A stretch of 64,000 nucleotides of DNA from Candidatus Heimdallarchaeota archaeon (GCA_019056785.1 DXJV01000059.1:62001-126000), one strand, 5' to 3'; positions 1-64,000 are shown, counted from the first letter of the stretch. Program-made: numbers and translations. The notes: generated by a model not told the origin, from the sequence alone.

Positions 1-190
1 TGCCTTTGTTGCGGGTGGTTTTGGGCTAATAAAGTTTGTCGATGAGCTTGCGTATATTGTTATTGGTTGGATCCTTGTGGGAATTGGAGCTATTGTTCTC
101 GGTTTTGGTTTCTATCGTTACCTTAAATTCAAAAAAGTCATTGACAGTATGCAACATCCAGAAGAAGAAAGTACAACAACCTCAAATTAA
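1..190 (+). CDS. C-terminal part of a small DUF202-like membrane protein (partial)
   Basis: The reading frame is open from base 2 and stops at TAA 188-190; the start lies left of the window. The visible 62 residues hold the end of one hydrophobic segment, a strong second membrane segment rich in Gly, Ile and Val (around WILVGIGAIVLGFGFYRYL), then a basic and polar tail. The pattern of a glycine-rich last helix ending in RYL resembles the C-terminus of DUF202/YidH-type small membrane proteins, whose function is unknown. It converges on fae-hps, with about 50 bases between the two stop codons. Coding status is likely; the family call is tentative because only the end is visible. Confidence 0.5.
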   Translation, partial: AFVAGGFGLIKFVDELAYIVIGWILVGIGAIVLGFGFYRYLKFKKVIDSMQHPEEESTTTSN

Positions 191-241
191 TGAGTATAAC
201 AACAAAAACAAAAAGAAAAGGGAAAGGAACGTTTGTTCCCT

Positions 242-1504
242 TTAATAGTCTAATTTGTCGAAAAGGCGCATTGTGTCTGGCTCGATTTCCATCTCATCGA
301 GGAAGCGCATAGCTGCCCTGTTTGGATCACTCGAGCGATAAATGTATCTACCCACGATAATGATATCAGCACCGGCTTTCAATGCATCATTTAATGGTTT
401 GCCGGGTTTCAAACCTCCAGCAACTGCTGCCAGTCCGCCAGTAATCTTTTTGATTTGTTTAATGTCGCCCCAAACGCTTCGTGAAGCAGACGTGCCTTCT
501 TTCTTTGCTGCGCCGGTTTTCTGAGCATCTTCTTGATCAATGCCACGATGAAGAATAACCACTTTTGGCTTTTCTTTTAAGCGTCCCAGCATCGCCAGAA
601 ATTCTGTCTGTGTGGTATTAAGAGAGTCAATCCAGGCATGGACTCCTCGTTTATTACAGGCACGAATGAACTCGGCAATGGTGCTTTCCGGAGCAATCCC
701 GGACACTACAACCGCATTTGCAGTGGCATCTGCAGCAGCATTTACTTCCGCTCGTCCTACATCGAGAGTTTTCATATCAGCAATAATGTACGCGCCCGGT
801 TTGATCTGGCGCATTCGACCGACAGTTTCTTCAATGCCGTATTTTTTGATGTAAGGTGTACCAATTTCAATGATGATCCGCTCTGACTTTGGTAGTTGTT
901 CAACAATTTTAACTGCTTGAGATAGCGAACCAACATCTAAAGCTATTTGTAAATAAGGCGGGTTCCAAAGAGTTTGTGGTTTGAATTTCATCACGGGATG
1001 CTTAGCACGGTCCTTTTCAGCAATGAGTTTCTTGAGTGGTGGATAGTCGCTTAGAGCACGCTTAATTGCTAAGCGGGTAGCACCATAATTGTAATAATAA
1101 ATTTTGGATTCATCTTCGGCTTTTGGATGAATGTATACACTAACAATAATAACATATTTGAAAAGCTTCTCTTGGGGAATGTCACCTTCTGCAGCGGCAT
1201 CGGCGACGGCTTTAGCAACAGCCATTTGTGCCGGGCCAAAAATCTTTCCCGCTTGGTCGAGATTTTCAATTGTTACTTTCGGGACAATAAGTGTACGGGG
1301 GTGCGGTTGCAAGTTTGGTTTTATTAATGCTAACAAGGGTGTGTGGCCTTGTGAAAGCTGTGTCATACCATTTGCAAAAGCATGACCAACCGGTCCATCC
1401 TTATCGCCGATCATTAGATCAACATGCGCAAGTTCATTTCCCTTTCCCTGTAAAGCTTCACCTATGAAAAAGTCTGCCAATTTTTTTAAAACCACCGGGG
1501 TCAT
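242..1504 (-). CDS. fae-hps: Bifunctional formaldehyde-activating enzyme / 3-hexulose-6-phosphate synthase
   Basis: Two enzymes in one 420-residue chain. Residues about 10-165 are Fae, which condenses formaldehyde with tetrahydromethanopterin; the signature GKGNELAHVDLMIGDKDGPV contains the conserved His27. Residues about 185-420 are Hps, an orotidine-5'-phosphate-decarboxylase-fold aldolase interconverting ribulose 5-phosphate plus formaldehyde with 3-hexulose 6-phosphate; D190 and the D243-x-K245-x-x-D248 motif are present. In archaea this fusion is known to work mainly in the ribose-forming direction, with Fae capturing the released formaldehyde. The length matches the archaeal fusions. 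The start is ATG at 1504. It is monocistronic here; the next cofactor-linked step, mtd, lies at 59 kb. Confidence 0.95.
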   Translation of the reverse strand: MTPVVLKKLADFFIGEALQGKGNELAHVDLMIGDKDGPVGHAFANGMTQLSQGHTPLLALIKPNLQPHPRTLIVPKVTIENLDQAGKIFGPAQMAVAKAVADAAAEGDIPQEKLFKYVIIVSVYIHPKAEDESKIYYYNYGATRLAIKRALSDYPPLKKLIAEKDRAKHPVMKFKPQTLWNPPYLQIALDVGSLSQAVKIVEQLPKSERIIIEIGTPYIKKYGIEETVGRMRQIKPGAYIIADMKTLDVGRAEVNAAADATANAVVVSGIAPESTIAEFIRACNKRGVHAWIDSLNTTQTEFLAMLGRLKEKPKVVILHRGIDQEDAQKTGAAKKEGTSASRSVWGDIKQIKKITGGLAAVAGGLKPGKPLNDALKAGADIIIVGRYIYRSSDPNRAAMRFLDEMEIEPDTMRLFDKLDY

Positions 1505-1772
1505 TTTTTTTACTTTGTGTGTTAACTTCGAAGGCTTAACTTTATTAAGTTATCTAATTTTGTAATAATTCCCAGATAATATTTTCAAGAGAAGAAGGCT
1601 TAGAAATGTTAAAAGCTGGGAGACCTGTTGCTCTTTTTTATTCTTTGATTGGAAATGCTATCATATTGAAACATAATCAAATTCGAGATTACTTTTTCAA
1701 GCAACAATGATGAATTCAGATTTTTTTCATAAGAATGTCTATGCAAATTGTCATTCATTTGTACCATTGTGA

Positions 1773-2564
1773 TTAATATTTCATGCTAATTCTCTTTTGA
1801 ATCTCCTTCTCGAAATTTGTTGTTCGATAGAATTTCTCGCGGAGCATAGAAAGAAGTATCTTTAGATACGCCTTTTTTACATCATAAAAATCTCTGGCCG
1901 GAACCTCAGAAATTCCTCCACCTGGGAAATGAATTTCGTATTTCTTAACTAAACCTAGAAATTTCTTCTTTAAATGAATGCTATTTGCAGCAATTTCATT
2001 TGCTTCCAAAGATAATTGATAATCAATGGCTTTTGCTTCGAGGAGAAGTTCTCTTTCAAGCTCAGATGAGATTTTCCCTGTGAATTTTGGTAAGAAGATT
2101 TTTTGCAAATAATCTTCAACAGTGATAAAAATTTTCAATCCATCATCTGTTAGTTGAGTAAAATAGCTACGTAGTACAGTCAAAGTTTGCTGGGTATTCT
2201 TCTCAATTGTCTTTAAGATTTCACTACTTGGTAAGAAAAAAACAGTTACTAAGGGTAAAATGTCACTCCCAACGGGATTAGGGTTATAAGAATAATATAG
2301 ATCGTTTATAATACTAGCAATAATTTGCTCTCTCTTAAACTGCCTTTTTCGCTTGCATTGTTGGTTAGTTGAGGCCGAAGCGATGCAAATAAACTCCCCT
2401 TCGATTAACAAACCAATTTCAGGTGCAACAGAAACAAGCTCCTCCTCTGAAATTTGGCAAATTGTTGCCACCCAATTAAGTCTGGCTTTCTTTTGTTTCT
2501 TAACTAAATCATAAATCTCTGACTTCTTTGCAGGAGAAATGGTGTCCAAAATAAATCCCCACAT
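1773..2564 (-). CDS. Hypothetical protein with N-terminal winged-helix-like region
   Basis: I do not recognise this 263-residue protein. Residues about 8-60 (from LDTISPAKKSEIYDLVKKQK through EEELVSVAPEIGLLIEGEFI) have the helix spacing and closing hydrophobic hairpin of a winged-helix domain. Residues about 65-80 are Cys/Lys/Arg-rich. The rest is mostly amphipathic helix (residues 115-200 and 225-263), so it could be an adaptor with a helical bundle. There is no signal peptide or membrane segment. The codon use and length support a real gene. It stands alone, and the region between it and the divergent glycerophosphodiesterase gene is AT-rich and probably holds both promoters. Confidence 0.6.
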   Translation of the reverse strand: MWGFILDTISPAKKSEIYDLVKKQKKARLNWVATICQISEEELVSVAPEIGLLIEGEFICIASASTNQQCKRKRQFKREQIIASIINDLYYSYNPNPVGSDILPLVTVFFLPSSEILKTIEKNTQQTLTVLRSYFTQLTDDGLKIFITVEDYLQKIFLPKFTGKISSELERELLLEAKAIDYQLSLEANEIAANSIHLKKKFLGLVKKYEIHFPGGGISEVPARDFYDVKKAYLKILLSMLREKFYRTTNFEKEIQKRISMKY

Positions 2565-2782
2565 AAAACTGTGTTTTGGTATTCACCTTTTTTCAAAATT
2601 TAAAATTTTTTATTATTCGAACAGGTGAAATTTCTTTGAAAGATTCCTATGAGAGTGCTTATCTTTTCCCATATAAAAAAGCGTTTTTATTTTCCATTTC
2701 AGGAGAGTTTTCAAACCAATTCTAAACGGAAATTTTTATTTAATGAAAAAACATAATTACCTAAATACGAAGGCAGTTTATT

Positions 2783-3661
2783 ATGTGGCGAAAAAGCCCC
2801 GTCCCCTTTCTAAAAGGGAAGAGACCTCTTGTAATGGCACATCGGGGGGACAGTGCAAATACCCCTGAAAACAGTCTACGGGCATATGAAGACGCTTACA
2901 AGTTGAAAGTGGATGTTATAGAAACAGATTTGAGAATCACACGTGATGATGAAATTGTCTTTTTTCATGATGCTCGCGTAGACCGGACGACAAATGGGAA
3001 GGGTACAGTGAAATCTCTAACGCTTAGAGAACTCAAAAAATTAGATATGGGCTATCGTTTCAAAGGTGTTGGGGAATTGGAGGGAAGTTATCCTTTTCGA
3101 GGAAAGGGATTACAAATCCAAACGCTTGAAGAAGTCCTGACCCGCTTCCCAGATATGAAATTTAATATGGACATAAAAGACACTCTTTCGCGTGCCCCGA
3201 CAGTCTTGGCTCGAAAAATCAAAGAGTTAAATGCCGAAGATCGAGTAATGATTGGTTCTTTCCATCACAAACAACTTAAAGGCTTTCGACTCCAGTCAGG
3301 TGCTCCGACTAGTGCAAGCCCTCAAGAGGTCTGGAAATTCAAAAGAGGTGTTTACAGGTGGTTCAAGAAGAATAAGCCTTTCACGTTCTCTGATGACCTT
3401 GTTTTGGAGCAAGAAGAAGTTGTGGGAGAGCCATTGCCTTACTTTGCGTTGCAAATTCCAGAAAAAATCTTTGGCATGAGAATTTTTTATGGTCCTGAAT
3501 TTTTCAAACTATGCCATTTAGTTGAAATTGCTGTACATATTTGGACAGTAAATGAGCCCGGCGACATGTTCAGGCTGCTTGATTGGGGTGTTGATGGTAT
3601 ATTCTCAGATAAACCGAAGATGCTTTTAGATATTGTTAATTTCAAATTTGGCTCCAAATAG
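2783..3661 (+). CDS. Glycerophosphodiester phosphodiesterase family protein
   Basis: Members of this TIM-barrel family hydrolyse glycerophosphodiesters to an alcohol and glycerol 3-phosphate, usually with a divalent metal. The protein shows the family signature at residues 18-35 (MAHRGDSANTPENSL) with catalytic His20-Arg21, the metal ligands around E47 and D49 (VIETDL) and the second catalytic His62 (FFHD). Near the C-terminus, WTVNEPGDMFRLLDWGVDGI is the classical closing motif. At 292 residues it is somewhat longer than the bacterial UgpQ type. There is no signal peptide, so it is likely cytosolic. In an archaeon the natural substrate could be a headgroup diester of glycerol-1-phosphate lipids rather than the bacterial substrate; that is inference. 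Confidence 0.88.
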   Translation: MWRKSPVPFLKGKRPLVMAHRGDSANTPENSLRAYEDAYKLKVDVIETDLRITRDDEIVFFHDARVDRTTNGKGTVKSLTLRELKKLDMGYRFKGVGELEGSYPFRGKGLQIQTLEEVLTRFPDMKFNMDIKDTLSRAPTVLARKIKELNAEDRVMIGSFHHKQLKGFRLQSGAPTSASPQEVWKFKRGVYRWFKKNKPFTFSDDLVLEQEEVVGEPLPYFALQIPEKIFGMRIFYGPEFFKLCHLVEIAVHIWTVNEPGDMFRLLDWGVDGIFSDKPKMLLDIVNFKFGSK

Positions 3662-3694
3662 CATACCAAATAAATGATTTTTTTATACATGCAA

Positions 3695-3709
3695 GTCACA
3701 TTATGTGAC
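3695..3709. promoter_or_regulatory. 15-bp palindrome upstream of the bactofilin-like pair
   Basis: GTCACAT-T-ATGTGAC is a perfect inverted repeat with 7-base arms around one central base. It sits 34 bases after the glycerophosphodiesterase stop and about 50 bases upstream of the TATA-like element for the next gene. It could be an operator or enhancer-type site; it is too short to be a terminator stem. Confidence 0.35.
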
Positions 3710-3754
3710 CTCACAAGAAGAAGTCTCTTTTTGAGTCCCCAAAAAGTGAATTTT

Positions 3755-3766
3755 CTTTTTATATGG
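3755..3766 (+). promoter_or_regulatory. TATA-like promoter element for the first bactofilin-like gene
   Basis: CTTTTTATATGG lies about 40 bases before the ATG at 3804. Archaeal transcription starts about 25 bases after the TATA centre, which puts the expected start at about 3785-3790, inside the palindrome at 3783-3797. Confidence 0.4.
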
Positions 3767-3782
3767 TAACTATTAGTGACTA

Positions 3783-3797
3783 ATTATGACTCATAAT
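3783..3797. promoter_or_regulatory. 15-bp palindrome over the predicted transcription start (operator candidate)
   Basis: ATTATGA-C-TCATAAT is a perfect palindrome with 7-base arms and one central base, the same 7-1-7 geometry as the palindrome at 3695-3709 but with a different sequence. It ends 6 bases before ATG 3804 and covers the start site expected from the TATA-like element at 3755-3766. That position fits a repressor operator. Confidence 0.4.
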
Positions 3798-3803
3798 TTG
3801 TGA

Positions 3804-4979
3804 ATGAAAATGGTTATTCATCAACGAATAGAAATACCAAAAAGAAAGAAGGTCAAATTAACAGAAGTAGATGGCGACCTGAAAATTGGCAAGGGAGCTT
3901 TTCTAATAGCTGAGAAAGGGACAATTATAGTCCATGGTCGAATTAAGAACAATGGGGGATTCAAATGTAAAGGTAATCTTGAAGCACGCTCATTAGAAAC
4001 CAAGTCAGGTTCGGTGTTTGTGTTCGGCGATCTAACATGTCAAAGAGAGGTTACTATTGGAAAGAAGCTTGTTGTAAATGGTAAAATTACCGCAGAAGAA
4101 GTTTCGGCAGGGAAAGCAGTTATAGTTTTTAAAGGAGCTAAAGTTGATAAAATTACTGCTGGTTCACGAATTATTATTAAGGGAACAAACAACGTAGAAC
4201 AGCTACGAGCAGGTGGCCTTGTCCGATTAATTGGCGAAAATCATCTACAAGCAGTAAATGCAGGTAGGAAAGTTAGCCTTTTAGGAAACACTTTTGTTGA
4301 AAATGTCAGGGCAGGTTTCAGTATTTTCTTTGAAAAAGGAAAAATTGAGCGTGCGAGTGCAGGCTTTTCTATCACAATAAAAGGGCCGGCTGAAATTGCG
4401 ACAGCAAATGCTGGGTTCCAAATAAAATTCCTGAATAAAATATCAATCGAAAAAGCAAATGCAGGCTTTCGGATCAAAGCTTTCCAACCAGTCACTTTTC
4501 AGAAAATGAATGCTGGCTTTCAAATTACCCTCTTAAAAGAAAGCTCAGGACAGGCAATAAATGCAGGTTTTAAAATAAGTGCTTTGGAGAACTTGGCAAT
4601 TGAGGATCGTCTTTCCGCAGGACACAAATGCAAGCTGAGACAATTAACGTGCACAGTTATCTCTGCAGGCAAAAAAATTGTCGCGAAAAAAATTATTGCC
4701 AACTCATTTGCTGTTGCCAAAAAGGGAGTCGTTAAAGGAATCATTATTGCAGATGAAGTGCTACTAAAAGAAAAAGCTCGAGCAAGCAACATATATGCAA
4801 AAGAATTGACATTGTACGAAGAGAGCGTTGCAAGAAACGTCTATGCAGAAAAAATCACCCTCGAAAATTATGCTAAGCTTAAAGGGAAAGTGTTTTATGT
4901 TAAAGAATTAAACGCCGAACCGAAAGCAAAAATAAAAACGAAACCGATTCAAGTCAGCGAATTGCCATCACCACCTTAA
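3804..4979 (+). CDS. Bactofilin-like polymer-forming beta-solenoid protein, copy A
   Basis: A 391-residue protein without signal peptide or membrane segment, made almost wholly of short beta-strand repeats. The N-terminus (residues 18-60, VDGDLKIGKGAFLIAEKGTI and following) resembles the 'polymer-forming cytoskeletal' bactofilin/DUF342-type solenoid. Residues about 160-265 carry at least six repeats of about 20 residues, each with an NAGFxI or SAGFxI turn. A second strand-repeat block follows and a short Pro-rich tail ends it. Bactofilins self-assemble into filaments without nucleotides; whether this relative does is unknown. It is followed 170 bases later by a paralogue of the same architecture. 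Start: ATG 3804, or ATG 3810 two codons later. Confidence 0.6.
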   Translation: MKMVIHQRIEIPKRKKVKLTEVDGDLKIGKGAFLIAEKGTIIVHGRIKNNGGFKCKGNLEARSLETKSGSVFVFGDLTCQREVTIGKKLVVNGKITAEEVSAGKAVIVFKGAKVDKITAGSRIIIKGTNNVEQLRAGGLVRLIGENHLQAVNAGRKVSLLGNTFVENVRAGFSIFFEKGKIERASAGFSITIKGPAEIATANAGFQIKFLNKISIEKANAGFRIKAFQPVTFQKMNAGFQITLLKESSGQAINAGFKISALENLAIEDRLSAGHKCKLRQLTCTVISAGKKIVAKKIIANSFAVAKKGVVKGIIIADEVLLKEKARASNIYAKELTLYEESVARNVYAEKITLENYAKLKGKVFYVKELNAEPKAKIKTKPIQVSELPSPP

Positions 4980-5148
4980 ATTCTAAAACAGATCTAATAT
5001 CCAGAAAAGAGAAAAAGCTTTCAAAAACATACAGAAGATAAGAGTATGTCGATCATTCGATGCTTTTTCTTAATTAAGAAGGAATAGACATAAAAATAAA
5101 CATACGAATTGTTGGATACATTTTGTGAATAGACTTTAAAAAACGACA

Positions 5149-6351
5149 ATGAAAAAATCCTTAGAAGGCTTCCTAATGTACGAACTGGTAGTAAAAAAAG
5201 GACAACAGGTAACCCTTAGTAAAGTTAATGGAAATCTGTTAATAAATGACAATGCCGAACTTATCGCTGAAGAGAGTACCATTAAAGTCGAGGGTGCAAT
5301 TGTTGTTAAAGGGCATTTTTTCTGTAAGGGAAATCTTCAGGCCCAAAGCCTTGAAGCACGGAAAGGCAGTGGGGAAATTCTTGGTAATTTGGAGTTGCAT
5401 CATTTTGCTATTGTTGGAAATAGTCTTGATATTGGCGGGAATTTTTCATGCCCTGACATTTCCGTTGGAAATAGTCTTCACATTGAGGTAGATGTTACTG
5501 CAAAGACAATAAAAGTAGGGAATAAACTTCGAGTTGGAGGAGCAGCAAAAGTTGAGACTGTAAAGGCCGGCGGAATTGCTAAAATTTTTGGCAGAGCAAC
5601 AATTGGTACTCTAATTGTTGGTGGTACTGCAAAGCTACTTGATACTGCAGAAATAAAGGAATTGAAGGTTGGTGGGGTTGCTAAAATAGCCGGCGGAAAA
5701 ATTGCTGTGATTAAAGTTGGTGGAGCCTTACAGGTAGCGGACGAATTTGAAGCTGAACAAATTGACGTTGGTGGTTCGGCTTCTTTTAAGGCCCATGCAA
5801 AGGTAGGCAATGTTGAAATTGGTGGAAACTTAACTTGTGCGACAGACCTCAAGTTTAGAACCATTGATGTGGGGGGAGGGATGAGCGTAGAGGGAAATCT
5901 TATGGGTGAAAGTTTGAAGGTGGGTGGGATAATAAAATGCGGCGGTAAATTGACATGTGAAAAACGACTTGTTGTTGGCGGTCAATGCAAAAGTACTCTC
6001 ACAATTAAAGCAAAAGAAATTGATGTCAATAAAAAAATTGATGCTCCAACAATAGTGGCACAGTTTTTCAAGTTGAGACGACGAGGAACAGCCATTGGAA
6101 CAATCGTTGCTAAGAATGTTATCATTGGTTCTCGTGCAACAATTGAAGACGTCTTTGGTGAGGAGATCTTATTGGAAGAGTATTCCAAGGCTAACAACCT
6201 TTATGGCGCGAACATTTCGTTAGAAGAAGGCGTAAAGGTTACAGGTGAAATACTCTATCAAACATCTTTATATCAGGATTCAACTACTAGCATTAAAACC
6301 CCTCCAAAACAAGTGCAACAGTTACCCCCGCCTTTTGGGGCAGAGCAGTAG
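5149..6351 (+). CDS. Bactofilin-like polymer-forming beta-solenoid protein, copy B
   Basis: A paralogue of the upstream gene with the same plan: N-terminal VNGNLLINDNAELIAEESTI, a CKGNLQAQSLEA block matching CKGNLEARSLET of copy A, then a long solenoid. Here the repeat turn is VGG (as in KVGGVAKI, IVGGTAKL, DVGGSASF, KVGGIIKC) rather than AGF, so the repeat core of the two copies has diverged while both ends are conserved. The C-terminal part (ATIEDVFGEEILLEEYSKAN) aligns with ARASNIYAKELTLYEESVAR of copy A, and both end in a Pro-rich tail. The first nine residues look non-conserved; ATG 5176 (MYELVVKKG) is a plausible true start. Two partners that co-polymerise or form separate layers would fit, but this is inference. 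Confidence 0.6.
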   Translation: MKKSLEGFLMYELVVKKGQQVTLSKVNGNLLINDNAELIAEESTIKVEGAIVVKGHFFCKGNLQAQSLEARKGSGEILGNLELHHFAIVGNSLDIGGNFSCPDISVGNSLHIEVDVTAKTIKVGNKLRVGGAAKVETVKAGGIAKIFGRATIGTLIVGGTAKLLDTAEIKELKVGGVAKIAGGKIAVIKVGGALQVADEFEAEQIDVGGSASFKAHAKVGNVEIGGNLTCATDLKFRTIDVGGGMSVEGNLMGESLKVGGIIKCGGKLTCEKRLVVGGQCKSTLTIKAKEIDVNKKIDAPTIVAQFFKLRRRGTAIGTIVAKNVIIGSRATIEDVFGEEILLEEYSKANNLYGANISLEEGVKVTGEILYQTSLYQDSTTSIKTPPKQVQQLPPPFGAEQ

Positions 6352-6460
6352 GCTATTACAGGATATAAAAAGTAATTTTAAGTTAGGCAAAAATTCTTAA
6401 GTGTTTAATTTGATAACATACAAAAATATTAAATGCAATATCAAACAAATCTTCAAAAAG

Positions 6461-6466
6461 AGGAGG
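6461..6466 (+). promoter_or_regulatory. Strong Shine-Dalgarno site deciding a TTG start
   Basis: AGGAGG, followed after 7 bases by TTG 6474. There is no ATG in frame until the codon of residue 6, so the perfect ribosome site supports TTG initiation. Confidence 0.6.
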
Positions 6467-6473
6467 ATATCAA

Positions 6474-7565
6474 TTGATTAAGACCTTAAAAAGAATGTCA
6501 AGAGTCTATATCTTTACCTTTGCACTTATTTTTATAACTGCTGCTTCAACTTACACCGCAATGGGTGCAACAGATTTTAAAGGAATAAAATCTATCAAGC
6601 CAGGTTTGAATAATGCCTTCCGGTATTCGATCAGGAATTTCAAGAATCAGCGATTCACTATAAGTGTATTCTTTAATGAAACTGTACCTACTTCTTATTG
6701 GCTCTTAGTTTTTTGTATTGACAGACAAACCTTGACAGATCTCGAGCAAGGAAGGTTGACGCCTTACAATCTTACTGAGACCTCAGGAGAATATCTCTTT
6801 TATTATAATGTCTCACATTCAGAATATTTTGAAGTAACAGAAGTCATTCCTGATTGGGAAGAATGGACGTTTATGTTTTTAAACTTGAATGAAAATGAAA
6901 TGATGACTTATATTACCATTAAAAGACAGCATGTTTTATGGTGGCTGGGTCTCCTCCTCCCACTGCTTGCCATTGGCGGTTTAGTTTCCTATTATGTAGC
7001 AGAACGAGTCACAAGATATGAACGTGCAAGAATGGATAATGAGAAAGCCATTAAAAAACTCTCCAGCAGGAAAGAAAGCGAACGAAAGAAAGGTGCTTAT
7101 TGGCTTATTAGTAATGGTACAGAAAAAGAAATAGAAATTTTACGTAAAAAATTGGATGATGCCAATCCCATCGTACGGGAAAATGCTGCCTTTGCCTTAG
7201 GTGGGATTTCGAAACGGCTTGGAGATAAGAGCTCTTCAAAGATTCTCCTGGAAAAATACAAAGTAGAAACAGAGTTGCCCGTTAAAGAAAGCATTGTTGG
7301 TGCTCTCTGTGATGTTGGCGATATTTCAGCATTGTCTATTTTCGAAAAATATCTTCATAGCGAACATAATGAACAGCTGAGATATAAAATTGCTACTGCT
7401 TTGGGTGACATTGGGCACATTAAAGCTGCAGCTACTCTGGTAAAAGTTTTAGAAAATAAAAATACTGATGCACTAAAATTTGCTGCAAGAAGATCTCTCG
7501 AGAAAATTGCTAAAAATACAAGTGAATCCGTTGAAAGTTTGATTAACAAATATTCCAAAAAGTAA
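6474..7565 (+). CDS. Membrane-anchored protein with exported N-terminal domain and cytosolic HEAT repeats
   Basis: A 363-residue protein with three parts. Residues about 8-28 are a signal peptide or signal anchor, and residues 30-150 an exported domain with several NxS/T sequons and strand-like character. Residues about 152-175 form one membrane helix (WWLGLLLPLLAIGGLVSYYV). Residues 185-363 are HEAT/PBS-lyase-like repeats, seen as spaced units such as NPIVRENAAFALGGI, LPVKESIVGALCDVGD and EQLRYKIATALGDIG. The topology puts the HEAT scaffold in the cytosol, so it could couple an outside sensor domain to a cytosolic partner. The start is TTG with a perfect AGGAGG. No catalytic motif is visible. 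Not recognised beyond the architecture. Confidence 0.7.
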   Translation: MIKTLKRMSRVYIFTFALIFITAASTYTAMGATDFKGIKSIKPGLNNAFRYSIRNFKNQRFTISVFFNETVPTSYWLLVFCIDRQTLTDLEQGRLTPYNLTETSGEYLFYYNVSHSEYFEVTEVIPDWEEWTFMFLNLNENEMMTYITIKRQHVLWWLGLLLPLLAIGGLVSYYVAERVTRYERARMDNEKAIKKLSSRKESERKKGAYWLISNGTEKEIEILRKKLDDANPIVRENAAFALGGISKRLGDKSSSKILLEKYKVETELPVKESIVGALCDVGDISALSIFEKYLHSEHNEQLRYKIATALGDIGHIKAAATLVKVLENKNTDALKFAARRSLEKIAKNTSESVESLINKYSKK

Positions 7566-7583
7566 ACTTTCAACTCTTTACTC

Positions 7584-7592
7584 TTTTTTTTT
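7584..7592 (+). terminator. Oligo-T terminator candidate after the HEAT membrane gene
   Basis: A run of nine T residues begins 19 bases after the stop at 7565, with another seven T soon after. Archaeal RNA polymerase terminates at such runs without a hairpin. Confidence 0.4.
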
Positions 7593-7664
7593 CTCGAGAA
7601 TTTTTTTCAATTTCGTTCTTTCCCTTAAGAAAAAGTTCACTCATTTTTCTATTTGGCAAAAAAC

Positions 7665-7673
7665 CTTTATATT
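7665..7673 (+). promoter_or_regulatory. TATA box for pgk, suggesting a leaderless transcript
   Basis: CTTTATATT is centred about 20 bases before ATG 7689. With the usual archaeal spacing the transcript would begin at or next to the ATG, and there is no Shine-Dalgarno sequence in front of it. Confidence 0.45.
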
Positions 7674-7688
7674 ATCTAATTAAATAAT

Positions 7689-9125
7689 ATGCAACTAGCC
7701 AACAATCAATTTTCAACGGTATCCCTCAAAATGAAGAAGGAGAGCACTGTTTTGTCAGGTGAAATCTATCAAAAAATCTTGAAAGAAAATTCATATGAAA
7801 AGATGAAGGAGAAAAAGACAGGTTTGGTGGGGGTTCGTGTAGATATTAACAGCCCTTTAAGTGTAGATGAAATCGATGGGAAAATCTACAAACGGGTTGT
7901 TAAAAGCCCTAGAATGGATGTTTGCGCGGAAACAATTGTAAAAATAACAAAAATGGGTTATGTGCCGGTGATCTTTGCTCATCAGGGACGATACACGAAA
8001 GATGGTCCGGATGCAAATTGTATTTCGCTCGAGTCACATGCTGACCTGCTTAATGGGATGTTGCACAACATCAATGTCCATTTTCAAAACGATTCGCTCC
8101 AAAATTTGAGTGAATATGATTTCATTGGACTTCAACCTGGCGATGCTGTTGTCTTAGAAAATACCCGGATGGAAATGATTCCTAATGTAGGAAGTTTGGA
8201 AAACAATTTAGAAGAAGGGCGAAAGATTTTCAATAAGGTTTTCGACCCTATTTTTGACTATTATATTATTGATGCCTTTCCAACTTCACATAGAGCAAAC
8301 ACCTCCTTAGCACCAGTTTTTGATACGACACCTATTCTTTTTGGACCGGAATTTATCAAAGAATTTGAGCAAATAGAGCGCATTCGTAAGCGCTTATATT
8401 CCTCTCAACCAATTATGTTTGGTTTTGGTGGGGCGAAATTTGATAAACTGGAGAATATGAAAAAGATTCTTTCGAGGAAAAATGTCATTGCTTTCTTTGG
8501 TGGTATTCCTGCTCAACTCTTACTTCGAGCAGGGGGCTATTCTTTGGGAAAATTAAATAATGAATTCTTGGAAAATCGCGGGGTAGATGTTGCTAAAGAA
8601 TTGCTTGAAGTGCTAAAAAATGGCGCAGATTTTTATCTTCCAATTGACTTTACAGTTAAGATTGGTGACGCTGGAAGAACCATTCGAACGCTTAGCATTG
8701 CAGATGTAGCTAAACATGATGATGGAATGATCCTCGACATAGGTGAACACACTGTAAATTATTTCATTAATGATATTATTCTCTCCTTTCTGTCCTCTTC
8801 CTCTGGAATGTTCATTAAGAATAATAATGACCTAAAAGAGTTCGAGTGGTGTTTTGTTCAAGCTGGGCCCTTCGGCAAGGTGGACGAATATGGTTTGAAT
8901 ACCTTGCCCTTCATCGCTCGATTGCTGAAAAAGGATCTAAATATAACAATCTTAGGCGGTGATTCTGCAGCCTATATGCGTACCAGTGGCTTTGGAGATG
9001 CAATCGAGGTTATTCTCAGTGGTGGTGCAGCGTTGTCCTATCTTGCTACTGGGAAAATCAAATGTATCGATAAAAACCCCAACTTCCGAAAATATTTTGA
9101 CCAGGCAACAACTAAAAAAGAATAA
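7689..9125 (+). CDS. pgk: Phosphoglycerate kinase, archaeal type
   Basis: Catalyses transfer between 1,3-bisphosphoglycerate/ADP and 3-phosphoglycerate/ATP in glycolysis or gluconeogenesis. Seen: the N-terminal substrate motif VRVDINSP at about residues 49-56, the archaeal variant FAHQGR for the basic patch, GDAVVLENTRME, the nucleotide-domain motif FGGAKFDK, and near the C-terminus ILGGDSAAYM and LSGGAALSYLATGK. At 478 residues it is longer than a typical archaeal enzyme (about 410), because of an N-terminal extension of some 30 residues and small insertions. Met-15 or Met-39 are alternative starts, although the TATA position favours ATG 7689. It lies upstream of citC but does not obviously belong with it. 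Confidence 0.93.
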   Translation: MQLANNQFSTVSLKMKKESTVLSGEIYQKILKENSYEKMKEKKTGLVGVRVDINSPLSVDEIDGKIYKRVVKSPRMDVCAETIVKITKMGYVPVIFAHQGRYTKDGPDANCISLESHADLLNGMLHNINVHFQNDSLQNLSEYDFIGLQPGDAVVLENTRMEMIPNVGSLENNLEEGRKIFNKVFDPIFDYYIIDAFPTSHRANTSLAPVFDTTPILFGPEFIKEFEQIERIRKRLYSSQPIMFGFGGAKFDKLENMKKILSRKNVIAFFGGIPAQLLLRAGGYSLGKLNNEFLENRGVDVAKELLEVLKNGADFYLPIDFTVKIGDAGRTIRTLSIADVAKHDDGMILDIGEHTVNYFINDIILSFLSSSSGMFIKNNNDLKEFEWCFVQAGPFGKVDEYGLNTLPFIARLLKKDLNITILGGDSAAYMRTSGFGDAIEVILSGGAALSYLATGKIKCIDKNPNFRKYFDQATTKKE

Positions 9126-9170
9126 AAATAGCTAATCATTAGTTCGGATCTTAAAGAAGGAATTTGCTTC

Positions 9171-10247
9171 ATGTCTCTCCCTGGATATACTATCAGCATT
9201 TTGGAGAAGCCAACAGCTAAGGAAAAAAAGCGAATAAGTAGTTTTCTTGAAACGATCGGTCTCGAGTATGAAGAAACGGTGGAGGTAAGTATAATCATCA
9301 CCGATGAAACCACTAACGAAATTGTTGGGACAGGCAGTTTTGAAGGGATGGTGATAAAATGTATGGGCGTGTCGCCTGCCCATCGTGGCCTTGGCTTTTC
9401 AGCTCATCTGCTCTCGTTGTTAGTAAAAGAAGAATTCAGAAGAGGGAGAGAACATCTCTTTATTTTCACGAGCCCAAAAAACCTGGATGAATCTTCAGGA
9501 AATGTTTTTAGTGGTTTTAAATTGATCGCTCAAACAGACGAGATTGCACTCCTCGAGATGGGACCGCAAACCATTCAAGATTATCTCGAGCAATTAAAAG
9601 GGGAATTGGACCGGAAAATAACCACATTCTCAATAAAACCAGCGCAAATTGGTGCTATTGTCGTTAATTGTAATCCTTTTACTTTAGGACACCAGTATCT
9701 AATCGAAACTGCTGCTAAAGAATGTGACCTACTTATTGTTTTTGTTGTGACAGAAAATCGCTCTGTTTTTCCAACAGACGTACGTTTACAATTGGTAAAG
9801 GAAGGCACAAAGCATATCGAAAATGTTCTCGTCCTAGAAGGTGGAGAATACATTATATCACAAGCAACTTTCCCCCGATACTTTATGAAAGAATCCGGAA
9901 ATATCTCACTTGCACAAGCGCGATTAGATGTAACGATTTTTGCTGAATACATCGTTCCAGCGTTGAAAATTACTAGGCGCTATGTTGGCGAAGAACCTTT
10001 TTGCCCGGTAACACATGCTTATAATCAAGCAATGCAAGAAATTTTGGTCCCAAAAGGAATTGAGCTTAAAATTATCCCTCGAAAAGAATTGGATGGAGAG
10101 GCAATTAGTGCTTCTAAAGTTCGGAAATTACTGGTTGAAGGGAAATTTGACGCGATTGCTAAAATCGTTCCAAAAACGACATTGGATTTTCTCCGCTCAC
10201 CTGCAGCAAAACCAATAATTAAAAAAATAAAAGAGAAGAGTGGTTAG
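9171..10247 (+). CDS. citC: [Citrate (pro-3S)-lyase] ligase
   Basis: This enzyme acetylates the phosphoribosyl-dephospho-CoA arm of the citrate lyase acyl carrier subunit, using acetate and ATP. The 358 residues show the two expected domains. First is an N-terminal GNAT fold (residues about 8-135, with the acetyl-CoA-loop sequence VSPAHRGLGFSAHLLSLL). Second is a nucleotidyltransferase-like domain (about 155-340) beginning GAIVVNCNPFTLGHQYLIET, in which TLGH is the HxGH-like nucleotide motif, and ending with the substrate motif GEAISASKVRKLL. It meets the opposite-strand citG tail to tail with a 4-base overlap. The citrate lyase subunits citDEF and the holo-transferase citX are not in the window. 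Confidence 0.85.
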   Translation: MSLPGYTISILEKPTAKEKKRISSFLETIGLEYEETVEVSIIITDETTNEIVGTGSFEGMVIKCMGVSPAHRGLGFSAHLLSLLVKEEFRRGREHLFIFTSPKNLDESSGNVFSGFKLIAQTDEIALLEMGPQTIQDYLEQLKGELDRKITTFSIKPAQIGAIVVNCNPFTLGHQYLIETAAKECDLLIVFVVTENRSVFPTDVRLQLVKEGTKHIENVLVLEGGEYIISQATFPRYFMKESGNISLAQARLDVTIFAEYIVPALKITRRYVGEEPFCPVTHAYNQAMQEILVPKGIELKIIPRKELDGEAISASKVRKLLVEGKFDAIAKIVPKTTLDFLRSPAAKPIIKKIKEKSG

Positions 10248-11173
10248 TGCATTCTCTTATCAGGGATAGTTAGATAATAAAACATAAGTGCTACTGCAAG
10301 AAGATCAGCACACCCTCCAGGACTAATGTTTTGCTCGATAAAGTCTTTGTCCAGCTCACGGACCTTGTCTAGCCATTCATCACTATAGGCATTTTCACTT
10401 AACACAAGCTTGTTGGCTTGATTTCGAACATAGGTCAATGTTTCCGCTCCATGTCTAGCTAGAATATTTGTATCATCCACGCGCGTCATTAAAAACAAAA
10501 GTGCCATGATGAGCCCGCGTTCAAAAGGAATTCCGCTTGCATTTGCCTTAACAATAACTTGATAGGCTGCTTCTGCATTTGGAAAGCCCTTTTCAGCCTC
10601 GCCCCTGATACCGGTCACTCCCGAATCGAGAAAGAGCCATTCACCCGCGGTGATTTTCTGTTCGTTCTTATCGAGCTGCATGAGTTCTCGTTCAACGATC
10701 CCTTCTGTAATCTTTTGAATGGTTTGAATGATGCGCAGTAATTTTAAGTCACCAGTTTCGCGAGCGGTAAGATAGCCAGCGGCTGCAGCAATAAGCATAC
10801 CACTGAATATCAATCCTTTTTGAGTGTTTACATTATCGGTAGCAAGAAACATCTCTTCTTCTGCTGATAGACCAATTGCTCGAATTTTCGGCAATAAAGC
10901 ATTGAGGTCACCCCGATGGTCCATAGCCACCTGTGCTGCAACAGACATAAAGTGTGCGATTGCTGCCGTACTCTGCATAAAGGTGCTAATATCCATATCT
11001 TTATGTGCACCAGCATTTGCTCTATCAACCAAACCAGGTTTGGGGGTACAAATTATCTCCATTAAAATAGCTTTTAAAATGTTAGAACCTATTTTAAAAG
11101 CTGTTGGGGAGATAATCATCCCTTTCATATATTTATTTTGAGCAGTATTATCATACGCAATTCTATTGGACAT
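10244..11173 (-). CDS. citG: Triphosphoribosyl-dephospho-CoA synthase
   Basis: CitG (MdcB in malonate decarboxylase systems) joins ATP and dephospho-CoA to make the precursor of the citrate lyase or malonate decarboxylase prosthetic group. The family hallmark TPKPGLVDRANAGAHKDMD is at residues 42-60, followed by the long all-helical fold with the acidic cluster EEEMFLATDNVNTQKG and the late motifs GLIMALLFLMTRVDDTNILA and NISPGGCADLLAVALMFYYL. The length of 309 is close to family norms. The first 17 or so residues are poorly conserved; Met-18 (MKGMIISPTAF) or Met-21 are alternative starts. Together with citC it implies a lyase or decarboxylase that carries this arm elsewhere in the genome. 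Confidence 0.85.
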   Translation of the reverse strand: MSNRIAYDNTAQNKYMKGMIISPTAFKIGSNILKAILMEIICTPKPGLVDRANAGAHKDMDISTFMQSTAAIAHFMSVAAQVAMDHRGDLNALLPKIRAIGLSAEEEMFLATDNVNTQKGLIFSGMLIAAAAGYLTARETGDLKLLRIIQTIQKITEGIVERELMQLDKNEQKITAGEWLFLDSGVTGIRGEAEKGFPNAEAAYQVIVKANASGIPFERGLIMALLFLMTRVDDTNILARHGAETLTYVRNQANKLVLSENAYSDEWLDKVRELDKDFIEQNISPGGCADLLAVALMFYYLTIPDKRMH

Positions 11174-11347
11174 TGTTCTCTCACGTAAAAGGCTTTTATT
11201 GTTGATTCTTTATAGTCCTTTGCTTCTATTAAAAATATTATTAATGTGTAATTTTGGAAAAATCTCTCCATTTGAAAATTGGTTTTGGTCAAAAAGTATT
11301 TTGAATGGGAATGAGAAAGTAATTTAGTTAACGTTTAAGGTGAAAAT

Positions 11348-13915
11348 TTGTTGAGGGTATGGCGCTTTTTAGGAATTTTCTTTATCTTAGGAATTCTTTT
11401 ACCAATAGCTCCTCAAATACAGTTAACCGGCGATTATTTCCCAACAAGAACCACTCAAGTTACAGGGTTACTGCCATCACCCTTAGAACAAGAATTTTCT
11501 CTCAAAACGAAGGCCTTTGGATTAATCGAAAAAGCTCAATTTGACGATGATGGGGGAAGAGCTGAAGGTGTGGCATTAGCAAATGGATTAACCTTTGTAG
11601 CAAATTACGACCAAGGCTTAGAAATCATAAATTCAACTGATCCTTCTAATCCTGTAAAGCTATCGTCGAAAAGAACGCAAGGAAATGCCTTGGATGTTTA
11701 TGTTAAAGGAAATTTTGCTTATGTTTCACAAGGAAGTTCTGGTGTGGCAATAATCGACATTCAGGATCCACAAAATCCGCGCACAATCTTCAATCTTGAC
11801 CCAGGTGGGATGGTTCGGGAAGTAGATATGTATTCTAATCTCTTATACATTATCACTGATTTCAATGGCTTTTTCTTGTATGATGTCAGCAATCCATATG
11901 ATCCAAAAAGCATCTCGAGTTGGACTGATGGTATGCTCCATCGGGGTATTAGCGTATTAAAAAAGCATATTTGTTTATCTACCTGGGGCCTTGGGCTTAA
12001 AATCCTCGATTTGACATTCCCTGAAAAACCAGACCTAATTGGTGTATGGAATGATAGTATAAATTATGCGCGGGGAGTATATGCTACCACTATTAATGAA
12101 CAAAAATTCGCTTTTCTTGCCAGCTCGACGAAAGGAGTGCAAATAATTAATATCACAATGCCTCAAGCCCCGGTTTTAGTAGCAACAATTTTCAATGGTT
12201 GGGGCGAGATGCTAGATATAACAGTGAAAGATGGCATTGCTTATTGTGCAAATGCTGATTTTGGCCTTTTATTAGCAAATGTTTCTGACCCATCGAACCC
12301 CGTCATTCTTGATAGCTATGACACAAATGGGAAAACACGCGATGTTGCTGTAGAAAATGGACTTACAGTTATCGCAGAGCGCTATCAAGGGATAAAATAT
12401 TTTGATACCACTAATCCGGCAGACATCCATTTTCTTTGGCAATTTTTTGACCATGGACAAGCAAGTAATCTCATTTTGGATGGCACTACTCTTTATGTTG
12501 CAGATAGTCGAGGGGGACTTGAGATTTTTGATGTTTCAGAACTAGCCTTTCCTAAAAAGATCGGCTTTTTCCGGGAAGAGGGTGTTTATGTGCAGAATTT
12601 CATTTTAAAGGATGACTTAGCTATTGTCACTGCATTTGATAATGGCCTTTATTTTATTAATATCAGCGACAAAACGCATCCAACAAAAATAGCTTCCTAT
12701 AACAGTGGCCTTTTTCTCCGGACAGTTGCCGAAAAGGGTGACCTCCTTTTCATAGCTGGACTAAATAACACGATAGAAGTATTGAATATCTCAAATCTAA
12801 GCGCGATTAGCAAAGTAAGTGACTATCTTTTTCCAGTCACTTATCCTGACATTTATAGTTTGACTGTCTTGGGTTCGACACTTTTAGTGGGTTCTTCTTA
12901 TGAGAGTCTAACTTTATTGAACATCTCTGATATTACCCACATTACTCAGATAGATTTCCTTGATTTTGATAATCCTGTTTTTAGCATAAAAATTGTCGAG
13001 AATTATATCTTCGCTGCAGCTGGGAATGCCGGCTTACAAATTGTTAATAACAGTAATAATAACTTACAGGTAATTGGCTCTCAAGAAACTTCAGGGTATG
13101 CGTTAGACGTTGCGTTAAATGACAGCCTTGCATTCATTGCTGATCGCACCGGTGGGATAACTGTAATAGATATTTCTAATCTTTCTCATCTACAAAATAT
13201 TGGCGGAAACACTGCTCATAATTGTTATAGTATTGTTCTCGGTAAGCAAACAGTTTTTTCTGGTGCATGGACAGAGGGATTAATAATCTATAGCTTTGAT
13301 TCAGATGGGGATTCAATTTCTGACGAAGATGAAAGTCTTTATGGGACCAACCCCTATGATCCAGACACTGATGGCGACCAAATGCCCGATAATTTTGAGA
13401 TCAATTACCATCTTAATCCACTTAATGCAACTGATGCCTTTGAAGATCCAGACGAGGATGGATTGACCAATGTTGAAGAATATGCTCAGGAATTTTTCTA
13501 TGGAGAGCCAACAGATCCGTTTAATCCTGATACAGATGGTGATTTCATGCCAGACGGTTATGAGGTTGCAAACAATCTAAATCCTTTGTTAGCAAATGGT
13601 GACGCCGATACTGATTTAGATCACTTAACAAATCTGGAAGAATATTTAATTGGAACCAACCCCAGAAAAAAAGACACAGATGGGGATGGAGCTGAAGATG
13701 GCCTTGAGGTTGCTTTTCATACGGATCCTCTTAACCCTAAGGATTACCCAGCAAAAAGACAATTAATACGTGTTCTATTAGCTCTCGGTCTAACACTCCT
13801 TCTAGCAATTACTGCAATAATTTTTGTTATTAAATATTTCAGAAACAGAGTTCAACGTAATATCGAACGTGAAGAAAAAGTCCTTGAAGCCGAAGAGGAG
13901 ATTCTACTATTCTGA
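11348..13915 (+). CDS. Surface LVIVD beta-propeller protein with thrombospondin-3-like calcium repeats and C-terminal anchor
   Basis: An 855-residue exported protein. A signal peptide is at about residues 1-25. Residues about 55-650 contain many LVIVD-type propeller blades, each with a short strand followed by a 'DxSNPxxP' turn (for example IINSTDPSNPVKL, IIDIQDPQNPRTI, LANVSDPSNPVIL, VIDISNLSHLQNI). Residues about 660-800 carry Asp-rich calcium loops of the thrombospondin type 3 kind (DSDGDSISDEDE, DPDTDGDQMPDNFE, NPDTDGDFMPDGYE, DTDGDGAEDGLE). A membrane helix at about 815-835 and a cytosolic basic then acidic tail finish it. Such proteins mediate adhesion or S-layer-associated functions. 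The start is TTG 11348 or the adjacent TTG 11351, behind AAGGTGA at 11337-11343. Confidence 0.8.
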   Translation: MLRVWRFLGIFFILGILLPIAPQIQLTGDYFPTRTTQVTGLLPSPLEQEFSLKTKAFGLIEKAQFDDDGGRAEGVALANGLTFVANYDQGLEIINSTDPSNPVKLSSKRTQGNALDVYVKGNFAYVSQGSSGVAIIDIQDPQNPRTIFNLDPGGMVREVDMYSNLLYIITDFNGFFLYDVSNPYDPKSISSWTDGMLHRGISVLKKHICLSTWGLGLKILDLTFPEKPDLIGVWNDSINYARGVYATTINEQKFAFLASSTKGVQIINITMPQAPVLVATIFNGWGEMLDITVKDGIAYCANADFGLLLANVSDPSNPVILDSYDTNGKTRDVAVENGLTVIAERYQGIKYFDTTNPADIHFLWQFFDHGQASNLILDGTTLYVADSRGGLEIFDVSELAFPKKIGFFREEGVYVQNFILKDDLAIVTAFDNGLYFINISDKTHPTKIASYNSGLFLRTVAEKGDLLFIAGLNNTIEVLNISNLSAISKVSDYLFPVTYPDIYSLTVLGSTLLVGSSYESLTLLNISDITHITQIDFLDFDNPVFSIKIVENYIFAAAGNAGLQIVNNSNNNLQVIGSQETSGYALDVALNDSLAFIADRTGGITVIDISNLSHLQNIGGNTAHNCYSIVLGKQTVFSGAWTEGLIIYSFDSDGDSISDEDESLYGTNPYDPDTDGDQMPDNFEINYHLNPLNATDAFEDPDEDGLTNVEEYAQEFFYGEPTDPFNPDTDGDFMPDGYEVANNLNPLLANGDADTDLDHLTNLEEYLIGTNPRKKDTDGDGAEDGLEVAFHTDPLNPKDYPAKRQLIRVLLALGLTLLLAITAIIFVIKYFRNRVQRNIEREEKVLEAEEEILLF

Positions 13916-14008
13916 AAGTAGCCTTCAAAATTAGTCCAAAAGTTTCTTCCTCCCTAAAAAGTTGGTTGCCCATAATGAAATGTTTTTATCAAAGAAGCGT
14001 TTAATAAT

Positions 14009-16459
14009 TTGTTAGAATATTTTAGGTTGGTACAAATGTCAGAAGAAGATTACTATATCGATATTTTGAATGAGGATAATGACAAACCGGCTAAAAAAGA
14101 CGACTATAGCTGGGGGTCAGAAAGTTATCCTCCGGAAGAAAAACCACCTGATTTTTACCAAGAGGATTTTGAGGAAGAACCTTATCAGCAAGAATTCTAT
14201 GGCGAAGGAGTCTATCAAGACTACCAAACTCAACCTCCACCACCACAACGCCCTGCTTATGAGGAGCACAGTAAAAAGTGGTTCTGGTTGGGAGTGCTTA
14301 CTGCTGCGGGATTGTCAGCAATTATAATGGTAGTATTTAATTTCATAGGCACCTCTCATCGCCCTGGTTTGGCATACCTTGAGACTGTTCTCTTGCTGAT
14401 TTGCACGACCATTCCTGGCCTTTTTGTTAGAAAAGTTGGCAAAGGCATTTTAGGCGGAATGATGATCTTTGGCCTACAATTCTTCACGCCCATTATCTTT
14501 TTCTATGCTTTGGGCAAAAACCCCACAAGCTTTTTCAGCCCCTATTTTCTCTTTCTAAATGCTGTTGGTTTGATTCTCAATGCCTACAGTGATCTGAAGA
14601 GTTTCTCATTCTTCCCAATCGACCCCACAATTTTCGATCAATTCGATCAATATACCAGCTATGCGGCCTTTGTATGGGTATTTGATCTTCTCATAATGTT
14701 CGGGGTAATGATTACTCTGGTAATTGCAAGCTCGTGGTTGACATCAAACTTGTTTACAAGTAAGGTGAAAAATGTTTGGACTTGGTGTCTTTTACCCGTC
14801 CAAGCAATAGTGATCATTTTAAATCTCGTTGTCGTTCCCTGGGTGTTATTAAGCCTTTCAAGCACCGTGCAAACAGGGGGCGCCCTCGCAGCCGGCGCAG
14901 GCAATATCGCAGAAGGAGCAATGCCTTTAATCAGTGGCAATTTTACTGATATGAGTGATGCCGATTTCAATGTATTGCTAGAGCGATTGGATCGTGCAGA
15001 TATGTGGTTCCAAATTGCTCGTGGAAATTATAGAGGATTATCCGGCTTGCGTTTCTTTAATCTACTTCGAGCTGTGAGCGGAAGTTATGGGTTTATAGTG
15101 GATATGTTTAATTCGACTATAGCTGCGGGATTCGAGTTACTCGCTGCAATTAGTCCACTCGCCCATGGGATGTTTGATAATTCAACGACTACCCCCGGCG
15201 CTGAAGTAGACGGTTTCTTCTACCAATACAAAGAATTTATGGACATTTACAAAGACTTTCCGACATCATTTGATTTCAATGGAAACGGCACGAAACCAAG
15301 CGAAAGCGATTTAGCGCAGATGGAAGTGGAAGTTGGCGATATTATTAAAGATGTCGAACTTCTTTTAGAGCTTCATTTCCGTGATGTAATTGACCATGTT
15401 CTACGTGCTGAAGAAATATTGCTCAGTATTGATCCCGATGATCTTCGTGATGTTTCTGGCATTGAGCAAGTTAATCAAGTACTGAACGAGGTGGCTGACC
15501 AGCTTGATATGGTGATGAATATCACCAACGAATACAGTGCATTAATCCCAATTGCTGTCGATCTGCTATTTGAAACTCCAAGTCTCCTACGAGCATTATT
15601 TAGTATGTTTGTTGGAAACGTCCGGTTATTAATGGGTTGGCAATTCGATCAATCACAAGTCTATTTCCAAAATGCAACTTTAGAACTGGCAGATGTTAAA
15701 GCCATTTTCTCAGACGAAAAAAGAGCTGAAATTGTTGCAAGCGAATCAGAAACCGCTTTAGGTTTCTTTGACTTTTTTGCTGATGTTTTAAACCTGGCTA
15801 CACCAATTATTGCCTACGAAGGGGCTCTTGCAGGAATACTTGGTAATATCGTGGCTGCTGTGGATGAATATGAGACAGACGGCGTCTATCCCCCAGCAAA
15901 TTGTACCATGGGATTGGTCAATTTCACCGCGGTATTTGACCACATGAATCAAGCGATAGCTTTTGCAGACATTGGCGTTGTTAATGCTACTGATGCAACA
16001 AACATGATGACTCTCATTGAAACGCGCGGAAATAATTCAGAGTATTCGTTTATGAGTGCTCCGGCTTATCAACTCGTTAGTACAATTAATGGTGTGTTTC
16101 AACCTGAACCATTTGCACGGGTTATTAGCAATGTCAGCCGAGCAATTAACGCAACATTTGGAACTACATATGCCATTAACTACAATGATGAACCCCTCTT
16201 CATGGCGGAATTAGATACTGCTTCCAGCAACATCAATGCTTCTATAGATGTTATTGACTCATACTCAAATGGTACGCCAATTTATGCCTTACGCGACTTT
16301 CTTGTGACGTTCAGAGATTCAATTAATAATATCAAAGAAGCCGTCCAACCATTTTTAGGAAGCGGGACAATCAATTTGGCTGTTCCAGATGTTGAAGACA
16401 TAATGGAAGAACTCATCACTCAAATTCACAACATTGTAGATCAGGGTTTACCACCATAA
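14009..16459 (+). CDS. Large multi-span membrane protein with exported helical domain
   Basis: Not recognised. The 816 residues fall into three parts. First is an acidic, Tyr/Pro/Gln-rich cytosolic N-terminus (residues about 10-85, ending QTQPPPPQRPAYEE). Next are about six hydrophobic segments between residues 90 and 290. Last is a roughly 520-residue, largely helical C-terminal region with many Asn-x-Ser/Thr sites and no closing membrane helix, so it is probably outside the cell. The real start may be ATG 14036 (MSEEDYYID), 5 bases after the AGGTTGG at 14024-14030, rather than TTG 14009. It follows the LVIVD surface protein by about 90 bases on the same strand, so a shared cell-envelope role is possible. 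The Tyr/Pro-rich tail could bind a cytosolic partner. Confidence 0.7.
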   Translation: MLEYFRLVQMSEEDYYIDILNEDNDKPAKKDDYSWGSESYPPEEKPPDFYQEDFEEEPYQQEFYGEGVYQDYQTQPPPPQRPAYEEHSKKWFWLGVLTAAGLSAIIMVVFNFIGTSHRPGLAYLETVLLLICTTIPGLFVRKVGKGILGGMMIFGLQFFTPIIFFYALGKNPTSFFSPYFLFLNAVGLILNAYSDLKSFSFFPIDPTIFDQFDQYTSYAAFVWVFDLLIMFGVMITLVIASSWLTSNLFTSKVKNVWTWCLLPVQAIVIILNLVVVPWVLLSLSSTVQTGGALAAGAGNIAEGAMPLISGNFTDMSDADFNVLLERLDRADMWFQIARGNYRGLSGLRFFNLLRAVSGSYGFIVDMFNSTIAAGFELLAAISPLAHGMFDNSTTTPGAEVDGFFYQYKEFMDIYKDFPTSFDFNGNGTKPSESDLAQMEVEVGDIIKDVELLLELHFRDVIDHVLRAEEILLSIDPDDLRDVSGIEQVNQVLNEVADQLDMVMNITNEYSALIPIAVDLLFETPSLLRALFSMFVGNVRLLMGWQFDQSQVYFQNATLELADVKAIFSDEKRAEIVASESETALGFFDFFADVLNLATPIIAYEGALAGILGNIVAAVDEYETDGVYPPANCTMGLVNFTAVFDHMNQAIAFADIGVVNATDATNMMTLIETRGNNSEYSFMSAPAYQLVSTINGVFQPEPFARVISNVSRAINATFGTTYAINYNDEPLFMAELDTASSNINASIDVIDSYSNGTPIYALRDFLVTFRDSINNIKEAVQPFLGSGTINLAVPDVEDIMEELITQIHNIVDQGLPP

Positions 16460-16489
16460 TAAACGTTCAAAAAGAAAGCAGTTCTTGCT

Positions 16490-16517
16490 CTTCTTTTTTT
16501 CTTTCTCTCTTTTTTTA
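16490..16517. terminator. T-rich terminator region between convergent genes
   Basis: Long T tracts interrupted by C follow the stop at 16459 and run up to the stop of the opposing acylphosphatase gene. This fits a plus-strand terminator, overlapping the 3' end of the minus-strand gene. Confidence 0.35.
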
Positions 16518-16811
16518 AAATGAAATTCTAAAATAGGAATAATTCTCGAGTTGGTTTGACCACTGAACAAGCACTTTTTCAACTCGTGATGCCGGCGACC
16601 CCTCGTTTCTGAGCCATTTAATCAAGCGGTAAATTTGTTCTTCTGGTCCTTCTACTTTAATTTCAACATCACCATTAGTAAGATTCCGAACAAAGCCAGA
16701 AAGTCCCAACGAAATCGCCTTTCTTTTGGTATAGGCTCGAAAGGAGACGCCTTGTACTAAGCCCTTGACGAGAATATCTGCATGGACAATTTTTTCGGAC
16801 ATTATTCTCAT
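16515..16811 (-). CDS. acyP: Acylphosphatase
   Basis: Hydrolyses carboxyl-phosphate bonds such as acetyl phosphate or 1,3-bisphosphoglycerate. The full signature is present: VKGLVQGVSFRAYTKRKA, with catalytic Arg25, and GFVRNLTNGDVEIKVEG, with catalytic Asn43 and the usual GxVEI-type segment. Length (98) is typical. The likely start is Met-4 (MSEKIVHADILVKG), giving 95 residues. It is divergent from the DENN-like gene with only about 33 bases between starts, so the two may share a regulatory region. Confidence 0.93.
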   Translation of the reverse strand: MRIMSEKIVHADILVKGLVQGVSFRAYTKRKAISLGLSGFVRNLTNGDVEIKVEGPEEQIYRLIKWLRNEGSPASRVEKVLVQWSNQLENYSYFRISF

Positions 16812-16844
16812 TTTTTAGTAAACTCTTAAGACCTTTTTAAAATT

Positions 16845-18191
16845 GTGGCTTTTTGTTCATTGGTAAAACTTTTTGTAAGAAAAGATACCTTTTATTTGTT
16901 GGAAGTTATTGTTTTTCATTGGAGGAAGAAATTACTGCCAGCAAAAAGAGGAATTTGTATTGTAAAATTTGATGACAGGTTGGGCCCTGGCTGCCTTTAC
17001 CAGATTGGTATAGACCGCCAATTCGCGCAGAAGGTTAGTGTAAAATCTCACATCAGTACTATGGCTCTTACTTCCTCACAAAACACTCAGGATGAGTTTA
17101 TCGAATCGGTAATCCCCTTCTTGGATGAAGGATATATTGCGTATTCTAATTACTTTTTCATAAAAGATAGCTCGAGCCGTGGTGGCCGGAAAACTATTGG
17201 GATAGTCGCTCTTGTTGACAAGTCTGAGCAAATGTTGCTATACAAATCAATACCAGAATTATCCACGGCCATAAAACAAATCGCTCAAGAACTAATCAAA
17301 TCCAATATAACATCTGATAGAGATATTACTTCTGAAATTAAAGAACAGATGCAGAAGCTGCTCAAGTTAGAATCCTTGCAACTCGATTTCGATTCAAAGA
17401 ATGATTCCATTCAAATGATAAAAGAACGGGTGCTAAAAGAAGAGAAAAAGCATATCCTGGAGGCTGACCTTGAGGATAAAATCATCTCAGAAGGAAGTTT
17501 TGACTTTCTCTTTTTAAAGGTCCCAGAGGGGTTAGAAAAGGTTGTTTTTGCCTTATTGAAAAATGAACGTGTGTTGGTTTTTGGTAGAAAACAAGAGATC
17601 TCTTTAACGTTAGCAACTCTTCGGTGGTTTCTTCCACATAAGAAACTGTATAATGATGTTTGGACCGTTCCGCTGGTTGATGCCGAAGCCTTATTCTCTA
17701 GGCATGAAGATTCCGTAACATTGCATGTTTTGGGCATCGAAAGCTCACTATACAAAGACATCTTTCAGCAGACAAGTGATACTCCTATAAAACAACCGCA
17801 CAGTTCAATGGAAACTTTTCAAACAGAACAGCCGGCTTCTTTGCCTTTTCAAAGTATGGTAATAATTAATCTAGACACCAGTGAAGTAACTGGCGGCTTA
17901 TCAAATGGCTTTTGCAAACAATTAGTTCAGTCCATCAAAGGGAGAACATTCGATGAAGTTTTAAAGAAAATTTCAGAGCAAATTGAATATCTCCTTGAGC
18001 GTGTGTTTGATTTGATCATTTTAGTTCTCGATGAAGCTGATAAACCAAGTTTTGAACAATTCATAGAAAATGCTATAGAAGGAGAAATCACTCTCCTTAC
18101 AGCAATTATTTCGGATACCAATCCGCATGTTTTCCAAAAGCTATTAGAGAGTTTTAAAAAGCACAAACTTCCATTAGAAATTTTAACTTAA
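16845..18191 (+). CDS. Longin/uDENN plus cDENN-like protein (candidate small-GTPase regulator)
   Basis: The 448 residues show two regions I read as the start and core of a DENN module. Residues about 35-145 look like a longin/uDENN fold: KRGICIVKFDDRLGPGCLYQ matches the 'fd..lGP' opening of longin, uDENN and Npr2-type domains, followed by alternating strands and a long helix. Residues about 205-305 match the cDENN pattern: a helix (LEKVVFALLKNERVLVFGRK), then ISLTLATLRWFLPHKKLYND, VWTVPLVDAEALF and LHVLGIESSLYKDIF. These correspond to the cDENN 'ERrill.s', 'l..lL.P..w...yvP.lp' and 'flIGv.ss' blocks. The C-terminal 120 residues are an alpha/beta region of unknown kin. In eukaryotes DENN proteins are exchange factors for Rabs or Rag/Arf regulators. 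The start is unclear: GTG 16845 as given, while a GGAGGA at 16921-16926 sits just before the conserved region without a standard start codon after it. Confidence 0.5.
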   Translation: MAFCSLVKLFVRKDTFYLLEVIVFHWRKKLLPAKRGICIVKFDDRLGPGCLYQIGIDRQFAQKVSVKSHISTMALTSSQNTQDEFIESVIPFLDEGYIAYSNYFFIKDSSSRGGRKTIGIVALVDKSEQMLLYKSIPELSTAIKQIAQELIKSNITSDRDITSEIKEQMQKLLKLESLQLDFDSKNDSIQMIKERVLKEEKKHILEADLEDKIISEGSFDFLFLKVPEGLEKVVFALLKNERVLVFGRKQEISLTLATLRWFLPHKKLYNDVWTVPLVDAEALFSRHEDSVTLHVLGIESSLYKDIFQQTSDTPIKQPHSSMETFQTEQPASLPFQSMVIINLDTSEVTGGLSNGFCKQLVQSIKGRTFDEVLKKISEQIEYLLERVFDLIILVLDEADKPSFEQFIENAIEGEITLLTAIISDTNPHVFQKLLESFKKHKLPLEILT

Positions 18192-18213
18192 GCTGTTGTC
18201 AGAGCGGTTTCTT

Positions 18214-18582
18214 TTATACGATCAGAACCTGGTCTATTAACTCTAAAATTTCTTTAACTGAAAAAGGCTTAACAAGATAGCCAATTGCTCCCATCGATAA
18301 TGCTTCTTTTCTTGCGCTCTCATCAGCGCTGACAAAAATGACTCTTATCATTGGTTCAATTTCCAGGAGCTCTTTTAAAGCTGCGACGCCATTTTTCACC
18401 GGCATTCGATGGTCCATTATCACTAAATCCGGCCAATTATCCCGGCTGTGTTGCTGGAAATATTCGACTGCTTCCAAACCGTTGAATGCGGTATAAAGTA
18501 TAGAATGTCCTTTCAAGCTGAGGATTTCTTTAAGAATTTCTTGAATAACTACCATATCATCAACGATCATTACTTTAGCCAT
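18214..18582 (-). CDS. Stand-alone CheY-like response regulator receiver
   Basis: A single receiver domain of 122 residues with all landmark residues: the acidic pair D8-D9 in MIVDDM, the phospho-acceptor D57 in LVIMDHRMP, S85 in VIFVSADES, and K106 in YLVKPFS. There is no output domain, so it must act by protein-protein contact, as in chemotaxis or phosphorelay shuttles. No histidine kinase gene is in the window. It converges on the DENN-like gene, 22 bases away, and is read from a large intergenic region. Confidence 0.93.
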   Translation of the reverse strand: MAKVMIVDDMVVIQEILKEILSLKGHSILYTAFNGLEAVEYFQQHSRDNWPDLVIMDHRMPVKNGVAALKELLEIEPMIRVIFVSADESARKEALSMGAIGYLVKPFSVKEILELIDQVLIV

Positions 18583-18989
18583 GATTTATTACCTGTATTT
18601 CCATATTCACTTGATAATAGTCAAATTGTGTTTGTGGAGTTTTTTAAGAGTAAACACATTGGAAGTCCTTAAAAAAAATATTTGTTCTTGCAAGTTGGAA
18701 CACAAAAATTAGTAATTTTGCGTTTCCGTATCTCCAATGCTAAGAGAGAAGAAGAGATGGGAAAAGAAAGTTTTGGGGACCCATCTCTTTTGTGTTGCAT
18801 ATAGAGTTGAAGTTGTGAGCCTGATAATGAAAATTTAATGCTAGTTTAAACCTAGATGAAAGGGTACCAGATTCACTAAGGGTCTACTCTTTTAATAATA
18901 TTAAAGATTTATAGCAAAAACATTCTTGTTTCTAGTAAATTTTTCCGCATTAAAAGAAAGAAAAAAGAAGAAAAAATAGGGGAAGTGGC
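18583..18989. other. 407-base intergenic region
   Basis: No convincing coding frame and no tRNA cloverleaf. It holds the promoter of the receiver gene on the left, a strong inverted repeat at 18752-18789, and A-rich DNA next to the leuD stop on the right. The hairpin is the only structured element I see. Confidence 0.5.
18752..18789. repeat. Perfect 10-bp inverted repeat (hairpin)
   Basis: AAGAGATGGG at 18752-18761 pairs fully with CCCATCTCTT at 18780-18789 across an 18-base loop. On the plus strand the stem is followed by TTGTG. It lies 200 bases downstream of leuD and 170 bases upstream of the receiver gene, so it could be a processing signal, a terminator or part of a small RNA. Confidence 0.45.
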
Positions 18990-19508
18990 TCATTTCTTTT
19001 GGGCTAATTTCTTTTTCGTGTACTCCAAAAGACCGCCGGCTTTGAAAATATTAAGCGCTTCTCCTGTCAAAGGTGGGAAATTAAAGGTTTTATCTTTGAT
19101 AGCAATTGTACCATCGATTAAATTAACAGTGATTTTTTCGTCCTTTAAAACATCAGCATGCTCAAAAATATACTGGGCAGCCTCGGGACAAGGAATGAGG
19201 GGAAAGGCATTGTTGATAGCATTCCGGTAAAAAATGCGGGCAAAGGAGACACCAACAATAGCCGCAACACCTGCTGCTTTTAAACAAGTGACAGCTTGCT
19301 CACGAGAGGAGCCTGAACCGAAATTTTGTCCCGTTATTAAAATATCCCCTTTTTGAACTTCCTTTGCAAAGCTTGGAAGATAATCCTCTAAGGCATGTTC
19401 GGCCATCTGCTCAGGAGTGAGGGGGTCATAGGTATACTTCCCCGGGAAAATCTGATCTGTGTTAATATTCTTGTCTGGAAAAATCCACATTCTGCCTGTA
19501 AATTTCAT
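18990..19508 (-). CDS. LeuD-type hydro-lyase small subunit (isopropylmalate/homoaconitate family)
   Basis: The swivel-domain subunit that completes the active site of a two-subunit isopropylmalate isomerase or homoaconitase. Seen: DKNINTDQIFPGKYTYD near the N-terminus and the family signature GDILITGQNFGSGSSREQAV, with the substrate-binding GSGSSRE. Length 172 is typical for archaeal LeuD/HacB. The specificity loop that usually reads YLRx in this family reads YTYD here, so the substrate cannot be assigned to isopropylmalate or homoaconitate by motif. Its ATG overlaps the large-subunit stop by 4 bases, so the two are translationally coupled. Confidence 0.85.
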   Translation of the reverse strand: MKFTGRMWIFPDKNINTDQIFPGKYTYDPLTPEQMAEHALEDYLPSFAKEVQKGDILITGQNFGSGSSREQAVTCLKAAGVAAIVGVSFARIFYRNAINNAFPLIPCPEAAQYIFEHADVLKDEKITVNLIDGTIAIKDKTFNFPPLTGEALNIFKAGGLLEYTKKKLAQKK

Positions 19509-20770
19509 TTGAAAACCTCCTTCGGGGGCTCTGTTATGCGCCCTTCGAGAACGGATGCAGCAACTGTTGCAGGGCTACCAAGGAAAATCCTCGTGTCCTC
19601 TTTGCATCCCATTCTCCCCTTAAAATTCCTGTTCGCTGAAGAAATGGCTGTCTCGCCCGGTGCTAGTGTTCCACCATAGGCTCCCAAACAAGGACCACAA
19701 GCCGGCACAGCTAATTCCCCTCCAGCCTCAACAAGTGTTTGGATGATGCCCTCTTTCATTCCCTCGAGTAAAACTGCTTGAGAGGCAGGATAGACAAGCA
19801 ATCGAACGCCGCGTTTGATTTTCTTGCCTTTTAGAATTCTTGCTGCAGCAGCAAGATCATCTAAGCGACCATTCGTGCAGGTTCCCAATAAGCCAACATC
19901 AACCTCTGTGTCAGGCAATTCTGCAATTGGAGAAACATTGTCCACGTTATGTGGTTTTGCAACGACGGGAACCATCTCATCGAGATGGAATTCCTCACTC
20001 TTGATATATGTTGCATCTTTATCAGGGAGAACCTTTTGGTAGAGATCCAAGGCTCGCCCTTTAAGATAGCGTTCAGTTACTTCATCCGCCTGAAACATTC
20101 CCGCCTTGCCATCCATTTCAGCAACCATATTGCACATAGTAAGACGTTCACTAATGCTGAAATCTTTAGTCGCTGCACCATGAAATTCGACTGCTTTATA
20201 ACTTGCACCATCTGAACGCATCTGTCCGATAATGGTAAGAATAACATCTTTTGCAAAGACATTAGCTGGCATTTTACCTGAGAGGGAAATTTTTATTGAT
20301 TCTGGAATGCGAAGCCATGTCTGGCCAATTGCCCAAATGCTTGCTGCCTCCGTCCGCCCAATTGGAATCCCGGCTGCACCCAAAGCTCCATGCGTGGTAG
20401 TATGAGAATCGGAACCGAAAATTACCACACCGGGGATAACATGCCCCTCTTGAGCCAACACTTGATGACAGATACCTACACCACAATCATAGAAGTACTT
20501 TATGCCTTGCTCGTTGACAAACTTCCTGATTTTTGTATGGTTGGCTGCTTTCTTCTCATCTGGGGGTGGAACAGCATGGTCCAGTGCAATGAAAATTTTT
20601 TCCGGGTCCCAAACCTTCGTTGCACCCATCGATTTGAATTTTCCAATAATTGCTGCAGAGTTGTCATGGGTCAGTATCCGGTGCGGCTCCACAAAAACTA
20701 TCGAGCCTTCTTCCGGGTCTTTAATACCCGTGACTTTACTTATGATTTTTTGTATCAGCGTTTGTGCCAT
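19505..20770 (-). CDS. LeuC-type hydro-lyase large subunit (isopropylmalate/homoaconitate family)
   Basis: The [4Fe-4S]-carrying subunit of an aconitase-superfamily isomerase. The three cluster cysteines appear in LLGTCTNGR and PACGPCLGAYGG. The substrate and fold motifs IFGSDSHTTTHGALGAAGIP and TAISSANRNFKGRMG are also present. At 421 residues it is the short archaeal LeuC/HacA form. It is first in a two-gene operon with the small subunit. Leucine synthesis, the 2-oxoglutarate/2-oxosuberate type elongation, or a dimethylmalate-like reaction are all possible; no other leucine gene is in the window. Confidence 0.88.
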   Translation of the reverse strand: MAQTLIQKIISKVTGIKDPEEGSIVFVEPHRILTHDNSAAIIGKFKSMGATKVWDPEKIFIALDHAVPPPDEKKAANHTKIRKFVNEQGIKYFYDCGVGICHQVLAQEGHVIPGVVIFGSDSHTTTHGALGAAGIPIGRTEAASIWAIGQTWLRIPESIKISLSGKMPANVFAKDVILTIIGQMRSDGASYKAVEFHGAATKDFSISERLTMCNMVAEMDGKAGMFQADEVTERYLKGRALDLYQKVLPDKDATYIKSEEFHLDEMVPVVAKPHNVDNVSPIAELPDTEVDVGLLGTCTNGRLDDLAAAARILKGKKIKRGVRLLVYPASQAVLLEGMKEGIIQTLVEAGGELAVPACGPCLGAYGGTLAPGETAISSANRNFKGRMGCKEDTRIFLGSPATVAASVLEGRITEPPKEVFK

Positions 20771-20942
20771 TCTTTCTCACATCAACTTTTTGGTTCTTAC
20801 CTACACTACTTTCAATGATTTTTTCTTTGATAAATTTATTTCTTACTTTTGCATCTTTTTTAGCCCGATTGTATAGTTTTAAATATGTTTAGTAATGTAT
20901 TATATATGTAATTATATGTAAACAAAGCCGTTTAGAAGAAAA

Positions 20943-21152
20943 ATGATCGCAAAAGCAGCTTATCCAAAAGAAGAAGTGAAGGCAATTACTGCAATGGAAT
21001 CGCATCTAAAAAATGCTATAAATGATTTAATAGAGGAATCTGAAGATAAATCAAAATTAGTTACTCAACATGTAAGCATGATAATCACTCATTTAGCAAA
21101 AGCAGCAGCAGATTTACGTATCAAAAAACAAGAAGAATTGGAAAAGCTGTAA
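20943..21152 (+). CDS. Small helical protein
   Basis: A 69-residue, highly charged, probably all-helical protein (MIAKAAYPKEEVKAITAMES and so on) with no recognisable motif. An AT-rich upstream region with several TATA-like stretches (20883-20930) and the short distance to the ATG suggest its own promoter. The heptad-like spacing suggests a helical hairpin or dimer. It is convergent with the PRC-barrel/HEAT gene, 24 bases away. Plausibly real because the amphipathic pattern runs the whole length. Confidence 0.5.
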   Translation: MIAKAAYPKEEVKAITAMESHLKNAINDLIEESEDKSKLVTQHVSMIITHLAKAAADLRIKKQEELEKL

Positions 21153-21176
21153 AAGAAACTTTTTTCCTACTTACTC

Positions 21177-22661
21177 CTAACCGTGCTCACTTGTTGCAAT
21201 ATACGTTTTCTCTTCGATGAAGATTATTTGAGCATTGATTTCGTTTTTGTTAATAAGGTCATACAGAATTTGAACAGTCATATTATTGTCATCCTGAAAG
21301 AAGGAAGTCATAACATCGAGGGGGATTATAGAAATATTCGTAAGAAAATCATCTATCCGAGTTTTAATCATATTTTGGACGATTTTTTTAGAGAGATCGG
21401 TACCAAGCTTCGGTTTGATAATGTCTGTTAAAGTCTTAATATTTCCTTCAACAAAGCTTGTAAGGATTGTATTAATGGTTGCAATGAAATGTTCATCAAA
21501 TGTTTTCTTGACTGCCGGCAGATTGATGAAAGGTTGCCATTTTTCAGGAGAGAAAAATCGAATTAAAGAATTGGCAATTATGACTGCATTGAAATCTTTA
21601 AGCGCATCAGCATAATCGTTGCCACTCTTTTTCACGAAGATTTGTTTTATATATTTACTAACGATGAGTGTTTGCATATCGTAGTTATTTACAAAGATTT
21701 TGAGATTTAAATTGTGTATGCGTGAAAACGAAATGGTTTTGCAAAGCTTGTGGTTGATAATTAAATCGTTAAAGAATTTCTCCATCTTGGGGGTTACCAG
21801 CTTAGAGTTTGCTTCAATTGCAACTCGAATCAGGCTGTTACAAAGAACCGATTCGATTTTTTTATCTGGTTCATTATATGCGGCCGTTAATAGCTCCGAA
21901 AAATACGGGATAACTATTTCATAGTCTTGCCGTACGATTTTTGTTAAAAGTTCAGCCATTTCCAGTCGAGTTGGTAGCTCAGGGCTTGCAAGATATCTCA
22001 CAATTCCTTTGAGGATTGTTTTCTGATTTGTTTTGGATTTTTTGATTTTTTTAACAAGTTGCTCTTTAAGCGTTTGCTTCTGAGTAGGATCTTCGAGAGT
22101 AAGCAATTCCTCCAATAAAATTTTCACCGTAGTTCTTTGTGTGGTCTTCTTACTTTCTTCTTTTGGTTCGGTTTGTATCACTTCTGGTTCTTTTTGTTTT
22201 GGCAAAGGAGTGGCTTTCGTTGCTTCCGGTGGTTGTTTTTCAATCGTCTTATCTGTTCCTTGCTCAGCCTGAGACTTCTGCTGGGTATCTTTTTCTCTTT
22301 CTTCAGAAGGTGGTATAGTTTTTTCTTTGGGGGTTTTAACTTCTTGAATTTCAAATGTTACAATTTCTTCGACTGGAATTGGCTTAATGTTGAAGGTCTT
22401 TTTTAAAAGAATAACCTCACCGATTTTACTAATAGCGCTTACCGGGATAGTCTCTTCTACGATAAAATCAGTGCCAATTTCTGTCTTCACTGAAAGGCGC
22501 ATGTGCTTTTTCTTTTTCTCATCCTCAAAAACCTCTGCACAAGTGGCAATAATATCTCCCTTTGGATCGACAATTGGTTTTCCAACCAATTTTTCACTCG
22601 AATTGTCGTCCTCTCGAAATGGTCGTATCTTGCTGATCATAATTTTCACTTGTTTGGACAA
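21177..22661 (-). CDS. PRC-barrel protein with charged linker and HEAT-like C-terminal domain
   Basis: The N-terminal 90 residues fit a PRC-barrel: KLVGKPIVDPKGDIIATCAE, a strand pair, then IPVSAISKIGEVILLKK. Next is a low-complexity linker of about 80 residues rich in Lys, Glu, Pro and Thr (residues about 110-185). The remaining 300 residues form alpha-helical HEAT/ARM-like repeats (LASPELPTRLEMAELLTKIV, YNEPDKKIESVLCNSLIRVA). PRC-barrels bind proteins, RNA or membranes and occur in the archaeal division protein CdvA and in ribosome maturation factors. No enzyme motif is visible. It is divergent from the NurA-like gene, 185 bases away. The first possible alternative start is Met-8. Confidence 0.65.
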   Translation of the reverse strand: MSKQVKIMISKIRPFREDDNSSEKLVGKPIVDPKGDIIATCAEVFEDEKKKKHMRLSVKTEIGTDFIVEETIPVSAISKIGEVILLKKTFNIKPIPVEEIVTFEIQEVKTPKEKTIPPSEEREKDTQQKSQAEQGTDKTIEKQPPEATKATPLPKQKEPEVIQTEPKEESKKTTQRTTVKILLEELLTLEDPTQKQTLKEQLVKKIKKSKTNQKTILKGIVRYLASPELPTRLEMAELLTKIVRQDYEIVIPYFSELLTAAYNEPDKKIESVLCNSLIRVAIEANSKLVTPKMEKFFNDLIINHKLCKTISFSRIHNLNLKIFVNNYDMQTLIVSKYIKQIFVKKSGNDYADALKDFNAVIIANSLIRFFSPEKWQPFINLPAVKKTFDEHFIATINTILTSFVEGNIKTLTDIIKPKLGTDLSKKIVQNMIKTRIDDFLTNISIIPLDVMTSFFQDDNNMTVQILYDLINKNEINAQIIFIEEKTYIATSEHG

Positions 22662-22846
22662 GTTACCATTTGTTTTTTTCTATTTCAACCCCTCAAAATG
22701 AGAGTTTGTTCGACTGTCTTCACCTGTTTTTTCCATTTTAACAGAGTCTTTTAACATTTTTTAATGTATTTACTTGGGCTTTTTGACTAGATTTGCGGAG
22801 AATTTCTCTAATATTTATATATTGAGATAGAAAAGGTAATGGTAAG

Positions 22847-24349
22847 ATGCTCGAACTTTCACCTTATCTTATTGTGACCATTTTTAATTTGATTAAAAAG
22901 AAGCGCGGAATCACAGAAAAGGAGATCACAGAAGCACTTCGAAACCAGACGGGCCTCGAGTCAATGCGATTAACAGAGGCAATACAAAAGTCCATCACTT
23001 TTCTTTTGGAATCAAAGTTAATTGCAAAGTTTCCCGGCGAACAGATACGTTATAAGAAAATTGACAAAGCTGAGCTATCTATCTCAGATTCAATAGCAAA
23101 AGGCTTTGCACGAAAAGCCAAGGAAATCGCTCAGCGTACTATTTCCAGTGTCCCAGGTCAGAAGATTCGTGAAGCCCTTCTGGGGAAAAATGTTGTAGAT
23201 TGCATGATGCATGAGAATCCACTGATAATAAAATGTGCATCACCTTTAGGAAGAAATGAATATTTGTTTGAAATTCAAGAATTAACAAATGATGTTGAAA
23301 TTTTGCAGCAAATAAAGAGACAAGATTCTTTTCCAAATTTTCAAATCATTTACAATGCTCCAATCATCGAACACCTTGACTTGACCTTCCAAATCCCAGA
23401 AGATGTCCTTATCTCAGCCTCTGATGCAAGTAGATATACTTTCCCAGTGAAAAGCCCCATAGCAACAAATGATTTGCGGAAGTCACGACAGCTGCTATTT
23501 ACTGTAGCATCTGCTTGCCGGTGGGTAGGAAAATTCACAAAAGATGGACCAAAAGGGGAATTTCACTCAGTTCCGGACCTGGTCGACGTTGATGATAGTT
23601 TTGGCTATGCAGCCGTGGATGAAATAACTACCTTGAATCAACAAGATTTTGTGGCGGACCAAACCTTTGCAACATCTTATTTTCAAATGGAAAAGATGCA
23701 TAATGAGATCGACTTGATTGGGTTCGAAGAAACTCCAACTACCTTTCACATTCGCGATGGACCAATTGTTCCCCATAGCTATCGCGATATAAAATTTTAT
23801 GAAGCATTAGCCCAAGCAAAAAAATTGGTTGATATTGCCCTTCACCGAAATATCACCTATTTTGGTTTTGTGAAATTTTCTGCAGATAAAGCTTTGACTT
23901 CTTTTATAAATACAGCCATTTTTAATAACATCCTTAAAGGGAAGGTCCCTGATAATTTCTGGAGTGACTTTGGCCTTCTTAGTCAAGTGTTAGAGGACCA
24001 AGATGTCACAGTGCCAATCATTAGACTTGATAGGGGTTACGATGATCAGAAACGAAAGTGCCTGGTGCCATATATGAGCTTTTATTTGAAAATTTTTGAC
24101 TGGGTCTCAAGAATTGATATCCCATGGATGCTCTGCCGGACAGACCCGCTTGGTTACCGCAATCGTATAGCACAATTAGTTTATTCGCTTTCATCTATCG
24201 AATATTCAAAACCGCATACGACGCAAATTGTCCCCTTTCCAATAGCAATGGTAGATGAAATGGCGCGGATTGTTGCCCAGAATTTTATAGATATATCTAT
24301 TAAGCAGTTTTATGAAGAGCTTGGCAATCTCATTGACAATGAACTTTGA
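22847..24349 (+). CDS. NurA-like nuclease-domain protein with N-terminal winged helix (tentative)
   Basis: A 500-residue protein. Residues 1-75 form a winged-helix-like domain (ITEKEITEALRNQTGLESMR, then a wing). From about residue 245 the pattern is reminiscent of the NurA DNA end-resection nuclease. Seen are GYAAVDE as a variant of the first Asp motif, then FHIRDGPIVPHSYRD like the NurA 'llDGPLLP' block, then NITYFGFVKFSADKAL like the 'vvGivKrs' block. Near the end IVPFPIAMVDEMARIVAQNF resembles the 'GYPyaLi.AH' block. HerA or Rad50/Mre11, normal partners of NurA, are not present nearby. The match is by eye and could be a NurA-like fold without activity. It ends 3 bases from the opposing stop. 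Confidence 0.4.
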   Translation: MLELSPYLIVTIFNLIKKKRGITEKEITEALRNQTGLESMRLTEAIQKSITFLLESKLIAKFPGEQIRYKKIDKAELSISDSIAKGFARKAKEIAQRTISSVPGQKIREALLGKNVVDCMMHENPLIIKCASPLGRNEYLFEIQELTNDVEILQQIKRQDSFPNFQIIYNAPIIEHLDLTFQIPEDVLISASDASRYTFPVKSPIATNDLRKSRQLLFTVASACRWVGKFTKDGPKGEFHSVPDLVDVDDSFGYAAVDEITTLNQQDFVADQTFATSYFQMEKMHNEIDLIGFEETPTTFHIRDGPIVPHSYRDIKFYEALAQAKKLVDIALHRNITYFGFVKFSADKALTSFINTAIFNNILKGKVPDNFWSDFGLLSQVLEDQDVTVPIIRLDRGYDDQKRKCLVPYMSFYLKIFDWVSRIDIPWMLCRTDPLGYRNRIAQLVYSLSSIEYSKPHTTQIVPFPIAMVDEMARIVAQNFIDISIKQFYEELGNLIDNEL

Positions 24350-24352
24350 GAT

Positions 24353-24727
24353 TCAGGTGAAAAGAATAATCCAAACAATGCCAAGTAGTAAAAACAACAC
24401 TCCGGGAATAATTGTTGCAACTAAAATAGTGAAGAGGCGTTTCATTTCATTTTCTCTAAATTCCTTCGCTTTCTTTGAAATGAACTGATAGTGGATGTTC
24501 TCTTCTTTTTGAAGCTGACTGCTGTCGGGTGCTGCTGCTTGTTTAAGGATTTCTTGGGCTATCATTCGTTTTAAAAGTCCCTTATATTTATTTAACTCGA
24601 GATTCAGGTCTGGTAAAGTAAAAGGCTCATTACCTTGTTCTTCAAGAGCAGTTAACAATACATCAATCTTGCGTTTCTTTTTCTCGCGAGGTTTTGAGTC
24701 GCCCTCTTTTTGTTTTTCAGTTGTCAT
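24353..24727 (-). CDS. Tail-anchored winged-helix protein
   Basis: I set the start at ATG 24727, because the preceding minus-strand bases read GAGGAACAAGT directly before it and the upstream open frame looks non-coding. The resulting 124 residues have a strongly basic N-terminus (KPREKKKRK), a winged-helix-like domain (LLTALEEQGNEPFTLPDLNL, then KGLLKRMIAQEILKQ and HYQFISKK), and a single membrane helix at the extreme C-terminus (LFTILVATIIPGVLFLLLGI), leaving only a few residues after it. That is a tail-anchored topology facing the cytosol. It is divergent from the VTT membrane protein and could share its promoter region. Function unknown. Confidence 0.65.
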   Translation of the reverse strand: MTTEKQKEGDSKPREKKKRKIDVLLTALEEQGNEPFTLPDLNLELNKYKGLLKRMIAQEILKQAAAPDSSQLQKEENIHYQFISKKAKEFRENEMKRLFTILVATIIPGVLFLLLGIVWIILFT

Positions 24728-24908
24728 ACTTGTTCCTCGGTGTGAAGAAATAATTATTTCTTTATAAAATATTCGAGTACACTCTAAAACTAACTGAACA
24801 AAAATGTTTCTTGGAGAAAATAGGCGAAAGTTTTCAACACAAAACAAGTGAAAATTTTTACAGAAACTTTTTGAGAAAAAACGGCTTTCATTAAAAAGAG
24901 GGTCAAGA

Positions 24909-26546
24909 GTGTCTCATCAAGCAAACAATAAAAAAGTCACAAAAAAACAAAAAGCTGATTTGCAAGAGCACTTAACTGACCAAAGCAATTTGCCAAATAA
25001 AGAAAAGAAAACGAAAAAAATCTCCGGGAAACGCTTTTGGTCCTGGCTTACGGCAACAAAAGAACGCATCTATTCTTTGCTTTTTCTAATTTTGTTTGTT
25101 CTATTAATGATTATTTTAGGTATTTTTAGCCGCGATCCAACAATAATTATGTTGAAAATTGTTTATTGGTTCAATGATCATACCGGTGCAATTGGGCTCT
25201 ATCTAGGAGTAGCAGTAATCTCCATTTTTGGTAATTTCTTGGTATTTATCCCTTCTATGTACGCAATTGTTCTTATGTTTGTTGCAGCGACAGGACTCGT
25301 TAATGTTTGGTTGTTAGGGATTGCTGCAGGACTGGGAGCAGCAGTTGGGCAAATTGGTTCTTGGTTCCTAGGGAGAGCAACACGAGAAATGATCGATGAG
25401 CGCTCGTTAAAGCGTCTAAGAAAAGTGCAAAGGTGGATTGAGCGAGGGTTAGCACCATTCCTCATTTATTTCTTCGCGGCAACACCATTGCCGGATGAAG
25501 TATTATTAATAACTATAGGATTGGTGAATTATTCGTTAGTAAAAACACTCTTCTATTGTTTCCTGGGAAAAATAACTCTCACAGTAGGAGTAAGTATTCT
25601 GGCCAATCTCTTAAGCACAACTGCTTTTGGAAAATGGATGTTAGCAGCCCTTTTCAATCTGACCCCTGAAATGTTAGCAAATGCACAATTGCCACCAAAT
25701 AGTAATGTTTGGACCTCTATTGTTGTCTGGCTTATCAGTGCCTTGCTAATTGTTTTGGGTGGTTTTATTGATTGGGTCGAGCTGCTTGATAAAAGAAAAA
25801 GTAAAATCGACAAAAGAGCTTTGAACTTGCTTCTGAAAATAGCTAAAAAGTGCCCAGAGGAAGATATAAGCTCCCCTTTCATAACAATTACTTATTATAA
25901 GGAGGAACAAAAAGAGTTCTTCCCAGAAGATGCTTTTTGGTTCTTTGAAGAGAAATTGGCAAAGAAACGAGATGTCTATTTGCGTAAGAGTTTAATGGAT
26001 ATCTCAGCGATCGTGAACTCGGATATTGAGATCACCCTTTCTAATGAGTGGTTAAAACGCGTGCGCGAAAATTACCATAAACAACTGCTCCAGCCGAAAG
26101 AACAAGAAATAACACTCATTAAATATCCGTTCGGAAGGCTGGCTTCCGGAGTGCTTTTGAGGAATTTGCGCTTGCTCTCTTTTAAAGTGCATTTGAGAAA
26201 TATTTTACGAGAAAAAAGTATGGACTATCTTGCAATAGCACCACTCCCAAAAAGAGTTCGAAAACGGCTCTTACAACGAAAACTCACTTTTAACCTCTTA
26301 TTTGAAACTAGAGAAACAGAGTCATCCAAAGTGATCGCTTTGGGTTTAACGGAGGGAATTTATTTGCGGAGTATGGAAGAAATAACTACTTTGGAGGCAT
26401 TACAATATTGCTTGAATCTTGTTGAGGTTCTCGCTGTTGCTCCGGAAACTGTTACGAATTATATGATTTATAGGGTGAAATATTCGACAGCAATTGACGA
26501 TAAATTTATTCTCCCAAAAGAATTCGATGAGTCATACCCGATTTAG
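24909..26546 (+). CDS. VTT/DedA-type membrane protein with large cytosolic C-terminal domain
   Basis: Residues 1-50 are basic and polar. Residues about 55-245 contain the VTT ('SNARE-associated', DedA) membrane domain, including the glycine-rich re-entrant segment AAGLGAAVGQIGSWFLGRAT and the later FFAATPLPDEVLLITIGLVN, which carries the conserved Pro and acidic positions of the family. After a further membrane helix (about 270-288), 255 residues form a soluble domain I do not recognise. DedA/VTT proteins act as lipid scramblases or polyprenyl-phosphate flippases; the extra C-terminal domain is not usual for the family. The start is GTG 24909 with AGAGGG upstream. No Shine-Dalgarno-linked gene follows closely. 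Confidence 0.75.
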   Translation: MSHQANNKKVTKKQKADLQEHLTDQSNLPNKEKKTKKISGKRFWSWLTATKERIYSLLFLILFVLLMIILGIFSRDPTIIMLKIVYWFNDHTGAIGLYLGVAVISIFGNFLVFIPSMYAIVLMFVAATGLVNVWLLGIAAGLGAAVGQIGSWFLGRATREMIDERSLKRLRKVQRWIERGLAPFLIYFFAATPLPDEVLLITIGLVNYSLVKTLFYCFLGKITLTVGVSILANLLSTTAFGKWMLAALFNLTPEMLANAQLPPNSNVWTSIVVWLISALLIVLGGFIDWVELLDKRKSKIDKRALNLLLKIAKKCPEEDISSPFITITYYKEEQKEFFPEDAFWFFEEKLAKKRDVYLRKSLMDISAIVNSDIEITLSNEWLKRVRENYHKQLLQPKEQEITLIKYPFGRLASGVLLRNLRLLSFKVHLRNILREKSMDYLAIAPLPKRVRKRLLQRKLTFNLLFETRETESSKVIALGLTEGIYLRSMEEITTLEALQYCLNLVEVLAVAPETVTNYMIYRVKYSTAIDDKFILPKEFDESYPI

Positions 26547-26653
26547 TGAGAAAGAAACATAGTAAGAGGAAATAAGTAAAAAGGCAAAATTTTTTTTGAG
26601 TGATTGGTTCTCTTGCTGTTAAAATTAGAAAGACTTTTATTTAAAAAAGGGAA

Positions 26654-29296
26654 ATGGTGGATGTTATAACTGAAATTTCGCAGGAGATAGCTTATTTTGG
26701 TAAGAAGCAAAAAAAAGCAGTAGTTGGCTTATGCATCGCTTTATTTTCCACAGCAACATTGATAACCTTTCTTTCTATCCCGTTGGGCTTTTTTCCCCCA
26801 CTTGGCGACTTCCTCTTCCCCGGAAGAGGGCTCTGGAATATAAACGAAGAAGTACCACCAACAGAAGTTATACACAACGATAAATTAACAAGCGATGTGA
26901 CTGTTTTTCGAGATGAATGGGGAATTCCACACATTTTCGGGGAGACAGAAAGAGACATTCTCTTCGCACTTGGGTACGTGCAAGCACAGGACCGATTATT
27001 CCAAATGGACCTCGCTCGAAGAGCCACCCTGGGACAACTGGCAGAAATACTGGGAGAAGACTTGCTTGAAAGAGATGAATATACTCTTAACAAGTTGATG
27101 GACTATTGGACAGAGCAAACATACCAAGCAATGCTCCAAAGCAATAATCCCATTGATCAAGAAATTCTCACTCTTCTCGAGTCGTTTTCAGCTGGAATTA
27201 ATTACTATCTTGATACCACCAAAGTTTTGCCACTCGAGTTTCAATTCTTAAATTACCGCCCTTCAAATTGGCAACCAAAAGATACGTTGGCGTTTATTAA
27301 GTATATGAGCGAAATGCTTACCTGGAGTTACTCTGATTTTACCAACATTTTAATTAAAAATGCCATTGGCTCTGCTGCCTTTCAAGAGCTTTTTGGTTAC
27401 CCATTACCCTATCAAATACCTATTGTGCCTGATTTTGGGAGCGATTTCAATACCAGCTTGAAAAAATCTTTGAACACAGGTGATATAACTGCTAATTTAC
27501 AGAGCGTTTATAGCCACTTGAGTGCAGATGTCTTGAAAGTAATTGTGAAAAACCCCCACGAGCAACAATTCTTAGGAAAAGAAGAGGTTCAAGGCTCAAA
27601 CAATTGGGTTGCATCCGGCAACAAAACTGCAACAGGAAAGCCAATACTTTGTAATGATATGCACCTTGGCTTTGACTTGCCGGGGATTTGGTACGAAGCC
27701 CACCTAATTAAAGAGGGTTCGGATTGGAATATTTATGGCTTCTTTTTAGCAGGCGTCCCATTCCCAATTGTTGGCCATAATAATTATGTCGCATGGGGAT
27801 ACACAAATACTGCCTTTGATGTTATAGATTGGTATTTTTACGATCGAATAAATGAAACTCATTATCTTTACAAGGGAAAGCCAACAAAATTCGGGGAAAT
27901 TTCTTACCAAATTGCTGTCCGAGGGCAAAAAGCTGTTAGCTTTACAATTAAAACCACAGTTCACGGACCCGTATTCGAGGGGTTAGTAAGCGCAAGTGAC
28001 TTCCCAGAATACGAAGATAAGATAATTGCTTGTCAATGGATGGGACAAAAAGTAACAAACGAAGCACGAGCAATCTACCTTTTCTCAAGGGCAAAAAACC
28101 GGCAAGACTTTAATCACGCATCTGAATTCTTTGCCACTCCGGCACAAAATATGATCTACGCAGACATTTATGGTAACATTGGTATTCGCCCAACAGGACA
28201 AGTACCAATCCGCAATGATACCGGCATTCCCGCTTGGCACTCCGGAAATGGCACCATGCTTTATAATGGTTCGGCCGGGCAAGGAGAATGGATAGGCTTC
28301 CTACCCTTCGAAGCGTTACCTCATTCTGAAAATCCCGCACAAGGATACCTCTGCTCTGCAAATCAGATTGTTGCTGGACCAGCATATACGAAAAATTACA
28401 CCTTACAAAACCCAACAACAATTTCCAATGGCTACCGTGCGAGAAGAATAAATGCTCTTTTAGCATCCGGCGAGAATTTGACCATAAAAGACATGCAAGG
28501 CTTCCTTCTGGATGTTTACTCAGTGAAAGCAGCCAATGTTGCTCCCTATTTAATAGCCGCACTTGAAGCTGTGCCCACAAAAACAGCACTGCAAACAGCT
28601 GTGCTTGCTGAGCTTAACAAGTGGGATTATCAAATGTTGACAACTTCTTCAGCAGCAACGATATTCAATGTTTGGTTTGAAAGGTTTCGATATCAGACGT
28701 TTCAAGATGATGTGATCAATCTCGGGGGGCCACGTTTCCCACCAAACACTATACTCGAGTGGTTGGTGAAAAATAATGCAAGCTCTCATTGGTTTGACAA
28801 AAACACAACACCACAAGTGGAAACAAGAGATGATATCATCTTACTGGCACTAACAGATACACTCGAGGCATTGGTAGACTATTTCGGAACAGAGGATATT
28901 AGTGCCTGGAAGTGGGGAAAACTCCACCAACTAAAAATTGACCATCTAACCGGCTTAAGCCCGTTGGGATTTGGTCCAATAGAAGTTAATGGCACAGGTG
29001 AAACTGTTAGCCCCTTCAGTGGCTACCGACTCTGGAAAGGAGATGGAATTCGTTTAGACTATAGTGACCATGGCTCGTCAGAACGGATGATCATTGATCT
29101 GGGAAATATGAATAATTCGCTATCAATTATCCCTTCAGGTGAAAGGGGGCTGACAAATTCGAAGCACTACACTGACTTACTCGAGATGTATTTGAAAGGA
29201 GAATATCATGAGCAATTTTTCGGTTATACGACAGCAAACTCATTTGCTCAATTACCAATTGAATCGATAATCTACTTCAAAGCAGGAGGAAATTAA
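26654..29296 (+). CDS. Membrane-anchored penicillin acylase-family Ntn-hydrolase
   Basis: An 880-residue precursor of the penicillin amidase family, which cleaves amides such as acyl-homoserine lactones, N-acyl amino acids or beta-lactams after self-processing. A membrane helix at about residues 25-47 exports or anchors it. Family motifs: DEWGIPHIFGETERDILFAL and GYVQAQDRLFQMDLARRATL in the alpha chain. At the start of the beta chain EVQGSNNWVASG has Ser315 as the expected processed nucleophile. Later come GKPILCNDMHLGFDLPGIWY and the oxyanion Asn region. The native substrate cannot be read from sequence. It is followed 3 bases later by a small membrane protein whose ribosome site lies inside the 3' end of this gene, so the two are coupled. 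Confidence 0.9.
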   Translation: MVDVITEISQEIAYFGKKQKKAVVGLCIALFSTATLITFLSIPLGFFPPLGDFLFPGRGLWNINEEVPPTEVIHNDKLTSDVTVFRDEWGIPHIFGETERDILFALGYVQAQDRLFQMDLARRATLGQLAEILGEDLLERDEYTLNKLMDYWTEQTYQAMLQSNNPIDQEILTLLESFSAGINYYLDTTKVLPLEFQFLNYRPSNWQPKDTLAFIKYMSEMLTWSYSDFTNILIKNAIGSAAFQELFGYPLPYQIPIVPDFGSDFNTSLKKSLNTGDITANLQSVYSHLSADVLKVIVKNPHEQQFLGKEEVQGSNNWVASGNKTATGKPILCNDMHLGFDLPGIWYEAHLIKEGSDWNIYGFFLAGVPFPIVGHNNYVAWGYTNTAFDVIDWYFYDRINETHYLYKGKPTKFGEISYQIAVRGQKAVSFTIKTTVHGPVFEGLVSASDFPEYEDKIIACQWMGQKVTNEARAIYLFSRAKNRQDFNHASEFFATPAQNMIYADIYGNIGIRPTGQVPIRNDTGIPAWHSGNGTMLYNGSAGQGEWIGFLPFEALPHSENPAQGYLCSANQIVAGPAYTKNYTLQNPTTISNGYRARRINALLASGENLTIKDMQGFLLDVYSVKAANVAPYLIAALEAVPTKTALQTAVLAELNKWDYQMLTTSSAATIFNVWFERFRYQTFQDDVINLGGPRFPPNTILEWLVKNNASSHWFDKNTTPQVETRDDIILLALTDTLEALVDYFGTEDISAWKWGKLHQLKIDHLTGLSPLGFGPIEVNGTGETVSPFSGYRLWKGDGIRLDYSDHGSSERMIIDLGNMNNSLSIIPSGERGLTNSKHYTDLLEMYLKGEYHEQFFGYTTANSFAQLPIESIIYFKAGGN

Positions 29297-29299
29297 TAA

Positions 29300-29749
29300 A
29301 TGGCAGAAACAATGGAACTAAAATCTACAGTCAAAATAGATGAAGAGAAGTTAACAAGAATCATCCATTTCTTAGGAGCAATCCTCTGCTATCTTATTGC
29401 AGTGGCGCTGACATTTAATCCATACTGGCAGTTAACAATTATTGCCGGCATTCTTGGGGGCGCTTTTTTCCTTCAATTACGCAAAGGTGCCCTTGTAGGA
29501 ACAATTGCCGTTGGATTAGCCTGGGGAACGTTTCTTCTTATTAAATTGACTAAAACAAATGTAGGAACTCTTTTAACGCAAATGACGGGGATACTCCTAG
29601 GCAACGAGCAGCTAAGTTGGTTGATAATTTTAGTAATAATACTCGTTGGCGCATTATTAGGAGCTGTAAGTGGAGTAATCGGCTCGGGAATGCGACTCTT
29701 GTTTCAGAACTTTCTTGAAAAGAGACAGAAATCACAACAACACGAGTAA
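29300..29749 (+). CDS. Small multi-span membrane protein coupled to the acylase gene
   Basis: A 149-residue protein with four or five hydrophobic segments (starting ILCYLIAVALTF, LTIIAGILGGAFFL, LVGTIAVGLAWGTFLLI, LIILVIILVGALLGAVSGVI) and short charged ends. It starts 3 bases after the acylase stop, with AGGAGG inside that gene's end, so the pair is one operon. The family is not recognised. It might chaperone or hold the acylase at the membrane, or be an unrelated transporter-like protein; context alone supports the link. Confidence 0.7.
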   Translation: MAETMELKSTVKIDEEKLTRIIHFLGAILCYLIAVALTFNPYWQLTIIAGILGGAFFLQLRKGALVGTIAVGLAWGTFLLIKLTKTNVGTLLTQMTGILLGNEQLSWLIILVIILVGALLGAVSGVIGSGMRLLFQNFLEKRQKSQQHE

Positions 29750-29762
29750 AAGGTGACAAAAG

Positions 29763-30725
29763 TCACCTTGCTATTTTTTTGATTAAAAAAGGTTCTAACT
29801 CACGAGGTTGATCATTTAGCGAAAAGTTTTGTATGCATGGGAGAAGCTCTTCCAAAAAAACCAAATTAATTTGTTTTAACCCAACCAAATGGCCAAGGAA
29901 TTGAAGAGCAGAAATATGCTTCAAAGAGAGTTCTTGTTTTTCACCGCTAAACCATAAATAAACAGCTCCAAACTGGAACACAGGATGCCAACAAATACCT
30001 CCAAGAAGGGCAGGTGATAAACCTTCAGCATGTAAAGTATAGACCAATCGTTTTGCCTTGAAAAATTCCTCTTCAAAGGAGGAATGTAACAAAAACCATG
30101 CTTTGAGAGAGGTTGAATGCCAACCAATAATCAGTCGCCATGTAGCGTTTCTCTTGAGAGGTGCTGGCTGTAAATATGGTTCGAAAGATGGTTTGGCAAT
30201 TGTTGGAAGTCGCAGTATGAACCTTTTTTTCCAAATTGAAAAACCATTGCGAAGATAAAATTGTCCGGATGGCCCTGCTAACTCCTCTGGGTACACAAGA
30301 AGAGAGTCACAACCGTTTCTCCTTGCTGTCTGTTCAACTTTCTCAAGTAATTTACTGGCAATCCCCAGACGCCTTTTCTCCGGCCGGATAAGAAGAAGGT
30401 CAATGTAAGCGTGTTTGCCAGGAATCGCCGCTTCCTCACCATAAAAAGCGCCGATAAAGCCGGCAATAGTGCTATCTTCACGAGCGATAAAAATATCATT
30501 GGGGTCAAAGGTCTCCTGTTTAGATTCTTGCCAGTAATTTGTTGCAATGGAGAGGTCCATTGTTGGTCCTCCATGAAGCCAACGCTGAAAAGGAGAAAGC
30601 TCGTCGTATGTTGTCTCTTCTTTTTCTGTGAGGGAATGATAAAGAAACCATTTGTCTACAGATGCACGCTCGCAATCAACAAGTCCCGGTAAAGTTTCTT
30701 TGGACAACCGTTCAATTTGTACCAT
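29763..30725 (-). CDS. GNAT-family acetyltransferase with C-terminal extension
   Basis: The first 165 residues are a GNAT domain: the acetyl-CoA pyrophosphate loop is RPEKRRLGIASKLLEKVEQT, preceded by the strand HAYIDLLLI and followed by SLLVYPEELAGPSGQFYLRN and NGFSIWKKRF, which close the fold. The remaining 150 residues may be a second degenerate GNAT half; LISA-like strands and an aromatic-rich segment (GICWHPVFQFGAVYLWFSG) are visible. Substrate unknown. It is tail to tail with the small membrane protein gene. Start ATG 30725. Confidence 0.8.
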   Translation of the reverse strand: MVQIERLSKETLPGLVDCERASVDKWFLYHSLTEKEETTYDELSPFQRWLHGGPTMDLSIATNYWQESKQETFDPNDIFIAREDSTIAGFIGAFYGEEAAIPGKHAYIDLLLIRPEKRRLGIASKLLEKVEQTARRNGCDSLLVYPEELAGPSGQFYLRNGFSIWKKRFILRLPTIAKPSFEPYLQPAPLKRNATWRLIIGWHSTSLKAWFLLHSSFEEEFFKAKRLVYTLHAEGLSPALLGGICWHPVFQFGAVYLWFSGEKQELSLKHISALQFLGHLVGLKQINLVFLEELLPCIQNFSLNDQPRELEPFLIKKIAR

Positions 30726-30925
30726 TTGATTAAATTAAGATACGAGCATTAAAAAATTTGCTCTAACAGTAGTAGTGCTTGAGCAAATGACTTGTAATTA
30801 TGAGGGCCGGAGGGATCATCATCCATTTTAAGAAAAAGACTAAGTATTGATAAATTGTAAAGTTGTTTTAGTGAATGGTCGTATTTAATGAGAGCCTCTA
30901 AATCGAATAAAAAGGTGGAAACTGC

Positions 30926-31699
30926 TTGAACAACCAGCCAACTAAATACCAACAATTGAATACAGATGGTGTTTTCGCTCTCCTCAATGGAGAACTCGAA
31001 AAAGCTTCGCGCCTGTTTCAACAAGCAAGAGACCTTCGTGAAGATTGCTTTGAAGCCCTTTGCAATTTGGGGAAAGTAGAACTGCTCAAAGAACATTACC
31101 ATGAAGCAATTGCCTTATTCCAACAATCCCTCGAGATAAATGATTCGTTTATCGAATCTCTTCACAATTTAGGTGTGGCTAATTATCGACTTGGGGAGCT
31201 GGAAAAAGCAATAGAGTTCTATACAAAAGCAGTTACTATTGACCCCAAGTACTTCCAAAGTGCCTTTAATCTCGGAAATTGCTACTATGAAAAAAAAGAA
31301 CTACAAAAAGCAATCTATTGGTATCAAAAGGCCATTGAAGCAAATCCCGCATTCTTTGATGCTTTTTTCAACCTGGCTAATGCTTATAGAGAAAATAACC
31401 AGAATAGCTTGGCAATACAAACCTTTGAGGAGATAGTCAAAAAATGGCCAGATGTTCCGATGGCGTATTACAATCTCGGTTATTCTTACCATCTAGAGAA
31501 GAACTTTCAGAAAGCAATTGAAAACTATCAAAAGGCAATTGCTCTCCGGAAAAATTATTTAAAAGCGATGATAAATCTTGCACTAATTTACGAGGAGCAA
31601 GGCGAGAGGGAAAAAGCCTTAGAACTTTTAAAGCAAGTACAAACAATTGACCCTACAATTGAAGTAATTAACTTCAAAATCGAGCAATTGAAGAAATAA
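30926..31699 (+). CDS. Tetratricopeptide-repeat protein
   Basis: A 257-residue protein made of about seven TPR units with the canonical A-x-x-x-G/A-x-x-x-Y/F spacing (for example SLHNLGVANYRLGELEKAIE, SAFNLGNCYYEKKELQKAIY, MAYYNLGYSYHLEKNFQKAI). TPRs are protein-binding scaffolds; there is no other domain, signal or membrane segment. The start is TTG 30926 with AAGGTGG 7 bases upstream. Related in style to the eukaryote-like TPR scaffolds common in archaea; no partner is suggested by the neighbours. Confidence 0.85.
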   Translation: MNNQPTKYQQLNTDGVFALLNGELEKASRLFQQARDLREDCFEALCNLGKVELLKEHYHEAIALFQQSLEINDSFIESLHNLGVANYRLGELEKAIEFYTKAVTIDPKYFQSAFNLGNCYYEKKELQKAIYWYQKAIEANPAFFDAFFNLANAYRENNQNSLAIQTFEEIVKKWPDVPMAYYNLGYSYHLEKNFQKAIENYQKAIALRKNYLKAMINLALIYEEQGEREKALELLKQVQTIDPTIEVINFKIEQLKK

Positions 31700-32019
31700 C
31701 TGCTCTGAATTTTCTTGGCAAGTTCGCAGAAAAATCACTTTTTTCGGAAAAAACTGTCTTTTTTGTCGATAGAAATGCTTGCAATATGCTTGTTCTCGTC
31801 GAGAGTTCAAAAGACCATGGAGATTTATATATTTATAAAGAAAATCTTGTGTAGAACCTTTGAAGATGGTTTTACAATTAAAACCTAGATAATAAGGGTG
31901 CAGAAAAATCCAGATTAGAACACCGCCCACTTTTTTATGCACCCTTCTAATTTTTTTCCACCAAAAACAATAAAGACTTGAAAGGGCATTGATAATTAAA
32001 AAAAAACGAGGAATAGACA
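31700..32019. other. 320-base intergenic region with a long hairpin
   Basis: No credible gene on the plus strand; the one opposite-strand frame has poor codon character and overlaps the TPR gene. The region holds a strong inverted repeat (31894-31946), T-rich tracts after it, and a GAGG ribosome site just before the next gene. Confidence 0.5.
31894..31946. repeat. Inverted repeat with extended stem (hairpin or terminator)
   Basis: AAGGGTGCA (31894-31902) pairs with TGCACCCTT (31938-31946); after one mismatch, AAAAA at 31904-31908 pairs with TTTTT at 31932-31936. A run of seven T follows at about 31951. It fits a hairpin terminator for the TPR gene or a structured leader of the following UPF0173 gene. 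Confidence 0.5.
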
Positions 32020-32682
32020 ATGAAAGTTACTTGGCTTGGACATGCCGGAATAGAAATTGAGGATCAAGGAAAAACCATTTTCATAGATCCTTGGCTAACA
32101 GGTAATCCTGTTGCAACGAAAAAAGTTGATGAGATTAAAAAAGCAGATGCAGTTTTTGTAACTCACGATCACGGAGATCATGGTTATGCTGATGCCGTGA
32201 CAATCTGTAAGAACACCGGCGCAACATTTGTAGGCATCTTTGAATTAGCTAATAAAGCTAAAGAGGATGGAGTTGGAAATGTTCTTGGTGGTAATATAGG
32301 TGGCACTGCTACTGTCGCGGGCATCGAGTTTGTTTTTACAGAAGCACTCCACAGCAGCTCTGTTGGCGCTCCCCTTGGATTTGTTATTAAACTCCCCTCA
32401 ATGACTGTCTATCACGCTGGCGATACTGGACTTTTTATGGGGATGAAACTTCTTGGCGAGCTGTATGATGTTGATTTGGCTTTTCTACCCATAGGTTCAC
32501 TCTTTACAATGGGGCCGAAAGAAGCAGCAAAAGCACTTGAGTTATTAAGTTGCCAAAAGGTCATTCCTATACATTACAAAACCTTCCCGGTTTTAACGAA
32601 AAGTGCTGAAGAGTTTAGTGAAATCGTTGGACCAATGATCGATGTCATTGCTCTCGAACCCGGCGACTCGAAAGAATTTTAA
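32020..32682 (+). CDS. UPF0173-type metallo-beta-lactamase-fold hydrolase
   Basis: A 220-residue metal-dependent hydrolase of the UPF0173 (YtkL-like) group. The chain opens MKVTWLGHAGIEIE. It has the zinc signature VTHDHGDHGY (HxHxDH), the third and fourth ligand regions EALHSSSVG and YHAGDTGLF, and the final HYKTFPVLT His. The fold and length match the family, whose physiological substrate is unknown. It is single and follows a hairpin-containing intergenic region; the ATG is preceded by AACGAGG. Confidence 0.88.
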   Translation: MKVTWLGHAGIEIEDQGKTIFIDPWLTGNPVATKKVDEIKKADAVFVTHDHGDHGYADAVTICKNTGATFVGIFELANKAKEDGVGNVLGGNIGGTATVAGIEFVFTEALHSSSVGAPLGFVIKLPSMTVYHAGDTGLFMGMKLLGELYDVDLAFLPIGSLFTMGPKEAAKALELLSCQKVIPIHYKTFPVLTKSAEEFSEIVGPMIDVIALEPGDSKEF

Positions 32683-32809
32683 TCCCTTTTTCTTTTTTCT
32701 TCTATTAATAAAAAGAGTTAGGAAAGGGAAGAATTAAAAAGGGTTGAGTTTGTAAGCTACACATCATTCACAGAAAAAATCTTCGCTAAAACTAATTGAG
32801 GACTTAAAA

Positions 32810-34051
32810 TTGAAATGTTGTTATCATCCTGATCAAGAAGCCGAGGGCGCTTGTGTTCAATGCAATGCTCCTCTTTGCAAAACTTGCATGACAGATGCCG
32901 AATTAAACGAAGGCCTCTGCCAAGTTTGCCTTCGCCAGAAAAAATTCATTCGGATTTATAGTTTCTTCCGACTTTTCTCCTGTTCGTTGGGAGCAGGGTG
33001 GTTAATTCTTGCGTTCATTATTTTTGACACTTCCCAAGGTTGGTCGAAACCATTCACTTACGGTCTTTTGGGCCTTTTTGGTTCGTTTGTTATTAATATG
33101 CTGGGCCTTTTTGTTGTTAATTGGCTTTTACTTGGCAACTTAAATCCTGAGCAAAAGCTCTTCGTTGCACTTTCTCGTTATTCAGTGACAGGACAAAAGA
33201 CTTTTCTCACACAAGCAGTTCGTGCAATGAAAAAGATTGATAATCTCGATAATTATCGTAATGCACTGTTTGATCAAATTATTGCTATTCTTATATTGCA
33301 GCCCTACGATCTCCCAATGGACTGGGTTGCCTATCTTAGTGAAACATTCAAAATGACAGAAGAGGACCTCCTTTCTGGTTTACTAGAATTTGGTCATGAG
33401 GTTTTCCTAAAAAATATCTTCGAAAACCATCATTATCAAGCAATAGAGCCTTACATCGAAATTTTAAACCGGACTGAGCAAACGAAGTTATATAATGAAT
33501 TAATCGATAAAATCATGGCGCGATTAGAGACAGCCGACTTGAAAGCCATCAAACGGTCACAACCCATTCAATTTGAAGGGATGGCACAACCACAACAACC
33601 ACTTAGACGAGAACCGCCTTCAGTGCTAAAAGACAAAGCATTTCTCACAGAATTAAAGCTTATAGATGAAGAGCTAAAGGAGTTCTTAATAAAGGAAAAA
33701 CGAGATGGTGATTGGGAGAAAATCTCGGAGACCATTGATCAATTTGAGCTTCCAAAAGTGCCTAAGAATACTTTCGAAGCTGCACGCTCTCTTGCAACAC
33801 AACAAGTTTCTCAGCGACAAGCAGTCCCCACACCTCTCCCAGAAGAATTAGAACAAGTCAAAGCTGATCCCTCTAAAACCAGACTTTGTGCGGAGTGTGG
33901 CGCAAGTTTTTCAAAAGAACAATTGAAAAAATATGAATACAAAGGCATCAGCGTTAATGTTTGTTCTCATTGCTTTACTATCCTTGAAGAAGAAGGGCAT
34001 CGCGAACCCAAACAATTAGCGAAACTTCGAGGAACAGATGCAGAAGGGTGA
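32810..34051 (+). CDS. B-box-like zinc protein with two membrane segments and C-terminal zinc ribbon
   Basis: Residues 3-42 are a B-box-like zinc finger (CCYHPDQEAEGACVQCNAPL, then CKTCMTDAELNEGLCQVC). Two hydrophobic segments follow at about 50-72 and 80-108. The middle 240 residues are soluble and helical. Near residues 362-388 is a treble-clef or ribbon-like CAEC...CSHC pair. B-box fingers N-terminal to membrane segments occur in bacterial and archaeal proteins of unknown function, often rhomboid-like or DUF-type; no rhomboid motif is present. Start is TTG 32810 behind GAGG at 32798-32801. Interpreted as a membrane-associated adaptor. Confidence 0.65.
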   Translation: MKCCYHPDQEAEGACVQCNAPLCKTCMTDAELNEGLCQVCLRQKKFIRIYSFFRLFSCSLGAGWLILAFIIFDTSQGWSKPFTYGLLGLFGSFVINMLGLFVVNWLLLGNLNPEQKLFVALSRYSVTGQKTFLTQAVRAMKKIDNLDNYRNALFDQIIAILILQPYDLPMDWVAYLSETFKMTEEDLLSGLLEFGHEVFLKNIFENHHYQAIEPYIEILNRTEQTKLYNELIDKIMARLETADLKAIKRSQPIQFEGMAQPQQPLRREPPSVLKDKAFLTELKLIDEELKEFLIKEKRDGDWEKISETIDQFELPKVPKNTFEAARSLATQQVSQRQAVPTPLPEELEQVKADPSKTRLCAECGASFSKEQLKKYEYKGISVNVCSHCFTILEEEGHREPKQLAKLRGTDAEG

Positions 34052-34144
34052 TTGAATTAGAAGCAATCTTTCTCTTCTAATTTTTCTTTTTCATCGAAAT
34101 TCTCTTATCTTACTTTCCATCTTTTTAATGTTAGGTGAAAATGT

Positions 34145-35098
34145 TTGCGCCCGCCTTGTGAAATAATTGTCCAAGAACTTTTGCCTTTACTCCGGGGGTT
34201 AATTGCTTTTGAATTAACCCAAAAAATGACACAACAAGAAGCAGCAGAACGTATGGGTGTTAGTCAACCGACAATTAGCACCTATTTAAAATCACTAGCA
34301 AGGGCACAAGAAGCAGGCGAAGAGGAATTTTTAGACAATCCCTCAGTTCAGCAATTGGTTTCTACTCTCCTTCAGCAGATCGAGCAAAAGGCTTCTGCGG
34401 AAGATCTGATTCAATCGGTTTGTTCGACTTGTGTCTCTTTGCGTATTGGCGGGCTTACTTGTCGCAAACATTATGAACTGTTCCCTGCGCTTTCTCAGGG
34501 CTGTAAAGCCTGTTTGCCGGCGATCGAGAAGGATTTTACCCAGGCGCGTCAAAAAGTTCTTTCTGAATTGGCCGAAGCAGTGGCATTAATTGAGGCAGAA
34601 CCTTCCTTTGTAAAATTAGTGCCTGAAGTTTTGCTTAATATTTGCTTGGCTCTCCCTTCACCTAAGACAATAGATGATGTTGCTGCAATTCCTGGCCGTA
34701 TCACAAAAATCCGGGGATTGACAAAAGCATTGCTCCCACCGGAGTTTGGAGTTTCGCAACATCTAGCAAAACTCCTCCTCGCCATTAACCACTTTAGGAA
34801 TGATGTCTTAAGTATCATTGCAATAAAATTCAACCCTGAAATAAAAGCGATCATTGAGGTAATGGGTATTCCATCGATTGAACGGGCGAATAGCTTTTTT
34901 GAAGCCCTTCTTGAAGGCTCGGCTGTTGAGAAACAAATAGAACAAGAACTGCTTAACTTCTTAACGCATGCCTCTGCAAACAAACCTTTTGTTATTTTCA
35001 ATACCGGTGCAGTGGGTATTGAACCTATTGCTTATTGCTTCTCTCATTCTGCTGTCTTACTCGCGCAGTTTTGTAGCAAAATTGCCAAAAAACTCTGA
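34145..35098 (+). CDS. HTH regulator with ThiN (thiamine phosphate-binding) domain
   Basis: The 317 residues hold three parts. An N-terminal helix-turn-helix (TQQEAAERMGVSQPTISTYL) comes first. A Cys-rich segment with a possible metal site follows (CSTCVSLRIGGLTC and, further on, CKAC). The C-terminal ThiN domain, with PKTIDDVAAIPGRITKIRGL and LPPEFGVSQHLAKLLLAINH, is characteristic. In archaea such HTH-ThiN proteins (ThiR type) are known repressors of thiamine biosynthesis and transport genes that sense thiamine phosphate. No thiamine gene is in the window, so the regulon must lie elsewhere. Start is TTG 34145, 6 bases after AGGTGA 34133-34138. Confidence 0.85.
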   Translation: MRPPCEIIVQELLPLLRGLIAFELTQKMTQQEAAERMGVSQPTISTYLKSLARAQEAGEEEFLDNPSVQQLVSTLLQQIEQKASAEDLIQSVCSTCVSLRIGGLTCRKHYELFPALSQGCKACLPAIEKDFTQARQKVLSELAEAVALIEAEPSFVKLVPEVLLNICLALPSPKTIDDVAAIPGRITKIRGLTKALLPPEFGVSQHLAKLLLAINHFRNDVLSIIAIKFNPEIKAIIEVMGIPSIERANSFFEALLEGSAVEKQIEQELLNFLTHASANKPFVIFNTGAVGIEPIAYCFSHSAVLLAQFCSKIAKKL

Positions 35099-35209
35099 AA
35101 AGGATTTGCTGTACTTCTAAGACTCTTTTTTAAATAAAATCGAAAATAGATGTGGCAAAAACATTTTTCAATTTAAAACTAACATTTTATTGTTAGCTAT
35201 AAATAAATA

Positions 35210-38176
35210 GTGTGTGAGTTAATTATGAGACGTGGAAGAATCCTCTCATTAGGTTTATTAGCTCTCTTTCTTTTAGGAGCATTAACTCCTTTTGTACTTA
35301 CTAAAGCAACGATTCCTGAAAGTGAAGAGAGTGACACAATCATTTTCCGTCAGCAAATTGTAGATGCAAACGGAGATAAGATTGAAGATAAACTAATGAG
35401 AACAATTGAAAACCAAGATGATTACGTTGTGGATGTGGTTTTGACCTTTAACCACAAAATCACCGATTATGACCTCACCAAATTGGCACGAGCTGGCGTT
35501 ACCGTTTCAAAGGAAATTTGGAGCATGGGGCATAAGGTCAAGGTTTCAACAACAATAAATAATATTGAAACCTTAGCAAACTATCCAGATATTGAACTTG
35601 TTTCTTCAGCAGAAATTCGTTATATTATGGTGGCAATCGATGGTGATGACTACTCAGATCTCGCGGCACTTGAGAAATACGATGCTGAGATCTTCTGGGG
35701 AGTGGGTTGTGCACTTGTTCGCTATTACTCAGGCATAGAAGATGATATCAAACTTTTGGGTGATTATACTGCCATCCAAGATACTACTGATATCCGATTT
35801 ACAACACAAGTACTAGAACCCGAAGAAACAGAAGTCACAATAAATACTCTGCATACTGCGCAAACAATTAATGCAACAGGGATGTGGGATTTGGGCTTTG
35901 ATGGTTCAGGGATAAAGGTGGGGGTAATTGATTCTGGTATAAATCAAAATCATGTCGACTTTAGTGGGCGTGTAATAAATGTTCAAAGCTTCATCAAAGT
36001 TGAATATGGATACGATGAAGATGACACAACCCCCGATGATGTGGATGATCACGGTCACGGAACGCATGTTTCCGGAACAATCGCAGGTGATGGAACTGCA
36101 AATTCCAACTACATCGGAATGGCACCTCAAGCATTAATTTATATGGCAAAAGTAGGCTCGACTGCAACTCTTCAAGCAATAATTGCAGCTCTTGATTGGT
36201 TAGTGAACACCATTAAAGTTAAGACAATTAATTTTAGTATGGGTGCTACTGACACACCTGGAGAGACAATCTCAGAAATTGCTTGGAAGAATGCCATTCG
36301 AAATAAAAAAGTCGTTTGTGTTACTTCTGCAGGAAATGAAGGAGATAATGGCTATTACACAATGGGCGCTCCAGCAGCTTTAGCAGATATCATTGCAGTT
36401 GGTGCAGCAGATGACACTAGTTCACCTGTTTCTTTTGCTTATTTCACTTCTCGGGGACCAACAGCTGATGATCAAGTAAAACCCGATGTTCTCGCACCTG
36501 GTTATGCGATTTGGGCACCAGCACATGATAGTAATACTGGTTATAGAGAATTGTATGGTACTTCAATGGCTTCACCACACGTCACTGGTGCTGTTGCTTT
36601 ATTAATCGAGGCATGTCAAAGCTCAGGGATTGCATATAATCCTGGACTGATTAAAGCAGCATTAATGAAAACAGCTGAGTCTATCAATGTCGACATTTTA
36701 ACCCAAGGTCGTGGTGTTATCAATGTCGGAAAAGCTTGGACATATATTTTGCATGCTCCTACAGTTGACTCTTATCGACTTGTTGGCACTTCCATTCCTA
36801 CCGTTGAACCTCTCTTCTGGTGGGAGGACCTTCTCCAAGGACAAGTGACAGAGCAATACCTTACATTTGTTTCACCTTACAAAGTTAATCTTTCAATAGA
36901 AATTACTGGCGCAGCTGCAAGCTTTATTACATCAGAAGTTATTCGAACCCATTGGTCCACAGTCTATAAAGTGACTTTTAGCATCCCCTTAGATACTACT
37001 GTGGGTCACTACACAGGAAGTATTGACTTTAAATATAATGATTATGTCTTGGAAACCATCTCTATCGATTTCAATGTTGTCGCAAGTAATGGTAAACGAA
37101 TGCTCTTGAATTACGGAACTACAGATTGGGGTATAGACCATATGTATGGCCAATACCGCCATTTTAGTGCAGACATTTTAGATAACAAATACGTTATAAG
37201 CGAGCAAAAAACATCCTTAGACTCCGGCATTTTGGATAATTATGAAGCAGTCTGGTTGCCTGATCCCTTTTCATTAGACTTCCCAAATGCTTATCAAGGA
37301 GATTACAATGCTACGACTCCAACTGCTTGGACTGAAAGCGAACGAACTGCTTTAACACAGTTTGTTTCAAATGGCGGAACCGTTTTCATCTGTTTCCTTG
37401 GACCAAACGAAGAAGATATAGAAGGATTCGGTACAATTGTTACAGGGACAAATGTTTCCACTATCAATGAATGGACAATGCAATATGGCATTGAAGCTCG
37501 TCATACCTATTTCACCAAACCAACACCAATTATTGTTCATCCAAATGGAAGTCATCCAATAACATATGGTGTCACAGGTGTTGATCACTATGGAACATCC
37601 TTGAAAATCTCTGGCGATGCGGTTAATGTTGTTAAAGTGGCTGAAGGGTCAAACTATGCTACTTTGGCGGTTTATCAGCATCCTAATGGTGGACGTGTCA
37701 TTGTCTGGACAACCAATTTTGCTCTTGATAGTGAAGGGTACAAAAACAAATACAATGGTATCCTTACACAAAATGATGTCCTCGGTCGGAACCTAGTCCG
37801 GTGGGCATTAGCAAAACACCGAATACAAAGAACTAACATTACAGTTGAAAAGAAAACTGTAACTCTTACCTATAAATATCTCAGCGGTCCTGGCGCAGAC
37901 TTTAGCGGCAAAGTGAGTTTCCCAGATGGTTCTGAAGAAAGCCTTACCTTCACTGATATCGGTAATGACCTTTGGCAAACACAATTCGAAGCCGGAAAAG
38001 AAGGACTCTATGACATTCTAGTCGAATGTGGCCCCTCTGGCACAGACGATTTTGATTATTACCAATTCAATTTCGCCAAATCCGGTGGTATTGGTATCAG
38101 TCCAATTGTCGTTGTTTTACTCACCAGTTTTGGTTTAGCAGCTTGGTATCTTGTTCAAAGATTCCGACGAAAATAA
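35210..38176 (+). CDS. Secreted, membrane-anchored subtilisin-like serine protease
   Basis: A 988-residue S8 protease. A signal peptide is at about residues 8-30 and an I9-like propeptide at about 45-140. The catalytic triad is Asp241 (VGVIDSGINQNHVDF), His283 (DHGHGTHVSGTIAGDG) and Ser452 (YGTSMASPHVTGAVALLIEA). A long C-terminal region has immunoglobulin-like strand segments and a GATase-like segment (EAVWLPDPFSLDF, WTESERTALTQFVSNGGTVF). A membrane helix at about 962-982 ends FRRK. It should act on the cell surface. ATG 35225 (MRRGRILSLGLL) is a better signal-peptide start than GTG 35210; numbering here is from 35210. It precedes the profilin-like gene by about 175 bases. Confidence 0.92.
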   Translation: MCELIMRRGRILSLGLLALFLLGALTPFVLTKATIPESEESDTIIFRQQIVDANGDKIEDKLMRTIENQDDYVVDVVLTFNHKITDYDLTKLARAGVTVSKEIWSMGHKVKVSTTINNIETLANYPDIELVSSAEIRYIMVAIDGDDYSDLAALEKYDAEIFWGVGCALVRYYSGIEDDIKLLGDYTAIQDTTDIRFTTQVLEPEETEVTINTLHTAQTINATGMWDLGFDGSGIKVGVIDSGINQNHVDFSGRVINVQSFIKVEYGYDEDDTTPDDVDDHGHGTHVSGTIAGDGTANSNYIGMAPQALIYMAKVGSTATLQAIIAALDWLVNTIKVKTINFSMGATDTPGETISEIAWKNAIRNKKVVCVTSAGNEGDNGYYTMGAPAALADIIAVGAADDTSSPVSFAYFTSRGPTADDQVKPDVLAPGYAIWAPAHDSNTGYRELYGTSMASPHVTGAVALLIEACQSSGIAYNPGLIKAALMKTAESINVDILTQGRGVINVGKAWTYILHAPTVDSYRLVGTSIPTVEPLFWWEDLLQGQVTEQYLTFVSPYKVNLSIEITGAAASFITSEVIRTHWSTVYKVTFSIPLDTTVGHYTGSIDFKYNDYVLETISIDFNVVASNGKRMLLNYGTTDWGIDHMYGQYRHFSADILDNKYVISEQKTSLDSGILDNYEAVWLPDPFSLDFPNAYQGDYNATTPTAWTESERTALTQFVSNGGTVFICFLGPNEEDIEGFGTIVTGTNVSTINEWTMQYGIEARHTYFTKPTPIIVHPNGSHPITYGVTGVDHYGTSLKISGDAVNVVKVAEGSNYATLAVYQHPNGGRVIVWTTNFALDSEGYKNKYNGILTQNDVLGRNLVRWALAKHRIQRTNITVEKKTVTLTYKYLSGPGADFSGKVSFPDGSEESLTFTDIGNDLWQTQFEAGKEGLYDILVECGPSGTDDFDYYQFNFAKSGGIGISPIVVVLLTSFGLAAWYLVQRFRRK

Positions 38177-38218
38177 ATTCCAAAGTGGCGAAGGCCTTGT
38201 CCTTTGCTCACTGCTCTC

Positions 38219-38225
38219 TTTTTTT
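38219..38225 (+). terminator. Oligo-T terminator candidate after the subtilase gene
   Basis: A T7 run and then a C/T-rich stretch lie 40 to 60 bases after the subtilase stop and before the promoter of the next gene. Confidence 0.3.
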
Positions 38226-38258
38226 CTCTCTTTTAATTTCCTTTTGCCTTAAAGATAA

Positions 38259-38268
38259 CTTTTATACC
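38259..38268 (+). promoter_or_regulatory. TATA-like element for the profilin-like gene
   Basis: CTTTTATACC stands about 90 bases before the ATG at 38355, implying a leader of some 65 bases, with a good AGGAG ribosome site at 38342-38346. Confidence 0.3.
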
Positions 38269-38354
38269 CAAACCGTAGAATTTAATAAAATGAATCTTAA
38301 CTATCATTAGATAGAAATTTAATCATTTGATGTTAAGAATTAGGAGAAAGATTG

Positions 38355-38717
38355 ATGTCGTTTGAAGCTGAAGCAGCAAGATTACAAAGAGAAGGAATTG
38401 TTGGTGCACTCGCACTTATTGGTGCTGATGGGCAAGTTTATTGGCAAACACCCAATTGGCAGGTGGATGGTCGGTCAATTATCGAGGCTTGGACGAAAAA
38501 AGCCCCCTGGGTAGTAGTCCAAGGAGTAAAGTATTCTACCATTGATATCACTAACAACAGGTTAATTTGTACTAACGTTCAACAACAGGGACATGTCATC
38601 ATTGCGAAAACACCTTTCTGGCAAGGATTTGTAATGGCCTGGTGTTCACCCGCAAACCCAGTAAGGTTAATTTATGTTGATGTTGCAAAACTGGCATCAA
38701 CAGTAAAGCCCGGTTAA
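38355..38717 (+). CDS. Profilin-like small protein (roadblock-like as the alternative)
   Basis: A 120-residue protein starting at ATG 38355, 8 bases after AGGAG (a TTG lies directly before it). The strand and helix order fits profilin. It has an N-terminal helix (EAEAARLQREGI), then GALALIGADGQVYWQTPNWQ, equivalent to profilin's 'aaIiG.dG.vWA.S..f'. A helix follows (GRSIIEAWTKKAP), then VVVQGVKYSTIDI, equivalent to 'l.GvKY..i', then strands leading to HVIIAKTPFWQGFVMAWCSP, equivalent to 'gv.i.KT.qaliig.y...'. A C-terminal helix (RLIYVDVAKLAS) closes it. Asgard profilins are established; they bind actin and, in some, polyproline. The next gene, 52 bases away and convergent, encodes repeated polyproline tracts. 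A roadblock/LC7 fold has related topology and remains possible. Confidence 0.5.
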   Translation: MSFEAEAARLQREGIVGALALIGADGQVYWQTPNWQVDGRSIIEAWTKKAPWVVVQGVKYSTIDITNNRLICTNVQQQGHVIIAKTPFWQGFVMAWCSPANPVRLIYVDVAKLASTVKPG

Positions 38718-38769
38718 ACTCGAGGGCTCATACCGCCTTGGCTCTTTCCTCCCTCTCCTTTTTTATTCT

Positions 38770-41700
38770 TTAGCCTGTTTCAAAAATATTTTGACTTATG
38801 TCTTCTTTTTCTTGTACAAAAATAGTCCCTTTTTCTACTACTTTAATTTCTGAGAGATCAATACCTGTCACATTCATCTGGGTGAGGTATTTGCCATATT
38901 CTTGAAGGGAAGTGACCTTTTTACCGACGATAAGTGATTTTAAGATATTGTGCGTACAAAGTGAGTCTTTAAAGTTCACACCAATCGCCCCCATGACTGA
39001 TTTTGAAATATCATCCATAACTTCCTTTTCGACAGTTGCATTTGTAAAAAGCATGGCAATTTCCCTCGAGAGTTTTTCACTGATGAGAAGTACCGGCTTA
39101 TCAGAGAGTGAGATACCAAGGCTCATGCCGAGATGTCTTCCGGATAATCCTCTTACGCGAAGGCAAGCTAAGGGATAAACTTCGCTTGGATGGAAGAGTC
39201 GACTAGCATTTCGGAGAATAACTTTTGATTTTGTTTGTTTCTCGATCGCTCCCCCCGAAGCGAACATCCTGAAGGAATTTAAAATTTCATGTGGTAAGAT
39301 GGGGAAGTAACGCTGCAAAGAATAATTGATTAAAGTCTTCGGTTTTAAAGCCTCGCCTTCTGGAATGCGCAATTGTTTTGCAATGAGGTATTTTAGCAAC
39401 CAAACTCTTTCTTTAGGATTTTCTTCTGTAATCTCTAATCTTTGAACAAAATAGTCGACCAATGACAGGTCAGGCACGCCGGTATTTATAAGGAGCAATT
39501 TTCCAAGTAAGGGGTGAAAGACAATGGCAATTATTTTTCCGATTTTTTGTCCTTGGCTGTAATAACAATCTTTGCCGATAGGCGTATGTTCTTCAGTAAC
39601 CAGTTTTCCATCCCAGGGAGCGGTTCGATAAGGTTTCAAAGGAAGAATGGCATTTTGTTGGCAAACAATCATTCCTTGTTTTATGCGGATTTTGTCAACA
39701 GGTAAAATGCCAATTTGCTCCCGGTTGGGGGTGGCAATTTCATTTGGATAGTTAATATTTCTAAAGTTGGCAAATTCTTGTAATCGTGTTGTATGGAGTG
39801 CCACATCACGAGTCACACGGAGGGCTTCTACAACTTCATTTATAACGTACTCCTTCCGTTTTTCAGCAGATTCGAGGTAATCTTCAGTGATCCAGAGGGG
39901 TTTTATCTGATCAAAAATCCTATCAATAATAGCTTGGTTTGCAGAGGATTCAGAAACAAGCATAAAGCCTAAGTGATTTTTATCGAAAATAACTACCTCT
40001 TGAATGTAGCCTTCAAAATTTCTTTTTGCGTTATCTTGAAGTGTGAAAACAGCTTTCCCTGCAAGCTTCCATGCTTCTGATGACGCCTCAACAAGCTTTT
40101 TCGTAATCATAGATGTTCGTTGTGGCTTTATAAGGTCCACCGAGGTTTGTACTTGTGCTTCTTCTGCTGGTGGGGGCGGAGGCGGTAGGGGTTCTGGTTT
40201 TACTTTATCTTTAACAATTATCTCTTCAGTTAGCTCATCAATAGGTCGTTCTATGGCTTTATGTGCAACTTCAATTGCGGGTGCTTTTTCAGGTGGCGGT
40301 GGTGGTAGTGTTTCTGTTTTGGCAAAGTCTGTTGGCATATCTGGCGGTGGGGGTGGCAATCCTTCTTCTTCGGGCGCTGCACTTTTTTCCGTCGGTGGGG
40401 GAGGAGGTGGAAGGGTTTGTGGTGGTGGCGGTGGGGGGAGAGACTCATTTGCTGAAGAACTTTCTTCCATAACAACTTCATCTGTTAGCTGCTCTAGGCT
40501 ATCTGTACTAGCTGGCTGTGCTATTGAGGAGTCTTTTTGTCCCAAGCTTTTCTTAACGAGGTCGCTTTTAAGAGGGGCGAATTTTACTTTTCGTTTTACC
40601 TTTGGCTTTTGTTCTTCAGGAGCCATTTCAGCTGGTGGTGGTGGGGTTGTTGGAGTTGTGGCTGTTGTCCCTGCAGCTGCTGGAGTATCACTGCCATTAT
40701 CAAGCAGTTTTTCCAATAGACCTTCAAAAGATTGGAAAATGATTTGCTTTGTAGCATCATTAATTTTATCACTCGAAGTAGCATAGACTTCGATGGGTGA
40801 ATTAAACTCTTCTAATCCACCAATAACTTCGATGTCAACATTTGGCTGAAAAACAACTTCGGGTGTTTCTGGGATTACAAATTTGTCTGTTGGTTCTTCT
40901 TCTTGTTTCTGTTCCAAAGCATCTTGCTCGGTAGTTAAAGAGGAATCTATGTCTATTAAAAACAAGCCGATGTGGTCCGAGCTTTCTTGTTCATCTACTA
41001 TTGTTTTTAAGAAGGGGTCTATCTCTTCTGAATGTTGAGTGCCAGTAGTAGTTTCTTGGGTGAGTGTTTCAATTCCAAAATCCATTGGCTCAGAAAACTC
41101 GAGTGATTCATCGATAGAAAGAACATCATCTTCTTCCAATAGTGAAAGACATTTCGAATATTCTCTAATATCTTCTGCTAACAGGGAAATATAATCTTTA
41201 ATTTCATTGATCATTTGCTGGTAATCCAACAAGGACTTAAAGTCTGGCAAACCATTTTTTTGTTTGCTGACACTAATCTCCATTTGGGAGGTTTTCATGG
41301 TCGCCAACATTTCAGCTAAAGTGCGTCGATACTCTTCTCGGAGTTCAATCTCTTTCTTTAGATCCCTAGCAATTTCCTTCAGTTCATTTTCATTTTTAAT
41401 GCCATGACCAAAAGAGAATTTTTGATAGTTTTCAAGGGCAAAGCGAAGTAAATCACCTTTTGAAGGATTGCGTTTCAGATATTTTTCCCGGGCACCATAG
41501 CGGTTTTCTGCAAGTCGCAGATCAAATTCAAGGGTTTCAAGTTTCACACTTGCAGCTTCAACATTAACTTTCTTTTCAGCAATTAATAACTTCAATTTGT
41601 GGATGTTATGTTTGAGTCCTTCAATGTTTTTTTCCAATTCTTTGATTTCGCGCCGGATTTTCAGGTGGCGGTAAAAATGACGGGGGATATTAAAAGTTGG

Positions 41701-41928
41701 CAACAAATCTTCTATTGTTATTTTCCCCATAAACCGTTCTACACTGAACGGGATTTCTTTATTTTGGACTGCAAGCATGAATTCTTTGTCAGTCAATTCT
41801 TCAGTTCTTCGCAATTGTTGCTCATAGATTTGCATCTTTCGTTCAAAAGTCTCAGAATCAATTTCCTCGAGGGCATATTTTTTCTCCAATTCCATGATTT
41901 TTCTGAGGATAACAATTCTGTCTTTCAT
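38770..41928 (-). CDS. Coiled-coil protein with formin-like polyproline tracts and PRC-barrel-like C-terminus
   Basis: A 1052-residue cytosolic protein. Residues about 1-270 are largely coiled coil, rich in Lys/Glu/Leu heptads. Residues 270-425 are acidic and disordered-looking. Residues about 425-590 contain a TPPPP run and then five tracts of five or six prolines, spaced by 6 to 40 residues (ESLPPPPPPQTLPPPPPP, GLPPPPPDMP, TLPPPPPEKAP, EPLPPPPPPAEE), as in formin FH1 or Ena/VASP regions. All four proline codons are mixed, so the tracts look selected at protein level. The last 440 residues are globular, with PRC-barrel-like segments (APWDGKLVTEEHTPIGKDCY, GKIIAIVFHPLLGKLLLINT) seen also in CdvA-type proteins. 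No FH2 domain is recognised. It is convergent with the profilin-like gene. Confidence 0.7.
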   Translation of the reverse strand: MKDRIVILRKIMELEKKYALEEIDSETFERKMQIYEQQLRRTEELTDKEFMLAVQNKEIPFSVERFMGKITIEDLLPTFNIPRHFYRHLKIRREIKELEKNIEGLKHNIHKLKLLIAEKKVNVEAASVKLETLEFDLRLAENRYGAREKYLKRNPSKGDLLRFALENYQKFSFGHGIKNENELKEIARDLKKEIELREEYRRTLAEMLATMKTSQMEISVSKQKNGLPDFKSLLDYQQMINEIKDYISLLAEDIREYSKCLSLLEEDDVLSIDESLEFSEPMDFGIETLTQETTTGTQHSEEIDPFLKTIVDEQESSDHIGLFLIDIDSSLTTEQDALEQKQEEEPTDKFVIPETPEVVFQPNVDIEVIGGLEEFNSPIEVYATSSDKINDATKQIIFQSFEGLLEKLLDNGSDTPAAAGTTATTPTTPPPPAEMAPEEQKPKVKRKVKFAPLKSDLVKKSLGQKDSSIAQPASTDSLEQLTDEVVMEESSSANESLPPPPPPQTLPPPPPPTEKSAAPEEEGLPPPPPDMPTDFAKTETLPPPPPEKAPAIEVAHKAIERPIDELTEEIIVKDKVKPEPLPPPPPPAEEAQVQTSVDLIKPQRTSMITKKLVEASSEAWKLAGKAVFTLQDNAKRNFEGYIQEVVIFDKNHLGFMLVSESSANQAIIDRIFDQIKPLWITEDYLESAEKRKEYVINEVVEALRVTRDVALHTTRLQEFANFRNINYPNEIATPNREQIGILPVDKIRIKQGMIVCQQNAILPLKPYRTAPWDGKLVTEEHTPIGKDCYYSQGQKIGKIIAIVFHPLLGKLLLINTGVPDLSLVDYFVQRLEITEENPKERVWLLKYLIAKQLRIPEGEALKPKTLINYSLQRYFPILPHEILNSFRMFASGGAIEKQTKSKVILRNASRLFHPSEVYPLACLRVRGLSGRHLGMSLGISLSDKPVLLISEKLSREIAMLFTNATVEKEVMDDISKSVMGAIGVNFKDSLCTHNILKSLIVGKKVTSLQEYGKYLTQMNVTGIDLSEIKVVEKGTIFVQEKEDISQNIFETG

Positions 41929-42132
41929 TTTTTATGATACCAACGGCTTTTTTTTTATTTTACATTAATATAATATCCTTTCTACTTTAAATAAGCTGAC
42001 ATAGAGGAATGCAGAAACTCCATTCTCAAACTAAGTTTCTTTGAACAATACATTCAGAAAATTATTAAATGGGTATAAGTTTTTTTTGTTAGCTTCATAA
42101 GGTAAATGCCGCGCTTACAGCTGGGATAAGTA

Positions 42133-42897
42133 ATGAGTTTTGTAGATTGGTACCATAACAACCAGGATTGGATTATGCTTATATGTATGTTTGTTACTTT
42201 GGCAACAATTCTAACAATCTTTTATTTCCTGAACAAAAAAGGAATGGATGTTTTTTACACCAGAAAGGGGGTTCATATCACTGTTGGTTCCTATATTTTC
42301 TTTTGGCTCATGGCTTCAGATAACTGGTGGGCAAGATACGTTGCCATGATTCCTGCAGCCCTCACAGCGATTGTTTTTCTTTTTGTCGGTTTGAAGGTTA
42401 TCCGTTTTAACTTTCTTGTCAGAAGTATGTCCCGAGATGGCGAGCCGACGGATCTTCTCAAAGGAACATTTATCTATGCTATTATGATGAGTCTTATTTG
42501 CGCATTTATCTGGCGAGAGCAACCTTGGGGACTAATCGTTATCATGTCTGTTGCTTTTGGGGATGGTATTGCTCCAATAGCCGGGCGGCATCTTGGAAAG
42601 CACAAATACCGGTTAATCAGTGGTGGAGAAAAAAGCCTGGAAGGGAGTCTATTCATGTTTCTCTGTTCTGTTGCAATGAGTTTTCTTATCACCTATATTT
42701 TCGGAGTTGTGTTGACAGGGCAAAATTGGCTCTGGGGATACGCAGATTGGCCCTGGCTCTGGGGAAAAATCTTGATTCTTTGCCTAATAGGAACAATAGC
42801 TGAAGGACTAAGCCCAAGAGATTTTGATAATCTAATAGTACCAGGGGTAATGATTCTGATCTCACTTGCCTTTGGGCTGAAATTTTCTGTCACTTAA
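42133..42897 (+). CDS. SEC59/VTE5-type lipid alcohol kinase (dolichol/phytol kinase-like)
   Basis: A 254-residue membrane protein with about seven hydrophobic segments, belonging to the CTP-dependent kinase group that includes dolichol kinase, phytol kinase (VTE5) and yeast diacylglycerol kinase Dgk1. Seen: the early TRKGVHITVG motif, the nucleotide and metal motif VAFGDGIAPIAGRHLGKHKY followed by GGEKSLEGSLFMF, and the late GTIAEGLSPRDFDNLIVPG motif with the conserved Asp-Asn. In an archaeon the likely substrate is an isoprenoid alcohol such as geranylgeraniol or dolichol. A DUF92 relative of the next enzyme in phytol salvage lies at 48.1 kb. Confidence 0.8.
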   Translation: MSFVDWYHNNQDWIMLICMFVTLATILTIFYFLNKKGMDVFYTRKGVHITVGSYIFFWLMASDNWWARYVAMIPAALTAIVFLFVGLKVIRFNFLVRSMSRDGEPTDLLKGTFIYAIMMSLICAFIWREQPWGLIVIMSVAFGDGIAPIAGRHLGKHKYRLISGGEKSLEGSLFMFLCSVAMSFLITYIFGVVLTGQNWLWGYADWPWLWGKILILCLIGTIAEGLSPRDFDNLIVPGVMILISLAFGLKFSVT

Positions 42898-42932
42898 GAA
42901 CAAAAAAAAGAAAAAAAAGCGAAGGAAAAACT

Positions 42933-43415
42933 CTAAAGATTTTCAAGGAGATAGAGAAGCTCTTCTTCTAAAGTTTGCTTGTGTTCGGGGTTCTCGATCA
43001 TCTGAGCAACAAGTTTGCCACTGGAGTCTAAAATATAGAAGGTTGGTATTTTTCGCAAATCAAATTCATTGACTTCAAGAGGAGAAGGTGGTACACGCCA
43101 TCGGACATCAAGATCAAGGGGCGCTGATTTTAGCCCTTTGAAGAAAATTGCATCGATTTCTGGTTCAAGTTCTAACATTTTTGCAAAAGCTGAGACATTA
43201 GTCTTGCAATCTTTACACCAATCCGCTGAGAAGACAACAAAAGTATATCCTTTCGCCTTTTCAGCAAATTTCTTGAGAACATCAACTTTTGGTTGATAGT
43301 TTTTTATGTTCTCTTTGATGATTTCACCATCTTTCCCGGAGAGTTTTTCGACCATTTTTTGAATTGTAAGGCCATTTTTTCGAAGTTGTGCTAAATCATG
43401 TGTTTGCTGAATCAT
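42933..43415 (-). CDS. Thioredoxin-like protein with CKDC motif
   Basis: A 160-residue thioredoxin-fold protein. Residues about 55-160 carry the fold: strand TFVVFSADW, the redox pair C67-K-D-C70, and the cis-proline segment RKIPTFYIL, with an insertion between them (DVRWRVPPSPLEVNEFDL). The CKDC motif resembles a subgroup of bacterial and archaeal thioredoxin-like proteins. Residues 1-50 are helical and might be a small partner-binding extension. No signal peptide, so a cytosolic disulfide reductase is likely. It is tail to tail with the lipid kinase gene. Confidence 0.82.
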   Translation of the reverse strand: MIQQTHDLAQLRKNGLTIQKMVEKLSGKDGEIIKENIKNYQPKVDVLKKFAEKAKGYTFVVFSADWCKDCKTNVSAFAKMLELEPEIDAIFFKGLKSAPLDLDVRWRVPPSPLEVNEFDLRKIPTFYILDSSGKLVAQMIENPEHKQTLEEELLYLLENL

Positions 43416-43571
43416 TAGTATTACCTTTTTAAATTAGTAAAAAAAGTTCTTTTCTTTTAATATATCTTCTCTTTTATTTTCTAAAAAAGAAACCCCAGGT
43501 TGCTATAGAAAAAGGAAAGACGATTTTTTCCGCAAAGCAACGGAAAAATTTTAAGGAGAGAAAAAAGAGAC

Positions 43572-44573
43572 TTGACAAGAATCGTGAGAGGAACAAACTT
43601 GTCAGATTATTCCTATACCCCTGTAGAGTTAGACTTGTTTCTAAAGCAAGTCATAAAATCAAAATTGGCGATTAATATCTATAAAGAATTATTAGCAAGT
43701 GGTGGAGAAACAGCTTTTGGTATTTCGGATGCTCTTAAAGCAAAAGGATTGCGCGCTTGCAAAACAAGAGTCTACGAAGAAATTGCTTATCTCCAGAAAT
43801 TGGGCTTTATCAAACGTCTGTCCCATCGACCACCAATTTATACAACCATTCATACGCCCGAAAATCTCGAGAAAATCGCAAAGCGTTTCTTTATTAAATC
43901 TAGAGAAGAATTAATGGAAAAATGGGCCGCAGTGTACCCGTTTTTACCACGAGAGCAAAAACAAAAAAATCAAGAAGAAATGGAAGATGACCAGAGTGTT
44001 TCTTTGTTCAAATTTAACCCTTTCCCTATTGTGGATATCTTTTACGACTCCCACTCAGGGTTAAAACGACTATTTTATAAAGTATACGAGTCCTCGGAGA
44101 TTCTTATTTGCAATTTTCTTGTGGATACGTGTATGAATGGTGCCTTGTTCATCAAGACAATAAGTGAAGATCTTCCAGCCTTTCTTAACCATTTAGAAAA
44201 CACTACCAGTCGCTATGGGAAAAAAATCCAAATGAAAACATTAACCAATACTTTTTCAGAAGAGTTAAAGACTATCTGGAAATTTAAGGTGCTTCCACCA
44301 ATCCACAAAAAGATTCTGAGTTATATTGACTACGAGCTTCGGGTATTGGAAGTACCAATTATGAGTTTTATACTGGGAGAAGACACTATCTTCTACCCAA
44401 TAGGTCCGGGGGGAATTATCAACAAAACCTCAATATTACTTGAAATGAAAGATGAGGAGCTTATTGATAACGCACAGTTTACTTTCGAAACAGCTTGGCA
44501 AAAGTCCCAAACAGTCATTAAAATAATCGATGGAAAAATAATAAAAGAACGCGATTTGAATTTTGATAGTTAA
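43572..44573 (+). CDS. TrmB-like winged-helix regulator
   Basis: A 333-residue protein. Residues about 25-105 are a winged helix of the TrmB/sugar-regulator type (SKLAINIYKELLASGGETAF, then KTRVYEEIAYLQKLGFIKRL and a wing ending PPIYTTIHTPE). It is followed by a coiled helix and a C-terminal alpha/beta domain (residues 145-320) compatible with the PLD-like or sensor domain of TrmB proteins. The effector is unknown. The start is uncertain: TTG 43572 is 13 bases from AGGAG; GTG 43581 is another possibility. The promoter region upstream is shared with the divergent thioredoxin-like gene. Confidence 0.65.
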   Translation: MTRIVRGTNLSDYSYTPVELDLFLKQVIKSKLAINIYKELLASGGETAFGISDALKAKGLRACKTRVYEEIAYLQKLGFIKRLSHRPPIYTTIHTPENLEKIAKRFFIKSREELMEKWAAVYPFLPREQKQKNQEEMEDDQSVSLFKFNPFPIVDIFYDSHSGLKRLFYKVYESSEILICNFLVDTCMNGALFIKTISEDLPAFLNHLENTTSRYGKKIQMKTLTNTFSEELKTIWKFKVLPPIHKKILSYIDYELRVLEVPIMSFILGEDTIFYPIGPGGIINKTSILLEMKDEELIDNAQFTFETAWQKSQTVIKIIDGKIIKERDLNFDS

Positions 44574-44717
44574 AAGCCGAGCTCCAACAAGGAAAAGAAA
44601 ACAATCTGCGTCAAAAGGCATTTCTTACGAAAGCAATTCCAAAAAGATTAAATATAAATATTGACTTGTAGTTTTATGTTAAATCTTTAGCATAAAAAAT
44701 GTAAACAGCTTATAAAA

Positions 44718-44912
44718 ATGGCTGGTGAAACAGACAAAATAGTCATGATCCTAGTAACCTTCTTCTTAGGTATTCCAGGTATTCATAGATTTTTGAAGAA
44801 ATATTGGCTTTCCGCTATAGTCTATTTATGTACTGGCGGGCTATTTGGCATAGGTTGGATTATCGATCTAATTTTCATAATCTTAGACAAACCCTTGTTC
44901 TGGCAAAGTTAA
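44718..44912 (+). CDS. Small TM2-domain membrane protein
   Basis: A 64-residue protein with two membrane helices forming a TM2 domain: the first helix ends GIPGIHRFLKKYWLSAI, the second is LCTGGLFGIGWIIDLIFIIL. The G-x-x-G-x-H-R-F and G-x-x-D-L features are the family signature. TM2 domains are widespread in bacteria, archaea and animals and their role is unclear. A TATA-like stretch lies in the AT-rich 44650-44700 region. Confidence 0.8.
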   Translation: MAGETDKIVMILVTFFLGIPGIHRFLKKYWLSAIVYLCTGGLFGIGWIIDLIFIILDKPLFWQS

Positions 44913-45317
44913 CCAAATTTCCCAATATTCCTTTTTTTATTTTTTTTTCTAATAATAAAAGTTATTAACAAATAATGAAATGATATATTAAATGCGTAGA
45001 ACGGAGGATCTTATGTGACTAATTGGAGGCGATGTTGGGTCATCGCTCAAAACCAAACAAACTTTTCGGTGTAGCATTAGTGGTCAAACTAGATTTTGCC
45101 TTTGTTACTTTTCTTTTAATGTTGGGTACTTTTCAAATTCTTTTCACTCAAACTTTCAAGAGCTTTTTCTTGAAACCCGCAAAAAAGCTTTTAATTACAA
45201 TTGTTTGACGAAACTACGGAAGAGTATTTCCTTTGCACGCTCTTTTAGAGAGCAAAACAACTTGCCCTTTAGAAACTCTAATATCAATCCTCCTTCAAAT
45301 AGAACGGAGCCATAAAA
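44913..45317. other. 405-base region between the TM2 gene and valS
   Basis: It begins with a T-rich terminator (44932-44949). At 45001-45007 ACGGAGG precedes ATG 45013, which is followed at once by TGA, a start-stop pair. A small frame of 58 codons with one hydrophobic segment (45032-45208) follows, with a poor ribosome-site distance; I do not accept it as a gene but it could be a leader peptide of valS. No tRNA or T-box-like pairing is evident. Confidence 0.4.
44932..44949 (+). terminator. Double oligo-T terminator candidate
   Basis: T7, then AT and T8, begins 20 bases after the TM2 stop. Good archaeal factor-independent terminator composition. Confidence 0.45.
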
Positions 45318-47816
45318 ATGAATAGTTCAAAGCCAAATGAAAAGTCAAAACTGCAATCTAAATTGGAGAAACATTACAATATTCATGAAACAGAACAAAG
45401 AATGCAAAAACTTTGGGCATCAGAAGAACATTACAAAGAAGTATACAGCTTCAAATTTGATGATACAGAACGCCCACTTTTTGCTATTGATACTCCCCCA
45501 CCATTTACAAGCGGTATTTTACACATGGGGCATGCCTATTGGTGTTCTATTTCCGACTTAATTGGCAGGTATAAGCGAATGCGTGGATACAATGTTCTCC
45601 TCCCGCAAGGATGGGACACACAAGGGCTACCAACAGAATTGAAAGTGCAATACAAATGGAACATCTCCCGAGATAACCGGCAACTTTTCAAGAAGAAATG
45701 CCGGGAATGGACTGAACTGATGATTAAGGATATGAAAGATGTTATCTATCAAATCGGCTATCGGCCTGATTGGGAAGCCTTTGAGTATCGCACTATGGAC
45801 CTTGAATATCAAACGATTGTTCAGAAATCTTTGATTAAAATGTTCAAGGATGGAGATGTTTATGTTGATAGTTTTCCAAATATGTGGTGTACTTATTGTG
45901 GGACCAGCATTGCCCAGGCTGAAACAGGCTATCTTGAGAAAAAGGGCTTTATGAATTGGGTAAAATTCCCCATTGTAGGAGAAAAAGATGAGTTCATAGA
46001 GATCGCAACCACTCGACCGGAGCTCCTCCCAGCTTGCCAAGCTATCCTGGTTCATCCAAAAGATAAACGTTTTAGGAAATACCACGGGAAAGAAGCTATC
46101 ATCCCGATTGTCAATCGAAAGATTCCAATCATTACTGACGATGAGGTTGATATGGAATTTGGAACTGGGGCAGTCATGAATTGTACGTTTGGTGATGAAC
46201 AAGACATTAAATGGCAACAAAGACATAAATTACCAATCAAGCAAATTATCTCACCTGATGGAAAAATTGTGAACACAGGCCTCCGGTATGATGGCATGCT
46301 TATAAAGGATGCTCAACGCGAAATTGCAATCGATTTGAACAAAGAAGGGTTTATGCTTAAGCAAGAACGAATAAAACATCGTGTTCTCTGCCATACAGAA
46401 CGAGGTGACTGTGAAACTCCTATGGAATTCTTAACTACTAAGCAGTTCATGGTCAAAATTAAAGATTATGCTCCCAAATTACTTGAGGCTGCAAAACGCA
46501 TGAAGTGGTATCCAAGTTTTTATTTGCGAAGGGCAACAGATTGGATCAGTGCTTTAGAATGGGATTGGATCATTTCGCGCCAACGAGTTTTTGGCACGCC
46601 AATACCCTTTTGGACATGCGCAGATTGTAATGCAGTTATTCCCCCTTCTGAAGAGACAAAGTTACCAATTGATACATCAATAACCCCCCCACCAGTGGAG
46701 AAATGCCCAAAATGTGGTTCAACAAACATCCATGGAACAACAGATGTTTGTGATTGTTGGGTAGACTCGAGTCTCACAGCATTAATAATTTCACGTTGGT
46801 ATACCGACCCTGAATTTGCTAAAAAATGGATCACAAAGGATTCGAAAAACATCATTCGATTACAAGGGCATGATATCATTCGAACATGGTATACTTATAC
46901 AACGTTCCGAACAATGAGATTAACAGATGGCTTGTTGCCTTTTGGTAATGTTTTAATAAATGGCCACGTTCTCGGACCGGATTCCCTTAAAATGTCCAAA
47001 TCACGTGGAAATGTTGTTGATCCTCGTGATGGCATAGAAAAATATGGGGCAGATGCGATTCGTCAGACAATTTTGAGCAGGAAAGTTGGAACTGACTTTC
47101 CATTCCTCTGGGACACAGCGCAATATGGTAAATCCTTCCTCCAGAAACTCTGGTCAGTCTCAAGATTCATTAGCATGTATATCGATGACCTCCCCAGGGA
47201 TTTCAAACTGAAATACTCACCTATTGACCTGTGGCTCCTCTCAGAGCTTGAAGCCGCTCGAAAGGAAATCACGAAAACAATGGATGAGTATGAATTTCAT
47301 ACTAGTTTGAAAATTCTGTATGAATTCACTTGGAATAAATTGTGCGACAATTATCTCGAAAGTGTAAAACCAATTCTTCGGTCGAATGACGAAAAACGGG
47401 CAATCACAGTCAGACTCATTCTTCGTGATACTCTCTGGACTGTCTTGCGTATGCTTGCACCATTCTGCCCCCACATCACAGAAGAGATCTACTTGAAAAT
47501 GTTTAAAGAGTCCATAGGTAAATTGTCGATACATGCCACCAGCTGGCCGGAAAAAGATTCACGACGATTTAACAAAGAAAAAGTAGCGATAGGTGAGGAA
47601 TTAATTAAAATAATTGCTCAGATAAGACAACAAAAAGCAGCGCAACGAATTGCTCTAAATCAACCTTTGAATAAAGTAACAATTACTTTACCAAAAGAGA
47701 TGATCGCTAAGTTAACACCTTATAAAGACTTGATAGCCCAACCATTACATATTAACTTAATTGTTTTTCAAGAAGGAGAAGAGTTAGTTGTTAAACTAAT
47801 GACTGCTAACAAATAA
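45318..47816 (+). CDS. valS: Valyl-tRNA synthetase, archaeal type
   Basis: A class I synthetase of 832 residues. The HIGH motif is HMGH at 69-72 within PPPFTSGILHMGHAYW, and the KMSKS motif is at 558-562 (LKMSKSRGNVVDP). The editing domain begins around residue 190 and has IEIATTRPELLPACQAILVH. Zinc-type cysteine pairs appear at WCTYCG and at CADC...CPKCG. The RLQGHDIIRTWYTYTTFRTM and WDWIISRQRVFGTPIPFW segments distinguish the archaeal ValRS from IleRS and LeuRS. Length fits this type, which lacks the long C-terminal coiled coil of bacterial ValRS. A ribosome site (GAACGGAG) stands 10 bases before ATG 45318. Confidence 0.92.
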   Translation: MNSSKPNEKSKLQSKLEKHYNIHETEQRMQKLWASEEHYKEVYSFKFDDTERPLFAIDTPPPFTSGILHMGHAYWCSISDLIGRYKRMRGYNVLLPQGWDTQGLPTELKVQYKWNISRDNRQLFKKKCREWTELMIKDMKDVIYQIGYRPDWEAFEYRTMDLEYQTIVQKSLIKMFKDGDVYVDSFPNMWCTYCGTSIAQAETGYLEKKGFMNWVKFPIVGEKDEFIEIATTRPELLPACQAILVHPKDKRFRKYHGKEAIIPIVNRKIPIITDDEVDMEFGTGAVMNCTFGDEQDIKWQQRHKLPIKQIISPDGKIVNTGLRYDGMLIKDAQREIAIDLNKEGFMLKQERIKHRVLCHTERGDCETPMEFLTTKQFMVKIKDYAPKLLEAAKRMKWYPSFYLRRATDWISALEWDWIISRQRVFGTPIPFWTCADCNAVIPPSEETKLPIDTSITPPPVEKCPKCGSTNIHGTTDVCDCWVDSSLTALIISRWYTDPEFAKKWITKDSKNIIRLQGHDIIRTWYTYTTFRTMRLTDGLLPFGNVLINGHVLGPDSLKMSKSRGNVVDPRDGIEKYGADAIRQTILSRKVGTDFPFLWDTAQYGKSFLQKLWSVSRFISMYIDDLPRDFKLKYSPIDLWLLSELEAARKEITKTMDEYEFHTSLKILYEFTWNKLCDNYLESVKPILRSNDEKRAITVRLILRDTLWTVLRMLAPFCPHITEEIYLKMFKESIGKLSIHATSWPEKDSRRFNKEKVAIGEELIKIIAQIRQQKAAQRIALNQPLNKVTITLPKEMIAKLTPYKDLIAQPLHINLIVFQEGEELVVKLMTANK

Positions 47817-48080
47817 AACCCCTTACTTTTTTCCCTTTTTTTATATAAACCTCCTTACCGTTTCTTAATAAACTAGACTATTATCTAAAGTACTTTTTAT
47901 TAGTTCCATATGTGTTATAGAAATTGGAGTTGAAGATTTACAGTGTCTTTTCATTTTTTAAAACAACAAATTACTTTTCTTAAACAAACCTTTTTGTAAC
48001 ATCTTATCGAAACCCTTTTGAAGCCATATTAAATTTTTAAGGCGAATTAATCAGCGAAAAGTTAAGGTTTTCAAGTTAAA

Positions 48081-48983
48081 ATGGCAACAACAATTTGGTT
48101 TCAAGAACTCTTCGGACAATGGGGGTGCTTAATTGCATTAGCACTTGCATTGATAATAAATCTCCCTATTTTTATTTGGGCGCGTTTAAAACATCACCTG
48201 ACTTTATGGGGGAGCATTGTTGCCGGCTTTTTTGGGATTAGTTATTGGCTAATCAATCCGGTGTTCTATCTCGGGTTGTTTACCTTTTTCATCTCAAGTA
48301 GTTTTTTAACGAGATATCACAAAAGTGTAAAAGAACCCTTCTTGGATAAATTTGAGAAAGGTGGGGAACGGGATGCCTCTCAGGTTTTAGCGAATGGATT
48401 AGCAGGTTTTCTTTTTATTGTGGGTTATTTGTTGACCATACTTTTTTCTAACAATTTTCTGATTTCAAATGCTTTTATATATGGATTTATAGCTGCAATT
48501 GGAACTGTTAATGCTGATACTTGGGCTACAGAAATTGGCATAGTTTCAAAGGATCAGCCTTATTGGATTTTAAATCTTAAAAAGAAGGTAGAACGGGGGA
48601 CCTCCGGAGGTGTTTCAGCTAAAGGAACAGCTGCTGCCTTTCTCGGTTCACTAGTGATTGGTTCTCTGATTCTTCTTGTTGAAAGTTTTTGGCATAATCC
48701 CATTCACTCTGAGAGCTCCTGGCAACTCCTTCTTTTCATCGCTGTTGCAATAGTTTGCGGTTTTTTAGGGTCAATTATTGATAGTTTCTTTGGTGCTACT
48801 ATTCAAGGGTTCTTTGAGTGCACGGTATGTCAAAAAGGAACCGAGAAGAAAACCCATTGCTCACAACCGACAAAGTTAATTCGAGGGTCGAAAAATTTCA
48901 GAAATGACCACGTGAATTTCTGGTCGTCTTTCATTGCTGGTTTATTAGCATTTGGTTTTGGTTGCTTTGCATACCTTTTATAG
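48081..48983 (+). CDS. DUF92/TMEM19-family membrane protein (VTE6-like)
   Basis: A 300-residue protein with about seven membrane segments. The DUF92 hallmark is clear: KGGERDASQVLANGL, the motif FIAAIGTVNADTWATEIG, then GTSGGVSAKGTAAAFLGSLV and GSIIDSFFGATIQ, with a Cys pair in ECTVCQKGTEKKTHC. Plant VTE6, a member of this family, phosphorylates phytyl phosphate to phytyl diphosphate. In archaea the reaction on geranylgeranyl phosphate would feed lipid synthesis; that is inference. Only one base separates its stop from that of the opposing GTPase gene. Confidence 0.85.
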   Translation: MATTIWFQELFGQWGCLIALALALIINLPIFIWARLKHHLTLWGSIVAGFFGISYWLINPVFYLGLFTFFISSSFLTRYHKSVKEPFLDKFEKGGERDASQVLANGLAGFLFIVGYLLTILFSNNFLISNAFIYGFIAAIGTVNADTWATEIGIVSKDQPYWILNLKKKVERGTSGGVSAKGTAAAFLGSLVIGSLILLVESFWHNPIHSESSWQLLLFIAVAIVCGFLGSIIDSFFGATIQGFFECTVCQKGTEKKTHCSQPTKLIRGSKNFRNDHVNFWSSFIAGLLAFGFGCFAYLL

Positions 48984-48984
48984 G

Positions 48985-50154
48985 TTAATCTGCAAAAATC
49001 TCAACAATGTCGCCATCTTGAAGCACGTGATTTATACCTACAGATTGTCCATCAAATTTCGCACTGGGGCCATAAATCTTTGCATTCTTAAAGTGTTCAA
49101 AGAATCGCGAGTGAATGATCTTTGCAACATCTCCTACTGTTGAACCTTTCTTAATAACAATCGGTTTTTCAGCAATAGTACCATTTGGTTCTTTACTGCG
49201 AACTCTTATCAACCCTAGCTTAGAAAAAATCTGTTCCGGAAGTTGCTTCAAATTTTCTCCTTTTAAGGCACTAATGGGGATAATCTCAAATTGTTGCGCA
49301 AAGGTGTTTACTAGTTTTTCATAATTCTCTTTGGAGCCTGGAATGTCGCCTTTATTTGCAATTACTATGCCGTTTTTGTATACTAAACTGTAATCCAAAG
49401 CTTGAACTAAATCTGAAAGAGTCATTTTCTTCAAGATCTTGAGTGAGAAATTATACAACCCCTGGTCATTGAGGATTTCGATAATTTCTTCTCGAGTGGC
49501 ATCTATCTTATCTTCACCGATTATAATTGCTCCTCCAGAGCCTGTTTTTTTCAACTCGATAGGAGGTTTTTCCTTATTAACTATGATACCACCGGTATAC
49601 AATTCTTCGATTAATAATGACATCTGTTCAACTGGATCGGAGGACAAATCAATAATAAAAAGAAGTAAATCTGCGGCGCGTATTTGCGAGAACAATTTAG
49701 GACCATTTTTCGATTCATTTTTAATATTTTGAAAGACACTTGGCAAGTCGATTAATTGGACAATGGCTCCTTTGCAATCAAGGACGCCTGGAATAGGTTT
49801 TTCAGTGCCAAAAGGGTGAGAACTAATTTTCGTATTGGCGCCGGTAAGCTCTTTCAAGATCTGCGATTTCCCGGCGTTTGGGACACCAATAAGAACAACT
49901 TGGGCATCTCCTTCTTTTGGAATCACCCACATTGGTCCTTTCGTAATTGCTTTTTGCCGTTGTTTTCGTTCAATCAATTCTGCCTTGAATTTTACTAATC
50001 GACTTCGCAAACGGGCGACCATTTTTTCTGTTGCCTTGTGTTTGGGGATTAAGGAAATAAATTTTTCAAGCTTAACTATCTTATCTTCAAGGGTATTGGC
50101 TTCATTGTATTCTTGTTCTGCTAATTTAGCTTCCGGACTAAGATTAGTAGACAT
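48985..50154 (-). CDS. DRG/Obg-family GTPase with TGS domain
   Basis: A 389-residue translation-associated GTPase of the DRG branch. An N-terminal helical region comes first (residues 1-75). G1 is GVPNAGKS at residues 90-97, and the following switch segment SSHPFGTEKPIPGVLDCKGA fits DRG. G4 is NKGD (IVIANKGDIPG) and G5 ISALKG. A C-terminal TGS domain is at about residues 318-389, closing DGDIVEIFAD. One oddity: the G3 motif, normally DLPG in this family, reads DLPS (136-139), losing the glycine that contacts the gamma-phosphate. It could therefore hydrolyse GTP slowly or differently. DRG proteins bind ribosomes in eukaryotes and archaea. Confidence 0.85.
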   Translation of the reverse strand: MSTNLSPEAKLAEQEYNEANTLEDKIVKLEKFISLIPKHKATEKMVARLRSRLVKFKAELIERKQRQKAITKGPMWVIPKEGDAQVVLIGVPNAGKSQILKELTGANTKISSHPFGTEKPIPGVLDCKGAIVQLIDLPSVFQNIKNESKNGPKLFSQIRAADLLLFIIDLSSDPVEQMSLLIEELYTGGIIVNKEKPPIELKKTGSGGAIIIGEDKIDATREEIIEILNDQGLYNFSLKILKKMTLSDLVQALDYSLVYKNGIVIANKGDIPGSKENYEKLVNTFAQQFEIIPISALKGENLKQLPEQIFSKLGLIRVRSKEPNGTIAEKPIVIKKGSTVGDVAKIIHSRFFEHFKNAKIYGPSAKFDGQSVGINHVLQDGDIVEIFAD

Positions 50155-50296
50155 AGCTCCGTAGTTAACTCCTGAAAGTGTTTGTCTCTTAACTTTTTAA
50201 TAGAAAGAAGGATTTTTAATTGTTCCTTTCAACGGGAGAAAAAAAGAGGGAAAGCGAGTGCTGAAAAAAGCACTCAATTAAAGATTGTCAAATAGA

Positions 50297-51901
50297 TTAT
50301 TTCCTACGACTGATTAAACCAAGAGCCGCAAGGCCTAAGAGTGTGGGAATTGCAATTAACCAAGTAAAGCCTGGAATAAAGCCGCCACGAATAATGTCAG
50401 GTGGATTGTAGTCATGGTTGCGTAATTTAAAGTCAATACTAACTGAGAAATCACCCATGTCATGTCCAGTGCCATTAACATGATCGGCTGTTAAATCGGC
50501 TTGTAATCTTATTACTGCACCAGCACCACTTTTATGATAGGCTAAGTAGGCTTGGAAATCAAAGGTAAGATGAGCTTCTTCGTCGTAAACTGCATTTATT
50601 GAGAACAGATCAGGAGAGTAGCTTGTGGTATTTATTTCCACATCTGCAGTAGCAGCGATCTTGAAGTAATAGAAACTTCGTTTGTTAACAAGCTCCGTAC
50701 TAGAGGTCATGGTATTAATGGTCACTTCATCAGCGGGAATTTCAATGGCAGACATGATTTCATCAAAATATGTTCCAAATGCAGTGTTGGCGAGAATCAT
50801 AATTCCTTTGTAAATGTCCCAGTCAGGGGTAACCCATGGGGCAAATGATTCAACAAATTCCCAATCGGGTTCAATTTTGGGATATTGTTGTTCGTAATAT
50901 TTGTAGCTGAAAGGATCGCCAGATGTTTTAATTGCTGCGGCAAAAGCGTTAAAGACAACACCGCCATCAGTTTTCTCAAGTTGTTCAGTCTCAAAATTGT
51001 AGAAGTAACTGTCGCAGAGGACAAAGTCTCCATAGATACCTTTTACCACGAATTTTGAAAAGACAACACCCTCATGGGATTCATAAGTGTTTAACGTATC
51101 TGTAATATTGGCAGTATCAATCATGGAACTAAAGTCACCGTTAGCAGTTATATCGACGTTAAAGGTGTCAAGGTAGAAACTAATGTCGTCACCAACATTT
51201 AAAGCTAATGGACGGTTTTCAACATGATTTAATGAGAGTTCGAAGGATAAGCCTGGAACTTCGAGGAAGGTTAAGTTATCGAGTAAAATATATTCAGCAA
51301 TACCATCAGACTTACGATATTGTACTTCTGCCTCGCCATAGGCATCAGAGTAGGAAGCTTTGAAGGTTGTAGCATCATTAACATCAATAGTGAAGTTCAA
51401 ATAGTCCAGTTTTGTAGCATGGTCTGCCCAGTCATCATTTACGAAGAAGATGGCAGGAGCATAATCTGAGTCATTGAAATGGGGAATGCTTTTAATCATA
51501 GGTCCTGGAGTAGCAGCACCCTTGGGAATAACAACATTAATGGCATCGACGCCTTCACCGATAGTGAAGGTTTCATCTTGTTCGAAAATCAATCCTATTG
51601 TGTACCAAACGACTGTGCCGATTACTCCGCTATCAAACTCGTGGTCAGTTTCCACATGGTTGACTTTTACATATAAAGAATTACCAGCGAGATCAGGGAG
51701 TGTAACATTGGGAATGTCGGGGAAAGTTGCTTGAAGAATATCATAGTAAAGCGTTGCACCTTCGGGGACCAAAAAATCGCTGTCAAAATCTTGAGGAGCA
51801 ACAACAACTGGTTCATTAACCGGTGTTGTTCCCACAACAGCTAATATTGGAGAGAATATTAGCATTAAGCTTAGGATTAAAATAGTATTTTTCACCCTCA
51901 A
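50297..51901 (-). CDS. Exported protein with CTERM-like C-terminal anchor
   Basis: A 534-residue secreted protein of unknown function. An N-terminal signal peptide (KNTILILSLMLIFSPILAVV) leads a long strand-rich domain with several N-glycosylation sequons. The C-terminus is a compact tripartite signal: PGFTWLIAIPTLLGLAALGL, a membrane helix, then ISRRK. This is the layout of archaeal PGF-CTERM-like sorting signals processed by archaeosortases. The start is TTG 51901 with GGTGA at 51908-51912. No archaeosortase gene is in the window. Confidence 0.7.
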   Translation of the reverse strand: MRVKNTILILSLMLIFSPILAVVGTTPVNEPVVVAPQDFDSDFLVPEGATLYYDILQATFPDIPNVTLPDLAGNSLYVKVNHVETDHEFDSGVIGTVVWYTIGLIFEQDETFTIGEGVDAINVVIPKGAATPGPMIKSIPHFNDSDYAPAIFFVNDDWADHATKLDYLNFTIDVNDATTFKASYSDAYGEAEVQYRKSDGIAEYILLDNLTFLEVPGLSFELSLNHVENRPLALNVGDDISFYLDTFNVDITANGDFSSMIDTANITDTLNTYESHEGVVFSKFVVKGIYGDFVLCDSYFYNFETEQLEKTDGGVVFNAFAAAIKTSGDPFSYKYYEQQYPKIEPDWEFVESFAPWVTPDWDIYKGIMILANTAFGTYFDEIMSAIEIPADEVTINTMTSSTELVNKRSFYYFKIAATADVEINTTSYSPDLFSINAVYDEEAHLTFDFQAYLAYHKSGAGAVIRLQADLTADHVNGTGHDMGDFSVSIDFKLRNHDYNPPDIIRGGFIPGFTWLIAIPTLLGLAALGLISRRK

Positions 51902-51940
51902 AATATTTCACCATTTTTTAGTGATTCTGTATTTTTTTTG

Positions 51941-51950
51941 TTATATATAC
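51941..51950 (-). promoter_or_regulatory. TATA box for the exported CTERM-like protein
   Basis: GTATATATAA on the minus strand lies 40 bases before the TTG start, which gives a leader of about 15-20 bases containing the GGTGA ribosome site. Confidence 0.45.
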
Positions 51951-52132
51951 AATAACCGTTATTCTATTATATAATGTTATTGTTTTCGCCATAAGAATGA
52001 TTATCGGCTAGTGATTAATCATTCTTGATTAACAAATCCATTAAGAAAAAAAGAGACTGTTCTTTTTCTAAGAAAAACACTTTTATGAAGGGTTTTTTCC
52101 TCTTTGCCAGGTTCTTCTATATTATGGATCAG

Positions 52133-52805
52133 TTAGATGCTCTTTTTCTCTCTCCTTTTAACGAAGTCCCAAAAGTTCAAGTCTTGAATACTAACAAGAT
52201 AAAGTAACAAACTGATCGTCGCTACAAGAAAGAGAATATTGTTTAATAGCCACAAAAAAGCAATAACTATAAAGAATATGGCCCGGATGCCAATCATCCA
52301 CGAACGCTGGGATAGCCGGAAAATGTTCTTAATATAATTAATAGTATCCTTCCCACTCTCCTCCGGTTGAATGTCGCTTGTAAGCAAATAAGAGAGGTTT
52401 GCTAACATGCGATTAGCATTCACAAAACTAAACAAGGCAATGATGATAATTAATATTAGCATTGCCATCTGAGCGAATCCGACAGTTAATAATGAACTTA
52501 TTTCCCATAAAAAAAACGATCATTGTCTGTGAAAATGTTCGAAGAAAAACCTACAATCAAACCGATAAGAGCGAGAAGGCCAGAAATAAAAGCACTATTA
52601 ATCAAAATATGATTTCATAAAGCGTGTTGGACTGTTGCAGCATTACTTTTTTGCAAATTGAATTCAATCCAATTCTTGAGAATTTTATGCCGTAAGCTTT
52701 TCTTTGTTTTCTCTCTTCGCAGGTTAAGGAGAATAAGGAAAGCAGTGATAGGAGAAAGGCACTAATGAAGATAAAAAAAGCTACTTCATCTAACATTTTA
52801 ACCAA
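52133..52805 (-). pseudogene. Broken DUF599-like membrane protein gene
   Basis: Read on the minus strand from ATG 52805, one membrane protein appears to be spread over three frames. Segment 1 (52805 to about 52690) has a hydrophobic N-terminus. Segment 2, in another frame, reads HKILKNWIEFNLQKSNAATV through QHAL, then an in-frame TGA at 52615-52617, then NHILINSAFISGLLALIGLI. Segment 3, after a shift at the A8 tract 52509-52516, reads LWEISSLLTVGFAQ and joins the open 111-codon tail (NANRMLANLSYLL, LSQRSWMIGIRAIFFIVIAF). The order of motifs resembles DUF599-type proteins, and the stop replaces the Arg expected in 'RN'. Two shifts and one stop make sequencing error unlikely as the sole cause. 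The 111-residue tail could still be expressed alone. Confidence 0.6.
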
Positions 52806-52946
52806 CTCTGGAGTTATTGGTAATGGTAGCCTTAGTTCCAGTCAATAAAACTATCGGGAAAAAAGTAAAGTTTTCGTCTTATTTTCTTTAATTTTTCATT
52901 AACAACTTTTTTTAAAGAAAAAACGTTTAATCAATATAATGATGAA

Positions 52947-53453
52947 ATGCAAAGAAGGATGATGCAAAAAATGATAGATGAAAAAGAATTGCTAGCATTT
53001 TTAGAAGAGCAAATTAAGCTCGAAGATGAAATTGTAGATATTTCGAATAAAAGTGTGGAAGACATAAATAATATTCTTGTTCGTGAGTTGATTCGGGGTA
53101 TTGCCATGGATTCTAAAAAGCATGCCTTATTATTGACTGCACTTAAAGGGATGCTTGTCGGACCGACGCCACTCATTGAAGCAGAAGATTTTAACGAGAT
53201 TAAAAAGACAATCGAAAAACATATCGAATTAGAAGCAAAAGCCATCGAAACCTATCAGGAGCTCCTCGATAAATATCCTGATGATTCACGGGTTCAAATG
53301 GTTATTAGTGAGATACGTAAGGACGAACTTAGACACCATAGCTTTTTGAGACGTTTATTACAAGCCATTATTGATAAAGAAACTTTAACACAAGAGTTGT
53401 TAGAAGATTGGCTCTATAAATTCTCTCCCTTCCATGGAACACCTGGCGGATAA
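52947..53453 (+). CDS. Ferritin-like (rubrerythrin-type) four-helix protein
   Basis: A 168-residue, all-helical protein with the spacing of a ferritin-like di-iron bundle. Helix 1 carries EEQIKLEDEI, helix 2 GIAMDSKKHALLL, helix 3 HIELEAKAIETYQELL and helix 4 ISEIRKDELRHHSFL, so E/D-x-x-H-type ligand pairs are available on helices 2 and 4. Family members handle peroxide, store iron or serve as oxidases; the substrate is not determinable. It is intact although it sits between two broken genes. Start is uncertain: ATG 52947 or ATG 52971 (MIDEKELLAFLEEQ), which has AGAAGGATGATG upstream. Confidence 0.7.
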   Translation: MQRRMMQKMIDEKELLAFLEEQIKLEDEIVDISNKSVEDINNILVRELIRGIAMDSKKHALLLTALKGMLVGPTPLIEAEDFNEIKKTIEKHIELEAKAIETYQELLDKYPDDSRVQMVISEIRKDELRHHSFLRRLLQAIIDKETLTQELLEDWLYKFSPFHGTPGG

Positions 53454-53504
53454 AAAAAGAGAGAAAAAGAGCGTAAGAAAAGTTAACTTTTGAAAAATCA
53501 GTGC

Positions 53505-54466
53505 CTAGAAGAATTTCTGGGCGAATTTTTCCGGATCAGAACTCAATTTAATCGCTGCGCTTTTATCAGTCTGGTCATGCTCCTTGGAGAGGTAATAGAT
53601 ACGCTTCTTGAACCATTTGTAAGTGTTTACTTTATTGAAGGAGACACAAGGTTGAAGAATATAGAGCAAAGCATACCCTTTTGTGTTTCATTGCTTTTTT
53701 CATCATTGTTTTCATATGTTCTTGATCTCCAGCGAATGTTCGTGCAACAAAAGATGCTCCAAGTCCAATCGCTATTGCCAGTGGGTTAAAAGGATCGAGT
53801 ATTACCCCATCTACTTGAACGGGTGTCATAAATCCGGGGCGTGAAGTTGGAGATGCTTGCCCCTTCGTTAACCCATAAACAAAATTATCGTGAATGATAT
53901 TAGTGATGTTAGGATTTCTTCTAATAGTGTGGATAAAGTGGTTTCCTCCTTCTCCAAACATACAACCATCGCCACTTTCGAGCAAAACGTTTCTGAAGAT
54001 AGTCTTTTGCAATAGTATCATCAATATCGAATAAATGCGCAATGACACCTGCAGCAACGACATTGGAATAAATTTTGTTCCCAATTTCCTCTGCAACTTG
54101 TGTCCAAGGAACCTCGATAATTTTTGCTTCGGGAAGAGTCAGGTTAGTATGAATGTTTTCAAGCTAGCCAATAATAATAATCTCTTTTGAAATGCGTTTT
54201 TTGTTAGTGAGCAATAGCAGTTTTTTTTAAAGGAATGAAGAGATCAATTTGGTCAATAAAAGCACGAACCCGCTCAGAGGAGATACGAAGCTCCGTTGAG
54301 TTTGTCCCCCACGAACTCGAGACATGTATTCTTTTGTAGCAGCAATGTAGTAGCCAGCTTGATGAAAAACATGTGTTAAAAACTGTTCGACCGTTTTAAT
54401 TCCTTGCCCGGCTACAGGTACAAAGAACAATAGAAAGATCTTGTTTTTGATTGTAGAAAAAGTCAT
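53505..54466 (-). pseudogene. Deleted and frameshifted 2-oxoacid:ferredoxin oxidoreductase (gamma/alpha plus beta)
   Basis: From ATG 54466 the minus strand encodes the gamma domain of a KorA/2-oxoacid oxidoreductase ([20 protein letters not shown], then [10 protein letters not shown]). The frame shifts at the G5 run 54306-54310 and continues [20 protein letters not shown], shifts again near 54200-54228, and meets an in-frame TAG at 54164-54166. It goes on to [20 protein letters not shown] and YLQKRF. There it is joined directly, near 53975-53990, to the middle of the beta subunit ([37 protein letters not shown]). After one more shift the beta tail [15 protein letters not shown] ends at TAG 53505-53507. 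Most of alpha and the N-terminal part of beta, including its cluster cysteines, are missing. No function can remain. Confidence 0.9.
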
Positions 54467-54671
54467 AGCTAAAGATACGCGGAAATTTATATAACCTTTC
54501 TGCTTAAGAAAGAAAAAGAGAAAAGAAGTGCTGGCTTACGAATGAAAAGAAGCACGAAATAAAGGTTCTTTATACCGAAAGTTAGAAAATAAAAAAAAGT
54601 CCACTCTTTCTTTAAAGCATCAATACTTTTATTAAGAAAGTTAAAGTTGACTTTTTTTTGGGCGATGAATT

Positions 54672-55607
54672 ATGACTGTTGAAATTACTGATTTAAGGGA
54701 CAATAAAGCTCTGGACACACTTCCTGAAAGAAGCAATGGGCCTTTAGAGATAGTTGTTACCGAACCAAGACGGGAAGAGCTGCGACAACTGGGAGAAAAA
54801 CTGGCAATTCCATTTGAGGAACTAGAAGACGCTTTAGATGAAGACGAACGCCCCCGTATCGAAGAGATTGAAGGGTATTTGAAAATCATTTTTCGAGTTC
54901 CAATCACTTTTGAAGATGGGGAAGTCACAGAAGCAACTACCACACCAGTTTTCGTTTTCCTCTCAAAGGATGTCATTATTAGAGTCTTACTTCGAAAAAT
55001 GTCCTTCAAAAAATTGCGGCAAAGTAAGATGAATGAAGTACAAAGAACCCCATTAGTGGCTTTTTTTGAGTTTTTACAACAAATCATAAGATCGTTTGAG
55101 CATCGACTTGATATTCTGGACCACAAAATTCACGAAGCTGAACTTAATATCCTGAAGACAATTAAACCGAAATCTATTTGGCAAGTATTTCGACTCTCAA
55201 AAGATGCCATTTACTTAGAGGCAAGCCTTAAAGGGAACATTCGAGTCTTTAACCGTCTCAAATATGTCAAGACGCAACAACTTTTCACAAACTCACTCGA
55301 CCAACTTGAAGATCTGACCATTGATTTAGACCAACAAGTGGAATTAATTATGATCTACCGGGAGCTGCTGGAAAATAGTTTGGATGCTTATGCTTCAGTT
55401 ATTTCAAACAACCAAAATGATTTGATTAAAATCCTTACTAGCATTTCTTTAATTCTCATGGTTCCAACACTTATCGCCAGTTTTTATGGAATGAACATTG
55501 CCCTTCCATTTGCAAGCTCACAATATGCCTTTTGGATTATTTTGGCCATAAGTACCTTCTTCACAGTATTACTTTATGTGTTCTTCAAAGTCATAGATTG
55601 GGTTTAG
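54672..55607 (+). CDS. corA: CorA-family magnesium/divalent metal transporter
   Basis: A 311-residue CorA. It has an N-terminal alpha/beta cytosolic domain (residues 1-110) and the long stalk helices with many charged residues (about 115-240). Two C-terminal membrane helices follow; the first ends in the signature YGMN (residues about 274-277) before a short loop (IALPFASSQYAF) and the last helix. CorA pentamers gate Mg2+ uptake. It stands alone with an AT-rich promoter region following the pseudogene zone. Confidence 0.92.
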   Translation: MTVEITDLRDNKALDTLPERSNGPLEIVVTEPRREELRQLGEKLAIPFEELEDALDEDERPRIEEIEGYLKIIFRVPITFEDGEVTEATTTPVFVFLSKDVIIRVLLRKMSFKKLRQSKMNEVQRTPLVAFFEFLQQIIRSFEHRLDILDHKIHEAELNILKTIKPKSIWQVFRLSKDAIYLEASLKGNIRVFNRLKYVKTQQLFTNSLDQLEDLTIDLDQQVELIMIYRELLENSLDAYASVISNNQNDLIKILTSISLILMVPTLIASFYGMNIALPFASSQYAFWIILAISTFFTVLLYVFFKVIDWV

Positions 55608-55704
55608 TGAAAAGCTCATCCCTTTTCTTAGTAAAGAGAAAAGGAAAGAGAGCAAAAGCTCACAGAGAAAAATAAAATAATCATAGAATAAAAGGAAGGA
55701 AACC

Positions 55705-56487
55705 TTACTTAGGGTTATTATTATAAAAGTCATCTAACGTGTGAGACATGTTCAGAGTAGCTTTTGAGGGGAAAATTTCTTGCCAAAAAACAACGACAGG
55801 CTTAAAATCATAAGTTCGTAAAAGGCTTAAAACCTTCTCACTGAATCCGGCGGCAACAAGCACACCTCTAACTGAGACCTTTTCGACATCCTGAAAGTAG
55901 TCAACATAGCGTTTTAATTGGTGAGCATCAGCTGGAGTGGCGCTCTGCTTTTTTACTTCAACAATGATAATATTCCCATGCTTGTCCACACCACGAAGAT
56001 CAATAAAACCAAAAGGGGTTTCATATTCACGTGTTGTTGGCTGGAAATCCGGGCCAATAATTTCAGGATGGTCAAATAAATAGTCAGAGAGGTCACTTTC
56101 AGAACCAAAGATATTTAAAGTGGCGGAATCGTGGTCGTCAAAAGTCGTTGTTTGATAAACTCGAGTAAATAATATTTCAAGGGTCTCTTTGGTTTTTGGC
56201 CGAAATGTTGAAACAACGAGCGTGGAACCTTTTGCAGAATAATTAATCTTCCCAGCGCCACTTTTTTGCCAGTTAAGGGGTTTCACTCCTTTTGAACCAT
56301 GAAGAATTAACGATTCATCTTTTTTGACAATTAGAAGCCTGTCACCACCCGGGAGAAAGGATTTAATTCTACCATCAAAAATGGCTTTGCAAAAGCCAAA
56401 AATAACAATTGTTTTCTTGCAAGATTCTTCGGAAAGTTGTTGAGCAAGTTCTTTTGCTGTGCCCTTAAGATTAATCGTTCGTTTCAT
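55705..56487 (-). CDS. nucS: Mismatch-specific/branched-DNA endonuclease NucS (EndoMS)
   Basis: The 260 residues match NucS along the whole length. The N-terminal dimerisation half includes FGFCKAIFDGRIKSFLPGGD. The C-terminal RecB-like nuclease has the active site D163 (TPFGFIDLRGVDKHG), E177-V-K179 (IIIVEVKKQSA) and Q190 (AHQLKRYVDYF). NucS cleaves mismatched or branched DNA and is clamp-stimulated. The C-terminus SHTLDDFY resembles a PCNA-binding PIP box with Ser in place of the first Gln. Start ATG 56487; it is downstream of the phosphotransferase gene on the same strand, 86 bases away. Confidence 0.93.
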   Translation of the reverse strand: MKRTINLKGTAKELAQQLSEESCKKTIVIFGFCKAIFDGRIKSFLPGGDRLLIVKKDESLILHGSKGVKPLNWQKSGAGKINYSAKGSTLVVSTFRPKTKETLEILFTRVYQTTTFDDHDSATLNIFGSESDLSDYLFDHPEIIGPDFQPTTREYETPFGFIDLRGVDKHGNIIIVEVKKQSATPADAHQLKRYVDYFQDVEKVSVRGVLVAAGFSEKVLSLLRTYDFKPVVVFWQEIFPSKATLNMSHTLDDFYNNNPK

Positions 56488-56573
56488 CGGTAACGCCGGA
56501 CAAGTCTATTCTCATAGAAATTGCTCATAGGAATTTATTAATTAGCTGTTAATAAATGAATTAGACTCCACTA

Positions 56574-57581
56574 CTATTCTTGTAAGAGTTTTTGTAATTG
56601 CTTTTGCAATATGACATGAGAATCTTTTGTAGGATGGAAGAAGAGCCAACCAATGGAAACTGTTTCAATTAAGGAAAAAATATCAAAGATTTTTCGCTCA
56701 AGAGGAAAGTTTGTCAGTGAAAAGTTTTCATCTTCAGCATAAACGGCATAGAAGGTTTTCTTGAGTTCAGGTTCGCAGAGCCACCCATCTTCAATAGCAA
56801 AGAGGTCGAAGAGTGGGTCGCCAGCAAAAGCCCATTCAAAGTCGATAAGTGCTTGTATTTTTTGGCTATCATTGGAAGCAACAAGGATATTGGTCAAATT
56901 GAGATCTGCGTGGACCAGCTGTGGTTGTTCAGAAAAGTTTGTTTCTCGCAGTTTATCTTCGAAAAATAGCTGTATGTCTGTGAGTAATTTAGGTGGAAAT
57001 ATCCGCCTTTTCCCCAAAAGAAGAATATCACGATGGAGATTGGCTTTTAAAAAACTTTGAAACGAATAAAACCGTCGGGGACAGTCATAGTCTTCTATCT
57101 CGCCAAACATATCGAAAGTAAGGCTGTGAAGGTTCTTGAGAATACGGGCAAGCTCTCTAACTAATGACAGTTTTACCTCTTTGGTTAAGTCGTGCCAACA
57201 ACTAGCTAAGGGAATACCATCAATATATTCGAAAACAATGAATTTATAACCGGCTCTTTCCTCACTTCTCTCGAGGTGAACGACTTTTTGAAGGGGGATA
57301 ATGCCCTTTACATCGTTGGCTTTTTGTGCAAGTTCATTTTTTTGTTGAAGGCGCGCTATAAGGGCAACTTCTTTTTCAAAACGAAAATAATCACTTTTAA
57401 CACGGGGCGGTCTTGTGAGAATTTTGAGAAGGTACTTTTTATTACCAATTTGAAAAGAAAACAAATCATTGACTGTTTTAGCTCCTTCCCGTGAAAAACG
57501 GATGCCTTGATCAACCTCAAAAAGTCCTCGCAGCACAGGTTCTATCTTGATGATGAGGTTATGATAGTTGTTGGATGGCAA
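56574..57581 (-). CDS. Aminoglycoside-phosphotransferase-fold kinase
   Basis: A 335-residue protein kinase-like phosphotransferase of the APH/choline kinase superfamily. Seen: the ATP-lobe Lys region (KKYLLKILTRPPRV), the hinge FIVFEYIDGIPLA, the catalytic loop LVHADLNLTNILV with Asp and Asn, and the metal motif ALIDFEWAFAGDPLFDL. The substrate could be a sugar, amino sugar, homoserine or choline-like molecule; nothing in the neighbourhood decides this. Despite the family name, resistance is not implied. The promoter side abuts the divergent TIM-barrel gene. Confidence 0.85.
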   Translation of the reverse strand: MPSNNYHNLIIKIEPVLRGLFEVDQGIRFSREGAKTVNDLFSFQIGNKKYLLKILTRPPRVKSDYFRFEKEVALIARLQQKNELAQKANDVKGIIPLQKVVHLERSEERAGYKFIVFEYIDGIPLASCWHDLTKEVKLSLVRELARILKNLHSLTFDMFGEIEDYDCPRRFYSFQSFLKANLHRDILLLGKRRIFPPKLLTDIQLFFEDKLRETNFSEQPQLVHADLNLTNILVASNDSQKIQALIDFEWAFAGDPLFDLFAIEDGWLCEPELKKTFYAVYAEDENFSLTNFPLERKIFDIFSLIETVSIGWLFFHPTKDSHVILQKQLQKLLQE

Positions 57582-57701
57582 TACTCACACCTGATAAGGA
57601 AATCTTTCGTATTAGGACTAGTTAAGACTAATTTATTAAGATGTTTTATTAATAGGTATTTACAAGTTAAAAGAAGAAAAAGCATTGCGGAAGCAGAACA
57701 A

Positions 57702-58523
57702 ATGAACCTTGGCATATCACTTTTACCCAATTTTTTAGATATTTCTTCAATAGAGTCCTTCTTTAATTTTGCTCAGGAAATGGCTGTACAAACAGTGGAG
57801 CTAATAACAGAACCACCATGGTGCTGCCTTGCAGAGCTTTCTCCAGAAAAGCGAAAACATATTAAAGATTTGGCAAAAGAACGAGGTCTAAGTTTGACAG
57901 TGCATTCTTGTTTTTCGGATATAAATATTGCAGCGCTAAACCCAACTATCCGGAGTGCTTGTCTAGACATCGTTAAAAGTAGTATTGCTTTTAGTGCGGA
58001 AATAGGTGCAAAAGTAGTAACAATCCATCCCGGAGCTTTTGGAGCAAATGGGATCGCTTTCCCTGAGAAAACAAAAATCTACAATTTCAAAGCCGTACAG
58101 GAGTTGGCGGCTTTTTCTGCAAAGAAAAAAATTCAATTAGGCTACGAAAACTTTCCGATCGTTCCTTGGCAGTTGTTTGATGAGAGCTTTAAGCCCAAAG
58201 AGATTCAGGAGTTTGTGGAACGAATAAATAATAATGCTTTGGGAATTACTTGGGACGTTGGCCATTCCAATACAACGAATATCCCCATGGAAGAGTTCTT
58301 TAAACATTTCAAAAACCATCTTGTAAATATACATCTCCATGATAATAAGGGCGGTGGAGAAGGATGGTTGGACCAGCATTTAGCAGTGGGAGAGGGAACG
58401 ACACCCTGGGAAAAATTCTTCGATTTAATGTCAACAATAGACTATCAGAAAGCATTGATTCTTGAGTTAAATTCAAAGAAAAAAATCATTTCGAGCATTG
58501 ATTATCTACAGCGATTTCTTTAA
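57702..58523 (+). CDS. Xylose isomerase-like TIM-barrel protein (endonuclease IV/sugar epimerase superfamily)
   Basis: An AP-endonuclease-2-type TIM barrel, beginning MNLGISLLPNF at ATG 57702; the longer open frame to 57507 overlaps the divergent kinase gene and does not look coding. Metal-ligand positions of the family are present: TVHSCF, VVTIHPGAFG, LGYENFP with a Glu ligand, TWDVGHSN, VNIHLHDNKGGG and a final ILELNS. The length of 273 fits sugar isomerase/epimerase or endonuclease IV relatives; the full triad for DNA repair cannot be confirmed by eye. Cytosolic. Confidence 0.8.
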   Translation: MNLGISLLPNFLDISSIESFFNFAQEMAVQTVELITEPPWCCLAELSPEKRKHIKDLAKERGLSLTVHSCFSDINIAALNPTIRSACLDIVKSSIAFSAEIGAKVVTIHPGAFGANGIAFPEKTKIYNFKAVQELAAFSAKKKIQLGYENFPIVPWQLFDESFKPKEIQEFVERINNNALGITWDVGHSNTTNIPMEEFFKHFKNHLVNIHLHDNKGGGEGWLDQHLAVGEGTTPWEKFFDLMSTIDYQKALILELNSKKKIISSIDYLQRFL

Positions 58524-58526
58524 ACG

Positions 58527-58973
58527 TTATTTAGACTGTTCTTTCATAAATTTACGAAATCGTTCCAATATGTCTTTTTGTTCCTCTGTCTGCAAGAAAT
58601 TGATGAAAAGTCCGAGTTTTTCAATTGTTTCTTTCGTTAAATTGTGTTCCATAACACAGCAATCGAGATTGGCATTTTCTGGTTTTACACCTATTAATAG
58701 GAGAAATACCAGAAGAATTTCATGCTTGTTTTTAACTTTCTGAGCTATTTCTTTTCCTTTTGGTGTGAGAGAAATTGTGCCATATTTTTCCGAGTTAACA
58801 AAACCCATTTTCTTTAATTTGGCGATCATTTCTGTGACACTTGCCTTGCTAATATTATGGAACTCGGCGATTTCGGTAACCTTGGCATAATCTTTTTTCT
58901 CACTAAGTACTAGAATTGTCTCGAGGTAATCTTCAATAGTTGAGGTTATGTTATGTTCAGTTTTATCTGTCAT
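58527..58973 (-). CDS. DtxR/MntR-family metal-responsive repressor
   Basis: A 148-residue member of the iron- or manganese-dependent repressor family. It opens TIEDYLETILVLSEKKDYAK, the typical start of these regulators. The helix-turn-helix is VTEIAEFHNISKASVTEMIA, followed by KKMGFVNSEKYGTISLTPKG. The dimer and metal region has LLLIGVKPENANLDCCVMEH, with Cys-Cys and Glu-His ligands in the expected place. There is no SH3-like third domain, as in MntR. It is divergent from mtd, with a 185-base intergenic region that may contain operators. Confidence 0.88.
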   Translation of the reverse strand: MTDKTEHNITSTIEDYLETILVLSEKKDYAKVTEIAEFHNISKASVTEMIAKLKKMGFVNSEKYGTISLTPKGKEIAQKVKNKHEILLVFLLLIGVKPENANLDCCVMEHNLTKETIEKLGLFINFLQTEEQKDILERFRKFMKEQSK

Positions 58974-59097
58974 TGGCGGTATATCCCCAGATAATCATTT
59001 AAACTACGGTATACTAACTATTAAGGCTTTTTTTTTGCTGGAATTTTTTTGAGGGGATGATTCGCACTAATTGAAAGTTAATAATAAAACTTTTAGC

Positions 59098-59109
59098 AAA
59101 GGAGCCTTT
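59098..59109. promoter_or_regulatory. Short inverted repeat in the DtxR-mtd intergenic region
   Basis: AAAGG-AG-CCTTT is a 12-base palindrome 50 bases before the mtd start. It resembles the T/A-G-G...C-C-T/A style of metal-repressor operators, though the classic longer form is not seen. Confidence 0.25.
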
Positions 59110-59158
59110 CCAATGATATTAGAAAAACGCATAAAAAGAATTTTACAGGCGAGTAAAA

Positions 59159-60034
59159 GTGAATCTAAAAACCGACACACAACCCCGTATAAAGAAAGTG
59201 GGGATCCTGAAATTAGGCAACATCGCCAGTAGCATTCTCTTGGAGATGCTTCTAGATGAACGGGCTGATAGAGAAGACATTCAAGTCCGAACAATTTCTT
59301 CTGGAGCGAAACTGACCGAAACCGCTACAAACGAAGCATTTGAGTTGTTATCAAAAGAAGTTTTTGACTTGGTTATCATTGCCACTCCTAATGCTTCCTT
59401 GAAAATTCCCAAGCAAATTATTAAGAAAATACATGAAAAAGGCCAACCAGTAATTGTCATAACCGACCACTTGAAAAAAGAAACGAAAGAAGAGTTTGTT
59501 TCTGAGAAAATTGGCTTCCTTGTTGTAAAAGCAGATGCGATGATTGGCGCTCGACGAGAATTTTTAGACCCCATTGAAATGGCACTATACAACAGTGATT
59601 TATTGAAAGTATTGGCAATCGGCGGTGCATTTACAATTCTTTATAGCGAAATTAACCGGGCATTAGAAAGTATTGTTAAGAAGAACACTGAAAACTATCT
59701 CCCACAAGTAGTTATAACCGCAAAAAAAGCAGTAAAGGCAGCAGATTTCTTCAATCCTTATGCTAAAGCAAAAGCACGGGCCGCTCTAGAAATAGCCGAG
59801 AAAGTGGCAAAAGTAAATAGTGAAGCATGTTTCAAACTGCAAGAACGACAACAATATCTCCATCAAGTGGCCACTGCTCATGAAATGATGCAAACAGCCG
59901 CAAAACTTGCCGGAGAGGCCAGAGAAATCGAAAAGAGTATAAATAAAGTGAAACGACAACCACATCATTATAAAGGCCAAATCCAAAGTAAGAGGCTGTT
60001 AATGGAAAAACCGGACAACCCCTACAAGGATTAA
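59159..60034 (+). CDS. mtd: F420-dependent methylenetetrahydromethanopterin dehydrogenase
   Basis: Mtd reversibly oxidises methylene-H4MPT with coenzyme F420. The chain is recognisable throughout: KKVGILKLGNIASSILLEML, DERADREDIQVRTISSGAKL, FLVVKADAMIGARREFLDPI, EMALYNSDLLKVLAIGGAF, NPYAKAKARAALEIAEKVAK and the closing AHEMMQTAAKLAGEAREIEK. Length 291 is close to methanogen enzymes. GTG 59159 is the likely start, since the conserved part begins about 12 residues later. Together with Fae-Hps at the other end it documents H4MPT-linked one-carbon metabolism and F420 use. It is followed by a DUF2225 gene 18 bases downstream, possibly in one transcript. Confidence 0.92.
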   Translation: MNLKTDTQPRIKKVGILKLGNIASSILLEMLLDERADREDIQVRTISSGAKLTETATNEAFELLSKEVFDLVIIATPNASLKIPKQIIKKIHEKGQPVIVITDHLKKETKEEFVSEKIGFLVVKADAMIGARREFLDPIEMALYNSDLLKVLAIGGAFTILYSEINRALESIVKKNTENYLPQVVITAKKAVKAADFFNPYAKAKARAALEIAEKVAKVNSEACFKLQERQQYLHQVATAHEMMQTAAKLAGEAREIEKSINKVKRQPHHYKGQIQSKRLLMEKPDNPYKD

Positions 60035-60052
60035 TCGAGATGAAAAATTAAA

Positions 60053-60718
60053 ATGCCCCTTCTGTATGATGAAATGTTTACTTGCCATAACTGTGGCATT
60101 ATATTTCAGACAAAAATCTTGGGTTGCTATAACACATTTGGTAAGCGCTACAGCGACCTCTACATTGCAAGTGAAGATGATCCACAACCAATTTTATACC
60201 AAATCTGTAAATGCCCAAAATGTGGCTTTGCAGGCTTCACAGATGAATATCGGATGCTCAGCTTGGAAGAAGAGGAAATGGCTGCAGCAATAAAAGCTGC
60301 AGAGGATTTTACTGGAAAAAAAGCCCGGGGATTTAACCAGGGTGATGGGTTTATCGTTGTCGCCAAATATAGTGAGAGTCACTCTTTAGAGGAGCAAGTC
60401 TCATTATACTTGCAAGCTTCTTACGCCTATCGAGAGTTAAAAGATCCTTTGCTTCAAAAAGCACGAACAATTGTTCTTGAGCTTCTGGAAAAAATCATAG
60501 AGAAAAAAGAGTTTACCTTTCAATCAGAAGAATATTATTGTTATTTAGCAGGAGAAATAGCTCGTTTGTTAGGTGAAAATGAAAAATCACTCAAGTATTT
60601 TAAAAGAGCTTTACAAGTTGCTCCGGAAAACTCATTGGTCTCAAAACTAACACAACACCAGCTAGTACATCCCAGTGAAGTTATCCGTGCTGAGATTTTT
60701 AGCCATAAAATCTGCTGA
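60053..60718 (+). CDS. DUF2225 zinc-ribbon and TPR-like protein
   Basis: A 221-residue protein with two CxxC pairs (FTCHNCGIIF and CKCPKCGFAG) separated by about 40 residues, a bipartite zinc ribbon. Helical repeats follow (residues 95-205), including a TPR-like unit AGEIARLLGENEKSLKYFKR. The order matches DUF2225, found in bacteria and archaea with unknown function. The start ATG 60053 is 18 bases after mtd. Confidence 0.8.
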   Translation: MPLLYDEMFTCHNCGIIFQTKILGCYNTFGKRYSDLYIASEDDPQPILYQICKCPKCGFAGFTDEYRMLSLEEEEMAAAIKAAEDFTGKKARGFNQGDGFIVVAKYSESHSLEEQVSLYLQASYAYRELKDPLLQKARTIVLELLEKIIEKKEFTFQSEEYYCYLAGEIARLLGENEKSLKYFKRALQVAPENSLVSKLTQHQLVHPSEVIRAEIFSHKIC

Positions 60719-60741
60719 GGGAGTAAAAAAATCTCTTTACT

Positions 60742-60770
60742 AATACTTTTCCGAATAAATAATACTTTTA
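60742..60770 (+). promoter_or_regulatory. TATA-like element and direct repeat before the small GTPase
   Basis: AATACTTTT occurs at 60742-60750 and 60761-60769, the second running into TTTTAAATAC, a TATA-like box. The GTG start is about 95 bases further on. Confidence 0.3.
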
Positions 60771-60866
60771 AATACTAATTTGCCTTGAAATATGGCAAAA
60801 ACAATCGATACAAGGAAGAAAAAAGTCAAGGAACTGACTTAGTTTCTAGTATGGTGGATAGAAATA

Positions 60867-61457
60867 GTGACAAACGAACAAGGCGCGTTCTTTAAAGTCA
60901 TCATTATTGGTGATGGCGCAGTTGGTAAAACAAGCATTTGTACACACATAACCACGCAAGAATTTTTTGCGGATTACAATCTTACAGTAGGATGCGATTT
61001 TTTCATTAAGAAAATTTACGTAAATAATGTGAGCGTTACTTTGCAAATTTTTGATGTAGGAGGACAAGATCATTTCGCAAAAATGCGCCCTATTTTTGCT
61101 GATGGTGCAAAAGGAATCTTTCTGGCGTTCGATGTGACACGCCGGGATAGTTTCTACAATTTAGAGGATTGGTACGAGTCTGTAAAAGACGGTCTGGACC
61201 CCCGAGCACCAAAAATTCTCATTGCAACAAAGAGTGACTTAAATACAGAAGCCGAAGTTTGGAAGGAAGATATCGAAGCATTAAAAGGTATCTTGAGAAT
61301 AGACGCGTATTTTGATACTTCCTCACTCACCGGAGAAGGTGTTTCAGAAGCTTTTGAAACCATGGCTCTTCTTCTTCTAAACCGCTATCGCCCAGAAGAA
61401 TATTCAAAAAGTGCCCAGAAGCAATTGTTTTTCGAAGGATTTTACAGGATAGCATAG
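60867..61457 (+). CDS. Ras/Rab-like small GTPase
   Basis: A 196-residue GTPase of the Ras superfamily. G1 is GDGAVGKT (15-22). G2 has Thr40 in YNLTVGCDF, a Rab-like switch I. G3 is DVGGQ (63-67), with the Gln of active Ras-type enzymes and Gly-Gly in place of Ala-Gly. G4 is TKSD (121-124) instead of NKxD, and G5 SSLTGEG. There is no C-terminal prenylation cysteine: the chain ends FEGFYRIA, so membrane attachment would need another mechanism. Start GTG 60867. Small Ras-like GTPases are abundant in Asgard archaea; a DENN-like protein lies at 16.8 kb in this window. Confidence 0.92.
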   Translation: MTNEQGAFFKVIIIGDGAVGKTSICTHITTQEFFADYNLTVGCDFFIKKIYVNNVSVTLQIFDVGGQDHFAKMRPIFADGAKGIFLAFDVTRRDSFYNLEDWYESVKDGLDPRAPKILIATKSDLNTEAEVWKEDIEALKGILRIDAYFDTSSLTGEGVSEAFETMALLLLNRYRPEEYSKSAQKQLFFEGFYRIA

Positions 61458-61570
61458 AAGAATGATTGGTGAGGAATTTAGTGGTATTTTTATACCGCCC
61501 CTTAAAATTTGAGGTGAAAATGAAGAACAGCACTTTTTGTCTATCACTAATAACACACAGTTGATCATGA

Positions 61571-61978
61571 ATGAAGAAGGTATTTTTTATCTGCATTGGC
61601 AACTCTGCTAGAAGTCAAATGGCTGAAGCGTTTGTTAAACATTTGGCACAAGGCTTACTTGAGGCGCGCAGTGGTGGAACAAAGCCAGCTCCAAAAGTAA
61701 GTAGGAATGCTATTGCTGTTATGAAAGAATTGGGTCTAGATATCTCGGACCAATTTCCAAAACAATTAGATTTTGAATATGCCAGAAATGCGGACTTGGT
61801 AGTGATTATGGGCTGTGGGGCTGAGAGAATGTGCCCTGCTTGGCTGGTTAGTAAAAGTGAGAATTGGGCCCTCGACGACCCTCGTGAGCAAGATCTTCCA
61901 TTGTACCGTAAGATAAGAGATGAAATAAAAAGAAGAGTAGAGGAATTAATTGCAAGAGTAGAAAAGAACGACTTTTAA
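61571..61978 (+). CDS. Low-molecular-weight phosphatase-fold protein (arsenate reductase ArsC-like)
   Basis: A 135-residue LMW tyrosine phosphatase-fold protein. The P-loop is C8-IGNSA-R14 (FFICIGNSARSQMAEAF), as in thioredoxin-coupled arsenate reductases, and the WALDDPREQ segment supplies the general acid Asp. Cysteines near residues 91-98 (MGCGAERMCP) are placed like the resolving Cys pair of ArsC, which favours arsenate reductase over plain phosphatase. No other ars gene is adjacent. It overlaps the stop of the HEAT protein gene by 4 bases, tail to tail. Confidence 0.85.
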   Translation: MKKVFFICIGNSARSQMAEAFVKHLAQGLLEARSGGTKPAPKVSRNAIAVMKELGLDISDQFPKQLDFEYARNADLVVIMGCGAERMCPAWLVSKSENWALDDPREQDLPLYRKIRDEIKRRVEELIARVEKNDF

Positions 61979-64000
61979 GTTGCTACGCCGTCGAATTTTT
62001 CACCGGCTAAAATCCCTTTTAAAATCCAATCGATCCCTTCTTTGTCTTTTTCCAGAAGTGCATTGCGATGGGAGTCATGTATCTGAAGGATAGTAAGGGC
62101 AATTTCTCGTGCGCGATAGACATCAAAGGGGTTAAAAAGAGCAAGTAATTCATTCAAAGCAAAAGGAACATCATTTTTTGCGAGGATGATCAGTAAATCT
62201 TTGTATAATTCTTCGTCTAAAGGATGCTTGATAAGTTCTTTCAATTCTGAGAGAGGAACTTTTGCTTTAGTGGTTTTTAAGGCATCTAATGAGTATTCAA
62301 CAATGGTTAGTTTTTTGAATTGCTCGCCAAGCTCGGCAATCCATTCGTTTTCCTCATTATCATCAAACCATTCTTCTTCAGTGTCTTCTAAGTCATTTGT
62401 TCGTTCGATGAGAGTTGGCATTTCAGATTCATCTGTGAAGTCTAACTCGTTGTTCTCCAAAATGGCAAATTGATCTTCTCGGAGCTCTAGCTTATGCGAT
62501 GAGGTATTGTTGAATCTTTTTAACCACCGGGCAATATCCTTGTCAACGAGTGTTTTCTCGCTGTTTTTCAATTGTTCGCGAATCTTTTGTTTAGCTCCAA
62601 TGTCTTCTTCCATCTTGGGGTCTTGTTCATCTACTTCCCACCGGTTGTCGACAATTTGCTCGATCTCGTTTGCAAATTCTAAGACACCATTTTGAATAGC
62701 GTCCAAGATATTGTGAATGAAAATCGGGATAGCTTTTTGTGAATTAAACTTTCCCAGAGCCAACAATGCCTCTCTTTGGACACTCATAAATGGGTCAGTC
62801 GTTGCCAATTGTAAGAGTTTCTTTTCGAGTTCCAGCGTGAAGGTTTGTTGCTTTTGTAAGCTAAGAATCGCCTGATACCTAATTTTTGGGTCGTAATCAT
62901 TCAAACTATCTATTAGTACGGAGGTGACTTGTGGTTGTGAGAAGTTGCCCAAGAGATAAATAATGTTCCAGTAAAAGATTTCATCGAAGTCAGCTTCCAT
63001 GAATTTCAGGGTCTCAAAATTAAAGCTGGTATTAATATCTTCGAGAAACTCATTGTCAAAATCATCGATGTAATCAATATCTGAAAAGATTTCTCTACTT
63101 TTGGGGAGAACCACTTTCCGTTTAGAGATGTCAAAATTGTTCTGTAAATATTCTAGGAGAAAATCGAGCGATTTTTCTTTTCCAATTGCTCCAAGGCAGC
63201 AAATAATCTCGAACATTTGCTCTTTCGAGAGTTTCTCTTGCTTGGCAAGTTCCAGAACGCGTTCTTCATACTCGTCTAATTTGAAGTTTCGGATAAAACG
63301 CAATGCCAAGTAAAAGTCACTCAAGTCCGGGTTGAGGTTAAGCTTTATAAAAGTATTGAGATAATTAATGATAGTTTCATTGGGAAATTCTTGGAGTAAT
63401 TTCCAGGACTGCTGAATGTGTTTTCGTGTTGCTTTTGTAATGACATATGGGTCGACATTAAGGTAAATCTCTTCTATAACCAGTTTCAGAACATGTAAAG
63501 CTTTGATGTTATCAATACTTGGCTCAAGTTTCGCTAATTTTAGTAATTCTTTTACAACCTTTACTAATTCGATTTCCTCAATCAACAAAAGATCATAACG
63601 CAAAAGAGGAGCAATAACCTCTACAAAACGAATTGTTATGGGTTGAAGAAAGTCATCATTAGAATTGATAAAATTCGCCGGCTTCAGCCCTTCCCAGGCG
63701 AGTTCACGCGCAAGAAAAGTCGCTTTGGTCTGTGAAATGGTGAAATCAAATCCTTTCGACCGGTAGAGCCAAAGCGCTGCTAAGGGGTTGCCCTTCTGGA
63801 TGAGAATCCTCGCTATGGCTTTTCTTTGCAACTGGTTTTTTGAATTTAACATGAATTTTGTCCCTAACAATTCCACTACTTTAGGGTCGGACATCAACCC
63901 GAGAGCAAAATAGGCGTCTTCAAATAGAACATCGTAATTTGACATTTTTTCGATTTCGTCAAAAAATTCACTTTTATCATAATACCCGGCAAGAAATAAT
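61975..64000 (-). CDS. HEAT-repeat protein, runs off the right edge (partial)
   Basis: The first in-frame ATG is at 63945 (656 residues), but the frame stays open to the window edge. The upstream codons read YYDKSEFFDEIEKM, in the same style, so the gene most likely starts outside. The chain is helical repeat throughout, with clear HEAT units (EIFYWNIIYLLGNFSQPQVT, DYDPKIRYQAILSLQKQQTF, DPFMSVQREALLALGKFNSQ). An acidic insert at about residues 455-540 (RTNDLEDTEEEWFDDNEENE) is flanked by more helices. No catalytic motif. A scaffold or adaptor function is likely. Confidence 0.8.
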   Translation of the reverse strand, partial: LFLAGYYDKSEFFDEIEKMSNYDVLFEDAYFALGLMSDPKVVELLGTKFMLNSKNQLQRKAIARILIQKGNPLAALWLYRSKGFDFTISQTKATFLARELAWEGLKPANFINSNDDFLQPITIRFVEVIAPLLRYDLLLIEEIELVKVVKELLKLAKLEPSIDNIKALHVLKLVIEEIYLNVDPYVITKATRKHIQQSWKLLQEFPNETIINYLNTFIKLNLNPDLSDFYLALRFIRNFKLDEYEERVLELAKQEKLSKEQMFEIICCLGAIGKEKSLDFLLEYLQNNFDISKRKVVLPKSREIFSDIDYIDDFDNEFLEDINTSFNFETLKFMEADFDEIFYWNIIYLLGNFSQPQVTSVLIDSLNDYDPKIRYQAILSLQKQQTFTLELEKKLLQLATTDPFMSVQREALLALGKFNSQKAIPIFIHNILDAIQNGVLEFANEIEQIVDNRWEVDEQDPKMEEDIGAKQKIREQLKNSEKTLVDKDIARWLKRFNNTSSHKLELREDQFAILENNELDFTDESEMPTLIERTNDLEDTEEEWFDDNEENEWIAELGEQFKKLTIVEYSLDALKTTKAKVPLSELKELIKHPLDEELYKDLLIILAKNDVPFALNELLALFNPFDVYRAREIALTILQIHDSHRNALLEKDKEGIDWILKGILAGEKFDGVAT

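What the first reader, a model, noticed from the sequence alone, without database searches (positions are those of the whole stretch)
38355..41928. Profilin-like protein next to a protein with formin-like polyproline tracts
Two adjacent convergent genes (52 bases apart) encode a 120-residue protein with profilin-like motif order (GADGQVYWQ, VQGVKY, AKTPFWQGFVMAW) and a 1052-residue coiled-coil protein with five runs of five or six prolines. Profilin binds actin and polyproline; formins and Ena/VASP use polyproline to recruit profilin-actin. The mixed proline codons argue for selection at protein level. The large protein lacks an FH2 domain that I can see, so it may be a new, FH2-free polyproline actin regulator with a PRC-barrel-like C-terminus. 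Profilin in Asgard archaea is established; a neighbouring polyproline partner would be new.
Basis: partly seen in the sequence, partly recalled or inferred. Interest (0 to 1): 0.85.

Follow-up and report, generated by a model that had tools for sequence, protein, structure and literature searches.

The report
Archaeal profilin beside coiled-coil scaffold gene
This Asgard (Heimdall-group) archaeon has a genuine profilin gene beside the gene for a large, previously undescribed coiled-coil/barrel protein; the two genes stay neighbours across distant relatives, but the formin-like proline runs that drew attention occur in only part of one genus, so the gene partnership looks real while the proline mechanism is unproven.

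Summary
The 120-aa protein is a genuine Asgard profilin: AlphaFold pLDDT 93, best PDB match OdinProfilin (TM 0.88), no roadblock match. It keeps the G-x-x-Y-W patch through which heimProfilin contacts polyproline; Odin and Loki profilins, reported not to bind, lack that Trp. The 1052-aa neighbour has a charged helical N-terminus, a disordered linker with five LPPPPP(P) runs, and a confident C-terminal domain (pLDDT 88) of three related modules whose nearest solved folds are PRC barrels (CdpB1/CdpB2), at weak significance. It matches no Pfam, NCBIfam or PDB family and has no FH2.

Two results change the story. First, the proline runs are not conserved: 5, 2, 1, 1, 0, 0, 0, 0 runs of five or more prolines in eight genus members, and none in the homologs examined from other families. 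Second, the C-terminal domain family is far older than the runs and sits beside profilin in 9/9 genus members (convergent) and 14/19 genomes of another family (divergent); these two genes are the only ones their neighbourhoods share. In the window's genome all five LPPPPP-type motifs lie in this gene. Best reading: a conserved profilin-associated scaffold family, on which one sub-lineage elaborated possible profilin-docking sites.

The parts
38355..38717 (+). Asgard profilin, 120 aa; Y29/W30/G26 correspond to heimProfilin Y52/W53/G49 (polyproline contacts)
   Evidence: phmmer to OdinProfilin 5zza E=5e-22; AF2 pLDDT 92.7; Foldseek TM 0.88, profilins throughout the matches with E<0.001; W30 alignment
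38770..41928 (-). 1052-aa profilin-linked scaffold protein: helical/coiled-coil-like N-terminus, disordered linker, three-module PRC-barrel-like C-terminal domain
41089..41928 (-). N-terminal charged helical/coiled-coil-like region, residues 1-280 (conserved in genus, 80% majority identity over residues 1-270)
   Evidence: composition, conservation; weak SMC coiled-coil match
40093..41088 (-). low-conservation, Pro/Glu-rich, presumably disordered linker, residues 281-612 (50% majority identity, 16% Pro)
40420..40437 (-). LPPPPPP run 1 (residues 498-503)
40393..40410 (-). LPPPPPP run 2 (residues 507-512)
40342..40356 (-). LPPPPP run 3 (residues 525-529)
40291..40305 (-). LPPPPP run 4 (residues 542-546)
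40168..40185 (-). LPPPPPP run 5 (residues 582-587)
40555..40581 (-). conserved short linear motif FAPLKSDLV (residues 450-458; F-x-[SP]-L-x-x-[DE]-[LIV] in 7/7 genus members), better conserved than the proline runs
38773..40116 (-). C-terminal domain, residues 605-1052, three related barrel-plus-helix modules
   Evidence: AF2 pLDDT 88.2 pTM 0.85; module-module hhalign E 5e-7, 9e-6, 2e-4; Foldseek top hits CdpB1/CdpB2 and other PRC barrels, E 0.01-1

Best explanation
The pair is a genuine Asgard profilin plus a member of a new Asgard scaffold family: an elongated helical N-terminus, a fast-evolving disordered linker and three PRC-barrel-like modules. Because the family stays beside profilin across two Heimdallarchaeia families whose other flanking genes differ, I infer that the two proteins act in one process: a cytoskeletal, membrane or division scaffold that positions or regulates profilin-actin. 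In the window's sub-lineage the linker has gained LPPPPP runs, which probably add weak, multivalent docking for profilin through its Y29/W30 patch, like an FH1 segment without FH2. Shown: the profilin fold, the family, the domain layout, the conserved neighbourhood, and the non-conservation of the proline runs. Inferred: shared process (about 55%), direct profilin binding to the runs (about 35%), effect on actin (not testable here).
For: Profilin; actin gene in the same genome, PF00022 E=8e-133. Family: C-terminal profile found in all 9 genus members, all 23 f4 and all 12 f2 genomes searched plus one other Asgard family strongly; a Wukongarchaeum homolog; g1-f4 and g1-g2 profile alignments E=4e-10 and 8e-9. 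Neighbourhood: profilin adjacent and convergent in 9/9 g1 genomes; in f4 same contig, usually divergent about 150 bp apart, in 14 of 19 genomes with both genes; only these two of 54 window ORFs have matches in the f4 neighbourhoods. Polyproline patch: W30 aligns with W in the two polyproline-binding Asgard profilins (heim LC3, thor), but with Y in Odin and T in Loki-1/2, reported non-binders (PMC8410842). All 5 [LF]PPPPP matches of the genome are in this gene; 2/2 in G005 and 1/1 in G006 likewise.
Against: Proline runs are absent from sister species G007 and G008 and reduced in G001 and G004, though all keep W30 and the adjacency. f4 homologs next to profilin have no such runs. In Hodarchaeales-type f2 genomes the family exists but is unlinked, 1.3 and 2.4 Mb away in two single-contig assemblies. 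The window profilin lacks a C-terminal aromatic like heimProfilin F147. Measured Asgard profilin-polyproline affinities are only about 0.2-0.5 mM at best (0.3 mM without, and 3.3 mM with, the heimProfilin N-terminal extension), and the closest solved relative, OdinProfilin, is reported not to bind (PMC8410842). No known actin-binding domain was found in the large protein.
Confidence: 0.5

Rival explanations
1. Adjacency is old gene order with no shared function, and the proline runs are near-neutral expansions in a disordered linker.
For: Runs appear, vanish and multiply within one genus. Other unrelated linkers in sister genomes carry equally long LPPPPPP runs: an MIT-domain protein and zinc-ribbon/membrane proteins. 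f2 genomes have lost or never had the linkage.
Against: Between f1 and f4 no other neighbouring gene is shared and the relative orientation has changed, yet these two remain adjacent. All five LPPPPP motifs of the window's genome are in this gene, with mixed codons and no DNA repeat.
Confidence: 0.25
2. Profilin and the scaffold do interact, but only through the conserved parts (PRC-like modules, coil, or the FxSLxx[DE][LIV] linker motif), and the proline runs serve something else or nothing.
For: The linkage persists where proline runs are missing; the motif is present in 7/7 genus members and the C-terminal domain across families.
Against: No direct evidence for any interaction. The motif is not found in f4 or in most f2 homologs.
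Confidence: 0.23
3. The large protein is a formin or Ena/VASP relative with a diverged FH2 or EVH1.
For: FH1-like LPPPPP runs and coiled coil.
Against: No FH2 over threshold in any of 57 class genomes; no formin or EVH1 match in Pfam or PDB sequence. The C-terminal model is a three-module beta-barrel protein whose nearest folds are PRC barrels, not a helical FH2.
Confidence: 0.02

Closest known systems
Asgard profilins (OdinProfilin 5ZZA, LokiProfilin 5YED/5ZZB, thorProfilin 7PBH, heimProfilin 6YRR)
   Same: Fold, length and sequence: E 5e-22 to Odin, TM 0.88. Heim-like Y-W patch.
   Different: No N-terminal extension, unlike heim and thor profilins. W30 where Odin has Y and Loki T. No C-terminal aromatic.
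CdpB1/CdpB2 and other PRC-barrel proteins (8QZO, 8ONW, 3HTR, MTH1859)
   Same: Nearest solved folds of the C-terminal domain; each module has a PRC-like glycine-spaced barrel pattern visible by eye.
   Different: Three modules in tandem with helical inserts, a long helical N-terminus and a linker; Foldseek E 0.01-1 only; not recognised by Pfam PRC (PF05239).
CdvA (PRC-barrel plus coiled coil, archaeal ESCRT-type division)
   Same: Combines a PRC-barrel-like domain with a coiled coil (CdvA's N-terminal PRC barrel: PMC11188069; its coiled coil from general knowledge).
   Different: Order reversed (coil N-terminal, barrels C-terminal), three barrels instead of one; homology to CdvA not tested.
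Formins / Ena-VASP (FH1-type LPPPPP runs)
   Same: Leu-preceded runs of 5-6 prolines next to a helical region.
   Different: No FH2 or EVH1 found; runs not conserved; no evolutionary relation.

Membership tests
Profilin | Sequence similarity to profilins | tested here: met
   phmmer to 5 Asgard profilin sequences, E 5e-22 to 3.5e-8; Pfam PF00235 22.6 bits, E 1e-4, slightly below the 25-bit cut-off
Profilin | Profilin fold rather than roadblock/LC7 | tested here: met
   AF2 pLDDT 92.7; named PDB matches with E<0.001 are profilins, none roadblock
Profilin | Aromatic polyproline-binding patch | tested here: inconclusive
   W30, Y29, G26 match heimProfilin W53, Y52, G49; F3 conserved; C-terminal aromatic absent
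Profilin | Binds actin | not testable with these tools
   Actin gene present in the genome
Formin | FH2 domain | tested here: not met
   Pfam scan of the protein; no over-threshold FH2 in 57 class genomes
Formin | FH1-like polyproline runs | tested here: met
   five LPPPPP(P) runs in this species, but not conserved in relatives
PRC-barrel protein | Recognised by Pfam PRC (PF05239) | tested here: not met
   No PRC match in the protein or homologs; the own-genome search rings at five other places, not this gene; profile alignment with those is weak
PRC-barrel protein | PRC-barrel fold | tested here: inconclusive
   Best Foldseek hits are PRC-barrel proteins repeatedly, but E 0.01-3
Ena/VASP | EVH1 and EVH2 domains | tested here: not met
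   No Pfam or PDB sequence match

The most novel reading that the evidence does not exclude
A prokaryotic, FH2-free profilin-recruiting scaffold: a coiled-coil/PRC-barrel protein that couples profilin-actin, through independently evolved LPPPPP runs, to archaeal membrane or division machinery; an FH1-like logic that arose separately from formins.
Probability: 0.17. Interest if true: 0.88.

Novelty: new variant of a known kind. Interest (0 to 1): 0.57.

Why it matters
How Asgard archaea regulate actin is central to the origin of the eukaryotic cytoskeleton, and few candidate partners of Asgard profilin are known. The conserved neighbourhood names a concrete, testable candidate family found in Hodarchaeales-type genomes, two other Heimdallarchaeia families and Wukongarchaeum. 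The within-genus variation in proline runs is a natural series (5, 2, 1, 0) for asking whether polyproline-profilin coupling is a recurrent invention.

Tried and rejected
Roadblock/LC7 fold for the small protein: rejected. Formin, FH2 or Ena/VASP identity: rejected. DNA-level repeat as the origin of the proline runs: no tandem repeat found, codons mixed. PRC membership by profile against the genome's own PRC proteins: too weak to decide. NCBIfam: no real family, only coiled-coil noise. Plasmid copies: none. A co-fold of profilin with the proline peptides or actin was not possible with the tools. The first own-genome profilin search by Pfam model found nothing because that model misses this profilin. 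One synteny script omitted the window by a naming error and was repeated with it. The first linker script read the loci on the wrong strand and was repeated.

Full report
What is there. The window lies in a 2.87-Mb, 102-contig assembly (contig C31). Its close relatives are labelled Candidatus Heimdallarchaeota or 'Asgard group' archaea, and more distant members of the same class are labelled Hodarchaeota or Heimdallarchaeota. The two genes are as described: profilin 38355-38717 (+) and a 1052-aa ORF 38770-41928 (-), convergent, 52 bases apart. The same genome encodes a bona fide actin (PF00022, E=8e-133).

The small protein is a profilin. Sequence search finds five Asgard profilin sequences with solved structures, OdinProfilin first (E=5e-22). 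A model from a 24-sequence alignment has pLDDT 92.7 and superposes on OdinProfilin with TM 0.88 and 1.5 A rmsd; the listed PDB matches with E<0.001 are profilins, none roadblock. Profilin was found in 50 of 57 related genomes.

Its polyproline patch is partly of the binding type. NMR shifts in heimProfilin upon polyproline binding include G49, Y52 and W53 (PMC8410842). In the printed alignment these are G26, Y29 and W30 of the window protein. Trp is present at this site in both Asgard profilins reported to bind polyproline (heim LC3, thor); Odin has Tyr and Loki-1/2 have Thr, and these were reported as non-binders (PMC8410842). The window protein lacks an aromatic near the C-terminus comparable to heimProfilin F147. 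W30 is invariant in the genus, including members whose large protein has no proline runs, so it is no evidence for this particular partnership.

The large protein. Residues 1-280 are charged and helical/coiled-coil-like, 281-612 are a poorly conserved Pro/Glu-rich linker, and 613-1052 are conserved (majority identities 0.80, 0.50 and 0.81 for 1-270, 271-612 and 613-1052). It has no significant Pfam, NCBIfam or PDB sequence match. The C-terminal 448 residues are predicted confidently (pLDDT 88.2, pTM 0.85) and consist of three related modules (hhalign E 5e-7, 9e-6 and 2e-4 between modules). The best Foldseek hits are CdpB1/CdpB2 and other PRC-barrel proteins, repeatedly but with E of only 0.01-3. 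I take this as PRC-barrel-like, not as proven membership. CdpB1/B2 are components of FtsZ-based archaeal division (PMC12186497), and CdvA carries an N-terminal PRC barrel (PMC11188069), which makes a division or membrane scaffold role plausible but untested.

The proline runs are real but not conserved. Runs of five or more prolines number 5 in the window species, 2 in G005, 1 in G006 (which also has a PPPP), 1 in G003, and 0 in G004 (APPP), G001 (PPPP), G007 and G008. On a tree built without the linker the runs need at least three changes among these species. Homologs in family f4, which also sit beside profilin, have none. The window species is nonetheless striking: all five of its genome's [LF]PPPPP-coding matches are in this gene, and the same is true of 2/2 in G005 and 1/1 in G006. 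Sister species carry LPPPPP runs in other proteins instead: an MIT-domain protein in G003 and G004, and zinc-ribbon/membrane proteins in G001, G007 and G008. Polyproline sites therefore seem to move among disordered linkers in this genus.

The neighbourhood is conserved beyond the genus. A profile of the C-terminal domain finds the family in all 9 g1, all 23 f4 and all 12 f2 genomes searched, one further Asgard family strongly, and a few others weakly; a Wukongarchaeum homolog has 757 aa. The g1-f4 and g1-g2 profile alignments cover 415 and 353 columns with E=4e-10 and 8e-9. In g1 the gene is next to profilin in 9 of 9 genomes, convergent. In f4 it is on the same contig within about 3 kb in 14 of 19 genomes where both genes were found, usually divergent with about 150 bp between starts; one of these is a split assembly in which the N-terminal fragment lies beside profilin. 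The remaining five lie on separate contigs, several of which end at the relevant place. In f2 the two are unlinked, 1.3 and 2.4 Mb apart in two single-contig assemblies. Of 54 window ORFs only profilin and this gene have matches in the f4 profilin neighbourhoods. The pair is thus not just part of a long conserved block.

Mechanism. The best-supported account is a profilin-associated scaffold family whose link to profilin predates the proline runs. In the window's sub-lineage the runs may add weak multivalent docking for profilin, as FH1 segments do in formins (analogy from general knowledge), without an FH2 domain. The affinity reported for Asgard profilins is about 0.2-0.5 mM at best (PMC8410842), so several sites in series would matter through avidity. 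None of this has been shown biochemically, and the alternatives (contact through conserved parts, or no functional link) are listed with their tests.

Limits. Genomes are MAGs of 63-96% completeness, so absences and separate contigs are uncertain. Adjacency counts are not phylogenetically independent: two families contribute, so the evidence amounts to about two independent retentions.

Noticed in passing
G000:C70:29189-30766 (L193:3189-4766, - strand); ortholog L192:2989-4602: A 526-aa paralog of the large protein in the same genome: charged helical N-terminus, proline-rich linker (KPPPPREEFVPPPHEEPIRPPPRRY) and two barrel-like repeats; the window-genome copy shares the linker motif NFAPLKSEV.
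   Followed up: partly
window 40555-40581 (-): Short linker motif FAPLKSDLV (F-x-[SP]-L-x-x-[DE]-[LIV]) present in 7/7 genus members although the linker around it is poorly conserved; a candidate binding motif that no tool named.
   Followed up: partly
L228:1211-2002 (-), L226:1135-1917 (-): MIT-domain protein (Pfam MIT E about 9e-9) with LPPPPP(PP) and [IT]PPPPP runs in two sister species: a possible link between ESCRT-type machinery and profilin.
   Followed up: partly
L234:613-1533 (+), L231, L235: Zinc-ribbon/membrane proteins with repeated LPPPPPP and PPPPPGY runs in the sister clade whose large protein lacks proline runs.
   Followed up: partly
L175, L177-L182, L109 (f4 profilin loci): In f4, profilin is flanked by a small ORF of about 100 aa, a 188-aa conserved protein with no Pfam match and an ATP-dependent DNA ligase; relatives of several of these also lie near profilin in family f3.
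   Followed up: no
window 35210-38176 (+): A 988-aa subtilase next to profilin; ORFs of similar size hold that place in other members of the genus (L097, L098, L101).
   Followed up: no
window 40043-40786 (+): A 247-aa glycine-rich ORF antisense to the proline runs; almost certainly a mirror of the proline codons, not a gene.
   Followed up: no
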